A stretch of 64,000 bases of DNA from assembly GCF_036322805.1 (NCBI RefSeq), contig NZ_AP027272.1, forward strand, positions 1,984,001-2,048,000. Direction: 5' to 3'. A program made the position numbers and the translations under genes. Each line of letters opens with the position of its first letter. The stretch's first letter is position 1. Source of the stretch: Planctobacterium marinum. GTDB taxonomy: Bacteria; Pseudomonadota; Gammaproteobacteria; Enterobacterales; Alteromonadaceae. Below, one piece after another: positions 1-64,000 of this stretch. The notes under the pieces are model-generated. The model ran no database searches. It saw only the letters and a list, made by a program, of their open reading frames with translations, and was not told where the DNA came from.

Positions 1-1
1 T

Positions 2-427
2 TGGTTTACAACTCCGCAGCAAATCGTCTTTTGGAGTGGCCTTAAGTTTGGCTTTCCTGACAGTGTAATTCAATTCAGGGCGCAACTTAAACTTGCTCAA
101 ATTCCAGCGTATGCTTTGCTCTCTGAAGAGGAAAATCAATTGCTGGGTTTTGGTCAGATGATGTACGACAATGGGCGATGTCATTTTGTTCGGGTGGCAA
201 CTAATCCAACCCGGCGAGGGCAGGGATATGGCAAAAAGCTACTTGCCTGTCTATTGGCACAGGGACAGCGCAAATTCAATCCGCAATTTTTTTCGTTGTT
301 CGTCAACCAGTCAAATCAAGTGGCTATTAATTTATACCGCGCAGTGGGCTTCAAGCACACCCAATATCCCGGACCTATGCCGAACACTCAGAGCTGGTAT
401 CTGGAAAAGCCTGCAGGTAGTTTATAG
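2..427 (+). CDS. GNAT family N-acetyltransferase, 5'-truncated by the window edge
   Basis: The reading frame is open from base 2 with no start required, so the gene begins before the window; the ATG-like starts inside it are internal. The visible 141 residues carry the GNAT core: a strand ending F-V-R-V-A-T-N-P, then the acetyl-CoA pyrophosphate loop RRGQGYG followed by an alpha helix, and the late N-x-x-A-x-x-L-Y-x-x-x-G-F motif (NQVAINLYRAVGF) typical of the family's C-terminal half. GNAT enzymes move acetyl from acetyl-CoA to an amine; nothing here indicates the substrate. The gene ends 145 bp before a lipoprotein gene on the same strand. The family call is secure, the substrate unknown. 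Confidence 0.85.
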   Translation, partial: WFTTPQQIVFWSGLKFGFPDSVIQFRAQLKLAQIPAYALLSEEENQLLGFGQMMYDNGRCHFVRVATNPTRRGQGYGKKLLACLLAQGQRKFNPQFFSLFVNQSNQVAINLYRAVGFKHTQYPGPMPNTQSWYLEKPAGSL

Positions 428-512
428 TATTAGATGATAAATTTTTTGAAAAAAAATGTTCAATTTGGACAGTTTGTGCAAGAAATTTGCATAAGTCTTT
501 TGTAAGCACTTG

Positions 513-537
513 CGGTGCCATCTTTTTGGCGGGCACC
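513..537. other. Inverted repeat upstream of lipoprotein gene
   Basis: GGTGCC and GGCACC pair across a short interval that also contains GCC/GGC, giving a hairpin about 35 bp before the lipoprotein start. No T tract follows directly, so it is more likely a 5'-UTR structure or weak terminator of the acetyltransferase gene than a strong terminator. Confidence 0.3.
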
Positions 538-572
538 TGACCTTTATTTCTAATCAATAAAAGAGTATACAA

Positions 573-2243
573 ATGGAACTGAAGCATTGGTTATTAGTAC
601 CACTGGCTGCATCACTGTTAGCTTGTGGCTCCAGCAGCGATGAAGACAGAATCGATACGGTAACAATTACAATTTCTGCCAGTGGCACAATAGTTAACGA
701 GCAAACTGAAGTTGCTCTAGGCGGCAGAACCAGCCTTCAGGATGTGACAAGTTATAGCTGGTCTGTCAGCGACCCTGATTACAGTGTTGTGCACGATGAT
801 AATAGCGTTCCCACCGCAACACTAACGACACCGGAGGTTAGGACAAGTGAAGAGCAGGTCACTTTGTCGCTAACTGCCACGCCAGCCGAGGGCTCAGCAG
901 TAACCGGAACGTTTGTCCTGACGGTGCGGCCGGTAAATATTGAACCTGTAGCGTCGGTGACCATTTCTCAGGATGACAGGTTTGCTGACAATACCTACGG
1001 TGGAGCGCTTACAGTTACCTTTACTGGAAGCGGAACCGACGAAGATCCTATTGATAGCGAAAACCCCATAAGTGCCTTTGAGTGGCAACAGGTATCAGGC
1101 ACCGATGTCCTCACCGGTGTGGATACAACCTCTAACTTACTGACTCTTACGACACCAGCGTTAACCAGCTCTGAAACGCTTAGTTTTGAATTAATCGTAA
1201 CCGATAATGAAGGCGCAACGGGTAAGCAGGCATTTGATATTGTGGTGCTTGATGTGACTCAAACTCCGCCCATTGCCGAGGCAGGGAATCCGATTACAAT
1301 AATGGAGGGGGAGCGTTTTCTGCTATCAGGCTCCGCCACAGCACTAAGCGATAATGCATCTCCATTTTTGTTTGAATGGACAAATAACTCTAGCGATCTG
1401 GCCGAATTTGCCGATGCTTCCGATGCAACGACTTACGCTGACGCACCTGCTGTCATGGAGGATACTAATATTACTATCGATTTGCGGGTTGTTGACCAGT
1501 TTAATAATGAAGACAACGACCAGGTTGTGGTTACTGTCAGAGAAATGCCTGCAACCTATGTTAATGATACTGGCGTTACGGCTAACGTTTCCAATACCGG
1601 GTTGATCAATGGCTCCAGCCATAACTTTCCAGGACAGGACGCTGACTTGGGGCGCGACAGAATGCATGCGTCGGATGTACTGGAGAAAGCGGGGGCCGGT
1701 GATGAAGGTTTTGATTTTACCAAGTTGGACGAATTTGGTGATGAAATAGATGCCTCTGAAACGAGTTGGAGCTGCGTAAGAGACAACGTTACAGGCCTGA
1801 TTTGGGAAATGAAAACCAATGATAGCGGTTTGCACGATGTTAATAATACCTATTCATGGGTATCCAGTACTACCTCGGAAGAAGCCCAGAACGATGGAGC
1901 TTCCTGTACGTTGACCACTTGTAATACGGCCGCTTTTGTCGAGGCCGTGAATGCGGAGGGATTGTGCGGGTTTTTTGACTGGCGGATGCCTACCCACAAT
2001 GAACTTAAATCAATTTTACATTTTGGTGAAACTAATAATACCTTCATTGACGGTGACTACTTCCCGTTTAATAACCCTGACACCAGTACTGAAACATGGT
2101 ACTGGACCAGTATCCAAAATGTTGATGGTGCCAGTGGTGATGTGTTGCAAAACAGTTGGGCTATTGATTTTAGCTCTGGTAACGATAATTTCTTACTAAA
2201 ATCTACTGAAAATCACGTGCGTCTGGTACGTGCTGGACGATAA
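573..2243 (+). CDS. Lipoprotein with Ig-like domains and C-terminal DUF1566 domain
   Basis: The N terminus is a lipoprotein signal with lipobox LLAC (Cys18) followed by Gly, so lipidation and, by the Lol +2 rule, outer-membrane sorting are expected. Residues about 30-330 are beta-rich, Thr/Ser/Asp-rich segments resembling tandem PKD/Ig-like or cadherin-like modules (motifs such as ATGKQAFDIVV and EDNDQVVVTV). Residues about 395-556 form a DUF1566 (Lcl C-terminal-like) domain, seen from NVTGLIWEM, FDWRMPTHNELKSI, YWTSI and the terminal VRLVR. Function is unknown; surface adhesion or matrix binding is a guess from architecture. A second DUF1566 protein follows 13 bp downstream, so the two are probably cotranscribed. 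Start ATG is chosen because it gives the signal peptide directly. Confidence 0.8.
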   Translation: MELKHWLLVPLAASLLACGSSSDEDRIDTVTITISASGTIVNEQTEVALGGRTSLQDVTSYSWSVSDPDYSVVHDDNSVPTATLTTPEVRTSEEQVTLSLTATPAEGSAVTGTFVLTVRPVNIEPVASVTISQDDRFADNTYGGALTVTFTGSGTDEDPIDSENPISAFEWQQVSGTDVLTGVDTTSNLLTLTTPALTSSETLSFELIVTDNEGATGKQAFDIVVLDVTQTPPIAEAGNPITIMEGERFLLSGSATALSDNASPFLFEWTNNSSDLAEFADASDATTYADAPAVMEDTNITIDLRVVDQFNNEDNDQVVVTVREMPATYVNDTGVTANVSNTGLINGSSHNFPGQDADLGRDRMHASDVLEKAGAGDEGFDFTKLDEFGDEIDASETSWSCVRDNVTGLIWEMKTNDSGLHDVNNTYSWVSSTTSEEAQNDGASCTLTTCNTAAFVEAVNAEGLCGFFDWRMPTHNELKSILHFGETNNTFIDGDYFPFNNPDTSTETWYWTSIQNVDGASGDVLQNSWAIDFSSGNDNFLLKSTENHVRLVRAGR

Positions 2244-2256
2244 TAAGGAGAGGGAC

Positions 2257-2772
2257 ATGAAATTGATAAAACTCGTTATACCTGCATTTTTCGCCTTTGC
2301 ATGTAATATTCAGGCGCAAACCTGCGTTTCAGGGTTGCCAGAAACTGCTCCTGAAGCAAACTTTACTGATAATGAAGATGGCACTGTCACCGATACATCC
2401 ACTGGATTAATGTGGATGCGTTGTAGCATTGGCCAGACGTGGAGCGACACAGACAGTACTTGCACTGGTGATGCTACGGCCTTGACCTGGCAGGAGGCGC
2501 TACAAATTGCATACGGTTATGAGTATGCCGGACACAATGATTGGCGATTGCCAAACGTGAAACAACTTATCAGTATTACTGAAAAAACCTGTGTACGTCC
2601 GTCGATTAATGAAACGATTTTTCCTGAAACCACATCGGATGATTATTGGAGCAGTACTCCTTCGCTAAATGACTACACCATGTCTTGGGTAGTGGCGTTT
2701 TTTAACAGCAGTAACTCGTTGAAAGAAAAGGATGCGTTTGTATATTCGCGTTTAGTACGTGTCGCTGACTGA
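2257..2772 (+). CDS. Secreted DUF1566 domain protein
   Basis: The start at 2257 gives an Sec signal peptide (MKLIKLVIPAFFAF, probable cleavage after IQA) and is preceded by AAGGAG at 2245-2250; an in-frame GTG at 2230 would overlap the upstream gene and spoil the signal. The mature part is a single DUF1566 domain with DTSTGLMWMRC, NDWRLPNVKQL, DYWSSTP and SRLVR motifs and several Cys residues that could form disulfides in the periplasm. It parallels the C-terminal domain of the preceding lipoprotein, so the pair probably arose by duplication and may act together at the cell surface. Biochemical role unknown. Confidence 0.8.
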   Translation: MKLIKLVIPAFFAFACNIQAQTCVSGLPETAPEANFTDNEDGTVTDTSTGLMWMRCSIGQTWSDTDSTCTGDATALTWQEALQIAYGYEYAGHNDWRLPNVKQLISITEKTCVRPSINETIFPETTSDDYWSSTPSLNDYTMSWVVAFFNSSNSLKEKDAFVYSRLVRVAD

Positions 2773-2791
2773 TTAAAAACAAGTACCTTTG

Positions 2792-2817
2792 AAAAAGGCC
2801 CGTTATCGGGCCTTTTT
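2792..2817. terminator. Bidirectional intrinsic terminator
   Basis: AAAAAGGCCCG pairs with CGGGCCTTTTT around a TTAT loop, with A and T runs on opposite sides, so it can serve both the DUF1566 gene (+) and ygiQ (-). The ygiQ stop codon (complement of TTA at 2803-2805) lies in the loop, meaning the last codons of ygiQ are part of the hairpin. Confidence 0.85.
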
Positions 2818-5034
2818 GGTATTACTCTTATTCGATTTTTTATTAAAAGGTTGGTCACTACTAAAGCGGGTTAATGCTGTTTGTGCGCGGCCTCTGCCTT
2901 TCGCGTGGGCTTTATTAACTGATTTGCGTTCATAGTCTTTTTGCGCTTTACCCTTCAACTCACTTTTGCGCTCCAGCGGTACCAGGTGTTTGGGACCATT
3001 ACCAATCAGATGCGCTTTACCCATCTTTTTCAGTGCTTCACGTAGCATCGGCCAGTTGGCCGGATCATGGTAACGCAAGAAGGCTCTGTGCAAGCGACGA
3101 TGCCGCTCACCTTTGGCGATACTGACACCCTCACTTTTTTTGGTCACCTTGTGAATAGGGTTCTTTTCCGTGTGGTACATAGTGGTGGCATTCGCCATGG
3201 GCGAAGGATAAAAGTTTTGTACCTGGTCTAGTTTGAAATTATTTTCTTTCAGCCACAACGCCAGGTTAAGCATATCAATGTCCCGTGTTCCGGGGTGGGC
3301 TGAAATAAAATAGGGGATCAGGTATTGCTCTTTACCTGCTTCTTTGGAGAACTTATCAAATAGCTCTTTAAAGCGATAATAGGTGCTCATACCCGGTTTC
3401 ATCATTTTGCTGAGCGGGCTTTCTTCAGTGTGCTCCGGTGCAATCTTCAGATAACCACCAACATGATGAGTGACCAACTCTTTTACATAGTTGGGATCTT
3501 CAATGGCCAGGTCATAGCGCACGCCTGATGCAATGAGGACTTTTTTAATGCCTTTAACATCGCGTACTTTGCGATACAACTCCACCGTCGGCGTTTGGTC
3601 AGTATCCATATGGCCGCAGATATCGGGCCAGACGCAAGATAAGCGGCGACAGGTTTGTTCTGCTTTAGCACTCTTACAGCGCAGCTTATACATGTTGGCA
3701 GTAGGGCCGCCTAGATCAGAAATAACCCCTGTAAAGCCGGGTACTTTGTCTCGAATTTGCTCCACTTCCCGCACAATGGACTCTTCTGAGCGGCTTTGAA
3801 TAATTCGTCCTTCATGTTCAGTTATAGAACAAAAAGTACAGCCACCAAAACAGCCACGCATGATGTTCACCGAGGTTTTAATCATGTCGTAGGCGGGGAT
3901 TTTTTCCTTGCCATAACTGGGGTGGGGCACACGTGCGTAGGGTAAGTCGAATACTGCATCCATTTCTTCAGTTTCCAGCGGATACGCAGGAGGATTGATC
4001 CAGATACTTCTGTCACCATGGCGCTGCATCAATGCACGGGCGCAGCCCGGATTGGTTTCTTGGTGCAGTATTCTTGAGGTGTGTGCATAGTGGGTTTTTT
4101 CATCACGCACTACTTCAAAGGCTGGCAATTTCACGTAGGTTTTGTCCCACGGCTTGCGTCTCGTTGCGCGAGGATTGAATGGTTGCACGCTGATAGGCTG
4201 CGCAGCATCGCTAGCTACGTCACTTTCTTTTTGCGTACTACAGTTCTCTTCCCATTCCTGATATGGACTTGGGATGGGATCAATTTTACCAATCTTATCC
4301 ACGCTAGTGGAGTCCACTCCCAACCATCCGGGCAATGCTTGTTTCACGATGATTGCGGTACCCCGAACATCTTGCATTGCGCTGATATCTTCACCGTTGG
4401 CCAGGCGATGGGCGATTTCTAACAGTGGTCTCTCAGCGTTACCAAACATCAACATGTCGGCTTTGGAATCAAACAGCACTGAGCGCCGTACTTTGTCTGA
4501 CCAATAATCGTAATGGGCGATACGGCGTAAGCTGGCTTCGATGCCGCCAATGATGACAGGCTTTTTATAGGCTTCTTTGCAGCGCTGAGTGTACACGGTA
4601 ACAGCGCGGTCAGGGCGTTTCCCGTGCACATTACCGGGTGTGTAAGCGTCATCGTGGCGCAGCTTTCGGTCGGCAGTGTAGTGGTTGATCATGGAGTCCA
4701 TGTTGCCTGCCGTGACGCCGAAAAACAGATTGGGTTCGCCTAATGCCATGAAGGCATCTTTGGATGTCCAATCGGGCTGGGCAATGATACCGACACGAAA
4801 ACCTTGAGCCTCCAATGTGCGGCCGATAACTGCCATGCCAAAGCTGGGGTGATCCACATAAGCATCACCAGTTACCAAGATGATGTCGCAACTGTCCCAA
4901 CCCAATTGCTCCATTTCATGCCTTGTCATAGGTAGGAAAGGAGCAGGATCAAAACAAGACGCCCAGAATTTTGGAAAAGAAAACAAGCCCCGCTCAGCTT
5001 TCATGCGCTCAACAGGTTTTTTGACAACCGCCAT
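2803..5034 (-). CDS. ygiQ: YgiQ family radical SAM protein
   Basis: A 743-residue homologue of E. coli YgiQ (UPF0313). The N-terminal stretch [14 protein letters not shown] and [20 protein letters not shown] are nearly invariant in the family, and a CxxxCxxC radical-SAM cluster (CFGGCTFC, around residue 391) is present, so it should bind a 4Fe-4S cluster and S-adenosylmethionine. The cobalamin-binding-like N-terminal fold is followed by the SAM barrel and a C-terminal basic tail rich in Lys/Arg. The substrate has not been established for the family. Start ATG at 5034 is used; an in-frame ATG ten codons later is possible. It is convergent with the DUF1566 genes and divergent from the serine hydrolase. 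Confidence 0.93.
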
Positions 5035-5186
5035 ACATACTCACATTAATAGAAACTGAGCTAGTTTATCAAAATTTTATGAGGGAATATTCAGGTTTAT
5101 TCGAGCATCGTTGCCGAATTTTAAAATGGCTGTAAAAATAAGAAGTTATCAATATTAACAGTCATCAAACTTAAAGAGATTAGTCA

Positions 5187-6527
5187 TTGAAAAAGGTCTT
5201 CATTGTGATACTTGTGCTGGTAGCACTGCATTTTGTTACTCGCTACAGTCTTGGGTTTTCTGTTTATCGCCTAGGTGATGCGTTAGAGGTATCTGCCAGT
5301 TTGGGGGCAAAAATTGCTTGCTCTGCCCGGTATGTTTCCGGGTTTGATGAATCGCTGATAGTAGAAGACTTGGCTTCTTATTCTCCGGCAACACGATTGC
5401 TGGACATTGTATATGATGATGCTGAAAAGCGCGTTACTGCAAACATGTTGGGGCTGGCAAGTTATACCGGACAATACCGAGATGGCCTTGGTTGCACACT
5501 AGAGATTGGTGATACGACAGCGCTTGATGCTTTGCAGGTGAAAAAAGTTGAAGCTGAAGCGGCGCCCTGGCCGCAAGGCAATCAAGTTAGTACGGTACAG
5601 GATAATTATCAGCAATTAACTGACCAAATTCTGCACCAGGACAATCAGGGAGGATTGCAAACCCGTGCCTTATTGGTGGTTAAAGACGGACAGGTGGTGG
5701 CAGAGTCTTATGCTGAAGGCGTTGACAACCAGACTCAACTGCTCGGCTGGTCGATGGGGAAAAGCTTGACTGCCATGATGCTGGGTCGCATGCAGACCCT
5801 GGGGCTAGTGAATTTGCAGCAAAAAGCCGGATTTGCACCATGGCAATCTGATGCGCGACAGGAAATCACCCTGGAGCAACTCTTGACTATGTCATCTGGC
5901 CTGAAGTTTAACGAAACTTATGCTCCAGGTAGCGATTCAACTCGCATGTTATTTACCGCGTATAGCGCCTCAGATGTCGCCCTGACGGCAACCGCGGAAA
6001 AATCACCGGGTAGCTATTTTTCTTACTCTTCAGGCACTACCAACATTCTTATACGATGGATGCGGGATGAGTTGGGTAGTAATCAGGCATTATTAGATTT
6101 TTTCCACAATGAGATCCTGCAGCCTTTAAGCATGGCAGATACCACCTTTGAAGTGGATCCTAGCGGTGTGTATGTTGGCAGCTCTTATATATTTGCAACG
6201 GCGCGAGACTGGGCAAAGATGGGTTTTTTGATGTTGCGAAACGGAACCTGGCAAGGACAGCAACTTTTGCAAAAAGATTGGGTAAGTGCAGCTCAGAAGC
6301 CGATTTCTGCCGAGAATTATCAAAAATACGGTTATCAGTTTTGGTTGAACCAAGGCGGCGAAGAGCTTCGTTGGAACAAGATCCCGGCTGATGCATACAT
6401 GATGATGGGGAATCGCAAACAAGTGGTGATGATAGTCCCTTCAAAGCAATTAGTGTTGGTTCGCTTGGGCTGGACTTCCGGAAGCTATCCCACAGAAGAT
6501 AATTTTGCGCGCTTAATTGCATTGTAA
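5187..6527 (+). CDS. Beta-lactamase-fold serine hydrolase, membrane anchored
   Basis: Starts with TTG seven bases after AAAGAG; no better start exists. Residues 3-25 are one hydrophobic segment (signal anchor). The catalytic domain begins near residue 120 and has the class C/esterase SxxK motif (SMGK, about residue 188) and a Y-x-S motif in YSSG (about residue 277); the third motif is not an obvious KTG/HTG. The overall pattern matches the beta-lactamase family (Pfam Beta-lactamase) that includes 6-aminohexanoate-dimer hydrolase-like enzymes, EstB-type esterases and D-aminopeptidases, acting on the periplasmic side. Resistance to antibiotics should not be assumed. It is a lone gene before the ribosomal operon. 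Confidence 0.82.
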   Translation: MKKVFIVILVLVALHFVTRYSLGFSVYRLGDALEVSASLGAKIACSARYVSGFDESLIVEDLASYSPATRLLDIVYDDAEKRVTANMLGLASYTGQYRDGLGCTLEIGDTTALDALQVKKVEAEAAPWPQGNQVSTVQDNYQQLTDQILHQDNQGGLQTRALLVVKDGQVVAESYAEGVDNQTQLLGWSMGKSLTAMMLGRMQTLGLVNLQQKAGFAPWQSDARQEITLEQLLTMSSGLKFNETYAPGSDSTRMLFTAYSASDVALTATAEKSPGSYFSYSSGTTNILIRWMRDELGSNQALLDFFHNEILQPLSMADTTFEVDPSGVYVGSSYIFATARDWAKMGFLMLRNGTWQGQQLLQKDWVSAAQKPISAENYQKYGYQFWLNQGGEELRWNKIPADAYMMMGNRKQVVMIVPSKQLVLVRLGWTSGSYPTEDNFARLIAL

Positions 6528-6551
6528 ATCCTCGTTATTTCAATAATTAAC

Positions 6552-6579
6552 TTGCAATCAAGCCCAAAATCCGTACAAT
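6552..6579 (+). promoter_or_regulatory. Sigma70-type promoter of the rpsP operon
   Basis: TTGCAA (6552-6557), 16-bp spacer, TACAAT (6574-6579), followed by a GC-rich start region (CGCGAGCC), the usual look of growth-rate controlled ribosomal promoters. It leaves a leader of about 125 nt before rpsP that can form small hairpins (CTGAC/GTCAG near 6607-6620; TTCTGC/GCAGAA near 6665-6690). Confidence 0.6.
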
Positions 6580-6712
6580 TCGCGAGCCTTTTTTCCGGCA
6601 TTTGCCTGACTCTTGTCAGATGGGTAATGGAACGAAGGTAAAGTTGACGTTAACGTTAGTAGCTTCTGCTTTGCGTTGATAAGGCAGAACTAATAACGAT
6701 TTTGAGGCAATT

Positions 6713-6964
6713 ATGGTAACTATTCGTTTACAACGTGGTGGCGCTAAAAAAGCCCCCTTTTATCAAGTAGTAGTGGCTGATAGCCGTATGAAGCGCGATG
6801 GTCGTTTCATCGAAAACATCGGTTTCTTCAACCCTACTGCACGTGGTCAAGAAGAAAGACTACGTTTAGACCTTGACCGTGTTGAGCACTGGGTAGGTCT
6901 GGGCGCTGGTTTATCTGACCGCGTATCTCGTTTGGTTAAAGACGCGCGTAAAGCGACGGCTTAA
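6713..6964 (+). CDS. rpsP: 30S ribosomal protein S16
   Basis: An 83-residue protein with the family signature [20 protein letters not shown] and later [13 protein letters not shown], full length for bacterial S16, which binds 16S rRNA in the body of the 30S subunit and helps its assembly. It is the first gene of the rpsP-rimM-trmD-rplS operon; rimM follows after 22 bp. Start ATG is preceded by GAGG at a good distance. Confidence 0.98.
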
Positions 6965-6986
6965 TCTGCGAATAGTGTAGGGCGTT

Positions 6987-7511
6987 ATGGCATCTGAAAC
7001 GGTTACATTAGGCAAAATTGGCGCACCTTACGGTGTGAAAGGTTGGTTTAAAGTAACATCCTACACAGAAGAGTTAGATGGAATATTCGATTATTCCCCT
7101 TGGTTGTTGTTACAAGGTGGGGAAGTAAAGGAATACACAGTGGAACACTGGAAGCACCACAACAAAAGTTTGGTGGCTAAACTGGAAGGCGTCGATGACC
7201 GGGATGCGGCGGAAGCCATTAAAAATCTGGAAATCAGTGTCGATTCAGAAGTGTTACCGCAATTGGACGAAGACGAATTTTATTGGCGCGAGCTGATTGG
7301 CATGACCGTGGTGAACACAAAAGGTTATGACTTCGGCAAAATCGAACAGATGTTCGAAACCGGTGCTAATGACGTCATGGTGGTGAAAGCCAACGTGAAA
7401 GATGCTTTCGGCCAGAAACAACGCATGATCCCCTATCTGTATGAGCAGGTTGTTCTGGATGTGGATCGTGAGGCAAGAACTGTCACAGTTGACTGGGACC
7501 CGGGTTTTTGA
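6987..7511 (+). CDS. rimM: Ribosome maturation factor RimM
   Basis: 174 residues, the usual RimM length, with the N-terminal RimM beta-barrel ([18 protein letters not shown]) and the C-terminal PRC-barrel ([26 protein letters not shown]). RimM binds S19 and 16S rRNA helices 31/33b during late 30S head assembly. Its TGA stop overlaps the trmD ATG by one base, so translation is coupled. Position in the rpsP operon confirms the call. Confidence 0.97.
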
Positions 7512-8302
7512 TGAGTGAACAGCATTGGTTTGGATTCGTTACACTGTTTCCAGACATGTTCGACCCATTTTTAACTCAGGGAGTCATTGGTAGAGCTGTC
7601 AAAAGTGGGCGCATTCACGCACAGTGTTTCAACCCACGCGACTATACGCATGACAAACATCGTACAGTTGACGACAGACCTTACGGTGGTGGACCCGGCA
7701 TGCTGATGATGGTGCAGCCATTAACAGATGCAATTAACGCTGCGCAAGCTGCAGCGGGAGGCGATGCCAAGGTGATATACCTTTCGCCTCAAGGTAGTAC
7801 TCTGAATCAGCAAAAAGCGAAGCAGTTAGTGCAGAGCAACAAGCTGATTTTGGTGGCGGGTCGGTATGAAGGTATCGACGAGCGAGTGATTCAGTCCATG
7901 GTGGATGAAGAAATCTCTTTAGGTGACTTCGTCTTAAGTGGTGGTGAGATTCCGGCAATGGCCCTTGTGGACAGTGTCGCAAGACTTATCCCCGGTGTGT
8001 TAGGGCATGAACTTTCAGCAGAGTGTGATTCATTTGAAGACGGTTTGCTGGATTGTCCCCATTACACCAGACCAGAGGTATTGAATGGCGAGCAGGTGCC
8101 AGCGGTACTGCTAAGTGGCAATCATGAAAAGATAAGACGGTGGCGTCTAAAGCAGTCTCTTGGGAGAACCTGGCAAAGACGTCCCGATATGTTTAAAAAA
8201 CTGGCTCTGACTGAGGAGCAAGGCTCACTCCTTAAGGAGTTCCAACAAGAAGTCTTGCAGCAAGATGACAGTTATACCAGTAAGCGAGGAAAAGATGAGT
8301 AA
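7511..8302 (+). CDS. trmD: tRNA (guanine-N1-)-methyltransferase TrmD
   Basis: A SPOUT methyltransferase that makes m1G37 in tRNAs and so prevents +1 frameshifting. The trefoil-knot SAM site is visible as YLSPQG and [12 protein letters not shown], followed by [11 protein letters not shown]; the C-terminal part includes [27 protein letters not shown]. The ATG at 7511 overlaps the rimM stop (TGATG); an in-frame TTG one codon earlier is unlikely to be used. 263 residues is close to the family norm. Its end overlaps the rplS start by 8 bp. Confidence 0.97.
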
Positions 8303-8654
8303 AGTCAGTCAAGATATCATCAAGCGCATCGAGCAAGAACAACTGAAAACAGACGTTCCTGCTTTTGGCCCGGGTGACACAGTTGTTGTTCAGGTTCGCG
8401 TAAAAGAAGGTGATAAAGAGCGTCTTCAGGCTTATGAAGGTGTTGTAATTGCTAAGAAAAACCGTGGTTTACATTCTTCATTCACTGTTCGTAAGATCTC
8501 TAGCGGTGAAGGTGTTGAGCGTGTATTCCAGACTCACAGTAAGCAAGTTGATAGCATTGAAGTGAAACGCCGTGGTGCGGTTCGTCGTGCTAAGCTTTAC
8601 TACTTGCGTGGTCGTACTGGTAAGGCAGCTCGTATCAAAGAGAAGCTTAACTAA
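8295..8654 (+). CDS. rplS: 50S ribosomal protein L19
   Basis: Start at 8295 chosen because GAGGAAA lies just upstream and the resulting 119-residue protein aligns with other L19 proteins ([54 protein letters not shown]). L19 sits at the 30S-50S interface. It is the last gene of the operon and is followed by a strong terminator. The start lies inside the end of trmD, giving an 8-bp overlap. Confidence 0.97.
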
Positions 8655-8718
8655 GCAAACTGTGAATCAGCAGAACCTAACATTTCTGCTTAAACCAATA
8701 ATGTTATCGTCAACTTCG

Positions 8719-8746
8719 AAAAAGCCCGCGTCAGCGGGCTTTTTTG
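8719..8746 (+). terminator. Intrinsic terminator of the rpsP operon
   Basis: AAAAAGCCCGC and GCGGGCTTTTT pair around GTCA, followed by a T run. Strong stem with GC core 65 bp after rplS. Confidence 0.92.
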
Positions 8747-9140
8747 TATTTGTCCGCTCCCACATCTTTAGCTTTAAATTATTTTTTTACCAACAAATAG
8801 ATAAAATCGTGAAGAAATCCTTACATTACTGGTTACAAATTGTAAATAAATCGAGGTGGTGATTTTGTTGAAACTCAACCCTGTACATCTCAAAGAACCG
8901 TTAAATAAGCGCGCTAAGTGGGATTTAAAACTACCAGTAGTCGAATTTTTAGATTTTTCGGGTGTTTAAATTTTCCACAATGTTGCATTGTTTCGAACCC
9001 TTTGGCAAAAATTGATACCTTTAGGTTGGTTTACTTACCGTTTCAGTGTGTTATAAGTTCCATCGCAGCTAAGACTGCGCAATAAAAAAATCCGTTATTT
9101 GCCTCTGAGAAGGCTCATGCGAAAATAAAAAGGAAACAAC
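8747..9140 (+). promoter_or_regulatory. Gene-free stretch with TonB receptor promoter
   Basis: About 390 bp without a credible gene. Best promoter-like pair is TTTACT (9030-9035), 16-bp spacer, TATAAG (9052-9057), giving a leader of about 80 nt that holds a small CGCAG/CTGCG hairpin (9064-9079) and ends in AAAGGAAACAAC before the receptor ATG. The remaining AT-rich sequence (8750-9000) shows nothing I recognise. Confidence 0.4.
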
Positions 9141-11744
9141 ATGACACACAACAAGAACGTCAAATTAACGTTGGCGGCTGTCGCAGTATCTGCTGCGTTT
9201 GCCAGCACCGGGGTACAAGCCCAGGAACAGGACAGTATTGAGAAAATTTCGGTTACGGGCTCTCATATTCGTCGCACAGATATGGAAGGTCCCTCACCAG
9301 TCGCCAGTATCGATGCTGAACAAATTGCTAATACCGGTGTAACAGACCTTATTGGATTATTTACCAAATTGCCTATTTCCGGCCAAGGTACTTTCTCTAC
9401 ACAAGGCAATAGCAGTGATGATACTGCTAACGGTGGCTCCAGTGTTTCATTGCGTGGTTTGGGCGCCGATTCTACCTTAATTTTGGTTAACGGACGCCGC
9501 GTTTCAGTGTCACCGTTTGCGAAAGGGATTGATACTGCGTTTGTGGACATCAATAACATTCCACTGGCGGCCATCAAGCGCGTAGATATTCTTAAAGATG
9601 GTGCTTCTGCTACTTATGGCTCTGATGCTATTGCTGGGGTAATCAATATCATCTTGAAGGATGATTTTGATGGTTTTGAGATTTCTGCCAAGTACGGTGA
9701 TACTGCAGATGGTGGTGGTGAAGAGCAGAACCTCAGCGTAGTATTCGGTACAGCCAGTGACAAAGCCAGCCACACCTTTATTTTGGATTATTTTGATCGC
9801 GAAGAAATCATGTATTCCGACCGTGATTATTCTCGCTCTGCTAACCAAACCGCATTGCGTCCTAACGATCCAGACGCGGTTGATTTCAGAAGCTCTTCAG
9901 GTATTCCCGGCACAATCGCACTGGCCAGTGACCCCACAAACCGCATGCCTGATACCTTTGGCAATGACGTGTGTGCACCAGAAGATATCGTAGGGACATT
10001 GTGTCGCTATGACTATGCACCTCACATGACGTCAGTGCCAGATTCCGAGCGCTTTAGTTTTAATTACATGGGCAAGTATGAGTTAAATGATACGGTAACA
10101 GCCTTTGCAGAGTTGAATGGTCAGAATTCCAAATCTATCGTGCGTGGTGCAGCAAGCCCAAGCTTTAATGAGTTGTTCATGTCTGGTGATAACCCCAATC
10201 ACCCATTTGCCGATGACCCTACACATCCGTTTTTCGGACAAGACCTGACTATGCGTCGTCGTACAGTGGATATTGGTAATCGTGAAAAACGCGTAGACAC
10301 TGATTACTATCGCACCATTTTAGGCCTTGAGGGTGAGTTCGGTGACTGGAACTGGGAAGTAGCATACAGCTACATCAAGAGTGAATCTGTCGAGCGTGGT
10401 GTCGATGGTTTCCCTAATTCTATCCGTATTCAGGATGCTATTGATTCTGGCTTGTGGAACCCCTTTGAGCCTTCTTCAAATACTCAAGAAGCGTTGGACT
10501 ACATTGAAACCAATACCACTCGTGTTGGTAAATCCACTAACAAGTCTATTGATGGTGTGATCTCTGGTCCGGTAATGGATTTGGCAGGAAATGATGTGAT
10601 GTTGGCTGTGGGTGTTGAGTATCGCGAAGAATCGATTTCTGATAACCCTGATGAGCAGTTTTTGCGCGGCGAAGTTTTCGGTACCGAAGCAACGCAAGCC
10701 AATGGCGAGCGCGATAGTACCTCTATTTTCGCCGAGGTTGCTTTGCCATTTACGGATACCTTTGAAGCACAAATAGCGCTGCGTCACGAAGACTACAGTG
10801 ATTTTGGTACTACTACCGATCCTAAAGTGTCGTTCTTGTGGTCACCTTTAGACAACTTGTCACTGCGCGGTTCTTGGGGAACGGCCTTCCGTGCACCGTC
10901 TTTACATCAGTTAGGTTTGGGTCGTACTGATGAGTCACCTAACCTGGTAGATACTATCCGTTGTAATGCCGTAGGCCTTGCTTGTGATCCACAAGAGTAT
11001 ACCGCGGTATTCGAAGGGAACCCGAATCTGGGACCAGAAGAGTCCACTAGTTATAACCTGGGTATGATCTATGAGATTTCTGAAGACCTGAGTTTCTCTC
11101 TGGATTATTACAGTTACGATATAGAGAATATCATCGATTCTGATACGCAGTTTGTATTCTCCAACTTTGGTGATGATCCAAACGTGGTTACCCGTTTGCC
11201 TACCGCAGATCCGAGTGATCCGGGTGAAGTGGTGCAGATCTTTGATTCTTTCCAGAATATCGGTGACCTTGAAACCACAGGTTTAGATTTAGACCTGCAA
11301 TATTCTCTTGAGTCTTCGATGGGTGATTTCCGTTTCGGTTACGTGATGAACTATGTACTGAAGTACGAAGAGTTGCGTCCGGATGCTAATGGTGGCAAGC
11401 GCGTTGCCTTGTCAGAAGGGCAATTTGAGCAGCCTGAAATCCGTTGGACTACATCTATGGACTGGTCAAAAGATGATTGGAGTGCTGCGTTGGCAGTGAA
11501 CTACATCGGTGAGTTCGACGGCGACGCTGATTCAGGTTTTGGCGACAAAACTGTGGACTCTATGACTACAGTTGACTTGACGGTAAATTACATGGGGGCT
11601 GATAACGCCGTATTTACCTTAGGTAGCACTAACTTGTTCAACGAAGAGCCTCCTTTCAGCCATCATGACTTCTACGGTTTTGTGAATACCATTCACAGCA
11701 GCCAAGGGCGTTTTGTTTATTTGAAAGGCGCGTACAAATTCTAA
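9141..11744 (+). CDS. TonB-dependent receptor (alteromonad type)
   Basis: 867 residues with a signal peptide ending GVQA-Q, a plug domain (ISVTGSHIRR, then LRGLGADSTLILVNGRRV and VDILKDGASATYGSDAIAGV), and a long beta-barrel ending in F (KGAYKF), the outer-membrane insertion signal. It imports an unknown ligand across the outer membrane using TonB energy. The long plug opening with GSHIRR and acidic surface loops resemble receptors that alteromonads use for oligosaccharides, peptides or organic compounds rather than siderophores, but no neighbour gives the substrate. It is transcribed alone: its own promoter upstream and a terminator right after. AAAGGAA lies 7 bases before the ATG. Confidence 0.93.
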   Translation: MTHNKNVKLTLAAVAVSAAFASTGVQAQEQDSIEKISVTGSHIRRTDMEGPSPVASIDAEQIANTGVTDLIGLFTKLPISGQGTFSTQGNSSDDTANGGSSVSLRGLGADSTLILVNGRRVSVSPFAKGIDTAFVDINNIPLAAIKRVDILKDGASATYGSDAIAGVINIILKDDFDGFEISAKYGDTADGGGEEQNLSVVFGTASDKASHTFILDYFDREEIMYSDRDYSRSANQTALRPNDPDAVDFRSSSGIPGTIALASDPTNRMPDTFGNDVCAPEDIVGTLCRYDYAPHMTSVPDSERFSFNYMGKYELNDTVTAFAELNGQNSKSIVRGAASPSFNELFMSGDNPNHPFADDPTHPFFGQDLTMRRRTVDIGNREKRVDTDYYRTILGLEGEFGDWNWEVAYSYIKSESVERGVDGFPNSIRIQDAIDSGLWNPFEPSSNTQEALDYIETNTTRVGKSTNKSIDGVISGPVMDLAGNDVMLAVGVEYREESISDNPDEQFLRGEVFGTEATQANGERDSTSIFAEVALPFTDTFEAQIALRHEDYSDFGTTTDPKVSFLWSPLDNLSLRGSWGTAFRAPSLHQLGLGRTDESPNLVDTIRCNAVGLACDPQEYTAVFEGNPNLGPEESTSYNLGMIYEISEDLSFSLDYYSYDIENIIDSDTQFVFSNFGDDPNVVTRLPTADPSDPGEVVQIFDSFQNIGDLETTGLDLDLQYSLESSMGDFRFGYVMNYVLKYEELRPDANGGKRVALSEGQFEQPEIRWTTSMDWSKDDWSAALAVNYIGEFDGDADSGFGDKTVDSMTTVDLTVNYMGADNAVFTLGSTNLFNEEPPFSHHDFYGFVNTIHSSQGRFVYLKGAYKF

Positions 11745-11769
11745 TTAACACTTAGTGTTTTATGTTTAG

Positions 11770-11799
11770 AGCCCTCAGCAATCTGGTGAGGGCTTTTTT
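11770..11799 (+). terminator. Intrinsic terminator after TonB receptor
   Basis: AGCCCTCA (11770-11777) pairs with TGAGGGCT (11787-11794), followed by six Ts. Confidence 0.85.
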
Positions 11800-11879
11800 A
11801 TTGCATCAGACAATATTGAAACCCCAGGTTTTGTTGTCTAGGATTGCTATCAGTGAATCAACAAAAAGCGAACACATTT

Positions 11880-12134
11880 ATGTCATTACAAGAAGCATTT
11901 GAACAAGCCAGTACTGAATCTAAACAGTTACCTCAGCGCCCCAGTGATGAGGATATGCTGAAAATTTATGCGTTGTTTAAACAAGCAACCGCTGGTGATG
12001 TTACAGGTGATAGACCTGGGATCTTTGATTTTGTCGCTGGTGCGAAATACGACGCTTGGGCAGAACAGAAGGGCAAATCATCAGACGACGCCAAACAGGA
12101 ATACGTTGATTTGATCAACAAACTCAAAGGTTAA
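11880..12134 (+). CDS. Acyl-CoA binding protein
   Basis: 84 residues from ATG 11880, the usual ACBP length; an upstream TTG start would only add residues unlike the family. ACBP motifs are clear: LKIYALFKQATAGDV, then DRPGIFDFVAGAKYDAW and a final helix (YVDLINKLKG), covering the four-helix bundle with the acyl-CoA contacting Tyr and Lys positions. The cytoplasmic protein binds long-chain acyl-CoA esters and buffers or delivers them. Ribosome binding site is weak. It is monocistronic, convergent with the AHSA1 gene across a hairpin. Confidence 0.88.
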   Translation: MSLQEAFEQASTESKQLPQRPSDEDMLKIYALFKQATAGDVTGDRPGIFDFVAGAKYDAWAEQKGKSSDDAKQEYVDLINKLKG

Positions 12135-12147
12135 TCTGGCGAGAATG

Positions 12148-12167
12148 CAGGCCGAATAATCGGCCTG
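12148..12167. terminator. Hairpin between convergent genes
   Basis: Perfect 8-bp inverted repeat CAGGCCGA/TCGGCCTG with an ATAA loop between the acyl-CoA binding protein gene (+) and the AHSA1 gene (-). No T tract on either side, so termination may be weak. Confidence 0.5.
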
Positions 12168-12196
12168 ATTCACCTCTTGTCTCTAAAAATCTATTG

Positions 12197-12616
12197 TTAG
12201 CTGAGAAACTCTACAAGGTGCCTCAGTTCCTGATGCCAACCCTGAATATTCATTTTGCGGTGTTGCTTTTGCTTAAAGCCTGATTCAATCAAAATCAGGT
12301 GGGTTTTACCGTTGACCGTGCGGTTTAAGGTCCATTCCACCAGAGTCGCTTCAGATGCTTCGAAAGGTACATCAGGATCGTTCATCCACATATACGCGAA
12401 ATAGTTTACCGGGTTAACTGAAATCACTTTCATGGCGTATCTGCCTTCACACATTGTACGCCACTCAAAATAACCTTCGTTACCTTCTTGTAGTTCGAAT
12501 GCGGCGGTGTCACCAAACCACTTCGCAATTTGGTCTGGCTGGGTGATAGCATCCCAGACTTTTTCGATTTGCTGGTTGAAGGTCATTTCGCGCTTAATAA
12601 AATCAATATCACTCAT
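12197..12616 (-). CDS. SRPBCC/AHSA1 domain protein
   Basis: 139 residues of the START-like SRPBCC superfamily, AHSA1 branch: the opening FNQQIEKVWDAITQPDQIAKWF and GYFEWRTMCEGRYAMKVIS are typical. Such proteins form a hydrophobic ligand cavity; in this gene order (ArsR regulator then AHSA1) they are very common, but ligand and function are mostly unknown. Its ATG overlaps the ArsR stop by 4 bases, so the two are translationally coupled. Control by the ArsR protein through the palindrome at 12973-12992 is inferred. Confidence 0.87.
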   Translation of the reverse strand: MSDIDFIKREMTFNQQIEKVWDAITQPDQIAKWFGDTAAFELQEGNEGYFEWRTMCEGRYAMKVISVNPVNYFAYMWMNDPDVPFEASEATLVEWTLNRTVNGKTHLILIESGFKQKQHRKMNIQGWHQELRHLVEFLS

Positions 12617-12957
12617 TCTATGTCTCCTTTATTCAGATGCTGTTTTAATCGAATCAGACGTTCATCCCACTCTTCAGCAATGGGGGCTAGCCATTGAAAG
12701 GCCCCACTAAAAGCATAGTGTTTTAAAAAATGGCGTTTCTCTTTGCCCTTAAATTCGGCTTTGACAGCTCCGGATTTAACCAGAACATTCAGGTGTTTAG
12801 TTACTGCTTGCCTTGAAATGCCAGTATCGGCGGTTAACTCTTTTATAGATAATCCCGTTTTTGCAGCCTGATAACTACTGAGTCGCTCAATTATATTGCG
12901 CCGTGTCGGGTCGGCCATTGCTTGAAATATATCCATCTGAAAGTGGTAAATTGTCAT
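12613..12957 (-). CDS. ArsR family winged-helix transcriptional regulator
   Basis: 114 residues with an ArsR/SmtB fold: FQAMADPTRRNIIERL, a helix-turn-helix segment LTADTGISRQAVTKHL, and the wing GAVKAEFKGKEKRHFL. There are no Cys or His clusters of the metal-sensing kind (no ELCVCDL), so it is probably not a metal sensor. It is first in a two-gene operon with the AHSA1 protein and starts 15 bp from a perfect palindrome, which suggests autoregulation. The start ATG gives a normal-length N terminus. Confidence 0.9.
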   Translation of the reverse strand: MTIYHFQMDIFQAMADPTRRNIIERLSSYQAAKTGLSIKELTADTGISRQAVTKHLNVLVKSGAVKAEFKGKEKRHFLKHYAFSGAFQWLAPIAEEWDERLIRLKQHLNKGDIE

Positions 12958-12972
12958 TCTGTGAGTTTATAT

Positions 12973-12992
12973 ATGCAACCCAATGGTTGCAT
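12973..12992. promoter_or_regulatory. Candidate ArsR operator palindrome
   Basis: Perfect inverted repeat ATGCAACC-CAAT-GGTTGCAT immediately upstream of the ArsR gene. The half-site GCAACC with a 4-bp centre fits a symmetric ArsR-dimer site; its place between the promoter region and the start codon suits repression. Confidence 0.7.
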
Positions 12993-13102
12993 GTCAAGGT
13001 TTTATGTGGAAAAAGTGAATAAATGCGCTGTATAGGTTTTAACAATGTGGCGCTTTGTGCCAAAATTTGTCGCGGAATTATTAAAACAATATTGGAACTC
13101 CT

Positions 13103-14635
13103 ATGTCTGACACTACCTGGGTGACCCGCGCGCTAGATAAAGTAGAACGCGTTGGTAACAAACTCCCTGATCCCGCCGTAATCTTTTTAATTAGTCTGGT
13201 TATTGTTTGGGTACTCTCAGCGTTGCTTTCGGGCGTGCAATTTGATGCCATCGACCCAAGAACTGGCGAGGCTGTTGTAGTCAACAACTTATTAACGGGT
13301 GCATCGCTCGCTGATTTTCTGTCGCGCATGGTGACTATTTTTACTGGGTTTGCACCGCTTGGCGTAGTGTTAGTGGCTATGTTGGGAGTCGGTGTAGCTG
13401 AGCACTCTGGCTACATCAACGCTGGCTTGAAACGTATGTTGGATTCAACGCCTAAAATGCTTTTGACTCCCTCGGTAATTCTAATCGCTATCGTTAGCCA
13501 CACGGCAACCGATGCAGGATACGTGCTTGTTATACCCTTAGCAGGTGTCATTTTTTATGCCATGGGCCGACATCCATTAGCAGGTATTGCTGCTGCTTTT
13601 GCTGGTGTAAGTGGCGGCTTCAGCGCCAACTTTATTCCTTCAGCGATTGATCCCTTATTGCAAAGCTTTACTCAAAGTGCTGCACACATTATCGATCCGT
13701 CGGTGCAGGTGAATCCATTGAACAACTGGTTCTTTAATTCGGCTTCCAGTTTGTTGATCATTTGTGTCGGCTGGTATCTGACAGATAAAGTGATTGAGCC
13801 TCGTTTAAAAAATACGCCGGTGGATGGCGACCCTAACGAAATCCCTAAATTTGAAGATCTCAACCCGCAACAAAGTAAAGCCTTGCGTTTCGCTACTTTT
13901 ACAATGTTAGCGGGCATTGCTTTATTAGTGGCAATCCTCATCCCTGAAAACTCTCCAATGCGCGCTCCTGACGGCGAGCTTACTTCTTTCGCCGCACCGG
14001 TAATGCGCTCAATCGTGCCGCTTATTTTCTTGTTGTTTGTCATTCCGGGCGTCGTATACGGCTACATGGCAGGTACCTTTAAAACCACAAAAGATGTGAT
14101 TGGGGCCATGTCTAAGGCGATGGGCAGTATGTCCTACTATGTGGTAATGGCGTTTTTCTGTGCTTTGTTTATTGATGCCTTTGGTAAGTCTAATCTAGGC
14201 GCTTTATTGGCTATCGAAGGGGCGCAATTCCTGAAAGCCATGAATTTACCAAGTATGGTGACCATCGTCGGGCTGATTTTCCTCACGGCTTTCGTGAATT
14301 TATTTGTCGGCTCATCGTCGGCGAAATGGGCGCTGTTGGGACCAATATTTGTGCCCATGTTAATGCAGTTGAATATTTCACCAGATTTAACTCAGGCGGC
14401 TTACCGTTTGGGGGATTCGTCTTCCAATATCATTACGCCTCTCATGCCGTACTTCCCGTTAGTGGTGGTTTATTGTCAGCGTTATGTAAAAGATACGGGT
14501 ATTGGGACGTTGCTTTCATTGATGTTACCGTTTTCTGTGACTATTATTTGTATCTGGACGGTTTTCTTATTGATTTATTGGGGCTTGGGATTGCCGTTGG
14601 GTTTACAGTCGAGCTATGTTTATCCGGCCCCTTGA
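13103..14635 (+). CDS. AbgT family transporter
   Basis: 510 residues, the usual AbgT/MtrF length, with the family-typical start (ALDKVERVGNKLPDPAVIF), VEHSGYINAGLKRML-like region (AEHSGYINAGLKRM), SHTATDAGYVLVIPLAG and NLFVGSSSAKWALLGPIF, and about a dozen membrane segments. AbgT proteins import p-aminobenzoyl-glutamate in E. coli and export sulfonamides in some pathogens; the direction here cannot be told. Start ATG follows GGAAC by few bases. Monocistronic; a GC-rich hairpin follows. Confidence 0.92.
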   Translation: MSDTTWVTRALDKVERVGNKLPDPAVIFLISLVIVWVLSALLSGVQFDAIDPRTGEAVVVNNLLTGASLADFLSRMVTIFTGFAPLGVVLVAMLGVGVAEHSGYINAGLKRMLDSTPKMLLTPSVILIAIVSHTATDAGYVLVIPLAGVIFYAMGRHPLAGIAAAFAGVSGGFSANFIPSAIDPLLQSFTQSAAHIIDPSVQVNPLNNWFFNSASSLLIICVGWYLTDKVIEPRLKNTPVDGDPNEIPKFEDLNPQQSKALRFATFTMLAGIALLVAILIPENSPMRAPDGELTSFAAPVMRSIVPLIFLLFVIPGVVYGYMAGTFKTTKDVIGAMSKAMGSMSYYVVMAFFCALFIDAFGKSNLGALLAIEGAQFLKAMNLPSMVTIVGLIFLTAFVNLFVGSSSAKWALLGPIFVPMLMQLNISPDLTQAAYRLGDSSSNIITPLMPYFPLVVVYCQRYVKDTGIGTLLSLMLPFSVTIICIWTVFLLIYWGLGLPLGLQSSYVYPAP

Positions 14636-14640
14636 TGATT

Positions 14641-14669
14641 GAAGCGGGCGCTTAATCGGCGCCCGCTTC
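14641..14669. terminator. Long GC hairpin after AbgT gene
   Basis: Perfect 11-bp inverted repeat GAAGCGGGCGC/GCGCCCGCTTC around a 7-nt loop, only 6 bp after the AbgT stop and 12 bp before the next receptor gene. No T tract; it may attenuate read-through or stabilise the 3' end, or occlude the next ribosome site (AGCGGAG). Confidence 0.5.
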
Positions 14670-14681
14670 CAGCGGAGCAAT

Positions 14682-16688
14682 ATGCTAAAGCGACAGATTT
14701 TTCATTTTGTAAGTATTTTATCAGCACTGATTGTTCCGCTTAGTCACGCCCAAGATGTTGAAGATGTCCCACTAGATAGCTTGATGGAGCTGTCTTTCGA
14801 CGAACTTTTTGATGTTGAAATCAGTATTGCGAGTATCGCACCTCGTAATATCAATGATGCCCCTTCCACGGTAAGTGTGTTTACTCGCAACCAAATAGAT
14901 GCTTTGGGTTTTCAAAATGTTCATGAAATTCTCAATTTAGTACCGGGGTTCCAGATGGCCCGTGGCGATTGGGTTGGTGCAGTGCCCAAAGAGCATGCCC
15001 GTGGTGTTTATCTGGACAATGGCTATTTATTGTTTTTGATTGATGGCCAAAGGGTCAATGAGCTGTCTTTTGGCAAAGCATCGGTTTACATGCCCTTTAT
15101 GGCATTGGATCTGGTGGAGCGAATTGAAGTTATTCGCGGCCCTGGATCGGCAATTTACGGCAGCAATGCGTTTATGGGCGTGGTAAATATCATCACCCGA
15201 AAAAGTGATAATTGGGCTCAATTGGCAATCGGCGAAAATAATGCCACTAAGTTCAACGCTGGTATTAGCTGGCAATCAGAAGAAATGAATATCAATTTAC
15301 TAGCTGATATTCGCAGCAGTGATGGCAATACCTTTAATTCATTGTCTTCGTCAGCATACAAAGACCCGTCAGAACATCAATTCTTAAGCGCTGGATTGCA
15401 ATTCAGGGGCTTGCAAGCAAATGTGCGGTGGAATCGTTCTGAGTTAGATGAGTTTATTAATTTGGGAGGGGTACATCCTGATAATGCCCATCGTTCCGAG
15501 AACATTGCCTGGTCACTTGCCTGGCAAAGTGAACTGACTGCTAAGACACAATTGTCTGTTAAAGCACAATACACTGAACATGAGATCGAATCCGGTGGGA
15601 AAGTATTGGATGCCGATAATGTTGACTTCATTGATGAAGACTTTTTAACAGGACCCTTTTGGATAACCGATGATCTTGAGTTATCACTGGACATTACCCA
15701 TCAAATTTCCGACGTGTCATTGTTGAATGTTGGGCTGGAGAGTCGCAGGGCGAGACAAACTCAAGCTGGTACTGTCACGAATTATCTTGATTTTGACAGT
15801 AATCTACTGACATTGTCTCCGGAGTATTTTCTAGGCGCTCCACAGTCTTTTGCTACCCAAGGCGTTAATGCGGTATCGCCCTTAATTTCCAAGCAAGATA
15901 CGCGCAGCGTATACGTACAATACAGCTACCAAATAAATGAGGCTTTTGATATCTACATCGGTGGACGCTACGATGATGTTGCCGACATAGATTCAAAGCT
16001 ATCCCCAAGAGCATCATTTAAATACCAGCTCAATGAGCAAAATAGTATTAAACTGCAATATGGTGCGGCTTTCAGGACGCCCGTGACCAATGAGTTATTC
16101 TCTGAAGATTTGGTGACCATTGGCAACCCCAACCTGAAACCTGAAGAAATTACCACCCTGGAACTCGTATGGCAGCGTCAAGCAGAAAACAACAGGATAG
16201 AATTTGTTTTATTCAACAACGAGTTAGACGCTTTTGTGAATAAAGTGCCACTGAATAATGCCTTAGGGCAGTCTACCTTCCAAAACGTGATTAAAAAATC
16301 TATTTCTGGTGCAGAGTTGGCTCATAAATCCAGATTTAGTGATGAACTGGAGTGGTTTGTTAATGTGACATCGCTGTTTGATGAGCCAATTAATCCCAGT
16401 TATAAACGCTTTCTCAGTGCTGGCTTGGTTTGGCAAAGCGAGCTCATTCGCATTAGCTCAGAATTCTTGTGGCGGGAAGAGCTAGTGGTTGAAGATGTGT
16501 TTCAGCATGGCAGTTACTCACTTTGGAACGCCAAAGCGCATTACCAAATGTCTGCAAAGTGGTCGTTGGCACTTACCGTTAGCAATCTCTTCGACAAAGC
16601 TTATTGGGTTTATGAACCACGTCTGGCAAACAATGCGATGCCCGGCTATGGGCGTGAGACCTGGCTAGGCGCAACCTATGCGTTTTGA
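14682..16688 (+). CDS. TonB-dependent receptor
   Basis: 668 residues: signal peptide ending SHA-Q, plug domain with ASIAPRNINDAPSTVSVF, LNLVPGFQMARG, FLIDGQRVNELSFG, VERIEVIRGPGSAIYGSNA, and a barrel with the receptor signature FRTPVTNELFSEDL and NPNLKPEEITTLELVW, ending GATYAF with terminal Phe. The plug style resembles BtuB/FepA/CirA-like receptors and the shorter receptors tied to GGDEF proteins in marine bacteria. Ligand unknown. Its end overlaps the following DnaJ-related gene by 11 bp, so the two are cotranscribed despite unrelated functions. Confidence 0.92.
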   Translation: MLKRQIFHFVSILSALIVPLSHAQDVEDVPLDSLMELSFDELFDVEISIASIAPRNINDAPSTVSVFTRNQIDALGFQNVHEILNLVPGFQMARGDWVGAVPKEHARGVYLDNGYLLFLIDGQRVNELSFGKASVYMPFMALDLVERIEVIRGPGSAIYGSNAFMGVVNIITRKSDNWAQLAIGENNATKFNAGISWQSEEMNINLLADIRSSDGNTFNSLSSSAYKDPSEHQFLSAGLQFRGLQANVRWNRSELDEFINLGGVHPDNAHRSENIAWSLAWQSELTAKTQLSVKAQYTEHEIESGGKVLDADNVDFIDEDFLTGPFWITDDLELSLDITHQISDVSLLNVGLESRRARQTQAGTVTNYLDFDSNLLTLSPEYFLGAPQSFATQGVNAVSPLISKQDTRSVYVQYSYQINEAFDIYIGGRYDDVADIDSKLSPRASFKYQLNEQNSIKLQYGAAFRTPVTNELFSEDLVTIGNPNLKPEEITTLELVWQRQAENNRIEFVLFNNELDAFVNKVPLNNALGQSTFQNVIKKSISGAELAHKSRFSDELEWFVNVTSLFDEPINPSYKRFLSAGLVWQSELIRISSEFLWREELVVEDVFQHGSYSLWNAKAHYQMSAKWSLALTVSNLFDKAYWVYEPRLANNAMPGYGRETWLGATYAF

Positions 16689-17289
16689 GCAAACGTTACT
16701 CTTAGATGCCCTTAAAGTTATTCTTGCCGATGGCAAATCACGTAAAGAGTTTGAATTGTTGCAAGCCTTGCAAGAACCACCTTGGGAAATTTTCGCAAAG
16801 AATGCCCTAACCAGCGAGTTACAACTTTTCCAAACCCACTTCACCTTATTTCACTGTCTCTATCAATTACAAGATATCTGGCTATCAGATGGGGAGGGCT
16901 ACCTTAAAATCTCAGCTTTACATATCCAGCTGATGTCAGAAGATTCAGTGAACTTAATCGATGATGGCGAACAAAAGATAAAAGCTTACTACAACGACTG
17001 GCGGCACTTTTCCGAGACAACGGAGCGTGATGTAGAAGAATTATTAGATAGATTTTGGTCTGCCTTTGGGAACTTGGCTTACTGGGCTATTCCGGCTCAA
17101 GAAGACGTAAAGCAAGCCTTGGCTTTTTTTACTTTACCTGATAACGCTCCGTGGGCTCAAATTAAACGCTGCTATCTTAAGTTTCAATTACATAATCATC
17201 CAGATAGGGGCGGCGATGCGCAGCTCAGCAAAGCCGCCGCAAAACATTTTGATGTGTTAAAGCGGCAGGAAAAAGCGGTTATTGGATAG
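16678..17289 (+). CDS. DnaJ-related protein with C-terminal J domain
   Basis: 203 residues: an N-terminal DNAJ_related-type helical domain (about 1-130) and a J-like domain at the C terminus (WAQIKRCYLKFQLHNHPDRGG) with the HPD tripeptide needed to stimulate DnaK ATPase. The J domain is truncated at its last helix compared with DnaJ. Such proteins are common in Alteromonadales and Vibrionales; the client is unknown. ATG lies within the upstream receptor gene, and the 3' end overlaps the convergent GGDEF-EAL gene by 11 bp. Confidence 0.83.
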   Translation: MRFEQTLLLDALKVILADGKSRKEFELLQALQEPPWEIFAKNALTSELQLFQTHFTLFHCLYQLQDIWLSDGEGYLKISALHIQLMSEDSVNLIDDGEQKIKAYYNDWRHFSETTERDVEELLDRFWSAFGNLAYWAIPAQEDVKQALAFFTLPDNAPWAQIKRCYLKFQLHNHPDRGGDAQLSKAAAKHFDVLKRQEKAVIG

Positions 17290-19561
17290 CGTTTGCATCT
17301 TGACTCTGAACCTGAGAGTTAGCGGCCGAAAATTGCTGGAAATCTATGAATTCCAAGGGTTTGCTAAAAAAATACCCTTGGACTTCGTGGCAACCTAATT
17401 TGTGCAACAAACTCCATTGAGATTGCTCTTCCACACCCTCTGCGATGAGCTTAAGATTTAAGTTTCTACCCAAGTTAATAACCGTTCTAACGATGGCCTC
17501 ATCGTCGCTGTCTTGATGCATGTCGCGCACGAAAGACTGGTCGATTTTCAGTTTATCGATAGGGAACTTTTTTAGATAACTCAATGAAGAATAACCCGTA
17601 CCAAAGTCATCAATTGCCAGCAATATGCCTAATGACTTTAGGGCTTGAAGAGTTTCGATGGTTTGACTTTCGTTATTCATGATAACACCTTCGGTGATCT
17701 CCAGCTCCAGATTTTCTGGTGGTAATTTTGACTCCTTCAGTACACGCTTCACAGTATCCAAAAAGTCTCTTCGAGCAAACTGTTTCGGGGATATGTTGAC
17801 AGCTGTAACCAGGTGGGTGTTTCCTACATCATAAAGCTGTTTGGCTTTGAAGCAGGCCTCACGAAGGATCCAATCGCCTAAAGCTACGATCTGTCCGGAT
17901 TTTTCAGCAAGTGGAATAAACTCTCCAGGAGATACCCAACCAGACTCTCTTGGCCATCTTACCAGTACTTCTGCACCAATGAGTTGCTTACTTGCAATAT
18001 CCACTTGAGGTTGAAAATGTAAGCGGAACGACTGTTTATCAATAGCTTGCTTCATGTCTTCTACCATCGAGGACTCTTTGGCAACCCGTTCCCCCAAACT
18101 CTTATCGTATAGGAAAGTAAACATATCACTTTGAGGTTCAATCGCATCCAGTGCATGCCGAGCCGTACGCAGCAGATCTTCCAAACTTTGGCCATGATTC
18201 GGATAACGTGTTACCCCGTAGTGTAGTTGTGGTTGATACTGAAAGTGGAATAAGGCGCAGGCAACGTAGTTTTCTAGCTGATTGATGAACACTTCTGCAT
18301 GAGAACCATCCGGATCATTGTCTATCACTACTGCAAAGTTATTGTCACTAATATGAAATTCCATAGAGGTTGTTTGGTTAAACTGCTTAACTACCTCGGA
18401 TACGGAAGACGCCAATTGATTGACCACTTGCTGCGCACCTTGAAAACCCTTGGTAATTTGCAGTTGGTCAAAATCAGACAAGGCGATTAATAAAAATGAA
18501 AAGGGTTTGGTAAAATTTTTACCAGTAGTGCGTTTTAGAATGTACTCTCGTAATGCGTATTGGTTGCATAAACCTGTTTCTACATGGTGAGTTGCCTGGT
18601 ATTGCAGATCTTTTTCGGCCTGTTTTTGCGCGGTAATATCCGTAACGTGCATGTCCCACTGCCGTACATCTGTCAGCCAGTGCAGGCCACACTTTAAAAC
18701 AGTACCATTTATTTCCAGTTCAAATAATGTTGAGTGATTTTCGTTGTCACAGACAAATTGTTTTTGCTTATTCAACTGAGGAGATAGAGCTTGTGCAAAA
18801 CTCAGTTGAGTCTCCCCCAATTTGTGCCAGAGCTGTTCACTGGCTGGATTGTGAAACGTAATTTCATTATTCTCGCTAAAGGACATTACGGGGTTGGGAT
18901 TGCGTTTGGGGAAAAGTGCTAGTCGATGGCTAAAAGCGGCGTTTTGCATGGCAGATTTAATGGCTCTGGCTACGATAAAGGCTACCATTAGTAGGATCGC
19001 AAAATGTATAAAAACCAGGTGGCGAACCTGATAAGAACTCTCTTCGACAGCGTTTTGCATTGTAGCCACTTCGCGGCCAATATTGTGTTTGATGGTTTCA
19101 ACATGTGGCAAGATCGCCCGCCGTTGGGCGCTTATAGCCGCGAGTTGCTCTCGCGCCAGGTCCCAGTTAGTAAAGCCTGCCATGTTGTCATTAAATGCTT
19201 CCGCAATGGGGAGGATTTCCTTCAGCTGTCGTTGGATAGTGGCGAGCCCGGTATGGTTTTGATAATCCTCTTGCAAAGTCATCAGCCGGGCATTGGCATC
19301 CAGTTCCGCATTTCGATATCCGGTGTGGTAAAGCGCACTATTTTGGGTGGCGTAATACTCGTATAAATACCGTTCCTGGCGGGTCAGGGCGCTTTCAAAT
19401 TTTTGCAGTGCATCATAAGTGGGTAACTGAGTTTCTACTAGTTCGAGTGTGGTGAAAATGATTTTTTCACTGCGCCAATACACTAATGAGCTGATGATTG
19501 CTCCCACTAATATGATCAGAAAGAAAGTTGTGTTTATACGTCGATTTGAGCTTCCGCCCAC
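17279..19561 (-). CDS. Membrane GGDEF-EAL protein, probable c-di-GMP phosphodiesterase
   Basis: 760 residues. Membrane segments near 12-30 and 175-200 bracket a periplasmic helical sensor (DAHL-like). A PAS-like domain (about 215-310) precedes a GGDEF domain whose signature is degenerate (SDNNF near residue 408), so cyclase activity is improbable. The EAL domain keeps EVLVRW (about 535), NISPKQF, the ELEITEG Glu, DDFGTGYSSL and KIDQSFVRDM, and EGVE, so it should hydrolyse c-di-GMP. The gene is alone; its end overlaps the convergent DnaJ-related gene. Signal unknown. Confidence 0.92.
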   Translation of the reverse strand: MGGSSNRRINTTFFLIILVGAIISSLVYWRSEKIIFTTLELVETQLPTYDALQKFESALTRQERYLYEYYATQNSALYHTGYRNAELDANARLMTLQEDYQNHTGLATIQRQLKEILPIAEAFNDNMAGFTNWDLAREQLAAISAQRRAILPHVETIKHNIGREVATMQNAVEESSYQVRHLVFIHFAILLMVAFIVARAIKSAMQNAAFSHRLALFPKRNPNPVMSFSENNEITFHNPASEQLWHKLGETQLSFAQALSPQLNKQKQFVCDNENHSTLFELEINGTVLKCGLHWLTDVRQWDMHVTDITAQKQAEKDLQYQATHHVETGLCNQYALREYILKRTTGKNFTKPFSFLLIALSDFDQLQITKGFQGAQQVVNQLASSVSEVVKQFNQTTSMEFHISDNNFAVVIDNDPDGSHAEVFINQLENYVACALFHFQYQPQLHYGVTRYPNHGQSLEDLLRTARHALDAIEPQSDMFTFLYDKSLGERVAKESSMVEDMKQAIDKQSFRLHFQPQVDIASKQLIGAEVLVRWPRESGWVSPGEFIPLAEKSGQIVALGDWILREACFKAKQLYDVGNTHLVTAVNISPKQFARRDFLDTVKRVLKESKLPPENLELEITEGVIMNNESQTIETLQALKSLGILLAIDDFGTGYSSLSYLKKFPIDKLKIDQSFVRDMHQDSDDEAIVRTVINLGRNLNLKLIAEGVEEQSQWSLLHKLGCHEVQGYFFSKPLEFIDFQQFSAANSQVQSQDANAIQ

Positions 19562-19721
19562 TGTATTCCCTTCACTGAAGTGCGTGCTTATTAATGCTTG
19601 ACCGAGTTAACTGTATTTAGTGTTCAATGTGGTAAAAAATAAAAATCAAAGTTTTTACTTGTTCTTTAGATATCAAGATGTTAAAAAGTCAACAAATAAC
19701 GCTAATTAATTGTTTTTTAGC
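19562..19721. other. AT-rich intergenic stretch upstream of aroF
   Basis: Divergent region between the GGDEF-EAL gene (-) and aroF (+). Very AT-rich; a weak promoter-like pair TTAAAA/TAATTA near 19681-19708 could place an aroF start just before the TyrR-like box, but no strong sigma70 match is seen. Confidence 0.3.
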
Positions 19722-19739
19722 TGTAACGATTTAATTACA
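19722..19739. promoter_or_regulatory. TyrR-box-like palindrome
   Basis: TGTAAC-N6-ATTACA matches the TyrR consensus TGTAAA-N6-TTTACA in the invariant arms and spacing. It stands 145 bp before aroF, whose E. coli homologue is repressed by TyrR with tyrosine. Site is seen; TyrR binding is inferred. Confidence 0.62.
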
Positions 19740-19740
19740 A

Positions 19741-19824
19741 ATGCTGCAAGTAAAAACACTCACAAACTTTTTATTTAATAGCCAGCTCGGCTATTACCGC
19801 ACTTATTTCTATTATTATTGCTAA
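19741..19824 (+). CDS. Candidate tyrosine-rich leader peptide of aroF-tyrA
   Basis: A 27-codon ORF (ATG at 19741, TAA at 19822) ends in GYYRTYFYYYC: six Tyr codons among the last ten coding positions, plus three Phe codons overall. It lies between the TyrR-like box and aroF, the first enzyme gene of tyrosine synthesis. Overlapping it is a hairpin TAATAGCC/GGCTATTA (19776-19796), and just after it GCTAA/TTAGC (19819-19836) followed by a T-rich tract (19844-19860), which could be a weak terminator in an attenuation switch. No clear ribosome site precedes the ATG. By analogy with phe/trp leaders, starvation for Tyr-tRNA would stall the ribosome and favour aroF-tyrA expression. Chance in AT-rich DNA is the alternative. 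Confidence 0.5.
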   Translation: MLQVKTLTNFLFNSQLGYYRTYFYYYC

Positions 19825-19883
19825 GCCTCTATTAGCTGACCCCTTTATCTTTCTTTTTTACACTTTAACAACCAGGTACCAGT

Positions 19884-20975
19884 ATGCATAAGGATTCAAT
19901 TGATAACGTCCATGTTTCAGCAGAAGACGTTTTAGTGACCCCGGAACAACTACAACAGCAAATGCCAGTTAGTGATCAAGCGCTGGCTAAAATTGGTGAA
20001 TCACGCCAGATTATCAGTGACATCATTCACCGCAAAGATCACCGTTTGCTGGTGATTTGTGGTCCTTGTTCTATACACGATGTCGATGCTGCAAAGGAGT
20101 ATGCGCTAAAGCTTAAGCGAGTTCAGGAGTCTTGTATGGATAGCCTCTACGTTGTGATGCGGGTGTATTTTGAAAAGCCCAGAACCACCGTAGGGTGGAA
20201 AGGCCTGATAAACGATCCCCACATTGATGATAGTTTTGATATTGATACTGGGCTGCGTAAGGCGCGTGAATTATTAATATGGTTGGCTGAGCATGAAATT
20301 CCGGTGGCCACTGAAGCATTGGATCCCATTAGCCCGCAATACCTGGCGGAACTCTTTAGCTGGGTGGCAATCGGTGCGCGCACCTCTGAATCGCAAACCC
20401 ATAGAGAGATGGCGAGCGGTCTGTCAATGCCTGTTGGCTTTAAAAATGGCACCGATGGTAGCTTGGATATCGCCATCAACGCGTTGCGTTCAGCCGCTTC
20501 ACCCCACAGCTTTATGGGTATTAACAAGCAAGGGCAGGTAGCGATGATCCGCACCCAAGGCAACCCTGACGGTCACGTAATATTGCGCGGCGGCAAACAA
20601 CCAAATTATGACTCAGTATGTGTGGCTGATTGTGAAGAGCAACTAACAAAAGCCAATCTGACAGCTGGGTTAGTGGTGGATTGCAGTCATGCAAATTCCG
20701 GAAAAGACTATCGCCGTCAGCCACCAGTAGCACAAAATGTTGCCAATCAGATCCTGGAAGGAAACGAATCTATTATTGGTATTATGCTGGAAAGCCATTT
20801 GAAATCCGGCAACCAGAACAGTTCTGGCAAAACAAAAGAGGAACTGGAGTACGGCTTGTCAATCACCGATGCTTGTATCGATTGGGAAACTACAGAAAAG
20901 TTACTTAGAGATATCCGTGAAAAACTGATAACTGTGTTACCTTTGCGATTAAACCGAATGAGCAAAGCAAGCTAG
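19884..20975 (+). CDS. aroF: 3-deoxy-7-phosphoheptulonate synthase (DAHP synthase)
   Basis: Class I DAHP synthase of 363 residues condensing phosphoenolpyruvate and erythrose 4-phosphate, the first committed step of the shikimate pathway. Signatures: VICGPCSIHDVDAAKEYA, RVYFEKPRTTVGWKGLINDP, GVKN-equivalent VGFKNGTDGSLDIAINA, and DCSHANSGKDYRRQP. Pairing with tyrA (9-bp gap) and the Tyr-rich upstream element point to the tyrosine-sensitive isozyme, as in E. coli aroF-tyrA. ATG start is preceded by a poor ribosome site (ACCAGGTACC). Confidence 0.95.
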   Translation: MHKDSIDNVHVSAEDVLVTPEQLQQQMPVSDQALAKIGESRQIISDIIHRKDHRLLVICGPCSIHDVDAAKEYALKLKRVQESCMDSLYVVMRVYFEKPRTTVGWKGLINDPHIDDSFDIDTGLRKARELLIWLAEHEIPVATEALDPISPQYLAELFSWVAIGARTSESQTHREMASGLSMPVGFKNGTDGSLDIAINALRSAASPHSFMGINKQGQVAMIRTQGNPDGHVILRGGKQPNYDSVCVADCEEQLTKANLTAGLVVDCSHANSGKDYRRQPPVAQNVANQILEGNESIIGIMLESHLKSGNQNSSGKTKEELEYGLSITDACIDWETTEKLLRDIREKLITVLPLRLNRMSKAS

Positions 20976-20984
20976 GATGGTGGC

Positions 20985-22163
20985 ATGACGCGCGAAACTG
21001 AGAATAGTCAACAATCAGATGAAAATGAGCAGCAGCTTGATTTGGGCCAGTTAAGACAGCAAATCGATGCTCTGGACAGTGAATTGGTACAAATACTGGC
21101 AAAACGCTCCGTGCTGACTCGCAAAGTGGGTGAATTTAAAAGTAAAACTGGCTTACCCATTTATGTACCTAGTAGAGAGGCGCAATTACTGGAATCTCGC
21201 AAGGCACAGGCCAAAGAGGCTGGTTTATCTGAGAGCCTGATTGAAGACGTACTGCGTCGTGTCATGCGGGAGTCCTATCAAACCCAAAATAAACAATATC
21301 TGTGCACTCGCCCTGATATCAAAAATATTGTGATTGTAGGCGGAAGAGGGGCGTTAGGCTCAAAATTCGTTACCTTATTTGAGCGCAGTGGCTACCAAGT
21401 TGATGTAATTGACAAAGGTGATTGGCACAGTGCCGAAGCGCTTTTTAGTACCGCGGGGTTAGTTTTGGTGGCGGTGCCGATTCGACAAACTGAGCAGGTG
21501 ATCCGCACCTTAGATAGCTTGCCGAAGGATTGTGTACTGGCTGATATTACCAGTGTAAAAACCGGACCAGTTGAGACGATGTTAGCTACCCACAAAGGAC
21601 CTGTAGTAGGACTTCATCCTATGTTTGGGCCTGATGTGCCGGGGTTGGTGAAGCAAGTCGTTGTGGTATCTCACGGTCGCGAGGCTGTGCAATACGAATG
21701 GCTGTTAGAGCAGTTTCGCATCTGGGGGGCTGCACTGATTGAAAGTGAGCCGCAAAGACACGATGAAGCGATGGCCTTTATTCAGGTAATGCGCCACTTC
21801 AGTAGCTTTGTATACGGTGCTCATCTGGCAGGAGAAAATCCCTGCCTGACGGAGCTTTTGCAACTCAGTTCACCGATTTACCGCCTTGAATTGGCTATGG
21901 TAGGGCGGCTATTTGCGCAAGACCCGGTTTTATATGGCGATATCATTTTCTCCAGCGATACGGGTAAGGCGTTACTCAAGCGTTTTCATGGGCGCTTTGA
22001 CGAGGCCATGGCGTTACTGGAATCAGGTGACAAGCAGCAGTTCGTCAATCAGTTCAATGATATCGCTCAGTGGTTTGGTGATTACGCCAATCAGTGTTTG
22101 GCTGACAGCAAAAAACTGCTGTTAAAAGCAGACGATGACAGAACCCTGGAAACCGGAGTTTAG
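20985..22163 (+). CDS. tyrA: Bifunctional chorismate mutase/prephenate dehydrogenase (T-protein)
   Basis: 392 residues: AroQ-type chorismate mutase at the N terminus ([26 protein letters not shown]) fused to NAD-dependent prephenate dehydrogenase ([19 protein letters not shown] Rossmann start, then [11 protein letters not shown] and [15 protein letters not shown]). It converts chorismate to 4-hydroxyphenylpyruvate for tyrosine. The N terminus is some 20 residues longer than E. coli TyrA because of a polar, Gln/Glu-rich extension. It is the second gene of the aroF-tyrA operon and ends at a terminator. Confidence 0.95.
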
Positions 22164-22186
22164 TCAATCTCGAACAAGTAACAGTG

Positions 22187-22210
22187 AGGCCGCTGTCTAG
22201 CGGCTTTTTT
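22187..22210 (+). terminator. Intrinsic terminator of aroF-tyrA
   Basis: GCCGCT pairs with AGCGGC around GTCT, followed by TTTTTT. Confidence 0.85.
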
Positions 22211-22290
22211 CTTTAACGGCGTTTTTATTTCAATGGGTTGGCTTCTCTGTCAAAATTGGCACATCTCTAATAACAAAGGCAGAACGTCTT

Positions 22291-22974
22291 ATGAATAAGT
22301 GCGCTAACTGTCAGCAGTTGCTCGCGAAAAATGCAAATTACTGCGGGAATTGCGGGCAGAGCAGCAAAGAGTTAAGACAACCGTTCTGGCAGTTTTTACG
22401 TGATTCACTGCATGAATTACTGGATATTGATGGCAGGCTCATGCTTACTCTAAGAACGCTATTGTTTAAGCCTGGTTTTGCTTCATTTGAATTTGCTCAA
22501 GGCAAAAAGGTTAAATATACACCGCCTCTGCGTCTCTATTTAGTGGTGAGCTTATTATTTTTCTTGATCTTGGGCTCCTTTAATAATCTATTACCTGATG
22601 GGGAGTTGCGCAGCCAGAGCGCCACAGAAACCTATTCTCGTATCATGTTTGTTCTATTCCCGGTATTTGCTATTTATGTAGGAGTATTTTTCCGACAGAG
22701 TTATTTTCTTGCAAATCTGGTCTTTTCAATGCACCTGCACACTATCGCTTACCTGGCACTTTTAGTTATTGGCAGCCTTGAATCAATGGAGCAGCGATCT
22801 CCACTCTTCGTTTTTTTACAGGTTTTTCCAGCCGCCTATTTTCTCTGGTATGTGCTGGCCGCGTTTAAAACTATGTTTCAAGAATCCTTCTTGAGTACGA
22901 TACTCAAATCTGGCGCGATTTATTTTGTTTACATGGCAACGCTGGGACTGGTGTTTGATGTGATCCTGGGTTGA
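22291..22974 (+). CDS. DUF3667-like membrane protein with N-terminal zinc ribbon
   Basis: 227 residues. The first 25 hold two CxxC pairs (CANC and CGNC, the second in YCGNCGQS), a zinc-ribbon as in DUF3667 proteins, followed by a conserved cytoplasmic helix (LRDSLHELLDIDGRLMLTLRTLLFKPG) and four to five membrane segments. The family has no known activity. The TPPLRLYLVVSLLFF stretch is typical. It is alone between two terminators' worth of space; start ATG lies after a modest AAGGCAG site. Confidence 0.8.
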   Translation: MNKCANCQQLLAKNANYCGNCGQSSKELRQPFWQFLRDSLHELLDIDGRLMLTLRTLLFKPGFASFEFAQGKKVKYTPPLRLYLVVSLLFFLILGSFNNLLPDGELRSQSATETYSRIMFVLFPVFAIYVGVFFRQSYFLANLVFSMHLHTIAYLALLVIGSLESMEQRSPLFVFLQVFPAAYFLWYVLAAFKTMFQESFLSTILKSGAIYFVYMATLGLVFDVILG

Positions 22975-23000
22975 GTCATTCACTTAATTAATGCTGTCAG

Positions 23001-23225
23001 TCAAAAGTAGAAAAGCACGGCAAAACTCAGAACCAGCGCGAAAGCGCCAACCACCATACAGTGGCTTTTTGCTCTCTTGCCGCGTTTGGGGTATCCGCCA
23101 AAACTAAATAGTTTCAGAACACCCCGACCACTCCAATAGAGTATGGTTTCCATGAAAGCTTCGATAACAATCCAACGGATTATCGCCATTAAGGGCCTTA
23201 AGACTGAACTTGCTACTTCTTCCAT
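23001..23225 (-). CDS. Small membrane protein, unknown
   Basis: 74 residues; a C-terminal hydrophobic helix (MVVGAFALVLSFAVLFYF) and a moderately hydrophobic amphipathic segment near residues 10-40, with a basic loop (YPKRGKRAKSH) between. No family recognised. It is the third gene, after an SPFH protein and a ribbon-helix-helix protein, with a 19-bp gap, so it is likely part of that operon and may act at the membrane with the SPFH protein. Confidence 0.6.
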   Translation of the reverse strand: MEEVASSVLRPLMAIIRWIVIEAFMETILYWSGRGVLKLFSFGGYPKRGKRAKSHCMVVGAFALVLSFAVLFYF

Positions 23226-23244
23226 ATTGTTAAAAATCCAATTC

Positions 23245-23433
23245 TTATTGCTCTTTATCTTCTACTTCAGTGATGACTTTTTGCACCAGCTTTACGCGTC
23301 CATTTTTCACCAATGCATCGCGCAAGACGTATTCAATTTGGGCATTCAGGCTACGCAATTCATCATCCGCCCAGCGCTGCATGGCAGCGAGGACGTCTTC
23401 ATTAATACGCAGTGGATAGGCTTTTTTAGCCAT
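23245..23433 (-). CDS. Ribbon-helix-helix (Arc-like) protein
   Basis: 62 residues matching the Arc/MetJ-like fold: the strand AYPLRINEDVLAAMQRWA, helix A, and helix B with SLNAQIEYVLRDAL, the DNA-contacting beta strand being KAYPLRI. It starts 2 bp after the SPFH gene stop. Arc-type genes next to SPFH genes recur in gammaproteobacteria. Autoregulation through the paired TGATATCA sites at 24307-24327 is inferred. It resembles an antitoxin-type regulator, but no toxin gene is adjacent. Confidence 0.82.
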   Translation of the reverse strand: MAKKAYPLRINEDVLAAMQRWADDELRSLNAQIEYVLRDALVKNGRVKLVQKVITEVEDKEQ

Positions 23434-23435
23434 AA

Positions 23436-24293
23436 CTAATACAAGGTTCCGGTGTTAACTACAGGTTGTGTCGCCTTATCACCACACAACACCACCAACA
23501 GGTTACTCACCATAGTCGCTTTGCGCTCTTCATCCAGTTGTATGACGTCCTTTTCAGCTAGTTTTGAAATAGCCATGTCTACCATGCCAACGGCACCTTC
23601 AACAATTTTGGCTCTGGCCGCGATAATCGCTTCAGCCTGTTGCCGCTGCAGCATGGCACTGGCAATTTCCTGGGCATACGCCAGGTGGCTGATTCTGGCT
23701 TCTTGCACCGTTACTCCTGCGCGTTCTAATCGGTCTTGCACTTCTGATTTAAGACGTTCGGCGATTTCCACCGGATCACTGCGCAGTCCTATTTCATTTT
23801 CATCGCTGGGATCGTAAGAGTAGATATTGGCGAGGTTGCGAATGGCTGCTTCACTTTGAATACTGACGTAACTTTCGTAGTCGTCTACTTCAAACACCGC
23901 CTCAGCGGTATCTGTAACTGCCCAAACAACAATACTGGCTATTTCAATCGGGTTGCCATTTTTGTCATTTACCTTAATTTTAGCGCTCTCGAAGTTGCGT
24001 ATACGCAAAGAAATATTTTTGCGGATAAATAGCGGGATGGTCCAGCGCAAGCCGGTTTCTCTTACGGTACCCACATAACTACCAAACAGTGTCATTACTT
24101 TGCCTTGATTGGGTTGCACCATAAAAAAGCCAGGAGCAATAGCAACAGCAATAACCACCTTGGCGATAATGCTGACTGGCACAACATGGCTGCTAGCATC
24201 AGAAATGCTGAAAACTATCCAGATAATAATAGCCATCAGAACAGCAAAAACAGCATACCCATTTACAGAAAATCCACGTTTTTCAGTTATCAT
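23436..24293 (-). CDS. SPFH/Band 7 domain membrane protein
   Basis: 285 residues: two N-terminal membrane segments (about 10-30 and 42-60), then the SPFH/prohibitin domain ([64 protein letters not shown]) and a coiled-coil rich in Ala/Glu/Gln ([20 protein letters not shown]). SPFH proteins form ring or cage assemblies that organise membrane microdomains or protect FtsH-type proteases; no NfeD or protease partner is next to it. Lead gene of a three-gene operon with the RHH and small membrane proteins. Confidence 0.92.
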
Positions 24294-24306
24294 CTTAAAT
24301 TCTCAT

Positions 24307-24327
24307 GTGATATCAAAGTGATATCAC
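24307..24327. promoter_or_regulatory. Tandem 8-bp palindromes upstream of SPFH-RHH operon
   Basis: Two identical palindromes TGATATCA (24308-24315 and 24319-24326), each preceded by G, with centres 11 bp apart, about one helical turn. Ribbon-helix-helix repressors such as MetJ bind tandem 8-bp palindromes as stacked dimers. Located 14-34 bp before the SPFH start, they are a plausible operator for the RHH protein encoded in the same operon. Confidence 0.62.
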
Positions 24328-24407
24328 TATGATTCAATTTAATGGTTTGAGCAAGCTAAATTCACTACTTAAACCTTAAAATTACCCTTGTGCATTGTTT
24401 TTTAAGT

Positions 24408-24432
24408 AAAAAAAAGCGCTCTTGTGAGCGCT
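24408..24432 (-). terminator. Intrinsic terminator of pheA
   Basis: On the minus strand AGCGCTC and GAGCGCT pair around a 4-nt loop, followed by a T run (the A run at 24408-24414 on the plus strand), 21 bp after the pheA stop. Confidence 0.87.
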
Positions 24433-24452
24433 ATCATCGAACGGCTGAACCT

Positions 24453-25628
24453 TTAGTTTTTGCTGAGGGCTTTAACCATGGGAACTTTTGTGTGGTCGAT
24501 ATCTTCGCTGGGGTAACATCCCAAGACCTTCAGATTACGGGTAATGCTGGTAAGTTCTTCAATGGTTTTTTCGACAGGTCCGTCTTGAATGTTGCCTTCC
24601 ACATCGATGTAAAACATTTCCTCCCATGGATTCCCTGTGATGGGGCGTGACTCAAGTTTGGTCATGTTGATATTGTTGTCTTTTAAAACTACCAATGCTT
24701 CTACCAGTGCTCCGGGTTTCTGCACCGTTGACATAACAAAGGTGGTTTTTGCCGGAATTTGAAGGGGGACAACCACAGACTCTTTGGCTATGACAATGAA
24801 GCGGCTGTGGTTTTCTTGTTGATTCGCGATGTTGTTTTGAATGGGGAATAAATCGTACAGCGCTCCGCCCTCAGCGCTACCAATCGCAGCAATATCAAAG
24901 CGCTCTGATTCACTGACAAGTTTCAGGGCGTGAAAAGTACTATCACAGAATTGTCTTTGTACATTGCCCAGTGTGCTTAAAAATTGGCTGCATTGTTGAA
25001 ATACCTGAGGGTGTCCATAGAGTACATTAACGTTACTCAGATCTTTTTCATCTTTGGTTAAAATGGCATGGCGCACCGGCTGAGTGAGTTCACCGACGAT
25101 GGCTATATCGCTGTGCTGCAGTTGGTCGTATACTTCGTTGATACTGCCAGAAGAGGTATTTTCGATGGGCAGTACCGCATAATCAGCAGTGCCATTTTCA
25201 ACATGTTGAAATATTTCTGCGAAACTCTGACAACCAATCTCTTGAAGTATGCCTGGACGGCGGGTGAAATATTTTTGGGTGGCCAGATAACTGTAGGAGC
25301 CTTTATCACCCAAGAAAGCTACCCTGTTTATGCTGGTTTGACGGTCCGGGTTTGCGTGCTGCGAAAGCAGAGCTTGTTGATTTAGCACAGAGTCTTCGAT
25401 GATCAGATGAAACAAGGATTTTACGTATTGCGGGGCCAATCCAAATTCCTGGCCTTTACTAACCAGTTGCATGAGCAAGGCTTCTTCACGGCCCGTATCT
25501 CTGACATTTTTGCGATTGCGGATTTTATCCTCCGCTACGGCTTTGGTGAGTTCTTGTCGCCTGGCAAGTAGTTGTAGCAGCTGTTCGTCGGTTTCGCTGA
25601 TTTGAGTGCGCAAAGCTTGCAAATCCAT
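24453..25628 (-). CDS. pheA: Bifunctional chorismate mutase/prephenate dehydratase (P-protein)
   Basis: 391 residues with AroQ chorismate mutase (LRTQISETDEQLLQLLARRQ), prephenate dehydratase (VAFLGDKGSYSYLATQKYF, LPIENTSSGSINEVYD, HPQVFQQCSQFL), and a C-terminal ACT regulatory domain with the phenylalanine-binding KPGALVEAL and ESRPI motifs. It converts chorismate to phenylpyruvate and is expected to be feedback inhibited by phenylalanine. Transcription is controlled by the phenylalanine leader peptide and attenuator upstream. Monocistronic, with its own terminator. Confidence 0.96.
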   Translation of the reverse strand: MDLQALRTQISETDEQLLQLLARRQELTKAVAEDKIRNRKNVRDTGREEALLMQLVSKGQEFGLAPQYVKSLFHLIIEDSVLNQQALLSQHANPDRQTSINRVAFLGDKGSYSYLATQKYFTRRPGILQEIGCQSFAEIFQHVENGTADYAVLPIENTSSGSINEVYDQLQHSDIAIVGELTQPVRHAILTKDEKDLSNVNVLYGHPQVFQQCSQFLSTLGNVQRQFCDSTFHALKLVSESERFDIAAIGSAEGGALYDLFPIQNNIANQQENHSRFIVIAKESVVVPLQIPAKTTFVMSTVQKPGALVEALVVLKDNNINMTKLESRPITGNPWEEMFYIDVEGNIQDGPVEKTIEELTSITRNLKVLGCYPSEDIDHTKVPMVKALSKN

Positions 25629-25664
25629 GTTGTGTTCCTGGTGTTTATTTTAAAAATTTAAGTC

Positions 25665-25692
25665 AAAAAAAAACCTCCCTGGTGGGAGGTTT
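25665..25692 (-). terminator. pheA attenuator terminator and alternative antiterminator
   Basis: On the minus strand AAACCTCCC pairs with GGGAGGTTT around ACCA, followed by nine Ts (terminator). The GGGAGG found earlier in the leader (plus-strand CCTCCC at 25717-25722) can instead pair with the CCTCCC of this stem, giving the antiterminator expected when a ribosome stalls on the Phe codons. Confidence 0.85.
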
Positions 25693-25725
25693 CAGTAATT
25701 CGTATTCACACGCATTCCTCCCGAG

Positions 25726-25770
25726 TCAGGATGAGGTAAAGAAGAAAAAGAGTGTGTTGCGTGTTTTCAT
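25726..25770 (-). CDS. pheL: pheA leader peptide
   Basis: A 14-residue ORF, MKTRNTLFFFFTSS, with four consecutive Phe codons (TTT TTC TTC TTT), ending 33 bases before the attenuator stem, and 97 bases before pheA. E. coli PheL (seven Phe in 15) is the functional analogue. When Phe-tRNA is scarce, stalling here should free the antiterminator. No Shine-Dalgarno sequence is seen before the ATG. Confidence 0.85.
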   Translation of the reverse strand: MKTRNTLFFFFTSS

Positions 25771-25776
25771 AATTCG

Positions 25777-25805
25777 AAAGTAAATCCAGCGAGACTAAAT
25801 GTCAA
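25777..25805 (-). promoter_or_regulatory. Candidate pheLA promoter
   Basis: On the minus strand TTGACA (25805-25800), 17-bp spacer, TACTTT (25782-25777). Consensus -35 with a fair -10. It predicts a start at about 25770, at or next to the pheL ATG. Confidence 0.6.
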
Positions 25806-25856
25806 CAGCCTGAGACTGCATATTTTGGAATGGTGTTAATGATATTGGAATAACAA

Positions 25857-25874
25857 AGGCGACCGAAGCCGCCT
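25857..25874 (-). terminator. Hairpin terminator of the double-receiver gene
   Basis: On the minus strand AGGCGGC and GTCGCCT pair around a stable TTCG tetraloop, followed by TTGTTATT, starting 13 bp after the receiver gene stop. Confidence 0.65.
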
Positions 25875-25887
25875 GTTAATAGCCTGG

Positions 25888-26688
25888 TTATTCTGTCAGT
25901 AGTGATACCAGCATCTTTTTCACCATGCTTGGCTCAAAGGGTTTATCGCATAAGGCATTAACGCCGGTTTGCTGAATATTAGACATGTGCAAACTGTCGG
26001 CACTCTCTGAGGTTACCATGATGATGGGAATATGAGCGGTTTCCGGATTAAAGCGGATGAACTCCGATAATTCCCGGCCGTCCATTTCTGGCATATTGTA
26101 GTCAGTAACCACGATATCGAATTCGTGATCTTTCAGGAAGGTGAGGGCCATGGCGCCGTTTTCCGCTTCTACAAAATTTTTCACGCCCATTTTTTCCAAA
26201 GTACGGCGAATGTGACCGCGTGCCAGCATACTGTCGTCCACCAGTAGTACTCGAATTTCGGTGATGTCGAAGTATTCTAGCTCAATTTCATCTTCGTTTA
26301 TTAAATCCAATGAGGCGTTCAGTGCCTTAGTTAAATGCACCGGTTTGAAGGGCTTGGGTAAAATCGCCGAGATGCCCGCTTGTTTGTACTCTTCCAGTTT
26401 GGCAGTTCTGCTTTCGCTGGACACTAACATGAATGGAATGGATTGAAGCTCAGAAGATTCTTTGATGAATTTAAGCACGTCTATTGCCGTCCCATCGGCA
26501 AAATACATAGCACTCACCACTAAATCTGCGCCATGAGACATTAGCGCAGTTTTAGCACCAGCAATATCTGATACGGCGTCTATTTCCGCTACGTTTTCTT
26601 TTATTAACAGCGAAGTAATGATTTTACGTTGGGTATCAGAGGGCTCAATGAGTAAAATGTTGAGATCTGAGATCTGTAGTCTTTGCAT
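25888..26688 (-). CDS. Response regulator with two receiver domains
   Basis: 266 residues comprising two CheY-like receivers and no output domain. The second (about 135-262) is intact: VLLVDDS acidic pair, phospho-acceptor Asp in VVTDYNMPEMDG, Thr/Ser in IMVTSES, and Lys in DKPFEP. The first (about 5-125) has lost the key Asp: where an Asp is expected the sequence reads VVSAMYFADG, though KPFKP remains, so it is a pseudo-receiver. Such proteins act as phosphate sinks or protein-interaction adaptors, often in c-di-GMP or chemotaxis circuits. It follows the sui1-like gene by 18 bp on the same strand. Confidence 0.88.
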   Translation of the reverse strand: MQRLQISDLNILLIEPSDTQRKIITSLLIKENVAEIDAVSDIAGAKTALMSHGADLVVSAMYFADGTAIDVLKFIKESSELQSIPFMLVSSESRTAKLEEYKQAGISAILPKPFKPVHLTKALNASLDLINEDEIELEYFDITEIRVLLVDDSMLARGHIRRTLEKMGVKNFVEAENGAMALTFLKDHEFDIVVTDYNMPEMDGRELSEFIRFNPETAHIPIIMVTSESADSLHMSNIQQTGVNALCDKPFEPSMVKKMLVSLLTE

Positions 26689-26706
26689 GATGTACTCTTT
26701 AGGTTT

Positions 26707-27027
26707 TTAGCCGCCAGCTAACTTGACGGTGAAATTCTTTGCTTCCAGAAATGCTTTAATCTTGTCTCGATTGTCGCCCTGTATTTCTATCGTGTGTTCT
26801 TTTACCGCACCGCCTGTGCCGCACAGTTTTTTTAGATCCTTTGCCATGGCTTTTAATTCGGCCTCTTCTAGCAACAGACCGGAAACCGTGGTTACTCCTT
26901 TCCCTTTGCGACCTTTGGTTTCCCGGCGGATACGCACGATGCCATCACCTTGCGGTGCTTGCTTTTCTGGTTTTGCTTCCTGTATTCGACCAAAGTCGGT
27001 ACTGTAAACTAATTGATTTTCTGCCAT
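26707..27027 (-). CDS. yciH: Sui1/eIF1-like translation factor (YciH family)
   Basis: 106 residues from ATG 27027, the start that aligns with YciH (MAENQLVYSTDFGRI); a longer start would add 13 unlike residues. SUI1 signature: VRIRRETKGRKGKGVTTVSGL and LKKLCGTGGAVKEHTIEIQG. YciH binds the 30S subunit and in E. coli acts in stress as an inhibitor of some initiation; role in this organism is inferred. The gene precedes the double-receiver gene and is divergent from the crsA-like gene. Confidence 0.93.
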   Translation of the reverse strand: MAENQLVYSTDFGRIQEAKPEKQAPQGDGIVRIRRETKGRKGKGVTTVSGLLLEEAELKAMAKDLKKLCGTGGAVKEHTIEIQGDNRDKIKAFLEAKNFTVKLAGG

Positions 27028-27188
27028 GATTAGATTTGTCGAAGATTTATTTTCGATTTTAGTCAAAAATATTTATTGTTTATATGGTTAATTTGGCTTT
27101 TTTGTTATTAGCTTAAGGGACAAGCCTAAGCTTACCCATTAAATCAGAACAAACTATACGACCAAAGTATAAAGTACGGAGTATTTTC

Positions 27189-27494
27189 ATGAGTTTAGAA
27201 CGAATTCTTTCCAGTGATGGTAAAACCCTGACAATTGTATTAGACGATAAATTCGACTTTTCCAAAGTACAAGAATTCAGAGATACCTACAGTGAAGACA
27301 TCGATAATGTTGCAACGGTTGTGGTGGATTTAGGCAATACCGAATACATGGATAGCTCTGCCTTGGGTATGTTGTTGAATATGCAAAAAACGCTTAAAGA
27401 GCAAGTTTCTGAATTCCAGATTGTCAACAGCCGCCCTTCGGTTGCAAAAATTTTACAGATTTCTCGTTTCGATAAGAAGTTTACTATTAAGTAA
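27189..27494 (+). CDS. STAS-domain anti-sigma factor antagonist (CrsA-like)
   Basis: 101 residues forming one STAS domain, with the phosphorylatable Ser in VDLGNTEYMDSSALGMLL. It starts 20 bp before an RsbU-type REC-PP2C-HATPase protein. The same two-gene arrangement in Shewanella (CrsA/CrsR) controls access of sigma S (RpoS) to RNA polymerase. By analogy, unphosphorylated protein would bind the HATPase/anti-sigma part of its partner. The family is certain; the RpoS link is inferred. Confidence 0.9.
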   Translation: MSLERILSSDGKTLTIVLDDKFDFSKVQEFRDTYSEDIDNVATVVVDLGNTEYMDSSALGMLLNMQKTLKEQVSEFQIVNSRPSVAKILQISRFDKKFTIK

Positions 27495-27514
27495 TTTTCT
27501 AAAGGCGACAAAAT

Positions 27515-29173
27515 ATGCGCATTCTTATCGTTGACGATGAGCCGGTAAACCGTTTTCTGTTGATTCACATGCTAGAGGAAAATGGTTTCACTGACTGTCA
27601 CGAGGCAGAAGACGGTGAGCAAGGTTTGGCCATGGCTGAAGAGTTAGTGCCGGATATTGTGTTGCTGGACGTAGTGATGCCGGGAATGAGCGGGCATGAG
27701 GTGGCTCCAAAGCTCAAAGCCTTGCAGACAGATATTTATCTTCCAATCATTTTTATTACCGCATTAGACGATGAAGAGAGCTTGGTAAAGTGCTTGTCTG
27801 TGGGCGGTGACGACTTTGTCGGGAAACCCTTCAATAAAACAATCCTCTCCGCCAAATTGAAGGCGCATGCCAGAATTCGAATGCTGAGTAAACGCGCTCA
27901 CAAGCAGAATCTGGAGTTGCAGTTTCACCAGCAACACATAGAACGCGAACATGCCATAGTGGAGCATATCTTCTCTAATGTACTGACCCTTAACCAGCGC
28001 CTCGCAAAATTCATCGATAGTCATCTGGCCCCAGCCAGTAATTTCAATGGTGACATGCTGTTGATTGAACGTTCACCCGGTGCCGGATTGTATATTTTAC
28101 TCGGGGATTTTACCGGGCATGGTTTGGCTTCCGCGATCGGTGCTCTGCCGGTGACTCGCGCGTTTCAGACCATGGCAGAAAAGGGCATTTCAGTAGGTGA
28201 AATGGCTGAAACTCTCAATAAAACACTGCTGGATTTTTTACCGGGAGGAATGTTTTTTGCGGCTGCCATTATTGAGATAAATGAAAACGGTCGAACACTG
28301 GATATCTGGAATGGGGGACTACCACATCTGATGTTGTTTGATGAGCTGGGCAAGATTAAGAAACGCTTTGAATCGGCGCATATGGCGTTAGGTATTCTGG
28401 ATCCAGAAGATTTTGAGAATGACGTTGAGCGCTATGAAGCTGACTACGGCGATAAAATCTTGGGATATACCGATGGGGTGATTGAATTAAGCAACGCCGA
28501 TGGTGTGATGCTTTCTGAAGAGGGATTAGAGCAGTGGGTGGAGAGTGTGCCGGGTATATCGACGGCGCAATTGATGGAGAAAATTGAACATTATCGCGCT
28601 GTAGGTGAGCAGGATGACGATATCAGTATGTTCATTTACAAAGCCCAGGAGCTCGGTCTTAAAAAACAAATTGCCGCCTTACCTGCGGCACCTTTCCAGT
28701 TGAGTGTTTCAGTTGAATATACGCAATTTGCGCACGCCAACCCCGTTTCGGAAATTATCGACTTACTTTCAGGGCAAGCCGCATTTCACGGGTTGCGCTC
28801 CAATATTTTCACTGTCATTAGCGAATTGTATAACAACGCCCTGGACCACGGCATATTGAAACTTGACTCAGAGCTTAAAACGTCCCCGGATGGCTTTATG
28901 GAGTATTTTAGCCAAAGGGAAGAGCGAATCGAAAAACTCACTGAGGGGCATATTCAGTTGTCAGTGGAATACAGTGTAGAGCCTCCGCAATTGCAGTTTA
29001 TGCTTCGGGACAGCGGTGAAGGATTTGATACTGCCTCCATCGTCTCCACAGTGGATTCTGATGAAAATTATGGTCGAGGCGTAGCCCTGGTCAATGAGTT
29101 ATGTGATCATTTCGAATACCAGCAAAACGGTACTGTTGCCATAGCTAAGTTTCTGATTGATCAAGATTGTTAG
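27515..29173 (+). CDS. REC-PP2C-HATPase partner-switch regulator (CrsR-like)
   Basis: 552 residues in three parts: receiver domain (1-125; MRILIVDDEPVN, VLLDVVMPGMSG, FVGKPFN), a coiled-coil linker, a SpoIIE/PP2C phosphatase (about 175-375; YILLGDFTGHGLASAIGA, GGMFFAAAII, YTDGVIE, GEQDDDISMF with metal-binding Asp residues), and a C-terminal GHKL ATPase of the anti-sigma kinase type (about 400-550; ELYNNALDHGIL, LRDSGEGFD). It combines phosphatase, kinase/anti-sigma and phosphorylation input in a single chain, as CrsR of Shewanella does. The substrate is probably the STAS protein encoded upstream. Confidence 0.92.
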   Translation: MRILIVDDEPVNRFLLIHMLEENGFTDCHEAEDGEQGLAMAEELVPDIVLLDVVMPGMSGHEVAPKLKALQTDIYLPIIFITALDDEESLVKCLSVGGDDFVGKPFNKTILSAKLKAHARIRMLSKRAHKQNLELQFHQQHIEREHAIVEHIFSNVLTLNQRLAKFIDSHLAPASNFNGDMLLIERSPGAGLYILLGDFTGHGLASAIGALPVTRAFQTMAEKGISVGEMAETLNKTLLDFLPGGMFFAAAIIEINENGRTLDIWNGGLPHLMLFDELGKIKKRFESAHMALGILDPEDFENDVERYEADYGDKILGYTDGVIELSNADGVMLSEEGLEQWVESVPGISTAQLMEKIEHYRAVGEQDDDISMFIYKAQELGLKKQIAALPAAPFQLSVSVEYTQFAHANPVSEIIDLLSGQAAFHGLRSNIFTVISELYNNALDHGILKLDSELKTSPDGFMEYFSQREERIEKLTEGHIQLSVEYSVEPPQLQFMLRDSGEGFDTASIVSTVDSDENYGRGVALVNELCDHFEYQQNGTVAIAKFLIDQDC

Positions 29174-29280
29174 TAACTTAAAATAAGTACTGTTGGCCGA
29201 ATGCTGAGAGGATTTTTTTGCTTGTTCCTGAGCTCTTTAGAGCGGTCTTGACAAAAAATCTAACAACTTTAGTTATTTTA

Positions 29281-29297
29281 TTGAGAATAGTTCTCAA
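29281..29297. promoter_or_regulatory. Fur-box-like palindrome
   Basis: Perfect inverted repeat TTGAGAA-TAG-TTCTCAA, about 45 bp before the iron-transporter operon and inside its promoter region. It fits the 7-1-7 Fur site form (TGAGAAT-A-GTTCTCA). Confidence 0.72.
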
Positions 29298-29341
29298 TTA
29301 GAATACTATCCCCATCATTCACAGCTAAGTTAATCAATTTT

Positions 29342-30352
29342 ATGAAAAAAATCATACTTACCGCCTCGTTATTGATCAGCGCTTTGTCACCCGTTATCGC
29401 TGCCGAAGTTAATGTCTATTCGGCGAGGAAAGAAGAGCTGATCAAGCCACTACTGGACGAGTTTGAGAAGGCGCAAAATGTAAAAGTTAACCTTATTACA
29501 GGTAAGGCAGATGCATTGATTTCCCGCGTAGCTTCTGAGGGGCAATTCAGCCCAGCGGATGTTTTGTTGACTACTGATGTAGGTCGATTGCAACGGGCTA
29601 AAGAAATGAGTTTATTGGTCGCCACAGATTCTCGTGTTCTGGAAGAGAGGATAGCCGCAAATTTTAGAGATGAAGAAGGTTTTTGGTTTGCACTCACCAA
29701 GCGAGCCCGTCCGATCATGTATCATCCGGAGCGCGTTAACCCGGATGAACTTGGCTCCATTCTTGATCTTACAGATTCTAAATGGAAAGGCCGCATTTGT
29801 ATTCGCTCATCAAACAATATTTATAATCAGTCCATGATTGCCTCTATGATCGCTAAATTTGGTGAGCAGCGCGTGCAGCAGTGGGCTAACGATTTCGTAA
29901 AAAACTTTGCGCGCAAACCCAAAGGTGGTGACAGAGATCAGATTAAAGCTGTCGTTGCAGGGCAATGTGATATTGCTATAGCCAATACTTATTATCTTGC
30001 GGGAATGTTGGCGGATACCGATTCAGAAAACCAAAAGATAGCCGAGCAATTAAAGGTTTTCTGGCCAGATCAACAAGGTAGTGGGGCACACATCAATATT
30101 TCCGGTGCCGCCATGCTTAAACATGCCCCCAACAAAGCAAACGCCCTGCGCTTAATGGAATTTTTAGCCAGTGAGTCGAGCCAAAAATGGTATGCAGATA
30201 ACAATCATGAATATCCTGTAGTGCAAGGTATAACGATGAGCGCATTACTTGCCGGATTTGGTGAGTTCAAAGCTGAAGATGTGCAATTACAACAAGTGGG
30301 CGAACTCAATGCGGCGGCCATCAAGTTAATGGACCGGGCGGGCTGGCAATAA
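29342..30352 (+). CDS. fbpA: Ferric-iron ABC transporter substrate-binding protein
   Basis: 336 residues with a signal peptide ending VIA-A and the FbpA/FutA fold: EVNVYSARKEELIKPLLDEF, LTTDVGRLQRAKE, WKGRICIRSSNN, and the iron-binding adjacent tyrosines in IANTYYLAGML, plus GAHINISGAAMLKHAP. It binds Fe3+ in the periplasm and hands it to the permease encoded 36 bp downstream. The upstream Fur box implies iron repression. First of a three-gene operon fbpABC-like. Confidence 0.94.
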   Translation: MKKIILTASLLISALSPVIAAEVNVYSARKEELIKPLLDEFEKAQNVKVNLITGKADALISRVASEGQFSPADVLLTTDVGRLQRAKEMSLLVATDSRVLEERIAANFRDEEGFWFALTKRARPIMYHPERVNPDELGSILDLTDSKWKGRICIRSSNNIYNQSMIASMIAKFGEQRVQQWANDFVKNFARKPKGGDRDQIKAVVAGQCDIAIANTYYLAGMLADTDSENQKIAEQLKVFWPDQQGSGAHINISGAAMLKHAPNKANALRLMEFLASESSQKWYADNNHEYPVVQGITMSALLAGFGEFKAEDVQLQQVGELNAAAIKLMDRAGWQ

Positions 30353-30388
30353 TTCGCGACTTTTTCTGTTTCTTTGCCGGTTAAAACA

Positions 30389-32008
30389 ATGACGCTGAAT
30401 TTTCAACTGCGCCATCTGGTAATGCTACTGTCGTTGTTGATGGCTTTGCCGGCGTTTGTAGTGTTGGGCTCTTGGCTGTTACCGCAATGGGACAGCTGGG
30501 CTCATTTGGCAGATACGGTTTTGGCCGGTTACATTCAAAATAGTCTGGTGCTTGCGTTCGGTGTAGGGATAACCTCAGGGGCGTTGGGCACCTGGTGTGC
30601 ATGGTGTGTTAGCCAATATCAGTTTCCTCTGGTCAACCATGTGCGCTGGATGTTGTTCCTTCCGCTCGCTATCCCGCCTTATATCATGGGGTATCTGTAT
30701 ACTGGCGTATTGGACTTTTCAGGTCCAATACAGCGGCAGCTTCGAGATATCACCGGACTCAGCTATGGTGAGTATTGGTTTCCGGATGTGCAGTCGATGC
30801 CCGGCGCAATATTTGTACTTTCTTTAGTATTATTTCCCTATGTTTATGGCTTGGCCTACGTCGCATTCACTTCACAATCCCGCTCGTTATTACAGGTAGC
30901 ACAAAATCATGGCCTCAATGGTTGGCAATACTTCATCAAAGTGAGTTTACCATTGGCATTACCTGCGATTCTAACCGGTATTCTATTGACCATGATGGAA
31001 TCATTGGCTGACTTTGGTACCGTCGAATATCTTGGCATCGCCACTTTTACGACGGGGATTTTCCGAACCTGGTTCGGTATGAATCAACCTTTAGTGGCAG
31101 CACAACTCTCTGCTGGTCTCGTTTGTTTTGTGTTGTTTTTGTTCTGGCTGGAAAAGCGCGTCAGAGAGCGTCAGCGTTTTTACCAGAATAACCAACAAAA
31201 TGAGAGGCTTAGTCGACAAATAAGCAAGACAAACGCGCTTCTGGTGTTATCTTCTTTGTTGTTGATCATGACATTAAGCTTTTTTGTGCCATTATTGCGC
31301 TTAGTTAGTTGGTCTTGGTTGGTGTTCAAACAGTCCACTGAATTTGGGGAACTACTGGCGTTGGTGACCAATAGTGTCCTTGTAGCTGGCTTTGCCGCAG
31401 TGGTGATCATGGCGATTGCATTGCTATTTGGTTATGCGCTGCGCAACAAACCCAACAAGCTGCTTAGCTTTGTATCGAGCATTGCTGTAACAGGTTATGC
31501 ATTTCCAGGGGCCGTGATAGCGGTAGGTACGGTCATCGTATTGGGTAAAGCCGACCTGATGCTAAACGAGTTCCTGGGCTCAGTATTTAATTGGCAGCCG
31601 GGTTTGGTGTTCTCGGGGACTTTGGTGGCATTGTTGTTTGCGTACAGCATTCGTTATCTAACGGTTGGATTTCAACATGTTAACAATGGTCTGAATCGAA
31701 TCTCACCTTCATTTGACCAGGCTGGTAAAACCTTGGGTGAAAGTGATTATGGTGTGTTGCGTAAGATTCATTTCCCGATACTAAAGTCTTCCTTACTAGT
31801 GGGCGGATTGATGGTGTTTGTGGATGTATTAAAAGAGCTACCCGCTACTTTAATTTTGCGTCCTTTTAACTTTGATACCTTAGCGGTGAAAACTTATGAG
31901 CTGGCCTCTGATGAACGCTTAACCGATGCATCATTGCCAGCGTTATTAATTGTTATGGCAGGTATACTTCCTGTCTGGGTTATACAAAGGAACATCAAGT
32001 CACACTAG
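30389..32008 (+). CDS. fbpB: Ferric-iron ABC transporter permease
   Basis: About 539 residues from ATG 30389, with two fused permease halves, as in FbpB: about 12 membrane segments and two EAA loops (ARN-like AQNHGLNGWQYFIKVSLPLALP and AGKTLGESDYGVLRKIHFPILK). It forms the inner-membrane channel for Fe3+. An in-frame TTG at 30374 gives only five more residues. The ATP-binding subunit gene follows after 3 bp, so coupling is expected. Confidence 0.93.
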   Translation: MTLNFQLRHLVMLLSLLMALPAFVVLGSWLLPQWDSWAHLADTVLAGYIQNSLVLAFGVGITSGALGTWCAWCVSQYQFPLVNHVRWMLFLPLAIPPYIMGYLYTGVLDFSGPIQRQLRDITGLSYGEYWFPDVQSMPGAIFVLSLVLFPYVYGLAYVAFTSQSRSLLQVAQNHGLNGWQYFIKVSLPLALPAILTGILLTMMESLADFGTVEYLGIATFTTGIFRTWFGMNQPLVAAQLSAGLVCFVLFLFWLEKRVRERQRFYQNNQQNERLSRQISKTNALLVLSSLLLIMTLSFFVPLLRLVSWSWLVFKQSTEFGELLALVTNSVLVAGFAAVVIMAIALLFGYALRNKPNKLLSFVSSIAVTGYAFPGAVIAVGTVIVLGKADLMLNEFLGSVFNWQPGLVFSGTLVALLFAYSIRYLTVGFQHVNNGLNRISPSFDQAGKTLGESDYGVLRKIHFPILKSSLLVGGLMVFVDVLKELPATLILRPFNFDTLAVKTYELASDERLTDASLPALLIVMAGILPVWVIQRNIKSH

Positions 32009-32011
32009 ATT

Positions 32012-33046
32012 ATGTTGCAGCTCGATAAGGTAAGTATTCGATACGAAAGTAAAACTGTTGTACAACAAGTTTCCTGGCATTTGGAGTCCGGGGAAATCGG
32101 TTGTTTGTTGGGGAATTCCGGCTCTGGTAAAACCTCGATACTTAAGGCCATCGCGGGCTTTAAAAGCATTTCAGAGGGCAGGGTCGTTATCAGGCAAAAT
32201 ACGGTGAGTTCGGCACAACAGTTATTGGCGCCTGAAAAGCGCAAAGTTGGTATGATGTTTCAGGATTTGGCGCTATTCCCTCATCTTAACGTTGCACAAA
32301 ACATTACCTTCGGATTACAGAAGCAGGACAAAGCGCGTCAGCGGCAAAGAATGCATGAGTTGCTGGAGTTAGTGGGCTTACACGGTCGAGAAAACGACAT
32401 GATTCATCAATTGTCCGGCGGGCAGCAACAGCGAGTTGCACTGGCAAGAGCATTGGCCCCAAGACCGGATTTACTGTTATTAGATGAACCTTTTTCCAGT
32501 CTGGACAAAGACTTACGGGAACACTTGGGGCAACAAGTGCGAAACATCTTAAAACAAGAAAATACCACTGCTTTGTTAGTGACTCATGATCATGCCGAAG
32601 CTTTTACCATGGCAGATCAAATTGCCGTGTTGAGCCATGGGCAATTAAAACAAACCGGTAGCCCCTATCAAGTTTACCATCAGCCCAACAGTCAAGAGAT
32701 TGCCGACTTTCTGGGCGTTGCTGATTATCTACCGGTTAAGCTTGTCGATGAGGCATTGATAACGCCTATTGCAGAGTTTTCCAAATCGTCACTGTCTAAC
32801 CGTTGGCAAAAGGGTGATAAGGCGCAATTATTGGTACGTCCCGATGATGTTATTCACGATGATCAAAGCCAATTACAAGCAAAAGTCATCAGGCGTTATT
32901 TCAAGGGCGCACAATTCTTATTTGAGCTGGATTGTCAGGGGTATCGATTGCATTGTTACGCCTCGGCTCATCATAACCATTTGCCGGGTGATGTTGTTGG
33001 GATCCGCTTTGATATGCAGCATTGTATTTTGTTTCCAGAAGCATAG
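32012..33046 (+). CDS. fbpC: Ferric-iron ABC transporter ATP-binding protein
   Basis: 344 residues with Walker A (GNSGSGKTS), Q loop (MFQDLALFPHLNV), ABC signature (LSGGQQQR), Walker B (LLLLDEPFSSLD) and the switch His (VTHDHAEA), followed by a C-terminal TOBE-like domain (about 240-344) as in FbpC/PotA proteins. It drives iron import through the FbpB-like permease. Last gene of the Fur-controlled operon. Confidence 0.95.
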   Translation: MLQLDKVSIRYESKTVVQQVSWHLESGEIGCLLGNSGSGKTSILKAIAGFKSISEGRVVIRQNTVSSAQQLLAPEKRKVGMMFQDLALFPHLNVAQNITFGLQKQDKARQRQRMHELLELVGLHGRENDMIHQLSGGQQQRVALARALAPRPDLLLLDEPFSSLDKDLREHLGQQVRNILKQENTTALLVTHDHAEAFTMADQIAVLSHGQLKQTGSPYQVYHQPNSQEIADFLGVADYLPVKLVDEALITPIAEFSKSSLSNRWQKGDKAQLLVRPDDVIHDDQSQLQAKVIRRYFKGAQFLFELDCQGYRLHCYASAHHNHLPGDVVGIRFDMQHCILFPEA

Positions 33047-33186
33047 TTTTTAATAAAAATTTGAATACATTCTCGTTTTATTCAATTTGCGTAAGTTGAA
33101 TTTCTGTTACAAATGCGACCTTTAAAAAAATTTATTCGATGCCATGCTTAATACTTGGTAACAGGAATTAGATACCTCCAATATTT

Positions 33187-33651
33187 ATGTTTAAAGCTTT
33201 ATTTGACTGGCTGGATTTGGATAGTGGCGCCTCGTCCGAACAAGCGTCGGAGATATTAACCGTGCCGTTGGCAACGGCCGTGTTGTATTACGAAGTGTTA
33301 CGCGCTGATGAACATTTTAGCGCTGATGAATTGGAATTGTACGAACAAAAGGTATTTGATGAGTTTGATTTAACTCAAGAACAGCTACGACCCTTCCTCA
33401 AAAAAGTTGAGGCTAAAGCTCGTCACGCTGTTGATTACATGCAGTTTACCCGATTGATCCACGAAAACTGCTCTATTGAGCAAAAGCGCAACATTGTCAT
33501 ATCGCTGTGGCACCTGGCGATGTCTGATGGAAACGTTGATGCTCATGAAGAGCACTTAATCCGCAAGATGTCAGATTTGATGTATTTATCCCACTCCGAT
33601 TTTATTCAAACCAGAATATTAGCCCGTGATTCACTGACTACCGGGAAATAA
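33187..33651 (+). CDS. TerB-like (tellurite resistance) domain protein
   Basis: 154 residues; a TerB/DjlA-type helical domain: TAVLYYEVLRADEHFSADELELYEQ-like opening (ATAVLYYEVLRADEHFS), FDLTQEQL, then WHLAMSDGNVDAHEEHLIRKM with acidic metal-binding residues. TerB domains bind Ca2+ or act at the membrane in stress responses; the name does not imply tellurite resistance here. Its last 21 bp overlap the tail of the convergent diguanylate cyclase gene. Confidence 0.82.
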   Translation: MFKALFDWLDLDSGASSEQASEILTVPLATAVLYYEVLRADEHFSADELELYEQKVFDEFDLTQEQLRPFLKKVEAKARHAVDYMQFTRLIHENCSIEQKRNIVISLWHLAMSDGNVDAHEEHLIRKMSDLMYLSHSDFIQTRILARDSLTTGK

Positions 33652-34563
33652 CCTGGCAATACATTGATTTCGTCCGGCGTTTTTTGCTTCGTAAAGGCAG
33701 CCATCGGAAAAGGACAGTGCATCAGATAGTTCGATGTTGTTGTCAGGAATAAGTGCTGTAACCCCCATACTCAGAGTCACAATGTTAAACTCGCCGTTAT
33801 TTTCGTGGACAATCGATTCCTTTTCTATGGCTTCCATTAATTGCAGTGCAAACTGTTGCGCACCCGCCAATTCCGTATTGGGCAAAACGGCAGCAAATTC
33901 TTCACCGCCATACCGGGCCAATATATCGGTTTCCCGTTTGAAACGGTTTTGTAAGATGGTGGCAACATGTTTCAAGCATTCATCGCCTTTAAGGTGACCA
34001 TACAGGTCGTTGTATCTCTTAAAATTATCGATATCGATCATTAAGATGCTAAGGGGCTCTTCTTCCCTTAAAGCACGTCGCCATTCTTTATGTAATAAAT
34101 CATCGAATCTCCGGCGGTTGGCAATACCTGTAAGACCGTCGGTAGTGGACAACATATTGAGTTTTTTTCTGTGGCGCACCAGTTCTAAATGATTGCGTAC
34201 GCGCATTTTGACGATAGGAGGGTGGAAAGGTTTAGCAATGTAATCAATGGCCCCCATTTCCAGTCCCTTTTCCTCGTCTTCAATACTGTCAAGGGCGGTA
34301 ATAAAAATGACTGGAATGTCCGTTGTGGCCGGATTCTGTTTCAGGTGTTGACAAACTTCATAGCCATCCATATCAGGCATTACTACATCCAGGAGAATCA
34401 AATCTGGAGTCAGTTTCAACGCCTGACTCAAGGCACTCTTGCCATTGGTGGCAAAGCTAATATCGCAATCTTCACGGAGAATCTCACCTAACATCTTAAT
34501 GTTGCTGATGGCATCGTCTACTACCAAGACTGTTTGTTTCTCGCTACTTGCCTGGTCAGACAT
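33631..34563 (-). CDS. Response-regulator diguanylate cyclase (REC-GGDEF)
   Basis: Start at 34563 is chosen because GGAG stands 8-9 bases before it and it follows the kinase stop by 1 bp; an upstream ATG would overlap the kinase gene. 310 residues: receiver with phospho-acceptor Asp in ILLDVVMPDMDG, then a GGDEF domain with an intact RYGGEEFAAVLP site. An RxxD inhibitory site is not obvious. It should make c-di-GMP when phosphorylated, probably by the hybrid kinase encoded directly upstream through its Hpt domain. PleD/WspR-like single-receiver layout. Confidence 0.95.
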   Translation of the reverse strand: MSDQASSEKQTVLVVDDAISNIKMLGEILREDCDISFATNGKSALSQALKLTPDLILLDVVMPDMDGYEVCQHLKQNPATTDIPVIFITALDSIEDEEKGLEMGAIDYIAKPFHPPIVKMRVRNHLELVRHRKKLNMLSTTDGLTGIANRRRFDDLLHKEWRRALREEEPLSILMIDIDNFKRYNDLYGHLKGDECLKHVATILQNRFKRETDILARYGGEEFAAVLPNTELAGAQQFALQLMEAIEKESIVHENNGEFNIVTLSMGVTALIPDNNIELSDALSFSDGCLYEAKNAGRNQCIARLFPGSQ

Positions 34564-34564
34564 G

Positions 34565-37500
34565 TTAACTGGCTCCATCGTGCAAATTCAGTTGGCTGCG
34601 GATTTGGTTGAGGTATCGAACTGCCAAGTCATAGTCAAGATGATGAATTGCAGCATCAAGGTCACTCAATACATCTGACTCCACTTGTCCTGCCAGAGCA
34701 GTATTGATTTGCTCCGATAGCTCTAATGCATCCAGCGATTGTTTCTCTAATAACTCGGCCATTTTGTCTGTTAGTTTTTGTATTTCATTTAATCGTTCAA
34801 CTGACAATATACGAGGTGTTTCAGGTGCTCTTTGTTGTTTCGCAGGTTTACTTTTTTGAGTGAAATAGTGATTCAGTGTCTTTTCCATCGCAGAAACGTC
34901 TTCCAGCAATAGCGTCAACAGGTTGTGGTCAAGACTGTCATTCTTTTTGAAATTTGTCTCTAATGCCACTGTTTTTTGATGAATATCATTGGCTGCAATA
35001 TTACCCGCTTCACCTTTCATGCGGTGCAGAATTTGTCCTGTTTTAGGCCAGTCTTGTTCATCAATGGCATGATTAAGGGTTTGTGGAAATGAACTACAGC
35101 TTTGTTGAAACTCATAGAGGATCTCATCAAGTAAACTGGCTTTATTACCTATACGTTTAAATAAAATGTTGATTTCAATACCGTCGATATCAGGCAATGA
35201 GTGTCCATTTTCCACTTTTTCAGACGCTGTCTTAGCTTTTAATTCTGATGAGGGCAACCATCTGCCAAGCGTCTCATAAAATTCTTTCACATCAATGGGT
35301 TTGGTTATGTAGTCGTTCATACCTGCCTGACGACTTTTTTCTCTGTCTTCTTCTAGCGCATGTGCCGTCATGGCTAAAATAGGAGTTTGTATTTTAAGAT
35401 CGGTGCGTATTGGTTTTGCCGCCGTTAAGCCATCCATAATCGGCATCTGGATATCCATTAATACCAAATCAAAACTTTGTTCGTTTAACTTGTAGATCGC
35501 TTCCTGGCCATTGTTAGCGATAATTGTTGTGGCATTAATGTCGTCAAGCAATGCGATTGCAACTTCTTGATTTATCTTATTGTCTTCCACCAACAGGATT
35601 TGTTTATCACTGAAGTCGGGAAGGGACTGCGTTTTTGAAACTTCACTTTGCTTATCCTGTTTGCTCGAACTGCGTAGTATTTGTGACAGGTTGTCAAAGG
35701 TCTCTCCTGCTACAAGAGGTTTATACAAAACACTATGGAACAGTTGATCAATATTTTCCTGATGCTTTTCTTCCGCTCCCATAGTGGTCATGAGTAACAG
35801 TTTTGTATTGCCAACCAAACCCTTTTTCAACAGCATTTCTGCCGCTTCCAGGCCATCTATACCAGGCATGTTGTGATCGATGATTATTGCATCGTAATCC
35901 ATCTGTCTATCTTGTTTTGACAGAGCTTTAAACAGCTGACCCGCGGAGTGGTAAATGTGAGCCGACACGCCAAATTGCTGGAGTAATTTACTGGCGATAG
36001 TGGCTGAAACGTCGCTGTCATCAACGATGATTACATTAGGAGACAGGCTGGATTCAAAGTGGGGGTAGGGCACCACTGCTGAACTTGCTTCAGTTTCCAA
36101 CCAGATATCGAAGTAAAAAGTACTGCCTTTACCATATTGGCTTTTTACGCCAATGGACCCGTGCATCATCTCCACCAGATGTTGACAAATTGCCAGGCCA
36201 AGTCCGGTACCGCCAAATCGACGTGTCATGCTGTTATCAACTTGATTAAAGGACTTGAAAAGCCGATCCTGTTTATCATCATCGATGCCAATACCATCAT
36301 CTTTTACTGAGAAAAACAGATTTAGCCGCGAGCCTTTTTGCTCTTTGACAGAAACGGAGACCACTATCTCACCTTGCTCGGTGAATTTGATGGCATTATT
36401 GACCAGATTTAAAAGTACTTGACCGAGGCGCAGCGGGTCACCTTTTATGGGTTGGGGAATATCCGCTGCCATATCGAATAGAATGTCCAGGGACTTCATT
36501 TGTGCCTGGCTTATCAGGACGTTAGACAGATTGGTTAACAATTCATCAATGTTAAAGGGGATGGTTTCCAGTTCCATTTTGCCCGCTTCAATCTTTGATA
36601 TGTCCAGTACATCGTTAACCAGACCCAAAAGCACATGAGCAGAGGAGTCTATACGATTGACATACTGTTGCTGCTTTCCATCTAGCGGCGTTTTTTTGAT
36701 CAAATAGGTGTTGCCGATGATGGCGTTCATCGGGGTGCGAATTTCATGACTCATATTGGCCAGAAACTGCCCTTTGGCCTTACTGGCAACTTCCGCATTT
36801 TCTTTGGCCTGTATAAGGTCTGCTTCTATTTGTTTTTGCTTGGTAATATCTCGTGCTAGCCCTTCAACACTGATAAGTTTTCCCTGTTCATCAAAAAGAT
36901 TGACCTCTGAAAATAATATCCAGCGTCGATCACCTTTGTCATCGGTGATTTCACCCTCAAACTCTGTTTGTGGTAGATCGGGATTTACCTGGCTTAGATA
37001 GCGTTTTGCCACATGGTTAATGGGGCTGTCGGTAAACAACTTGCTGATTTCCTTGAGTTCAGTAGTGGCATGACCGTATAGCTGGGTAGCACCTTCACTG
37101 ATCCATTTAATTGAGCCATTAGTGTCACGCGTGTAGACAAAGTATTGATTTAAGCTGCTCACCAGGCGGTGATACTTGCGCTGATTTTCTGTCAGCGCCA
37201 TTTCAGAAGCCTTACGTCTTTCTATTTCTTTGTTTAAAGAGCGAAACAGATAAATGGAAGTACCCCAAGCAATTAATAATAAGAATAATGCTATAGCCCC
37301 TTGGATAACCAACTGATTGCGAATATCACGCGCTAACAGACGGAAAAACTCATCGGAAACTTTAAAGTGGGCTATGCCGATAATCGCAAAGGTATCGGGT
37401 GAATAAAGAGGTACCTCTACATCAAAGCAAGTGCCACAACTTGCCTGTCCACGCACGATATTGGGTAGTTGCGGAAATTGCTCTATGTCGAGTTCCAGCA

Positions 37501-37804
37501 TGATTTGTTTGAAGAACGGCTCTCCAAGATTGGGCTCCTGATACAGCATTAAACTACTAATCGTGCGTTCCAGTTCATCGCTGTTACCGAGTTCTTCATA
37601 GGATTGCAGGGCAGAAATTAATTGTAAGCTTTGCGATTCGGCGAGCAGTTTGGCGTCTGCGGCTGATTCTGTGCGCAGTTTGGGTTGCAATACCTCAGTC
37701 CAATAAAGTGCCAAGGATAGTTGCAGAGATATCGCCAGCAAAACAAATATGGCGGATATCGCTCTTGGGGTGCGTTTCAGGTACTTTCTATCGTGTTGGC
37801 TCAT
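34565..37804 (-). CDS. Hybrid sensor histidine kinase (PAS-HisKA-HATPase-REC-REC-Hpt)
   Basis: 1,079 residues. Membrane segments at about 14-35 and 165-190 flank a periplasmic sensor with a CGTC pair (about 122). Then PAS (about 205-325), HisKA (NMSHEIRTPMNAIIG, His near 352), HATPase (NNAIKFTEQGEIV, RFGGTGLGLAICQHL), two receivers (Asp in IIIDHNMPGIDG near 641; Asp in VLMDIQMPIMDG near 783) and an Hpt domain (LHRMKGEAGN, His near 928). A BarA/ArcB-style phosphorelay likely feeding the diguanylate cyclase that follows. The 5' end overlaps the YfiR-like gene by 17 bp. Confidence 0.94.
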   Translation of the reverse strand: MSQHDRKYLKRTPRAISAIFVLLAISLQLSLALYWTEVLQPKLRTESAADAKLLAESQSLQLISALQSYEELGNSDELERTISSLMLYQEPNLGEPFFKQIMLELDIEQFPQLPNIVRGQASCGTCFDVEVPLYSPDTFAIIGIAHFKVSDEFFRLLARDIRNQLVIQGAIALFLLLIAWGTSIYLFRSLNKEIERRKASEMALTENQRKYHRLVSSLNQYFVYTRDTNGSIKWISEGATQLYGHATTELKEISKLFTDSPINHVAKRYLSQVNPDLPQTEFEGEITDDKGDRRWILFSEVNLFDEQGKLISVEGLARDITKQKQIEADLIQAKENAEVASKAKGQFLANMSHEIRTPMNAIIGNTYLIKKTPLDGKQQQYVNRIDSSAHVLLGLVNDVLDISKIEAGKMELETIPFNIDELLTNLSNVLISQAQMKSLDILFDMAADIPQPIKGDPLRLGQVLLNLVNNAIKFTEQGEIVVSVSVKEQKGSRLNLFFSVKDDGIGIDDDKQDRLFKSFNQVDNSMTRRFGGTGLGLAICQHLVEMMHGSIGVKSQYGKGSTFYFDIWLETEASSAVVPYPHFESSLSPNVIIVDDSDVSATIASKLLQQFGVSAHIYHSAGQLFKALSKQDRQMDYDAIIIDHNMPGIDGLEAAEMLLKKGLVGNTKLLLMTTMGAEEKHQENIDQLFHSVLYKPLVAGETFDNLSQILRSSSKQDKQSEVSKTQSLPDFSDKQILLVEDNKINQEVAIALLDDINATTIIANNGQEAIYKLNEQSFDLVLMDIQMPIMDGLTAAKPIRTDLKIQTPILAMTAHALEEDREKSRQAGMNDYITKPIDVKEFYETLGRWLPSSELKAKTASEKVENGHSLPDIDGIEINILFKRIGNKASLLDEILYEFQQSCSSFPQTLNHAIDEQDWPKTGQILHRMKGEAGNIAANDIHQKTVALETNFKKNDSLDHNLLTLLLEDVSAMEKTLNHYFTQKSKPAKQQRAPETPRILSVERLNEIQKLTDKMAELLEKQSLDALELSEQINTALAGQVESDVLSDLDAAIHHLDYDLAVRYLNQIRSQLNLHDGAS

Positions 37805-38390
37805 AAAGGGTCGCTACTCTGAGAAAGAAAGATTTAATCCTGATGCCGGACTTGTCCATTGCTGCTGCATTGATAAAAGGTTTGGGGCTGGTATCAATCG
37901 TGAGTCCGCTGAAAATGCCCTTTTCAACATCACCTGGAAAAGGTGAGTAGGTGACAATATTGCTATTCTGCCCGTAGCTGGCTACTTCCTTAATTTGTTG
38001 GGTATTGAGGCGATCCAAAACAAAAACACCTGCGGGTGAAATGTTTTGTTCGGAAATTTGCGACAGGTCCGTCATCAGATGCACTAGCACTGGCATATCC
38101 CTGATACGGCCCTTTTTGTCACCGCGCCCCATGCGCAAAAATGAGCGTGCCAGCTTTTCAGCTTGTTTAACGTCTCGGCTGTATAGAAAAACGATATCCA
38201 GAGCATTATCTGGATTGTTTTTGTCTCTAATATCTTGATCTGCCTGAAGTATCGATTTGAACATCTTCAAACCGTTGAGGACACGAAAGTCGTCCTCAGC
38301 AGTTACATTAAAACTGAAGCTTAATAACAATAGGAGGCACAGCCAGTAAGGCATAAATGTACCTGATAATCTCCGGGAGATGTTTACCAT
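37788..38390 (-). CDS. YfiR-like periplasmic protein
   Basis: 200 residues; hydrophobic signal (YWLCLLLLLSFSFNVTA) then a soluble domain. An ATG 12 codons later (38354) would put the signal at the extreme N terminus and is equally plausible. The end (GIFSGLTIDTSPKPFINAAA, MDKSGIRIKSFFLRVA) resembles the YfiR/DUF4154 family, in which the protein sits in the periplasm and inhibits a membrane diguanylate cyclase. Here it overlaps the start of a kinase with a periplasmic sensor, so it may be that sensor's partner. Family call moderate. Confidence 0.62.
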   Translation of the reverse strand: MVNISRRLSGTFMPYWLCLLLLLSFSFNVTAEDDFRVLNGLKMFKSILQADQDIRDKNNPDNALDIVFLYSRDVKQAEKLARSFLRMGRGDKKGRIRDMPVLVHLMTDLSQISEQNISPAGVFVLDRLNTQQIKEVASYGQNSNIVTYSPFPGDVEKGIFSGLTIDTSPKPFINAAAMDKSGIRIKSFFLRVATLYEPTR

Positions 38391-38476
38391 CAGTGAGATT
38401 TATCCATTTCGTTGCATTTTATCCGTTGTGCACATGTCGTTTTTCGACGGTCGATGCCTAAGTATAGCCATAGTTC

Positions 38477-39511
38477 TCAATTACTTGTACTGTCCTGAAC
38501 ATTGCCAGCCTTTTTTAACCGGTCTCTTTCGTGTAAGTGTTCTTGCCAGCGTTTCTGGCCAATGTGCCCCTTAACTAATTCCAGTATTTCCACAATCAGA
38601 TTAAGGAATTCATTGTTAACTTGCTTTTCTTCATTGGTGAGGTGATTGAAGCCTTTTTCGAAGACATCCGCTACCGTGTCGTTATCCATATCTTCTAGCA
38701 TGTTGGTTATGGACTGAATAACCACATTGGATACAGTGTTTTCCAGGCGCTTTTCAAGACCACCACCTAATACGGGCACCAGGTTCAGCATAGCGATTTG
38801 TTTGTCCTGGCGCACGGCTTTTTCAACACTTTTAATAATGTGTTGTCTGATTACTTCGCCTTGTTCCGGGTGACTGATGGATTGCCCCAAATGTTGTATA
38901 AGTGAAGAAATCCACTGCGTCACGACAGCTTTGCGTGGTGCAATAATCTGATCGGCAATATCATCGAGAAGTCCTGAGCTTTTGGCGATTTCTTCCTGCG
39001 CGTCAGTAATAACTTTGGCTACGATACGGTCACTGAGCTCTTCGATCAAAACATTGTAATAAAACGTGAAAAAACGGAAAAATGCCCAGTTCCTGAAATC
39101 GATTATCTGGTATTTGTGCAACCGATAGATAACGGAAATAATGCGTAAAAACCGAAAAATTCGGGCGGATTCTACGGGAATACAACCCACGAGATCATAC
39201 CAATGAATAAAAGGGAAAAAATACCAGCGCATATATTCCTTGTTTTTCACTGCCACTATCCAGCGCACAACGAATTCACTGAGAAAAACGGCAATAAAAC
39301 ATAAATCGACAAATAAAAAGTTGTCGTGTATCGGCTGATAAAAAGTAATGACGCCAGGAGCGTATTCGGTGAGAAAGTCAAACAGCGCTGCCGTAGAGTA
39401 AAGCGCATCGAAAATAAGCAGAATTAAGTTAATGATCAACAGGCCCATCATAAACAGGTCAACGACGAACCAGAATCCCTGCTTACTTTCGCGTAATTTT
39501 TCGTAATTCAT
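38477..39511 (-). CDS. Ion-transport-like membrane protein with voltage-sensor-like S1-S4
   Basis: 344 residues. Four hydrophobic segments in the first 160 residues look like an ion-channel voltage-sensor unit: the fourth (ARIFRFLRIISVIYRLHKY) has Arg/Lys every three to four residues. No pore-loop or S5-S6 pair (TVGYG-like) is visible; the rest (about 165-344) is polar and predicted helical, possibly coiled coil. It may be a sensor-domain protein or a channel lacking a pore. Not in an obvious operon with the neighbours. Confidence 0.7.
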   Translation of the reverse strand: MNYEKLRESKQGFWFVVDLFMMGLLIINLILLIFDALYSTAALFDFLTEYAPGVITFYQPIHDNFLFVDLCFIAVFLSEFVVRWIVAVKNKEYMRWYFFPFIHWYDLVGCIPVESARIFRFLRIISVIYRLHKYQIIDFRNWAFFRFFTFYYNVLIEELSDRIVAKVITDAQEEIAKSSGLLDDIADQIIAPRKAVVTQWISSLIQHLGQSISHPEQGEVIRQHIIKSVEKAVRQDKQIAMLNLVPVLGGGLEKRLENTVSNVVIQSITNMLEDMDNDTVADVFEKGFNHLTNEEKQVNNEFLNLIVEILELVKGHIGQKRWQEHLHERDRLKKAGNVQDSTSN

Positions 39512-39608
39512 TACCGCTCTCCACGTCGTTATTTAGATCGCGCTTTGCCGGCGGTTGATCTGCGTTAATACTTCCAAAACAGTTGTCTAAAAGCAACCGC
39601 AAAAGTGT

Positions 39609-41162
39609 TTATGTGGATGTTTCTGGCCTGCTTTGGGCTTTGTGTTGTGCCATTGCAGAGTACAGCAGGATAATTAACGCAAATATCCACAAAGGCAGGT
39701 CCCCCCAATAACGGTAAGGGGTCATACCTTCCACTTTGGGCAACTGAGCTTCAAGGGTAGCCTCGGCAAACTGCGGTGCTTGTGCAATGACTTTTCCGGT
39801 GTGATCCACAAATGCGGTTAACCCATTATTAGTGGCACGCAACAAAGGCAAACCAAACTCAGCGGCTCTAACTCGGGCTATTTCCAGATGTTGTGCCGGG
39901 CCATGGGAGGCACCAAACCAAGCATCATTACTTACTGTAACGATAAAATCGCTATTTTTGCGCAGATTCGCAGCTATCTGACGTGGGAAAGCGATTTCAA
40001 AGCAAATTGCTGACAAAAAATGGTAGCCGTTTACTTCCAGATTCGCCTGTTCATAGTTACCTCTGGAAAATGACGACATGGGCAAGTCGAAAATTGGCGC
40101 GAGTCCTCGCAGCCAATCCTCCATAGGGATAAATTCTCCAATTGGAAGCAAATGATGTTTAGCGTAGCGATTGTGATGCAGATATTGGTATTCAGGTGCT
40201 TCAGCCTCAGCATTGCGTTTACCCAGTACAATCAAGTTGTTGAAGGCTTCTGAGGTTTCGAAGTTGTAATTTACGATGCCCGTAATGAGCCCGGTATTAC
40301 TGTGAAAGGCTTGTTTATCCAATTCTGATAAATAGTCTTGAGCCAATGGTTCCAGTTTCGGAATAGCTGCTTCAGGCCAGAGTATAATATCGTTGTGCCA
40401 TAGTGACTCACTAAGCTTGAGGTACTTTTGCATGGTGGGTTGGTCTTGTTCCGGAACCCAGCGCAGCTCTTGCTTGATATTGCCTTGCGCCATCGCCATG
40501 GTCACAAAATCGTCACGCACTTTTACAAAGGAGAGGTTGTTAAATATTAAGGTAACAAACGTCAAGGCTAGTGAAGCGGTAATAGTATGTTTTGTTGGAA
40601 CCAAAACGCCTTTTGCTTTACCGACGAGTTGCCTGGCAATGAAGCTACAAAACAATATCAGCACACAGCTAACGCCCGTCTCACCGATGAGGGGGTACCA
40701 TGCAGCCAGCGGTCCTTGTGATTGGGAATAGCCTATCGACAACCAGGGAAAACCGGTCAAAAACCAACTGCGCAGCCATTCAATCAAAAACCACAACGCG
40801 GTGAAGATAAGCGGTTGAACAACTTTGTAGTTAAACTTGTTGGAGAGCCATACAAAAAGGGCCGGGAATAAAGCCAAATAGCCCACTAATAGTGCCATGA
40901 GAGCCAGCGAGCCAATCAATGGCAAACCACCAAAATTAGCGATACTAACATGAACCCAGCTTATTCCGGCACCAAACCAACCGAAACCAAATACAAAACC
41001 ACTTTTAAAACCACTAAATTGCGGATTACTGAGTAGCAAGTAAAAAAACAGCGAAAGACTTAAAAAAGGAATAAACCAAATAGAGAAGGGGGCATAAGCA
41101 AATGTCATTGCTATGCCCGCCAGAAGGATTAATAAATAGTGGCTATAAGTTTTTTTATGCAC
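39609..41162 (-). CDS. lnt: Apolipoprotein N-acyltransferase
   Basis: 517 residues with seven or so N-terminal membrane segments and a nitrilase-type periplasmic domain. The Glu-Lys-Cys triad is seen in LWPEAAIPK (Glu), the NRYAKHHLLPIGEF region (Lys) and SAICFEIAFP (Cys). It adds the third acyl chain to the N-terminal Cys of lipoproteins, as the lipoprotein at 573 would need. Overlaps corC by 8 bp; last of the ybeZ-ybeY-corC-lnt run, as in E. coli. Confidence 0.95.
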   Translation of the reverse strand: MHKKTYSHYLLILLAGIAMTFAYAPFSIWFIPFLSLSLFFYLLLSNPQFSGFKSGFVFGFGWFGAGISWVHVSIANFGGLPLIGSLALMALLVGYLALFPALFVWLSNKFNYKVVQPLIFTALWFLIEWLRSWFLTGFPWLSIGYSQSQGPLAAWYPLIGETGVSCVLILFCSFIARQLVGKAKGVLVPTKHTITASLALTFVTLIFNNLSFVKVRDDFVTMAMAQGNIKQELRWVPEQDQPTMQKYLKLSESLWHNDIILWPEAAIPKLEPLAQDYLSELDKQAFHSNTGLITGIVNYNFETSEAFNNLIVLGKRNAEAEAPEYQYLHHNRYAKHHLLPIGEFIPMEDWLRGLAPIFDLPMSSFSRGNYEQANLEVNGYHFLSAICFEIAFPRQIAANLRKNSDFIVTVSNDAWFGASHGPAQHLEIARVRAAEFGLPLLRATNNGLTAFVDHTGKVIAQAPQFAEATLEAQLPKVEGMTPYRYWGDLPLWIFALIILLYSAMAQHKAQSRPETST

Positions 41163-42036
41163 TGGCTAGGTTTTTGGCAGGCACTCTAGGTAACGTCACT
41201 TTCAATTGTATGAGACGCCTGCCATCAGCGTTATTCACCTTAAACTCAATTTCATTGATCACAATGGTTTCATCTTTTGAGGGCATGTGACCAAAACTAT
41301 TAAGTACTATGCCACCTATGGTATCAGCTTGTTCTTCATCGAAGTCGGTATTGAAGTAGCGATTAAAATCATCTACCGCAGTCAGCGCTTTTACAGAATA
41401 GGTGTAGGTGTTTAGTGCCTTGATATCTTCTGTTTCTTCATCATCGGCATCGTGTTCATCTTCGATTTCACCCACGATGAGCTCCAGGATGTCCTCAATG
41501 GTGACGAGCCCGGAAACGCCGCCGTATTCATCAATAACGATAGCCATGTGATAACGGTGTTGACGAAACTCTCTGAGTAACACGTCAACTCTTTTACTCT
41601 CGGGTACGATAACCACCGGTCGTAAAATGTCCTTCAGCTCAAATTGCTCCATTTCACCAAAAGCGTACTTGAGCAGGTCTTTGGCCAATAAAATGCCTTC
41701 GACGTGATCCTTGTTTTCAGATACTACAGGGAAGCGAGAATGTGCTGTTTCCAGGACTAGAGGGAGAAACTCTGAAACCGATTGATTAATATCAATGGTA
41801 ACCATTTGTGCACGCGGGATCATTATGTCCCTTACCCGCATCTCGGCAACTTCCAGCACGCCGTGGATCATTTCGCGAGTGCCGGGATCGATCACTTCTT
41901 GTAGTTCAGCCTCGTTGATAACCTCAACCAGCTCTTCTCGACTCTTGGGCTCTCCTGTGAAGGTTTGAATGATTTTTTCTAACCAACTCTTACCAGAAGA
42001 ACCGTTGGTAGAGTGTGGGTTGTCGTCGTTATTCAT
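41155..42036 (-). CDS. ybeX: CorC-type CBS domain transport-associated protein
   Basis: 293 residues: two CBS domains (VRDIMIPRAQMVTIDINQSV; FRQHRYHMAIVIDEYGGVSGL) followed by the CorC_HlyC C-terminal domain (IGGIVLNSFGHMPSKDE). In E. coli ybeX (corC) is linked to Mg2+/Co2+ efflux and ribosome metabolism. It overlaps lnt by 8 bp and lies 33 bp after ybeY. Confidence 0.94.
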   Translation of the reverse strand: MNNDDNPHSTNGSSGKSWLEKIIQTFTGEPKSREELVEVINEAELQEVIDPGTREMIHGVLEVAEMRVRDIMIPRAQMVTIDINQSVSEFLPLVLETAHSRFPVVSENKDHVEGILLAKDLLKYAFGEMEQFELKDILRPVVIVPESKRVDVLLREFRQHRYHMAIVIDEYGGVSGLVTIEDILELIVGEIEDEHDADDEETEDIKALNTYTYSVKALTAVDDFNRYFNTDFDEEQADTIGGIVLNSFGHMPSKDETIVINEIEFKVNNADGRRLIQLKVTLPRVPAKNLASA

Positions 42037-42069
42037 GACTGTGACATAATTCCTTTGTTGGCTGGCGCC

Positions 42070-42594
42070 CTATAATTCATGATCTTGATAGGGGTCGTCA
42101 ATACCTAAACTGTTTAAAATATGAACTTCAAGGCGTTCCATTTCTTCCGCCTCTTGGTCGTTTATATGGTCATAACCTAATAAATGCAAGGTACCATGCA
42201 CTAACATGTGTGCCCAATGGGCTGAGATGTCTTTTTTCTGCTGCTTTGCTTCTTGTGCAACAACCGATTGGCAGACAACCAGATCACCTAATAATGGTAA
42301 ATTTAAACCGGGAGGTTGCTCAAAAGGAAATGACAATACATTAGTGGGTTTGTCTTTACCGCGGTAAGTGTCATTTAAAGACTGACTCTCTTGCTCTTCC
42401 ACAATGCGGACCGTCAGCTCCAAAGGCTCATTTTGAGGATACTTAACCAGCAATGATTTTGGCACACTAATTAGTGTTCTGTTTATCCATTCGCTAAAGG
42501 ATGCCACTAAGGCTTCCTCAGGAGGGGGGGCTACCGCTAGCTGGATATCCACATCGGCAAGAAGACGATTTTCATCAGTTTGTTGCATCGTCAT
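42070..42594 (-). CDS. ybeY: Endoribonuclease YbeY
   Basis: 174 residues with the zinc motif [11 protein letters not shown] (H-x3-H-x5-H) and the region [20 protein letters not shown]. YbeY processes the 3' end of 16S rRNA and takes part in 70S quality control. Its ATG overlaps the ybeZ stop (TAATG). An in-frame ATG two codons later is an alternative start. Confidence 0.96.
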
Positions 42595-43655
42595 TATTGC
42601 TCACTTTCTCCACTGCCGGTTGCGTTAAGCTTTTCAATACGTGCTTGCTCTTTTTTCTCTTTTTGTAAGCGCGCTTCTTCCTGTTCAAACTTGTCATAAG
42701 CTTGAACGATACGAGCTACTACAGGATGACGTACAACGTCATTCGCCGTAAAGAAGTTGAGGGATATATCATCTACGTCTTTTAAAACTTCAATGGTATG
42801 ACGCAGTCCGGAGCGGACTCCTCGAGGTAAGTCTATTTGAGTGATATCACCTGTAATGACCGCTTTGGAATTGAAACCGATACGCGTGAGGAACATTTTC
42901 ATCTGCTCTACTGTGGTATTTTGACTCTCATCCAAAATAATAAACGCATCATTGAGAGTGCGCCCACGCATGTAAGCCAATGGCGCCACTTCAATTACAT
43001 TGCGCTCAATAAGTTTTTCTACTTTTTCAAAGCCCAACATCTCAAATAATGCGTCATACAGTGGGCGTAGGTAAGGATCCACCTTTTGTGATAAATCGCC
43101 GGGTAAAAAGCCCAGTTTCTCGCCAGCTTCCACGGCCGGGCGGGTGAGCAATATCCTACGTATCTCCTGACGTTCCAGTGCTTCGACGGCGCAAGCTACA
43201 GCGAGGTAAGTCTTACCGGTACCCGCCGGACCAATACCGAAGGTGATATCGTGTTGCACCACGTTCATCAGGTATTGCGACTGATTGGGATTGCGCGGCT
43301 TAATAACGCCTCGTTTGGTTTTAATGTGAACTTCTTTGCCCCAGCTTTCGTTGCGATTTTGCTCCAGTACACTGCTGCCCTGGATTGCAAGGTGCACTTG
43401 CTCTGGTTCAAGCTCAGGAAAATCCCCCTTTACAGGCTGGGTTTCAACATACAAGTCTTTCAACAGTTGCAAAACACCATCTACTTGAGATGCTTTGCCG
43501 GTAACTTTGAAACTGGTGTTGTTATAACTTATCTCAACACCAAGCCGTTTTTCGATTTGCTTGATATTATCGTCAAATGGTCCACACAGGCTGGCCAGAC
43601 GACGGTTGTCGATTGGTTCAAGGGTAATGTCTTTAGTTGTTAGTAAACTACTCAA
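42594..43655 (-). CDS. ybeZ: PhoH-like ATPase YbeZ
   Basis: 353 residues: an N-terminal KH-like segment (about 20-100), then the PhoH ATPase with Walker [13 protein letters not shown], Walker [11 protein letters not shown] (from [12 protein letters not shown]) and the RGVRSGLRH arginine region. It works with YbeY in rRNA maturation. Follows miaB by 12 bp. Confidence 0.96.
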
Positions 43656-43667
43656 TGGCTTATCTTT

Positions 43668-45098
43668 TTAATTGGGTTGAAACTGAGTAACGCCAAGGTT
43701 GTCGGATTTATCCTGACGCGTTTCAAGAATGCTCTCTGGCGCTGTGGCAATTCTCAAATCCATTTGCTCTTCGGTGCGCACTACATTGCCTCGTAAAGAG
43801 TTAGCGAATACGTCGGTGATTTCGATATCCACAAATTTGCCTACCATATCGGGTGTGCCTTCGAAGTTTACAACGCGATTGTTTTCCGTACGGCCAGACA
43901 ATTCCATGATGTTCTTTTTAGAGGGGCCTTCTACCAGCACCCGTTGAGTGGTACCCACCATATTGCGAGCTATGCGTTGTGCTTGCTGACTAATACGTTG
44001 TTGCAACAGGTGCAAACGTTGTTTTTTAACTTCTTCGCTGACATCGTCAGGTACATCGGCCGCAGGAGTGCCCGGTCTGGCGCTGTAGATAAAGCTGAAG
44101 CTCAGGTCAAAATCAATGGCCTGGATGAGGTTCATTGTATCTTCGAAGTCCTGGTCACTTTCGCCGGGAAAACCGATGATGAAGTCTGAAGACATGCTCA
44201 GATTCGGACGGACTTTCTTCAGACGTCGAATTTTAGACTTGTATTCAATAGCAGTGTGACCGCGCTTCATCATTGCCAAGATGTGGTCTGAGCCACTTTG
44301 TACCGGTAAGTGCAAATGGTCCACCAATTCTGGAATGGTTTCGTAAGCATCAATGATATCGTCAGTGAACTCCACCGGATGAGAAGTGGTGTAGCGAATT
44401 CGATCTATGCCATCAATAGCTGCAACCAGATGCAGTAACTCAGCGAATCGACAAATACTACCGTCGTAGTTTTCACCGCGATAGGCGTTCACGTTTTGAC
44501 CCAATAGATTAACTTCACGTACGCCTTGCTCTGCCAGTTGAGCAATTTCAAAAATGACATCGTCCACCGGGCGAGACACTTCTTCACCACGGGTGTAGGG
44601 AACAACACAGAAGCTACAATACTTAGAGCAACCTTCCATGATAGACACAAACGCAGTTGGGCCCTCAGCACGAGGTTCTGGAAGGCGGTCAAACTTTTCA
44701 ATTTCCGGGAAGCTGATGTCTACAACCGCTTGCTCACCGGCCTGCACTTGAGAAATCATCTCCGGTAAGCGATGCAATGTTTGTGGGCCAAACACAATAT
44801 CTACATAGGGCGCCCGCTGACGTATGGCATCGCCTTCTTGAGAGGCTACACAGCCCCCAACACCAATCACCAAATCCGGTTTGTGGTTCTTCAGGTTCTT
44901 CCAACGACCCAGTTGATGAAATACTTTTTCTTGAGCCTTTTCGCGAATGGAACAGGTGTTGAGCAGAATGACATCTGCGTCTTCCGCTTCTTCTGCAAGG
45001 GAATACCCATGGGTGCTATCCAGCAAATCCGCCATTTTTTCCGAATCGTATTCGTTCATTTGGCAGCCCCATGTTTTGATAAACAGCTTCTTACTCAT
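43668..45098 (-). CDS. miaB: tRNA-2-methylthio-N6-dimethylallyladenosine synthase MiaB
   Basis: 476 residues from ATG 45098 ([19 protein letters not shown]), matching E. coli MiaB; an in-frame GTG two codons earlier is less likely. N-terminal UPF0004 cysteines ([23 protein letters not shown]), radical SAM cluster CSKYCSFC, and a C-terminal TRAM domain. It adds ms2 to i6A37 of tRNAs reading UNN codons. First gene of miaB-ybeZ-ybeY-ybeX-lnt. Confidence 0.96.
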
Positions 45099-45104
45099 GT
45101 CCAC

Positions 45105-45617
45105 TCACTCAGCTTTTAATATTACACATTTTACCCGTTTGATTTGAGATTGTACTCAAAAAAAGGGCGCGTATTTTATAAGCTATTGCCGGCAGATGCC
45201 AGTTATTTAGTGATATTCATTTTCCTTGTAGAAACCCTTATTTTTCTGGGGGTTTATTCATTTGCCTCAGGTTCTATTTTTCTCTCTTTAAATGTCACAG
45301 GTTTGGCGTGATATTTTTTCCTTTGTTCGCTGTAATCGGTCATGGAAACAAGTCAGAAAAATTAGTTTCGGGTATGTTTTTTCATACTGGGATATGAATA
45401 TTGTGAAGTGATTCCCAAAACCATGAGTAAATTCTAAATATGCAGTTGAATTGTGCGATTTCTGTTCTAGAGTTGAAACAAAACACGGCGCGAATCTATC
45501 AATGTCTTCTGCCTTCCCCGGTGGTTTGATTGCGCTGTAAAGAGGCCATGGAGAGCCTCTAATTCTCATGGAATAAGGCGACTTTCCCTACAGAACCTGT
45601 CTCAGGAGCAGAATGTT
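45105..45617. other. Gene-free stretch between miaB and the repeat protein
   Basis: About 510 bp with no credible gene. Near the miaB side are an inverted repeat TTTGAG-ATTGTA-CTCAAA (45143-45160) and, on the minus strand, TATAAAAT with a GC-rich start (near 45165-45180) that suits the miaB promoter. Near the repeat gene is a 6-bp hairpin AGAGGC/GCCTCT (45541-45560). The gene has a good ribosome site AGGAG at 45604-45608. No strong plus-strand promoter is recognised. Confidence 0.45.
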
Positions 45618-48600
45618 ATGACAGATGACAAAGGCCCGAAAAAACAAAAAGTCGAATCCTCAATCGAAAAACTTGAAGACCGCATTGCCCCCGGTGGTAT
45701 AGGCGGTTTGGTTGGCGATCTCGGTATTGAATCAAATGATGCCCCCACTGCAGATAATGATGGGGGCCACCTCCGGGAGGAGACGACCATCCTCCGGGAG
45801 ATGAAGGTGGCGATCCTCCTCCGGGTGGAGAAGGGGAAACGTCCGACGGTGGCAACACTGTTACCCATCCAGATGGCACGGTTGAAACTTATAACGAAGA
45901 TGGCTCTGGAAGCGTCGTTTATCCCGATGGCTCTACTGAGACGTGGGATGGTCAAGGCGGCGGCACTTGGGATGACGGTCAGGGCAATACTGCCCAATGG
46001 AGCGCCGATGGTTCGGGCTCTTGGACTTCATCAGATGGCAGTAGTGGATATCACAATGCCGATGGTTCAGGTGGTTATAACAACGCCGATGGTAGTCACG
46101 GTAGTTACAGCGCAGATGGTTCTTATAGTCATACTGAAGCTGACGGAACTATTTATCAAGGCAATGCCGATGGTTCAGGCTCGATTACTTATCCGGATGG
46201 CACCAGTGAAGCCTGGGATGCGCAGGGTAATCCAGTGGGCAGTGATTCTGGTGGCGACTCGGGGGACACTGGCGGTGAACCTCCCGCAGGTGATGGCAGC
46301 GAAGAAGGGCCGGAAACTGGCACAACCACGCATCCTGATGGCACTGTAGAAACCTGGAACGACGATGGTTCTGGCTCAGTGCAATATCCAGATGGTTCCT
46401 CGGAAACCTGGGATGGCCAAGGTGGCGGTACCTGGGACGATGGACAAGGCAATTCTAGCACCTGGAGCGCCGATGGTTCCGGAACCTGGAACAATGCTGA
46501 CGGTAGTAGTGGGTACTATAACGCTGATGGCTCTGGGGGATACAACAATGCTGATGGCAGCCACGGTGAATACAATGCCGACGGCTCTGGGTCACACACT
46601 GAGGCCGATGGCACAGCTTATACTTGGAATGCCGATGGTTCGGGTGGTGTTGAGTATGCAGATGGAAGTTCTGAGACATGGGACGGACAAGGCGGTGGTA
46701 CCTGGGATGATGGTCAAGGTAATTCCAGTACCTGGAATGCTGATGGTTCGGGCTCCTGGACATCAGCAGACGGCAGCAGTGGCTATCACAATGCCGATGG
46801 TTCCGGTGGTTACTCTAACGCCGATGGAAGCCATGGCTCCTACAGCGCAGACGGCTCGTATTCCCATACAGAGGCCGATGGTACGGTTTACCAGCAAAAT
46901 GCTGATGGCTCAGGTTCTGTCACGTACCCAGACGGTTCTGTAGACGAATGGGATGCATCGGGCAACCCTGTGGGAGACCCAGGAGATCCGAGTGACCCAA
47001 GCGGTACCGGTGGCGAAGGAACGGAATCAGGCACAACCACTCACCCCGATGGCACCGTCGAAACCTGGAATGAAGATGGCTCTGGCTCAGTTGTATATCC
47101 GGATGGTTCCACTGAAACTTGGGATGGCCAGGGCGGCGGTACATGGGACGATGGCCAGGGCAATAGCGCTACCTGGAACGCTGATGGCTCAGGGTCCTGG
47201 ACTGCATCAGATGGCAGCAGTGGGAGCTACAATGCCGATGGTTCAGGCAGTTACACTAATGCCGATGGTAGTTACGGTTACTGGAATGCCGATGGTTCCG
47301 GAAGTCATACTGAGGCTGACGGCACTATTTACCAATTCAATGCTGACGGTTCGGGTTCAGTGACTTATCCGGATGGCACAACAGAAACCTGGGATTCTTC
47401 TGGCAATACAACCAGTGGTGATCCTGCGGGAGGTGAAGGTACCGATACAACTCATGGTCCTTATGGAGACATCGTTGATGAACAGGTGGCCGAAGATGGC
47501 TCTACGGTTTATACCTATGCCGATGGTACGGTCGAAACCATGAATGCCGACGGTTCGGGCAGTGTGGTATTTCCAGATGGTTCCACTGAAACCTGGGATG
47601 GACAAGGTGGTGGCACGTGGGATGATGGCCAGGGAAATAGCTACTCATGGAATGCCGATGGTTCGGGCAACTGGACGTCATCCGATGGTAGCAGTGGTTA
47701 TCACAATGCCGACGGCTCAGGTGGTTATGCCAATAGTGACGGTAGCCATGGAACCTATGGTTCTGATGGTTCATACACTCATACTGATGCAGACGGTACG
47801 GTATACCAACAAAATGCGGATGGTTCTGGCTCAGTAACTTATCCCGATGGGACTATGGATACCTGGGATGCCGATGGAACCTATCACAGTGGTAGCGAAC
47901 CCGGTGAGGGAAGCGAAGGCACTGATACAACTCATGGTCCATATGGAGACATCATTGATGAGCAGGTGTCCGAAGATGGCTCAACGATCCTTACCTATGC
48001 CGATGGTACGGTCGAAACCATGAATGCCGACGGTTCGGGCAGTGTGGTATTTCCAGATGGTTCCACTGAAACCTGGGATGGACAAGGCGGCGGCACCTGG
48101 GACGATGGCCAGGGCAATAGTTACACCTGGAGTGCCGATGGCTCTGGGAGCTGGACATCTTCCGATGGTGGCAGCGGCTACTACAATGCCGATGGTTCGG
48201 GTAGTTATACCAATGGCGATGGTAGTCACGGCACCTACGGCTCTGACGGCTCATATACTCACACTGATGCAGACGGAACGGTATATCAACAAAATGCGGA
48301 TGGTTCCGGTTCAATTACTTATCCCGATGGCACTATGGATACTTGGGATGCTGATGGAACCTATCACAGTGGCGGCGAACCTGGTGCAGAAACTGAAGAG
48401 CATGGTGGTATTGTCGACGAGCAGTTCAATGAGGACGGCTCTGGTACGGTAACCTATGCCGATGGCACAGTAGAAACCTGGAATGCCGATGGTTCAGGCA
48501 GTACTGCCTACCCCGATGGCAGCTCCGAGACCTGGGATGGTGAGGGCAATGGTAGCTGGTCTGATGGCCAGGGAAATTATGGCAATTATTACGCTGACGG

Positions 48601-49702
48601 ATCCGTTGCCTGGACATCTGCTGATGGTAGTACTGGGTATTACAACGCCAGTGAAGGACAGGGTGAGTATCAAAATGCCGACGGCAGCAGTGGTACCTGG
48701 AGTGATGATGGCTCCTTCACCCATACGGATGCAGACGGCACTGTTTACCAACAGAACGCTGATGGTTCAGGTTCGATAACGTACCCAGATGGAACCGTAG
48801 AAAATTGGGAGGCAGGCGAAGCACCTGAAATGCCAGAAGGTGCTGGGCCGCAAGGCGGGCCCGATGGCTTTAATGAAGCTGATGAACACGGTGGTGTTGT
48901 GGATGAGCAGTTCAACGAGGATGGCTCGGGTACCATAACTTATGCCGATGGTACAATAGAAACCTGGAATGCTGATGGTTCAGGTAGTATTGCCTACCCT
49001 GATGGCAGCTCCGAGACCTGGGATAACGAGGGCAATGGTAGCTGGTCTGATGGCCAGGGAAATTATGGCAATTATTACGCTGACGGATCCGTTGCCTGGA
49101 CATCTGCTGATGGTAGTACTGGGTATTACAACGCCAGTGAAGGACAGGGTGAGTATCAAAATGCCGATGGCAGTAGTGGTACCTGGAATGATGATGGTTC
49201 CTTCACCCATACGGATGCAGACGGCACCGTGTATCAACAGAATGCCGATGGTTCGGGTTCTATAACGTACCCAGATGGGACGATGGAGACATGGGAAGCC
49301 GGGGATGCACCTGAAGGACACGGTGATTCTGGGCCCGATGGAGAACCCGGTGATCCGGGCTCATACGGTACACCACCACCGGACCCAAATGGTTATGTAA
49401 ACGAATTTATCTTACCTCTCTTTGAAGGGGGGAGTGATCCGGCTGAATGGGGACTTGACTATGATGAAGACGGCCCAACCAGTTGGACGCTGCCGATAGA
49501 TATGGGAGATGTTGACCTGGGTAGCAGTACATTTGTCATTTCAGGTGACATGGTAGGTGAATGGGAAGGAGGTATCCCACCTGAAGCAATTGGTCCTGAC
49601 GCTGATGGTAATTATACCATTCAGAGCTGGCCTATTGCCGAAGTAATTGATAATGGTGATGGAACTATCACCCTGATTTTTGAAACTGAAGAAATGCCTT
49701 AA
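45618..49702 (+). CDS. Giant D-G-S-G repeat protein, probable secreted cargo, frameshifted near its start
   Basis: With one frame correction it would encode about 1,361 residues. The first frame (from ATG 45618) gives about 50 residues including SSIEKLEDRIAPGG, then goes out of frame at a GGGGG run (45762-45766); in the -1 frame the sequence continues as a Pro/Gly linker (PPPGG, HPPGD) and then unbroken repeats to 49702. Eight copies of a roughly 120-160 residue block carry ETWDGQGGGTWDDGQGN or a variant; inside it short units of the type NADGSGS[WY] recur every 8-10 residues. Composition is Asp/Gly/Ser/Thr rich, no Cys, strongly acidic: a Ca2+-binding or matrix protein is a guess. A non-repeat C-terminal part (about the last 100 residues) ends the protein. 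Not a family I recognise. Confidence 0.75.
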
Positions 49703-49736
49703 TCGGCAAACGTTAAAACTGATTGGAGAATTAATT

Positions 49737-49865
49737 ATGGCTAAAATCACAAAAGCTGATCGCGTAAAACAAAGAGCATTAGCTGCGGTTGCTGGTGCAA
49801 AGGTAAATGGTTATAAGTTAGCTGCCAAAGCGCAGGCAGCCAAGGCTAGAGCTAACGCAAAGTAA
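49737..49865 (+). CDS. 42-residue Ala/Lys-rich small protein
   Basis: MAKITKADRVKQRALAAV opens a 42-residue protein with tail KAQAAKARANAK: strongly basic, Ala-rich, likely one amphipathic helix. GGAG lies 8 bases before the ATG, 34 bp after the repeat-protein stop, so it is cotranscribed. It could be a chaperone-like partner, a counter-ion for the acidic repeat protein, or an exported peptide; none is shown. An IS element sits 9 bp after its stop and has moved away what looks like its terminator (51190-51218). Confidence 0.65.
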   Translation: MAKITKADRVKQRALAAVAGAKVNGYKLAAKAQAAKARANAK

Positions 49866-49924
49866 CTTATCAACTGTCTCGTCCTAAAATACGTTGACGT
49901 TTTATGCAGGCCGGTAGATTTTAT

Positions 49925-50794
49925 CTATCGGCCTTTTTCGTAATGCACCTGGTTAGGTGTTTTCATTCTCAAACTCAAGTGCGGCCTCATCTCATTGTAG
50001 ATGTATATCGATTCATCCACGAGTTGCTTTAATTCCCGCCTATTCTTGCACTGATGCAACAAGAACTCCTGCTTTAGTATGCCATTGATTCTTTCTGCTA
50101 AGGCATTCTGATAGCAATCATAACCATCGGTCATAGATGGAGTAATGTTGTGATTTCTCAGGACAGCCTGATATTCCTCAGAGCAATATTGCACTCCTCG
50201 GTCTGAGTGATGAATCATTGGATGGTTATAGTACTTATGCTTGATACTCATATTGAGTGCCTTAACCACATCTGTTGCTTTCATTTCATCGCTGAGTTCA
50301 TACCCCATTATCTTTCGGGAATATGCATCCGTTGTTAATGATAAATAGTGCGTACCCGCATCTGACTTCACGTAGGTAATATCACTCACAAGCACATCCT
50401 CAGCCTGTTGAGGTTGATAGTCCTTCAGTAGATTCGGGTGCTTTTTCATCCAGTGACGGCTGTCGGTTGTTTTTGTGTAACTACGTTTGGGTTTAACCAA
50501 CATGCCTTCTGCGCGTAAATAATCAAACAGTCCATCACGCCCCAACTTAATGCCAAGTTTATCAAGCTCTGGTTTCATCAGTTGGTAGAGCTTTCGAGTC
50601 CCAATCCGCGGCATGTACTGGCGCCAATACAGCACCATGTCCTTAACCGGCATTAGCCTCTGCTGCTTATCGTTAAACCGCTTAACCCACTGATAAAGCC
50701 CTTGAGGTGTAAATCCGAATAGGCGACAACAACGAGCTAGCTTTCTTCGTTTTTCAACTTTTCCCGCCCAGAGAGCTTGTCGTAGTACTTTTTT
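49925..50794 (-). CDS. IS3-family transposase OrfB (via -1 frameshift from OrfA)
   Basis: The DDE integrase core: Asp in SDITYVKSDAGTHYL, Asp in HHSDRGVQYC and Glu in NALAERINGILKQEF. An internal ATG at 50653 starts the downstream part, but the frame is open up to 50794, where A-AAA-AAG (minus strand, 50788-50794) is the classic IS3 slippery heptamer, so OrfAB is made by slippage as the transposase. About 290 residues from the slip site. Confidence 0.9.
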   Translation of the reverse strand, partial: KKVLRQALWAGKVEKRRKLARCCRLFGFTPQGLYQWVKRFNDKQQRLMPVKDMVLYWRQYMPRIGTRKLYQLMKPELDKLGIKLGRDGLFDYLRAEGMLVKPKRSYTKTTDSRHWMKKHPNLLKDYQPQQAEDVLVSDITYVKSDAGTHYLSLTTDAYSRKIMGYELSDEMKATDVVKALNMSIKHKYYNHPMIHHSDRGVQYCSEEYQAVLRNHNITPSMTDGYDCYQNALAERINGILKQEFLLHQCKNRRELKQLVDESIYIYNEMRPHLSLRMKTPNQVHYEKGR

Positions 50795-51138
50795 CTGTAG
50801 TTACTCCCACACTCGTTATCAACACGGGTTACTACCTCTTCCAGAACATCAATTTTGAGTTCAGCATCAGCTAATGCGCGTTCTAAACGCTTAATCTTTT
50901 GGGCGGGTGTTTCGTTGGATTGAGACATAAGTGAATGCATCAAAGGCTCAGACCAATCCAGCTTACCATGCTTTCGTAGCCAGACGAGAACTGTACTTCG
51001 GCCTTGAATGCCAAAGTGCTTTTGAGCTTGTTTGTAGGTGAAGTCGCCTTTTTCGACTTGCGCTACAACGGCCAATTTAAAGCCTAAGGTGTAATCACGT
51101 TGAGTTCGTTTAACGCGTTGTTTATCTGGGTTTCTCAT
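50737..51138 (-). CDS. IS3-family OrfA (helix-turn-helix)
   Basis: 133 residues from ATG 51138 (AGGA a few bases before; a farther ATG at 51162 is inside the terminal repeat). The N terminus has an HTH for terminal-repeat binding (YTLGFKLAVVAQVEKGDFTY, AQKHFGIQGRSTVLVWLRKHG) and the C terminus a leucine zipper-like coil (IKRLERALADAELKIDVLEE). Overlaps OrfB in the -1 frame. Confidence 0.88.
   Translation of the reverse strand: MRNPDKQRVKRTQRDYTLGFKLAVVAQVEKGDFTYKQAQKHFGIQGRSTVLVWLRKHGKLDWSEPLMHSLMSQSNETPAQKIKRLERALADAELKIDVLEEVVTRVDNECGSNYRKKYYDKLSGREKLKNEES
50788..50794 (-). other. Programmed -1 frameshift heptamer
   Basis: A-AAA-AAG in the OrfA frame (codons AGA AAA AAG); slipping back one base joins OrfA to the OrfB frame, as in IS3-family transposases. 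Confidence 0.8.
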
Positions 51139-51189
51139 AATAAGTCCTAAATGTGTAAACACATTTCAGGACGGGACAAACGATGAACT

Positions 51190-51218
51190 AAAAAAGGCGG
51201 GAATTTCCCGCCTTTTTT
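51190..51218 (+). terminator. Intrinsic terminator displaced by the IS
   Basis: GGCGGGA pairs with TCCCGCC around ATT, flanked by A and T runs. It stands just outside the right IS end; without the 1,304-bp IS and duplication it would be about 15 bp from the small-protein gene, so it probably ended the repeat-protein operon. Confidence 0.85.
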
Positions 51219-51287
51219 ATTGCAATAAAAATCTTCTTTTTTGTTTATTACTTCTATACTTAGATTGTTGAGTTTCAGTCAGGAGTA

Positions 51288-51311
51288 ATGGGTTTCCAAT
51301 ATGGTAAATAG
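51288..51311 (+). other. Possible 7-codon upstream ORF
   Basis: ATG at 51288 reads MGFQYGK then TAG and has the best ribosome site here (AGGAG at 51281-51285), but it is out of frame with the GAF-HlyD gene and overlaps its first ATG. It may couple translation or be chance. Confidence 0.3.
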
Positions 51312-53295
51312 AACCAGAGTGCAGGGCTCTAAGACCATGAGTAAGGAGGTTAGTGAGTTAAATCGCAAAATAAAAATCCTCTCCACTTCTCGAAAATTAA
51401 CCCATGAATTCATTGGCCAGGCATACGATGTTAAACATCTTATGCAGATTGTGTTCGATCGAATATTGAATGCGCTGGATGCTGAAGCAGGTTCTTTCTG
51501 GGTCAAAGATGAAAAAAGCAAGCAAAATGTCTGTCAACTGGCTGAAGGCCCGGTTAAAAACGAAGTGATTGGCCTAAAACTCGATTTTGGCGTCGGTATC
51601 GTTGGTACTGTAATTGAAACGCAAAAATCAAAAATCATTCTCAATTGTGCCCGCAGTAAAGAATTCTCTCAAACTGTTGATAAGAAAACCGGATTTATTA
51701 CTCGCTCCATGATATGTGTCCCCCTGATTATTGACGATCAGGCTTACGGCGCAATTCAAATCGTCAACAAAAAGCACGGTGTCGATGGCCAGTTTGATAC
51801 CAATGACTGTGAGTTGGTGAAAGACCTGGCGGTAAGCGCTGCAATATCAGTCAAGAATGCCCGATTGATGGAGATGGAAAGCAAAGTCAAGGAAATGAAC
51901 GCGCTGATGAGTATCTCCAATGAGGTGGTATCCTCACTGGATATAGATCAGGTACTCAATCTGGTGGTTAACCGTACCAATGAGTTAGTGGATCTCTCCC
52001 TTGGTGCTATTGCGTTATTGAATGACGATCAGACGCTCTCGATGAGTGTTATATCCGGTGGCCAAAAAGTCGATGCCGCAGATGCCAGACAAGTTGCAAT
52101 GTTGGCATTAATGAAACAGGTACAAAACCTCGGACGCTCGGTTTACGTCGCAGATCGCGAACGCTACATCGCCAGTCAAAAAGGCAAACTGAACGATTGG
52201 GTTAAGTATTTGCGAGCACATGACGTACAAAGTCTTTGGTCTATCGCTATCAGGGATGAGGAAGGCGTTTTAGGAGTATTGTGGTTTGAAAGTACAAGTC
52301 CTCATTTCGCCGATGGCGGTAAAGGCGACCTTCTGCACATCATGGCCTCTCAAGCGACAGTCGCGCTGCGCAATGCCAGCTTGTTTAATAGCATCACCAA
52401 TCGCCAGTCGTTAAAAGGTTTAAAAGACGCAACGATTAAGTGGTTTAAAAACAAAGGCCAGCGCGCGGCTATTATTGCTGTCACACTTGCTACTTTGATA
52501 TTGAGTTTTCATTTTCTACCGGTTTTGCGTTGGGTTTCAGCCCCGACAACCGTAGAAACGCAATTAGGTCGAGGTATTTTCACTCCAGTAGACGGTCGGA
52601 TCAGCAGCATTCTGGTGCGTGAAGGACAATCCGTAAATGCTGGCGACGTGGTGGCCGAGTTAGATAAGACCACAATACAGCTTGCCCTGACTGAGGCTCA
52701 GGCACAAATGGCGATAGCGGAGCGGCAGATTGTTGAGGCTCGGGCTGAAAAAGACAGTTTCGCTTTATCCAATGCCATTATTCAACGAGAATCCACCTTG
52801 GCTAAGGTGGTCAAATTGCAAAGTGATTTAAGTAATACAGAAATCGTAGCTCCCATCTCCGGTGTCGTGCTAAATACCAATGTTGGCGAATTGATGGGAC
52901 GTTTTTTTGGGCAAGGCACCGAGATTTTTCGCATCGCCAATCCCGATAAATTCCGACTCGTGGTGCATGTTGCTGAAGAAGACATCATGGATTTGCAACT
53001 TGAGCAAGATGTCAGGGCCGTGCTACGAGCCCGTCCGGGGGAATACGTATATGGCAAAGTCCTACATGTTGGGCGGTCTTATGAGGTACCTACCACCATT
53101 CTCGAAACAGAGGAGGAGGTTGATACCAGCGAACTAAAAACCGGTTTTGTGGCGGAGGTGTTGATCACTCGTTCTGATTATAAAGTACTTCCCGGCATGA
53201 CCGGACAGGCTTTGATATATACGCCAGAGACCTCCGTAGTTCAGCGCTACTGGCGCAGATTGCGCAACTTCTTTATCTACACATTTGGGCTGTAA
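51301..53295 (+). CDS. GAF-GAF-membrane-HlyD fusion protein
   Basis: 664 residues joining a cytoplasmic sensor to a periplasmic adaptor. GAF 1 (about 30-190: DRILNALDAEAGSFWV, CVPLIIDDQAYGAIQIVN) and GAF 2 (about 200-370) precede one membrane segment (about 385-405: AAIIAVTLATLILSFHFLPV). The rest is an HlyD/RND-adaptor: lipoyl-like halves (FTPVDGRISSILVREGQSV and APISGVVLNTNVGEL), alpha hairpin and beta barrel, with a PGMTGQALIY end. ATG 51301 used; ATG 51337 (MSKEVSELNRK) is the alternative. First gene of a four-gene operon with the M50, MFP and TolC genes. Confidence 0.88.
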   Translation: MVNRTRVQGSKTMSKEVSELNRKIKILSTSRKLTHEFIGQAYDVKHLMQIVFDRILNALDAEAGSFWVKDEKSKQNVCQLAEGPVKNEVIGLKLDFGVGIVGTVIETQKSKIILNCARSKEFSQTVDKKTGFITRSMICVPLIIDDQAYGAIQIVNKKHGVDGQFDTNDCELVKDLAVSAAISVKNARLMEMESKVKEMNALMSISNEVVSSLDIDQVLNLVVNRTNELVDLSLGAIALLNDDQTLSMSVISGGQKVDAADARQVAMLALMKQVQNLGRSVYVADRERYIASQKGKLNDWVKYLRAHDVQSLWSIAIRDEEGVLGVLWFESTSPHFADGGKGDLLHIMASQATVALRNASLFNSITNRQSLKGLKDATIKWFKNKGQRAAIIAVTLATLILSFHFLPVLRWVSAPTTVETQLGRGIFTPVDGRISSILVREGQSVNAGDVVAELDKTTIQLALTEAQAQMAIAERQIVEARAEKDSFALSNAIIQRESTLAKVVKLQSDLSNTEIVAPISGVVLNTNVGELMGRFFGQGTEIFRIANPDKFRLVVHVAEEDIMDLQLEQDVRAVLRARPGEYVYGKVLHVGRSYEVPTTILETEEEVDTSELKTGFVAEVLITRSDYKVLPGMTGQALIYTPETSVVQRYWRRLRNFFIYTFGL

Positions 53296-53298
53296 TCC

Positions 53299-55371
53299 TT
53301 GAGTGCCATACCCGCACCGCTGAGGGAAGAAGTCAAAGTTCGTCGCTTTGTGCAGCAAGGTGACGTCAGCTTCGTGGTAAAGGAGCCGGATAAACAAGAG
53401 TATTACCGGTTTAGTGTGCCGCAGATGGAGCTGATAAAGTTATTTGATGGCGTGCACGATCTCACTGCCATTGTTGCACGCTTTAATGAAACTTCAGAAT
53501 TGTATGAATTTGATGTGGATGCCGCAGAGTCGGTGTATCACGCCTGTAAAGATTACCAAATACTGAAACGCACCAAGCAAGAAGAAAATGTCGCGCTATT
53601 GGAGCGCATCAAAGATGAACGTAAAAAATCGCTAATTCAGGCAAAAGGCAGCGTCTTGATGATGCGATTTCAACTGGTTAATCCCAATAAGTGGTTTGAC
53701 AGTATCATCGAATCCATTCGATTCATGTGGTCAGCGCAAGCGTTAAAATTACAAGCGGGCTTTATTCTACTGGCCTTTATCACGATATTGTTTAACGCTG
53801 AACGTTTTGCTCAAGATTTTACTCAAGTTTATCTGCAAACTCAGCTCAGTGGTGTGATTTATATCTGGATAATCGCACTTTGCGCCATTGCATTGCATGA
53901 ATGCGGTCATGGACTCACATGTAAGTATTACGGCGGTGACGTGCATGAAATGGGGTTTTTACTGCTGTGCTTCCAGCCCTGTTTGTATTGTAATGTCAAC
54001 GATGCATGGCTGTTTGAAAACAAAACCCACAAAATTCAGGTAGCCCTTGCCGGCGTTTGGGTGGAGCTCTTATTGGCGGCGTTAGCGACTATGATCTGGC
54101 TACTGGTGGATGTCTACAATCCCATTGGTTACATAGCATTCGTGTTGATGACCATTGGCACGGCAAGTTCCCTATTGGTAAACCTCAACCCTTTGCTCAA
54201 ATTTGACGGCTATTACATTTTGACTGATTGGCTGGAAATGCAAAATTTACGACAAAATGCCTTGGCCTGGTTTTCATGGAATCTTAAAACTACACTCTTC
54301 AATAGTGACGATGAAAAGCCCCTTAATCCAACCCCAAGGGAGAAACGAGTTTATTGGATTTATGGCACGGCGGTGGCGGTATATATGACCCTTATGCTGT
54401 CGTTTATCGCCTGGTTAGGATATCAGTTTGTTTATACTCAGTTGGGCTTCTTCGCCATTTTAGGCTTTTTGTATCTTGCCTATCGGTTGATTAAATCCAT
54501 TACAGGAAATTGGTTGATGACAATTGTGCAATGGGCCCGACTGCATCTGTGGCAGGGGCGGAAAAGGAAAATAAGAACCTCAACTGGTGGTTTTGTTGCT
54601 CTATTGGTTGCGATTTTTTGGCAACCCCACCTGACCCTATATTCCGACGGAGAAATCGCGGCGGATACTCATGTTGTATATAGCCCCGCTAATGCCTTTG
54701 TGGTCAATGCAAATTATTCAGATAGAAGAAAATTGGAGTTACAAACAGGGGAACCATTCCTGCAAATGGCCTCACCTGAACTGACCATATTAAAGCAGGA
54801 ATTAGAAGCGAGACAGATGGAGCTGCAGGGGCAAAAGGTTGCAGCCATGCTTGAAAATGAATCTTCCCCTCAGGCGAGATTGGCTATTGAGCTCGGACTG
54901 GTGGCAGAAAAACTATTGTCTACAGAGCAGAAATTGCATTCCTTGCAGGTGAATGCACCTGAGGGTAACTGGTCTGTGGAAGGTTTATCACCTGATCTCA
55001 TTCAAGGGCGTTTTTTCTCAGAGCAACAAGAAGTGCTAAGACTGTTGTCAGAGGATGGTCGCTACTTTGATGCCATTGTTGATCAACGTGATGTGTCCTA
55101 CCTGTCACCCGGAGACAAAGCTAAAATTAAACTCAATGCTCAGCTAAGTGACGTATTAGATGCTGAAATTCAGGTGATTTCTGCACTGGCTAAATCTGAT
55201 GGTGTCGAGCAAAAAGTGTTGGTACGCATGGTGATTGACGGGTGGGATAATGATGACTATCTACCGGTGGGAATAAGTGGTGAGGCTAAAATCTACGGGG
55301 AAAAGCGCCCCCTCTGGCAGCATTTTATTTTTAAAATAAGAAAGTTCTTTAGAGCGGATTTATGGTTGTAA
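53299..55371 (+). CDS. PqqD-like / M50 metallopeptidase / HlyD-like fusion
   Basis: 690 residues; TTG start 3 bp after the previous stop, with no nearer ATG. Residues about 12-95 look like a PqqD-type winged helix (RiPP recognition element): VSFVVKEPDKQEYYRFS, IKLFDGVHDLTAIVARFNE. From about 150 there are roughly eight membrane segments with the zinc site ALHECGHGL (His/Glu near 199) and the distal NPLLKFDGYYI (Asp near 303), the M50 site-2 protease pattern. The C-terminal part (about 450-690) is adaptor-like (VYSPANAFVVNANY, SYLSPGDKAKIKL) with no clear lipoyl domain. A membrane protease combined with an adaptor; substrate unknown. Confidence 0.85.
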   Translation: MSAIPAPLREEVKVRRFVQQGDVSFVVKEPDKQEYYRFSVPQMELIKLFDGVHDLTAIVARFNETSELYEFDVDAAESVYHACKDYQILKRTKQEENVALLERIKDERKKSLIQAKGSVLMMRFQLVNPNKWFDSIIESIRFMWSAQALKLQAGFILLAFITILFNAERFAQDFTQVYLQTQLSGVIYIWIIALCAIALHECGHGLTCKYYGGDVHEMGFLLLCFQPCLYCNVNDAWLFENKTHKIQVALAGVWVELLLAALATMIWLLVDVYNPIGYIAFVLMTIGTASSLLVNLNPLLKFDGYYILTDWLEMQNLRQNALAWFSWNLKTTLFNSDDEKPLNPTPREKRVYWIYGTAVAVYMTLMLSFIAWLGYQFVYTQLGFFAILGFLYLAYRLIKSITGNWLMTIVQWARLHLWQGRKRKIRTSTGGFVALLVAIFWQPHLTLYSDGEIAADTHVVYSPANAFVVNANYSDRRKLELQTGEPFLQMASPELTILKQELEARQMELQGQKVAAMLENESSPQARLAIELGLVAEKLLSTEQKLHSLQVNAPEGNWSVEGLSPDLIQGRFFSEQQEVLRLLSEDGRYFDAIVDQRDVSYLSPGDKAKIKLNAQLSDVLDAEIQVISALAKSDGVEQKVLVRMVIDGWDNDDYLPVGISGEAKIYGEKRPLWQHFIFKIRKFFRADLWL

Positions 55372-56129
55372 TGAAATTTATATTCACTTTTGTACTGCTG
55401 ATAGGTACACAATTGGCATTAGCTGATGCCCTTACGTCAGTGCACCTGCGAGGCGTTGTGGTGCCAGCGCAACAGGCCAAACTATCCGTTGCGCAACAAG
55501 GGCAGGTGGAGTGGATTGCTGCAGATGGCACAGAAGTGAAGACAGGTGAAACCCTTATTCAAATTAATGCAACAAAGCTCAAAGCAGAGATGATTCAGGC
55601 GCAGGCTATGTATCAGTCGGCCCTTGCTGAATTGGCGGCAGCGAATCACAGCCTGGAAAAAAGTCGTCGTTTGGTACAGGAGAATATACTATCTGATATC
55701 GCTCTTACGGAAGCTGAGTTTTCGGTAAAAACCGCCGAAGCGAAAGTGGCGGTCAATCAGTCAAAATTAGAACTGGCAAAACTGGCGGTGGCACAAGCAA
55801 TAGTTTTAGCCCCCTTCGATGGTGTGGTGGCCAGTAGTAAGATTTCCATTGGTGAGTGGGCGCAGCCCGGAGATCCGATTTTGGAATTTGCCTCCTTGAG
55901 CACATTGAGTATGTCGCTGGATGTGCCTCCTGAATATACTGAGACATTATCTCCCGGAGACAGCACAACCGTTTTATTTGCTGGCAAACCTATTGGAACT
56001 GCGACAGTAAAGCGTTTGTTTCCACTTTTACAACCTTCCAGCGGTTTGCGCAGGGTCATCTGGACAATAGAAACTGATGAAACCATGCTGATTTCCGGAC
56101 GTTATGTGGAGCTTAAAGCATGGTTTTAA
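55371..56129 (+). CDS. RND/HlyD-type periplasmic adaptor
   Basis: 252 residues with a Sec signal (FIFTFVLLIGTQLALADA), lipoyl domain (LSVAQQGQVEWIAADGTEVK), an alpha-hairpin (LAELAAANHSLEKSRRLVQ), the second lipoyl half (VLAPFDGVVASSKISIGEW) and a barrel (MSLDVPPEYTETLSPGD). It should bridge the inner-membrane parts to the TolC-like channel. ATG 55371 shares TAATG with the M50 stop; an earlier in-frame ATG exists. Overlaps the TolC-like gene by 10 bp. Confidence 0.9.
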   Translation: MKFIFTFVLLIGTQLALADALTSVHLRGVVVPAQQAKLSVAQQGQVEWIAADGTEVKTGETLIQINATKLKAEMIQAQAMYQSALAELAAANHSLEKSRRLVQENILSDIALTEAEFSVKTAEAKVAVNQSKLELAKLAVAQAIVLAPFDGVVASSKISIGEWAQPGDPILEFASLSTLSMSLDVPPEYTETLSPGDSTTVLFAGKPIGTATVKRLFPLLQPSSGLRRVIWTIETDETMLISGRYVELKAWF

Positions 56130-57373
56130 GGTCTGTCAGGTTTTTGGTGTTCAGCGTTTTGCTGATAGTTGAATTGGCCAGTGCCGAGACCTTAGAGGAA
56201 GTATTAAACAAGGCATTTAAGCAAAACCTGGATTATCAGATTGCCCTTGAGCAATTGCAAACCGCCTACAATAATGAGCGCACCGCCTTTGGTCAGCTAT
56301 TTCCTGACCTTAACCTTACCGCAAATCGCAATGAACAACTGAGTAATAATCAGCAGCTACTTAACAGCAGTGATTATTCTGCTCGACTTGAGCTAAGCCA
56401 GGTGTTGTATGACCCTGCCGTGTGGCATGCCTGGAAAGTGAGTGAGCTGCGCACATTGACTGCTGAGTTGGCTTACTTGCGACAAAAACAAATTTTGGTG
56501 TTTAACGTCAAGCAGACTTGGTTCCAACTGATTACTGATCAGGCGCTCTCAAAAGAAGCCCAAGCTTCTCTGGAACGCCTGAAACAACACCGCAATAATG
56601 CTCAGCATTTGTATGCTAATGGCAAGATATGGCGCAATGATTTACTGCAAGCTGATGTACGCGTGGCACGTGGAGAGCAGGCAAGGTTGATAGCAGAGAA
56701 TACGGTAAAACGAACTTTGACCAATCTGAATGTGCTACTGAATCAAAATATTCTGGTTGATATAAAGCCGCAAGAGCAAGCTTACGAGTTGAACTCGACT
56801 GCGCAGCTAGGGCAGAGTTTAACCACTGCACTAGCAAATCGCCCCGACCTTAAACAGCTTCAAGTAGCTGTTCAAATTGCTCGCAACGAAAAGCAAAGCG
56901 CCCGTTCGGGTTACTTTCCCAAACTGACTGCACGGCTCACGCAAAATCACCTCTCCGAACAGTTTGACTTTGCAGACTCCTCAAGAAATACCCAACTTAG
57001 TATTAATATGAATTGGACCTTGTGGGATAATTTCTCCATCCGCAATCAGAATCGCAACGCACTTCACGCCATCGAAATCGCGCAAAAAAGCTATCAGCAA
57101 ACCAGAGAATTGGTGCAACAGGAAACTCATAACGCCTGGCTGGCATTGCAAGAGGCAAAACAAAACATAGCGGTATTGGAGCAGGCGGTTGATCAGGCCG
57201 AAGAAAACTTTCGAGTAACGGAAATTCGTTACAAAGAACAATTGAGCACTGCGAATGATGTTTTGGATGCACAAGACTTGTTAACCAGCACACGCAATGA
57301 TTTATTAGCCGCCAGAGGCGACTTTTTTACCGCATTAGCACAACTAGACTTTGCCATGGGTGTTGCAAAATAA
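56120..57373 (+). CDS. TolC-like outer membrane channel protein
   Basis: 417 residues with a signal peptide ending ASA-E and two tandem OEP repeats of long alpha-helices (LEEVLNKAFKQNLDYQIALEQ; ALANRPDLKQLQVAVQIARNE). It forms the outer-membrane exit of a tripartite exporter. Last gene of the GAF-HlyD/M50/adaptor operon, overlapping the adaptor gene. Shorter than TolC but normal for type I secretion channel proteins. Confidence 0.91.
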   Translation: MVLRSVRFLVFSVLLIVELASAETLEEVLNKAFKQNLDYQIALEQLQTAYNNERTAFGQLFPDLNLTANRNEQLSNNQQLLNSSDYSARLELSQVLYDPAVWHAWKVSELRTLTAELAYLRQKQILVFNVKQTWFQLITDQALSKEAQASLERLKQHRNNAQHLYANGKIWRNDLLQADVRVARGEQARLIAENTVKRTLTNLNVLLNQNILVDIKPQEQAYELNSTAQLGQSLTTALANRPDLKQLQVAVQIARNEKQSARSGYFPKLTARLTQNHLSEQFDFADSSRNTQLSINMNWTLWDNFSIRNQNRNALHAIEIAQKSYQQTRELVQQETHNAWLALQEAKQNIAVLEQAVDQAEENFRVTEIRYKEQLSTANDVLDAQDLLTSTRNDLLAARGDFFTALAQLDFAMGVAK

Positions 57374-57413
57374 GGGTTTACAAAGATTCTGCCTCTATTG
57401 TCCAAAGCTTTGA

Positions 57414-57419
57414 TATAAT
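57414..57419 (+). promoter_or_regulatory. Extended -10 promoter of the cupin-ubiF operon
   Basis: TGATATAAT: a perfect TATAAT with the TGn extension, 39 bp before the cupin ATG. The -35 is weak, as usual for extended -10 promoters. Confidence 0.6.
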
Positions 57420-57457
57420 TGACCTTTCCTATTTTCTCCTAATTGAGATGGGCTTGC

Positions 57458-57841
57458 ATGCTTAACAAAATTAATATCGCTGAAAAGTTTTCATTATTTG
57501 ATGATCTTTGGTCACCTAAGATATTGGGTGAAGCTAATCAACAGCTGATTAAAATTGCCAAAGGACTGGGCCAGTTGGTATGGCATTGCCATGATCATGA
57601 AGACGAATTATTTATCGTTTTTAAGGGTGAATTAAAACTGCATCTGCGACCTGATAATCAAGCACAGCACACCGTAATTTTGCAACCAGGAGAACTATTT
57701 GTTGTTCCTCAAGGTATGCAACACTGTCCGGAAGCTGATGAGGAGACGCATTTTATGATGTTGGAGCCAAAAAGCACACAACATACCGGGGCACACAGCA
57801 CGGAGCAGACTAAAACCTTAGCAGAGCAAATATGGATCTGA
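57458..57841 (+). CDS. Cupin domain protein
   Basis: 127 residues from ATG 57458; a TTG 15 bases before is a less likely start. One cupin barrel with metal ligands WHCHDHEDELFIVFKGEL (His and Glu) and later FVVPQGMQHCPEADEE. The C-terminal Thr/Gln-rich tail is disordered. Small cupins of this kind bind a metal, but substrate is unknown. It starts 1 bp before the ubiF-like gene, so may serve the same process. Confidence 0.88.
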   Translation: MLNKINIAEKFSLFDDLWSPKILGEANQQLIKIAKGLGQLVWHCHDHEDELFIVFKGELKLHLRPDNQAQHTVILQPGELFVVPQGMQHCPEADEETHFMMLEPKSTQHTGAHSTEQTKTLAEQIWI

Positions 57842-57842
57842 T

Positions 57843-58994
57843 ATGAGTACGCATGATTTTGATGTAGTGGTTTTTGGTGGTGGCATGGTAGGGGCCGCTG
57901 CCGCTTTGGGATTTGCCGAACAAGGTTACAAAATCGCTATCGTTGAGCCCGTTTTACCTAAGGAAATCGAGCCTGATGCTGAGCCAGAACTTCGAGTTTC
58001 TGCTATTAGCCTGGGATCTGAACAGCTGTTAAAGGAACTGGGAGCCTGGCAATATCTGTTGAATCAGCGAGTGCAAGCGTATAAACAGCTTTCTGTATGG
58101 GAAATGCCACAGGCCAAAACACAATTTGATTGTGAACAGGTACAGGTGAGTTGGCTTGGACACATCATGGAGAATCTCAATCTGCAACTGGCGCTGCACA
58201 AAGCATTAAAACGCTTTGAGACTCAACTGACATGGTTTACTTGTGGTGAGGTAATTGATGCCGAATTGGGGCTGTGTAATCTTGATGGGAAACAGCACTC
58301 AACGTCTTTGGTTGTTGCCGCTGACGGAGGGTTTTCTGCTGTCAGGCGCAGTGTGGAGCTGGGTGAAACCGGCTGGCAATACCAACAGAAAGTATTGTCA
58401 GTGAATATTCGGACTCATGAGCGCAGTTTGGCACATACTTTTCAGCAGTTTAGCGAAAGTGGCCCGATGGCCTATTTACCCTTGTTTGACCACTTCGCCA
58501 CCTTGGTTTGGTACCACGACGCTAATCGGGTAGATGAATTGATGAAACTCAATAAGTCTCAATTAAAAGCGCAATTGCTCTCATCGTTTCCAGCGTTACA
58601 CAGTGATTTTGAGATATTACAACAAGGTTGTTTTCCCATCCGTCGCAATCATGCCAATCAATACTACAAGGGAAGAGTGGTACTTTGCGGAGACGCTGCC
58701 CACAACATCAATCCATTAGCCGGGCAGGGGGTTAATATTGGTTTTCAAGACGTCAAGGCGCTATTGCAGGTCAACCCCAATTTAGCACTACAATCGCAAT
58801 TAGCTGGCTACGAAAAGGCGCGACGCAAGGAAAATACCTTTATGATGTCGGCAATGGACGCGTTTAACCTTGCTTTTTGCGATTCCAATCCAATATTAAA
58901 AGGCATACGAAATGTGGGATTGTTTTTGGCAGAGCGCAGTGGCCCGCTCAAAACAATTGCACTTAAACGGGCTTTAGGAGTAGATAAAATATGA
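57843..58994 (+). CDS. ubiF: UbiH/UbiF family FAD-dependent monooxygenase
   Basis: 383 residues with FAD motif VVVFGGGMVGAAAALGFAEQ, DG motif VVAADGGFSAVRR, and the second FAD motif GDAAHNINPLAGQGVN. Similarity to E. coli UbiF is close over VSAISLGSEQLLKELGAW and MAYLPLFDHFATLVWY, and its site near miaB matches E. coli ubiF. It would hydroxylate an ubiquinone intermediate at C6; UbiH/UbiI cannot be excluded. The stop overlaps the next gene's ATG. Confidence 0.85.
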   Translation: MSTHDFDVVVFGGGMVGAAAALGFAEQGYKIAIVEPVLPKEIEPDAEPELRVSAISLGSEQLLKELGAWQYLLNQRVQAYKQLSVWEMPQAKTQFDCEQVQVSWLGHIMENLNLQLALHKALKRFETQLTWFTCGEVIDAELGLCNLDGKQHSTSLVVAADGGFSAVRRSVELGETGWQYQQKVLSVNIRTHERSLAHTFQQFSESGPMAYLPLFDHFATLVWYHDANRVDELMKLNKSQLKAQLLSSFPALHSDFEILQQGCFPIRRNHANQYYKGRVVLCGDAAHNINPLAGQGVNIGFQDVKALLQVNPNLALQSQLAGYEKARRKENTFMMSAMDAFNLAFCDSNPILKGIRNVGLFLAERSGPLKTIALKRALGVDKI

Positions 58995-59167
58995 CCGTAT
59001 TCGTGATATTGGGATTGCTGTTCCTGGCGCTGTTTATCGTGGTGCCATTAGTGGAAAAGCACGGTAAGCGTCACACGCCAGAAGAATTAAACAAGATCAC
59101 TCGCTGGATATGGCCATTGGTGGGCATAATGCTGGTATTGCAGCTACTTAATATGGCATTTTTCTGA
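58991..59167 (+). CDS. 58-residue membrane protein
   Basis: ATG overlaps the ubiF stop (ATGA), so it is translationally coupled. Two hydrophobic helices (VFVILGLLFLALFIVVPL and WPLVGIMLVLQLLNMAFF) flank a basic-acidic loop (EKHGKRHTPEELN). Unknown function; sharing the operon with a ubiquinone hydroxylase suggests a membrane role. Too short for common gene-length cutoffs. Confidence 0.7.
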   Translation: MTVFVILGLLFLALFIVVPLVEKHGKRHTPEELNKITRWIWPLVGIMLVLQLLNMAFF

Positions 59168-59190
59168 AGCAGGTTTTACACCTGCTTCAG
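59164..59190. terminator. Hairpin between convergent genes
   Basis: 11-bp perfect inverted repeat CTGAAGCAGGT/ACCTGCTTCAG around TTTAC, starting inside the last codons of the small membrane protein. No long T tract, so strength is uncertain; it serves the convergent AGCS gene too. Confidence 0.55.
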
Positions 59191-59212
59191 AGTATTAAAC
59201 TTGCAATAGTTA

Positions 59213-60643
59213 CTACCAGATACCTTTTTCAGTTTCGCCTTGAATTTCACACTCGCCGGTTTTGTATTCCGGTTTCTCACCGGCATCCCGCTTGTCAAAA
59301 TAATGCTGACTGATGGCTACGATGGTGGGGGTTAACATAACAATGGCAATAATGTTAATGACCGTCATCATACCCAAAGCCATATCCGCCATAGCCCATA
59401 CTTCCGGTAAGGCAGCACTGGAACCCCATAAAATCATGGCTAGATAGCCAGTCGTGTAGATAGTTCTTCCTACCTTGTGGTCAAGCTTAAACATGTGCAA
59501 GTTACTCTCACCATAAGCGTAGTTAGCTACAACTGAGGTAAAAGCGAACAGGCTTATTGCTGCGGCAACAAAATCCGCACCGATTTCACCTAAGTGGCTT
59601 TCCATTGCAGATTGGGTCAGACGAATGCCTTCCATTTGATCGCTTTGCGAGCCGCCTGCCAGAAGGATGATAACCGCAGTACAGGTACACAAAATCATGG
59701 TATCGATAAACACCCCCAACATTTGTACATATCCTTGTGATACCGGATGGTTGGGGTTTGGTGTCGCACCAGCGGCAGCATGCGGCACACTGCCTGAACC
59801 TGCTTCGTTAGAGTACAAGCCTCGTTGGATACCATTTTTAATTGCAGCACCCAAGGCACCAGCACCTGCTTCGTGTAAGCCGAACGCTGAGCTGATGATG
59901 TCACCTAAAATAGCGGGCACGTGTTCAATATTGATTAAGGTGATTATCAATGCGGTTGCGACGTAGGCTACAGCCATAAAAGGCACAATGTATTCAGCAA
60001 AGGTGGCTATTCTTTTGAGCCCGCCAATAACAATAGCGCCTGCCACTAAGATGATCACCAAACCACTATAAAAAGTAGGAATGCCATAAGCATTATTGAG
60101 TGCGTCAGTAATGGTATTGGCTTGCACTGCACTGAAAATAAATCCATAGCCAAGAAACAGACAAAGGGAAAAGGCGATAGCCAACCAGCGCTTGTTTAAA
60201 CCTTGCTGAATATAATAAGCCGGACCACCACGAAATTCGCCTTTTTCATCCCTGACTTTATACAGCTGTCCTAAAACGCTTTCTGCGAAGCCGGTTGCCA
60301 TGCCTAATAGCGCAATCATCCACATCCAGAAGATGGCGCCTGCACCACCTAGCGATATAGCGACAGCTACACCCGCCAGATTTCCCGTGCCCACTCTGGC
60401 CGAGAGACTCGTACAGAGTGCCTGAAAAGAAGAAATACCTGATTCGTCGGATTTGGTGCTGCCTTTCATCACCGAAAACATGTGACCAAAGTGACGAAAC
60501 TGTAAAAAACCCAACTTGGCGGAAAACCAAAAACCAGCAAAAACTAGCATGGGAATGAGAATCGGGACCCCGCCAATTCCGGGGAGAGAAATGGTGCTGC
60601 CCCAAAGCACACCATTGATGGCTGAAACAATATCGTTTACCAA
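59213..60643 (-). CDS. Sodium:alanine symporter family (AGCS) protein
   Basis: 476 residues from TTG 60643 (VNDIVSAINGVLWG), 11 bases after AAGG; longer starts would run into the tRNA-Gln gene and its terminator. AGCS signatures: LSARVGTGNLAGVAVAI and NGIQRGLYSNEAGSGSVPHA, GGPAYYIQQGL, with about ten membrane segments. It imports alanine or glycine with Na+. Separates the ubiF operon from the tRNA cluster. Confidence 0.93.
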   Translation of the reverse strand: MVNDIVSAINGVLWGSTISLPGIGGVPILIPMLVFAGFWFSAKLGFLQFRHFGHMFSVMKGSTKSDESGISSFQALCTSLSARVGTGNLAGVAVAISLGGAGAIFWMWMIALLGMATGFAESVLGQLYKVRDEKGEFRGGPAYYIQQGLNKRWLAIAFSLCLFLGYGFIFSAVQANTITDALNNAYGIPTFYSGLVIILVAGAIVIGGLKRIATFAEYIVPFMAVAYVATALIITLINIEHVPAILGDIISSAFGLHEAGAGALGAAIKNGIQRGLYSNEAGSGSVPHAAAGATPNPNHPVSQGYVQMLGVFIDTMILCTCTAVIILLAGGSQSDQMEGIRLTQSAMESHLGEIGADFVAAAISLFAFTSVVANYAYGESNLHMFKLDHKVGRTIYTTGYLAMILWGSSAALPEVWAMADMALGMMTVINIIAIVMLTPTIVAISQHYFDKRDAGEKPEYKTGECEIQGETEKGIW

Positions 60644-60740
60644 AATATTTGACCTTATTGTTTTTTGGCAACAATACTGACTTCTGTGAAAGGATATGTC
60701 CAGACGAAACTGGTTAGAACAGAATTTGGATTTAGAAATA

Positions 60741-60766
60741 AAAAACGCCAGACATTGTCTGGCGTT
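60741..60766 (-). terminator. Terminator of the tRNA operon
   Basis: On the minus strand AACGCCAGAC pairs with GTCTGGCGTT (3-nt loop), followed by a TTTTT run, right after the second tRNA-Gln. Confidence 0.87.
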
Positions 60767-60772
60767 CTTATT

Positions 60773-60847
60773 TGGCTGGGGTAGCTGGATTTGAACCAAC
60801 GAATGGCGGGATCAAAACCCGCTGCCTTACCGCTTGGCTATACCCCA
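60773..60847 (-). tRNA. tRNA-Gln (UUG)
   Basis: Minus-strand cloverleaf starting TGGGGTATAGCC, anticodon TTG in GGTTTTGATC, T-loop GGTTCAAATCC, CCA encoded. Identical to the next copy. 75 nt. Confidence 0.96.
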
Positions 60848-60881
60848 ATAGATAACAGCATACGCTGCTATCTAAAAAAGG

Positions 60882-60956
60882 TGGCTGGGGTAGCTGGATT
60901 TGAACCAACGAATGGCGGGATCAAAACCCGCTGCCTTACCGCTTGGCTATACCCCA
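60882..60956 (-). tRNA. tRNA-Gln (UUG), second copy
   Basis: Same sequence as the copy at 60773-60847, spaced by 34 bp, with encoded CCA. Confidence 0.96.
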
Positions 60957-60964
60957 ACAATGTA

Positions 60965-61050
60965 TGGTGCGGAAGGAGAGACTCGAACTCTCACGCCGTG
61001 AAGCACTGGAACCTAAATCCAGCGTGTCTACCAATTTCACCACTTCCGCA
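60965..61050 (-). tRNA. tRNA-Leu (UAG)
   Basis: Minus-strand class II tRNA beginning TGCGGAAGTGG, anticodon TAG in GGATTTAGGTTC, a long variable arm (TGCTTCACGGCGTG), T-loop GTTCGAGTC and encoded CCA. 86 nt. Confidence 0.95.
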
Positions 61051-61055
61051 GAATT

Positions 61056-61132
61056 TGGTGGCTAAGGCGGGACTCGAACCTGCGACCCCATCATTATGAG
61101 TGATGTGCTCTAACCAGCTGAGCTACTTAGCC
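61056..61132 (-). tRNA. tRNA-Met (CAU), elongator
   Basis: Minus-strand GGCTAAGTAGCTCAGCTGG..., anticodon CAT in CACTCATAATG, T-arm GGTTCGAGTCCC, acceptor GCC and encoded ACCA. Lacks the initiator-type C1-A72 mismatch and three-GC anticodon stem. 77 nt; first of the cluster. Confidence 0.95.
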
Positions 61133-61162
61133 TTTAACCCGACCTCTCGTCGAGTGGCGCGT

Positions 61163-61191
61163 ATTATGCTCATCTCCCTTAATCAGGTCAA
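61163..61191 (-). promoter_or_regulatory. Promoter of the tRNA operon
   Basis: On the minus strand TTGACC (61191-61186), 17-bp spacer, CATAAT (61168-61163), then a GC-rich start region (ACGCGCC) typical of stringently controlled stable-RNA promoters. Confidence 0.75.
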
Positions 61192-61394
61192 CCCCTTTTT
61201 ATGACAAATTTATTAACTGCTGATGATATGTACAAATCGTGCAAAAACTAGCGGTTTTGTGGCGGAAAATTAACCTCTTGGTCAGAAACGGAAGGTAAAA
61301 CCCACAATAATCAGGTTTTAATTTGGCAGAAAATATCAAAATGAAACCTGAAATAGCTCTATTTTCTAAAAAATAGGCGTTTATCTGCGATTTA
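61192..61394. other. Gene-free stretch
   Basis: Between the tRNA promoter and the azoR promoter nothing recognisable is seen; AT-rich, no convincing ORF or hairpin. Confidence 0.5.
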
Positions 61395-61422
61395 TTGCGA
61401 TTTTAAATCTAAAAAATATAAC
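61395..61422 (+). promoter_or_regulatory. Promoter-like pair of azoR
   Basis: TTGCGA (61395-61400), 16-bp spacer, TATAAC (61417-61422), 45 bp before the azoR start. Confidence 0.55.
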
Positions 61423-61466
61423 TAATAATAATTTCACTGAAATTAACAACACAGTGAGACCGTATT

Positions 61467-62078
61467 ATGAGCAATGTATTAGTCGTGAATAGCAGTATTA
61501 ATGGTGAACAGGGGAACTCTAACAAACTTGTGCAGAGCTTTATTGATGCTCTGGCTGCGAAAGAGAATATTACCCTTCAGGAACTGGATTTAAATAAAGA
61601 ACAATTGGGGCATTTAACTTCCGAAGAAATGCAAGCCTGGATGACAGCAGCTGAGCAACGCAGCGAACAGCAACATCAGTTAGCTAGCATATCTGACAAT
61701 TATGTAGAGCAAGTGAAAAAAGCCGACACCTTAGTACTGGGCGTACCTATGTACAACTTTGGTATTCCTTCGGCGCTAAAAGCTTGGATCGATCGCATTG
61801 CCAGAGCAGGGGTTACCTTTAGATATACTGAAAATGGCCCTCAAGGTTTGTTGAGCGATAAAAAAGTATATGTGTTGGCTGCTCGTGGCGGCATGTATGC
61901 CGGCACGCCAAAAGATACTCAGACAACTTACCTGAAAGACTTTTTCGCTTTTGTTGGCCTAACTGATGTTGAATTCGTTTATGCGGAAGGGTTAGCGATG
62001 GGGGAAGAGTCAGCATCTGGAGCTTTTGCACAAGCAAATGAAAAAATTATTGAACTAATTGGTCAAAGAGGTGCCTAA
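61467..62078 (+). CDS. azoR: FMN-dependent NADH-azoreductase
   Basis: 203 residues, flavodoxin-like fold of the NQO/AzoR family: VLVVNSSINGEQGNSNKLVQ, VLGVPMYNFGIPSALKAWID, and AARGGMYAGTPKDTQTTYLKDFFAFVG, all AzoR signatures for FMN binding. It reduces quinones or azo compounds with two electrons from NADH. Monocistronic; terminator follows. Confidence 0.94.
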   Translation: MSNVLVVNSSINGEQGNSNKLVQSFIDALAAKENITLQELDLNKEQLGHLTSEEMQAWMTAAEQRSEQQHQLASISDNYVEQVKKADTLVLGVPMYNFGIPSALKAWIDRIARAGVTFRYTENGPQGLLSDKKVYVLAARGGMYAGTPKDTQTTYLKDFFAFVGLTDVEFVYAEGLAMGEESASGAFAQANEKIIELIGQRGA

Positions 62079-62165
62079 ATTATTGCAGTTAGCAAAGCTG
62101 ACGTTGTTATCTCCCCGATAGCAGCTCCGTTAGCTAAAGTGTGTTCCAAGTTGAGTGTGCTTATT

Positions 62166-62195
62166 GCCCCGTTTTGTATAACGGGGCTTTTTTTT
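62166..62195 (+). terminator. Intrinsic terminator of azoR
   Basis: GCCCCGTT pairs with AACGGGGC, followed by eight Ts. Confidence 0.9.
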
Positions 62196-62209
62196 GCTCG
62201 TAAATTAGT

Positions 62210-62755
62210 TTACTTGGGCAAGGCGCTATTGATATCGTCAATAAATTTTTGATCTTGCGGCTTGGTATAAGAAGTGTAGCTAGTGATGTTTTTGCCATCG
62301 CTGTCTATCAGATACTTATAAAAGTTCCATTTTGGTGCAGTACCAGTGGCTTTGGCTAGTTGACGAAATAGGGGATCAGCATCGTCACCTCTAACATGCA
62401 GCGGTTCAAACATTGGAAATTTAACACCATAGGTTAACTCACACAGTTCTGCTGTTTTAGCTTCGTCTTCATCTTCTTGATTGAAATCATGGCTAGGGAA
62501 ACCCAGCACCACTAATCCTTTGTCTTTGTATTCAGAGTACAGGGCTTCCAAACCCTCAAATTGTGGGGTAAAGCCACAATAGCTAGCGGTATTAACGATG
62601 AGTACAGCTTTGTTGCCAAATTCAGCACACAAGTTGACAGTTTCCTGGCTATTCAATTTGCGCTTTAAGTGCTTAAGCGGAGCAGCGCAATCAGAGGCCT
62701 GCACCGGACCGACTGAAAGAACGGAAAATAAAATAAGACTGAGGATTTTTTTCAT
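62210..62755 (-). CDS. Periplasmic glutathione peroxidase-like protein
   Basis: 181 residues with a signal peptide ending VQA-S. GPx motifs: NTASYCGFTPQFEGLEAL with the peroxidatic Cys (not Sec), and PKWNFYKYLI with the catalytic Trp. The usual Gln (in the GFPCNQFG motif) is replaced: GFPSHDF, so Asp stands for Gln and the Cys of that motif is Ser. Probably a thioredoxin- or glutaredoxin-linked peroxidase in the periplasm with altered catalysis. Convergent with azoR. Confidence 0.88.
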   Translation of the reverse strand: MKKILSLILFSVLSVGPVQASDCAAPLKHLKRKLNSQETVNLCAEFGNKAVLIVNTASYCGFTPQFEGLEALYSEYKDKGLVVLGFPSHDFNQEDEDEAKTAELCELTYGVKFPMFEPLHVRGDDADPLFRQLAKATGTAPKWNFYKYLIDSDGKNITSYTSYTKPQDQKFIDDINSALPK

Positions 62756-62913
62756 TGGTGAGATCTCTTTGTTTTGTTTAGCAATGGTACTTCATTTATC
62801 CAACGTCGGATCAATTGTTAGATTATTTGTGATTATCGTAAGACCGTTTGCAACTAAGTTAGATTGCAGCTTTAATTAGCTGCGATAAAAAATCAATAAA
62901 CGACGGAATATTT

Positions 62914-64000
62914 ATGTTCTCCAGGAAATTTAAATTAACACTTTTATCAGCCACTGCTGTGTTAGTAACAGCCTGCGGTGCCACGGCTGACAGTACTGTT
63001 TCGGCCTCTGCCTTGGCGATGCAGCCTACCGCTGTGCCACCTGTTATTGCGCAAATGGCGAATCAGGCAGAACCAAAAGGCATTACATTAGAAAAAATTA
63101 TGTCGGATCCTGATTGGTTAGGGCGTCAGCCGGGTAATTATTTTTGAGCTGATGATTCTCGCACTGTGTACTACAGTCGAAAGCAAGCAGGTACCCCGAT
63201 TCACGACCTTTGGTCCTTAGACACTCAAAACACTAAAGCTGGAAATGGCCAAAAAGTAGCAATACAAGATCATTATTCTACCAGCGATGGATTAGTCTAT
63301 TCAGCGGATCGGACCATCGTAGCCTGGATTGCTGACAACAGTGTTTACAGTAAAAATTTAGCAACTGCACAAGTACAGCAGCATACCCAGCACCTTGGCT
63401 CGCCATATGATCTAAAATTCAGTTCTTCAGGCGACCTGATTTATTCAGATGCGGGAGCGGTGTACCTGATATCCATGGAGAGTGGTAAAGTATCGCAACT
63501 ACTGGCCTGGCACTATGCCAATGAGCCTCAGGCACTGGAAGAGCCGGCAGATTATATTGCTGAAGAGCAAATTAAACTCATCCAATATGTGGCATCTGAG
63601 CGCGACAAGCGCAAACAGCGCTTTGAGCACAATAAAGCCGTTAAGCAGTCGAATCCCACGGTTAATCAAAACGTATTCTATTTTGATAGTAGTATGGAAC
63701 TGGTAGAAGTCAGCGTATCCCCAGACCTTAGCAAAGCTATCGTGGTTAATCGTCAATCAGGAGAGTCTCGCTCCGATGACGATATCATGCCCAACTACAT
63801 CAAAGAGAATGGTCGCATAAAAGCTGAATCCGTAAGGGCCAGAGTGGCGGATGCCGAACCGGTTGAACATCAAGTCTGGTTCTTGGATCTCAACACTCAG
63901 GAAAAACACAAGCTGGGATATGACGCCCTTGATGGTTTTGATGAGGATGTATTGGCTAGTGTTAAGGCAGAAAATGCTGCCCGTAAAGGTGAAGAATACA
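62914..64000 (+). pseudogene. S9-family peptidase gene with in-frame TGA, 3' end outside the window
   Basis: A lipoprotein signal with lipobox VTAC (C21) starts the gene. After PDWLGRQPGNYF comes TGA at 63145-63147, then the same frame stays open to the window end (about 285 codons) as a dipeptidyl-peptidase IV-like beta-propeller: ADDSRTVYYSRKQAG, HDLWSLDT, QVWFLDLNTQEKHKLGYD. Family members carry Trp (TGG) at the TGA position (YFWADDS-like), so this is a single-base nonsense change. The catalytic alpha/beta domain would lie beyond the window. Other genes here use TGA as stop, so reassignment is excluded. Confidence 0.82.

Follow-up and report, generated by a model that had tools for sequence, protein, structure and literature searches.

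What might a GAF-bearing adaptor, a membrane protease, further periplasmic adaptor domains and an outer-membrane channel do together beside the gene of a giant repeat protein? This question is raised by one locus in a stretch of 64,000 nucleotides (hereafter the window) from the genome of Planctobacterium marinum. To our knowledge, the route by which bacterial proteins of more than 5,000 aa are exported is mostly unknown. Such proteins are described, in the part of PMC11573180 available to us, as unusually frequent in some bacterial phyla.

The exporter operon

Four genes make up the exporter operon:

51301..53295, + strand, GAF-GAF-HlyD adaptor, 664 aa (Pfam GAF_2, GAF, HlyD_D23, HlyD_3)
53299..55371, + strand, fusion of PqqD-like domain, M50 membrane zinc protease and HlyD, 690 aa (H200, E201, H204, D303)
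55362..56129, + strand, HlyD/RND-type periplasmic adaptor, 255 aa (TIGR01730 (RND_mfp) over cut-off; Pfam HlyD_D23)
56120..57373, + strand, TolC-family outer-membrane channel, 417 aa (Pfam OEP, E 6e-56; NCBIfam type_I_sec_TolC below cut-off)

The gaps between these genes are +3, -10 and -10 bases. Their identities stand as originally predicted, with support from Pfam and NCBIfam, the M50 domain of the fusion scoring 22.0 bits in Pfam, below its gathering score of 27.2; where two or three adaptors were first suggested, the adaptor domains number three, each in a different exporter protein. A profile search with the M50 fusion also matched the S2P structure 3b4r (E 7.3e-4), and the HExxH residues and the aspartate of the FDGY motif (D303) are the same in all 50 aligned relatives. 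The features expected of an M50 site-2 protease, namely a membrane core with HExxH and, further along, a DG motif, are all found.

Signalling systems classically make use of GAF domains and site-2 proteases, and a PAS-GGDEF-EAL gene lies within locus L122, as would suit a regulated-proteolysis or envelope-sensing module that steers expression or envelope state, the giant being made and exported otherwise. However, three adaptors, a TolC in the operon, giants with surface-type repeats and the truncated SecA described below are a poor fit to pure signalling, and we consider this reading very unlikely.

The RRE-like PqqD domain of the original prediction was recovered at the N-terminus of the M50 fusion by other means: Pfam gave no PqqD match in the window copy, while its paralogue in L021 has a weak one (E 0.0044), the 50-member profile of the fusion placed PqqD structure 3g2b on its positions 15-103 (E 5.2e-4), and the AlphaFold2 model of this region has the order beta-beta-beta-alpha-alpha-alpha. 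On this profile and model evidence we assign the region to the PqqD/RRE type, as a putative reader.

The cargo gene and its N-terminal tag

Upstream of the exporter lies the gene of the candidate cargo:

45618..45770, + strand, N-terminal frame of the cargo gene (MTDDKGPKKQKVESSIEKLEDRIAPGGIGGLVGDLG...), holding the start ATG and the tag
45672-45725, within this frame, tag LEDRIAPGGIGGLVGDLG, kept in L018, L019, L020, L054 and L180
45761..49702 (start approximate), + strand, repeat part of the cargo gene, in a frame differing from that of the tag (Tcp10_C, 14 stretches)

The predicted giant repeat protein is real in its repeats, which occur far above chance, but its gene is broken in the window, where the repeats are read in a frame other than that of the ATG and LEDR tag; in two congeners it is intact, an uninterrupted single frame. 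Because of this break the window copy may be dead or phase-variable, or it may have been misread. DG[S/T] occurs 79 times, against a mean of 7.0 and a maximum of 13 in 200 shuffles, and the spacing is exactly nine residues in 61 of 78 intervals. The 1,155 aa of repeats contain 217 acidic residues and no basic one, and are followed by a C-terminal non-repeat domain. They were modelled as a beta-meander (pLDDT about 90) whose best PDB matches are the TCP10 domains of CPAP/SAS-4, and are thus predicted to form a single-layer beta-sheet. The RTX Pfam domain (GGxGxDxxx nonapeptides) has no match in the cargo, Tcp10_C being found instead.

The N-terminal tag, LEDRIAPGGIGG, is of the LE-x-[RK] type. 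Six LEDR cargos have this N-terminus in common, and the C-terminal domain of the window cargo is missing from those of L020, L054 and L180. Across seven cargo N-termini the highest 15-residue Kyte-Doolittle mean is 0.9-1.7, low by the usual yardstick for a signal-peptide core. With the LEPR-XLL model NF012209 (cut-off 17 bits) the window genome (G000) gave no match over the cut-off, its own best E being 0.62, while the cargos of L021 and L123 reached it; in letters the window tag, LEDRIAPGG, is closer to LEEKIVPAG of Verrucomicrobia than to LEPR-XLL. Since the window tag falls under this cut-off, LEDR and LEPR-XLL are grouped here by position and pattern.

Between cargo and exporter

Three features lie between the two sets of genes:

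49737..49865, + strand, small basic Ala/Lys-rich peptide, 42 aa (MAKITKADRVKQRALAAVAGAKV...)
49875..51178, - strand, IS3-like insertion element, outside the system (inverted ends, AAC on both sides, Pfam rve), with an rve transposase at 49925-50653 and an HTH ORF at 50737-51162
51196..51212, + strand, probable terminator hairpin GGCGGGAATTTCCCGCC with a T run, seen by eye

The original prediction had the repeat gene and the peptide followed by four tightly coupled genes; the four exporter genes are indeed tight, but in the window the IS3-like element splits them from the cargo and peptide genes. No such element is present in the cargo-exporter gap of L018, L019 or L020. The hairpin, which a scan did not list and which has a comparable counterpart 3' of the peptide in L018, perhaps closes a cargo-peptide unit, the element now standing in between.

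The 42-aa peptide had no match in a Pfam search. A small basic Ala/Lys-rich peptide is encoded 3' of the cargo gene in all six LEDR cargo loci, the loci to which this count refers; those in L018 and L019 are close homologues and those in L020, L054 and L180 are alike in composition. In L180 the peptide gene adjoins the cargo gene, and their contig showed no exporter gene. Because it follows each of the six LEDR cargos, once away from an exporter, the peptide looks like a partner of the cargo. A RiPP-like machine would reverse these roles, the M50/PqqD protein being a leader-peptide protease for the peptide and the giant incidental. PqqD domains are the RREs of RiPP pathways, and in NCBIfam the fusion protein matches the daptide HExxH protease best (E 1e-55), followed by the YydH/LiaK epipeptide protease. 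However, the daptide score is 189.5 against a cut-off of 300, a modifying enzyme was not found among the locus genes, and the peptide of L180 keeps company with the cargo. We regard this as the least probable of the alternatives considered here, and the peptide is unlikely to be the substrate that is processed.

Tagged giants travel with the M50 fusion

A search for co-occurrence of tagged giants and the M50 fusion, as the original prediction had proposed, gave a very strong association by both genome and neighbourhood. Among 40 genomes including that of the window, the cargo tag (E 1.2e-10 or better) was present in the four with a closely related exporter; in G032, the fifth exporter genome, an exporter paralogue adjoins its own tagged giant, and the match in G021 (E 6.1) is at chance level. 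In 369 genomes of the window's class, 33 of the 37 with a LEPR-XLL open frame of at least 500 aa have the M50 fusion, compared with 59 of 369 overall (p=1.4e-26), and in a sample of its phylum 59 of 64 LEPR genomes have it, compared with 84 of 299 overall (p 3.8e-36), these p values being uncorrected for phylogeny or genome size. M50 genomes hold 88 of the 93 long LEPR frames of the phylum sample, and where a tagged giant and a listed M50 gene are on one contig (45 giants), the two are within 10 kb of each other in 41, some frames reaching about 15,000 aa or more. Our reading of 20 class loci, one each from 20 of the 59 M50-positive genomes chosen for long contigs, found a tagged giant (9) or part of a giant whose N-terminus was out of view (9) in 18; no tagged giant or part of one was seen in L139 and L147.

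NCBI-annotated plasmids show the same arrangement. In one case a 12.7k-aa protein with FEPRVLLSAD goes together with DUF3467, an adaptor, PqqD/M50 and a "translocase"; in another an 8.1k-aa protein goes with HlyD, M50 and "SecA", LEPRLLLAAD belonging to the longest ORF, 42 bases ahead of the annotated start; and in a third a 7.2k-aa protein carrying LEPRMMFDAA goes with TolC, two adaptors and the M50 fusion. On the opposing side, in a first broad locus set the tag motif occurred in 19 of 997 ORFs against 8 in shuffles, only about twofold; a wider motif occurred in 25 of 380 same-strand ORFs (3.9 expected) but also in 12 of 275 opposite-strand ORFs (2.3 expected), part of these coming from related loci.

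The association has exceptions in both directions. The fusion is missing in 4 (class) and 5 (phylum) LEPR genomes, including G251 with a frame of 7,373 aa, and only 11 of 25 M50 fusion genomes in a mostly non-gamma set have a LEPR match over cut-off. Exporters without a partner or with a nearby pump had been named beforehand as findings that would count against the proposal, and here the outcome is mixed: exporters with no tagged protein nearby are common in Planctomycetota and related loci (most Planctomycetota loci are of this kind), and a long LEPR frame is missing in 26 of the 59 M50 genomes of the class sample and in 25 of the 84 of the phylum sample, but nearby pumps are rare. The idea of a dedicated machine for the linked product is supported for the repeat protein, through the tag-exporter and giant-M50 associations, but probably does not hold for the small peptide as substrate.

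The source of energy

As predicted, no ABC or RND pump was found near the exporter, the nearest ABC match in the window being 20 kb from the M50 gene. Within 5 kb, ABC genes occur in 3 of 101 M50 loci (with a profile built from five sequences) and RND in 1 of 101 (with a single query taken from that same locus). This bears on the possibility of ordinary type I secretion or tripartite efflux, served by an ABC or RND pump encoded elsewhere, with the M50 fusion as an accessory protease. HlyD and TolC families are common to such pumps, which do exist elsewhere in the window genome, given its many other HlyD-type stretches (28 PF13437 matches); moreover, a 355-aa M50-like protein in L023 has HlyD and ABC genes as neighbours, and in L088 an ABC-like ORF is one gene away from M50. 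Against it stand the rarity of nearby pumps, the fusion of an HlyD domain to the M50 core and the occupation of the ATPase's place by a truncated SecA in many loci. We judge it unlikely, though the least so of the alternatives, and retain a dedicated exporter as the preferred reading.

SecA-like proteins occur in 20 of 107 scanned loci, the window among the 107. At least two SecA_DEAD matches were counted by eye in 24 of the 59 genomes with M50 but in 4 of the 310 lacking it (p 1e-17), a count that may partly reflect split genes in draft genomes such as G139 (67% complete). The short SecAs end near residue 663 of full SecA, thus missing what we take to be the wing, the rest of the scaffold and the C-tail, and in a tree a branch with support 100/100 sets the ten housekeeping SecAs apart from them. 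The truncated SecA is a probable motor in many relatives. Where an unknown energy route had been postulated, relatives thus offer a strong candidate but the window none: its genome has one full, housekeeping SecA and a weak match in a 703-aa frame, and no second SecA was found. In an exploratory comparison, uncorrected for kinship and with many cargos partial, median K+R content was 2.4% in cargos of SecA-less loci (n=19) versus 4.8% in those of SecA loci (n=11; p 5e-5; p 3e-4 without the five LEDR cargos), and net charge did not differ when the LEDR cargos were left out (p 0.64).

Proposed mechanism and implications

Based on its gene content and associations, we propose, with a probability of roughly 0.7, that the locus is a candidate system for export across two membranes, its cargo being a giant acidic protein, surface-bound or secreted, with a short N-terminal tag. 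The repeat protein would stay unfolded in the cytosol, perhaps bound by the small basic peptide, and the PqqD-like domain, judging from fold and association, would recognise its tag at the inner membrane. The M50 membrane core, with its catalytic residues kept, may cut the tag, serve as a gate, or both; by family knowledge, the three HlyD-containing proteins would connect this gate with TolC through their adaptor domains, and the GAF domains would govern opening or assembly. In many relatives the dedicated truncated SecA would probably drive transport. As a dedicated SecA is absent from its genome, the window form would need the housekeeping SecA, the membrane potential acting on a chain nearly without basic residues, or folding outside the cell, where the nine-residue repeats are modelled to form a long single-layer beta-sheet.

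More tentatively, and at somewhat less than even odds, these systems could constitute a distinct double-membrane secretion class. Its inner-membrane gate would be an intramembrane protease fused to an adaptor and to a RiPP-type recognition domain, reading an LE-x-[RK] tag on giants, with a wing-less SecA powering one branch and membrane potential on K/R-poor cargos the SecA-less branch. The locus probably exports a large, extremely acidic, fibre-like tagged protein. Linkage across phyla joins a tag, a candidate reader domain, a putative membrane gate and often a probable motor. If it is true that export by the SecA-less form needs no dedicated ATPase, this would be a new energy principle in protein secretion.

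Comparison with known systems

Type I secretion signals are usually C-terminal. Like type I systems (HlyB-HlyD-TolC), the locus has HlyD adaptors, a TolC channel and an acidic repeat cargo; unlike them, it has no ABC pump, includes the M50/PqqD fusion and has a cargo with a conserved N-terminus. RTX proteins share the period of nine with the window cargo but not the Pfam domain. In the accessory Sec (SecA2/SecY2) of Gram-positives a second SecA is tied to giant repeat adhesins, and the second SecA of our relatives likewise goes with giant repeat proteins; however, it ends at about residue 663 alongside double-membrane parts, and the window genome has none. Daptide and epipeptide HExxH proteases (NF041824, NF058609) align with residues 18-400 of the M50 fusion, across core and N-terminal region, but the window protein is under the NF041824 cut-off, adaptor-fused and neighboured by a giant, with RiPP enzymes not seen in the locus. 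LEPR-XLL proteins (NF012209, some with DUF4347) share a short N-terminal LE-x-R tag, very large size, repeats and an adjoining exporter of the same family, and differ in that the window tag is below the NF012209 cut-off.

The closest precedent does not support the original description of the system as a candidate undescribed one. A GAF-HlyD / M50 / SecA_DEAD / HlyD locus was reported by Kamneva, Poudel and Ward in 2015 (PMC4452313); according to the portion of that paper available to us, its hosts include Planctomycetes, Verrucomicrobia and Proteobacteria, no ABC transporter was found, M50 was proposed as the pore, and the broader role was termed completely unknown. The window locus shares the GAF-HlyD, the M50 with HlyD and the HlyD, as well as the OEP that is sometimes present there, but it and its genome lack the secondary SecA_DEAD that defines that set. 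The words cargo, giant, pqqd, lepr and cadherin do not occur in this portion of the text. Tagged giants beside related gene sets in many other bacteria now suggest a job for the 2015 locus. Within the literature searched, the cargo class, its tag, the PqqD-like putative reader and the SecA-less, TolC-bearing form are new, and a known locus without a purpose gains a candidate cargo, with which it can be tested in culturable hosts.

Organization of the locus and its cargo

Four coupled genes in the window encode a GAF-GAF-HlyD protein, a 690-aa protein with an M50 protease core and an HlyD end (the M50 fusion, which also bears a PqqD-like region), a further HlyD adaptor and a TolC-family channel. 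Both the gene for an acidic repeat protein and that for a basic peptide of 42 aa lie upstream of them, and the locus is predicted to be, probably, a dedicated exporter of this tagged giant acidic protein. The principal features are:

45618-49702: frame-broken gene of the repeat protein (cargo)
49875-51178: IS3-like element bounded by inverted ends, with AAC flanking it on each side
51301-57373: four exporter genes (M50 fusion, 53299-55371)
60773-61132, minus strand: four tRNA genes (Gln, Gln, Leu, Met)

A 102-aa plus-strand ORF over the last of these is probably spurious, because the four minus-strand tRNA genes lie beneath it.

The cargo gene has its N-terminus, with LEDRIAPGGIGG, in one frame and its repeats in another, the break falling in a G/C-rich stretch near 45760-45790. 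This may reflect a pseudogene, phase variation or a sequencing error; in the two congeners (G001 and G002) the cargo at the same place is encoded in one frame, of 1,075 and 1,066 aa respectively. Counted over 1,155 residues, the repeat frame in the window includes 217 aspartates and glutamates and no lysine or arginine, and contains 79 DGS/T motifs versus a mean of 7 in shuffled sequences, with a spacing of 9 in 61/78 cases. The repeats matched the Pfam Tcp10_C family. For the final 437 residues, an AlphaFold2 model computed from an alignment with 5 relatives (mean pLDDT 71.8, pTM 0.39) predicts a single-layer meander with one short strand every nine residues; its two repeat blocks score about 90 and its C-terminal domain mostly below 50. 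The top PDB fold matches of this model were the TCP10 domains of CPAP/SAS-4, followed by MORN proteins, OspA variants and designed propellers, with a large rmsd in most alignments and 4.5 A over 138 columns in those with Drosophila SAS-4. The conserved end of the cargo is its N-terminal LEDR tag, which among 40 genomes was present in the 4 having the close exporter. G002 additionally codes for another LEDR-tagged repeat protein of 1,622 aa (locus L180, 8347-13215) on a contig other than that of the exporter, accompanied by a small basic peptide of its own at 13254.

The exporter proteins

The HExxH motif and the FDGY aspartate of the M50 fusion are invariant in all 50 aligned relatives. A profile of these relatives recovered from PDB the MacA/MexA-type adaptors, PqqD (3g2b, E 5.2e-4) and an archaeal site-2 protease (3b4r, E 7.3e-4). 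Consistent with the second match, the N-terminus shows the PqqD order of elements in the predicted structure (mean pLDDT 86.4). The 50 rows listed by a Foldseek search of PDB with this model held adaptor-type entries, and the search was uninformative for the M50 core. No viral fold match was obtained for the model under E 0.001, and no relatives of the fusion were found in phages. The M50 fusion on a Thalassomonas contig shares 52% identity with that of the window, which would place the host among gammaproteobacteria related to Colwellia and Thalassomonas. A 355-aa M50-like protein without HlyD in genome G015 (locus L023, 8646-15172) is neighbored by genes which, as read from sequence, encode a 478-aa partner and HlyD-like and MacB-like ABC proteins; this is possibly the same protease put to a different use.

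Distribution and linkage to tagged giant proteins

At least 571 relatives of the M50 fusion were confirmed, of which 80 were kept, and the fusion occurs in many phyla. It was present in 59 of the 369 genomes sampled from the window's class (profile A1, E up to 1e-15), although a few of the weakest matches in this count may represent different M50 or HlyD proteins. Among the 299 genomes sampled from the phylum, 84 were positive with a best profile A2 E-value up to 1e-150, a threshold chosen because weaker matches (239/299 at 1e-15) resemble HlyD domains; G511 (1e-58) and G564 (2e-33) were accordingly left out. LEPR tags (NF012209) were counted as listed rows above the curated cut-off and then as open frames of at least 500 aa, and genomes were equated between the M50, LEPR and SecA_DEAD counts by shared handles, from which their identity is presumed.

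On these counts the M50 fusion is present in 33/37 LEPR genomes of the class (p 1.4e-26) and 59/64 of the phylum (p 3.8e-36), both values ignoring kinship; without the 500-aa cut the figures are 35/48 and 65/75. Among the matches listed, 41 of the 45 LEPR giants sharing a contig with a listed M50 fusion lie within 10 kb of it. Giant frames adjoining the fusion reach 15,434 aa, with tags that include LEPRLLYSAD, LEARMLFDGA, LEPRVLLDAA, LEKRMMLDAS, LEEKIVPAG and LEQRQLLAG. However, several observations speak against the link: a long LEPR frame is missing in 26/59 M50 genomes of the class and 25/84 of the phylum, LEPR genomes without the fusion number 4 and 5 respectively, and just 11/25 further M50 genomes have LEPR. 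Furthermore, motif enrichment was weak in a first broad scan, and a second gave opposite-strand matches. Treating the Planctomycetota relatives of the fusion as LEPR exporters was abandoned. The longest tagged frames among the matches listed are of 19,427 aa (G455, contig C115), 15,434 aa (G416, C1) and 15,251 aa (G410, C1).

Annotated plasmids show the same gene order under NCBI names; on one such plasmid, the annotation starts the giant 42 bases downstream of the tag. In a Magnetospirillum plasmid a 1.5-kb gene with ELWxxDGT repeats takes the place of the giant, and no giant was seen in the incomplete gene table of a Rhizobium plasmid match. Plasmid records from Escherichia (18) and Citrobacter (8) also match the fusion or some part of it, at below 60% identity. 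A big PAS-GGDEF-EAL type protein is encoded in two loci (L122, 13279-16506, Pfam-checked; L145, 5020-8145), which suggests cyclic-di-GMP control.

SecA-like proteins and energization

A SecA-like protein is encoded in 20 of the 107 scanned loci. The four tested contain SecA_DEAD, SecA_PP_bind and P-loop_SecA domains, with no wing/scaffold family detected at E 0.01. When 18 short SecAs were aligned to the 899-aa SecA of the window genome, 16 had no aligned residues beyond position 670, one had a single stray residue and one had five. In a tree leaving out L112 and L132 (a fragment and an overlong ORF), the ten housekeeping SecAs are set apart from the rest by a branch with 100/100 support; some short SecAs are on long branches, with L153, L152 and L094 flagged, and L094 joins beside the housekeeping group. 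At least two SecA_DEAD matches were found in 24/59 M50 genomes versus 4/310 genomes without the fusion. One housekeeping SecA match (G083:C1:2262362) falls within a 24,580-aa open frame, perhaps a masked stretch.

In the window genome, a single contig of 4.87 Mb, the search for SecA found the housekeeping SecA and one weak match only. ABC genes occur within 5 kb of the M50 fusion in 3/101 loci and RND genes in 1/101. In the SecA-less form, the putative drive would be the membrane potential or folding outside. In a comparison of hand-picked cargos, from which L136 was removed as a locus identical to L097, those of SecA-less loci are lower in lysine and arginine content, which bears on such a drive as a hint only. 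The hypothesis that truncated SecA and TolC exclude each other in the vicinity of the fusion was rejected (1/15 versus 11/38 among loci extending 6 kb or more to each side; p 0.14).

Small proteins between cargo and exporter

A small basic peptide gene comes after every LEDR cargo gene (6/6). As it follows the cargo gene rather than the exporter, the alternative that the peptide is the main substrate was rejected. In the window the IS3-like element separates the peptide gene from the exporter, being placed before the apparent peptide terminator; it is absent at the corresponding place in three relatives (L018, L019 and L020). In SecA-type loci a DUF3467 small protein takes the place of the peptide, flanked by the giant on one side and the GAF-HlyD gene on the other:

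L097, 7508-7816: DUF3467 protein (Pfam)
L184, 11696-12037: DUF3467 protein (annotation)
L146, 7077-7397: DUF3467-like protein (by likeness)
L150, 7560-7877: DUF3467-like protein (by likeness)

Relationship to known systems

The original prediction had presented the locus as a candidate undescribed system. This is rejected, since Kamneva, Poudel and Ward 2015 (PMC4452313) already contains this type of machine, in a GAF-HlyD/M50/SecA_DEAD/HlyD locus. The paper includes such a locus from the laboratory strain Methylobacterium extorquens AM1 (META1p2402-2399). Relative to the literature searched, which took in few subscription papers and no bioRxiv preprints, the cargo class, its tag, the PqqD-like reader and the SecA-less TolC form are new. 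The machine type is known, though without a name, and the probable exporter belongs to a known but poorly understood kind.
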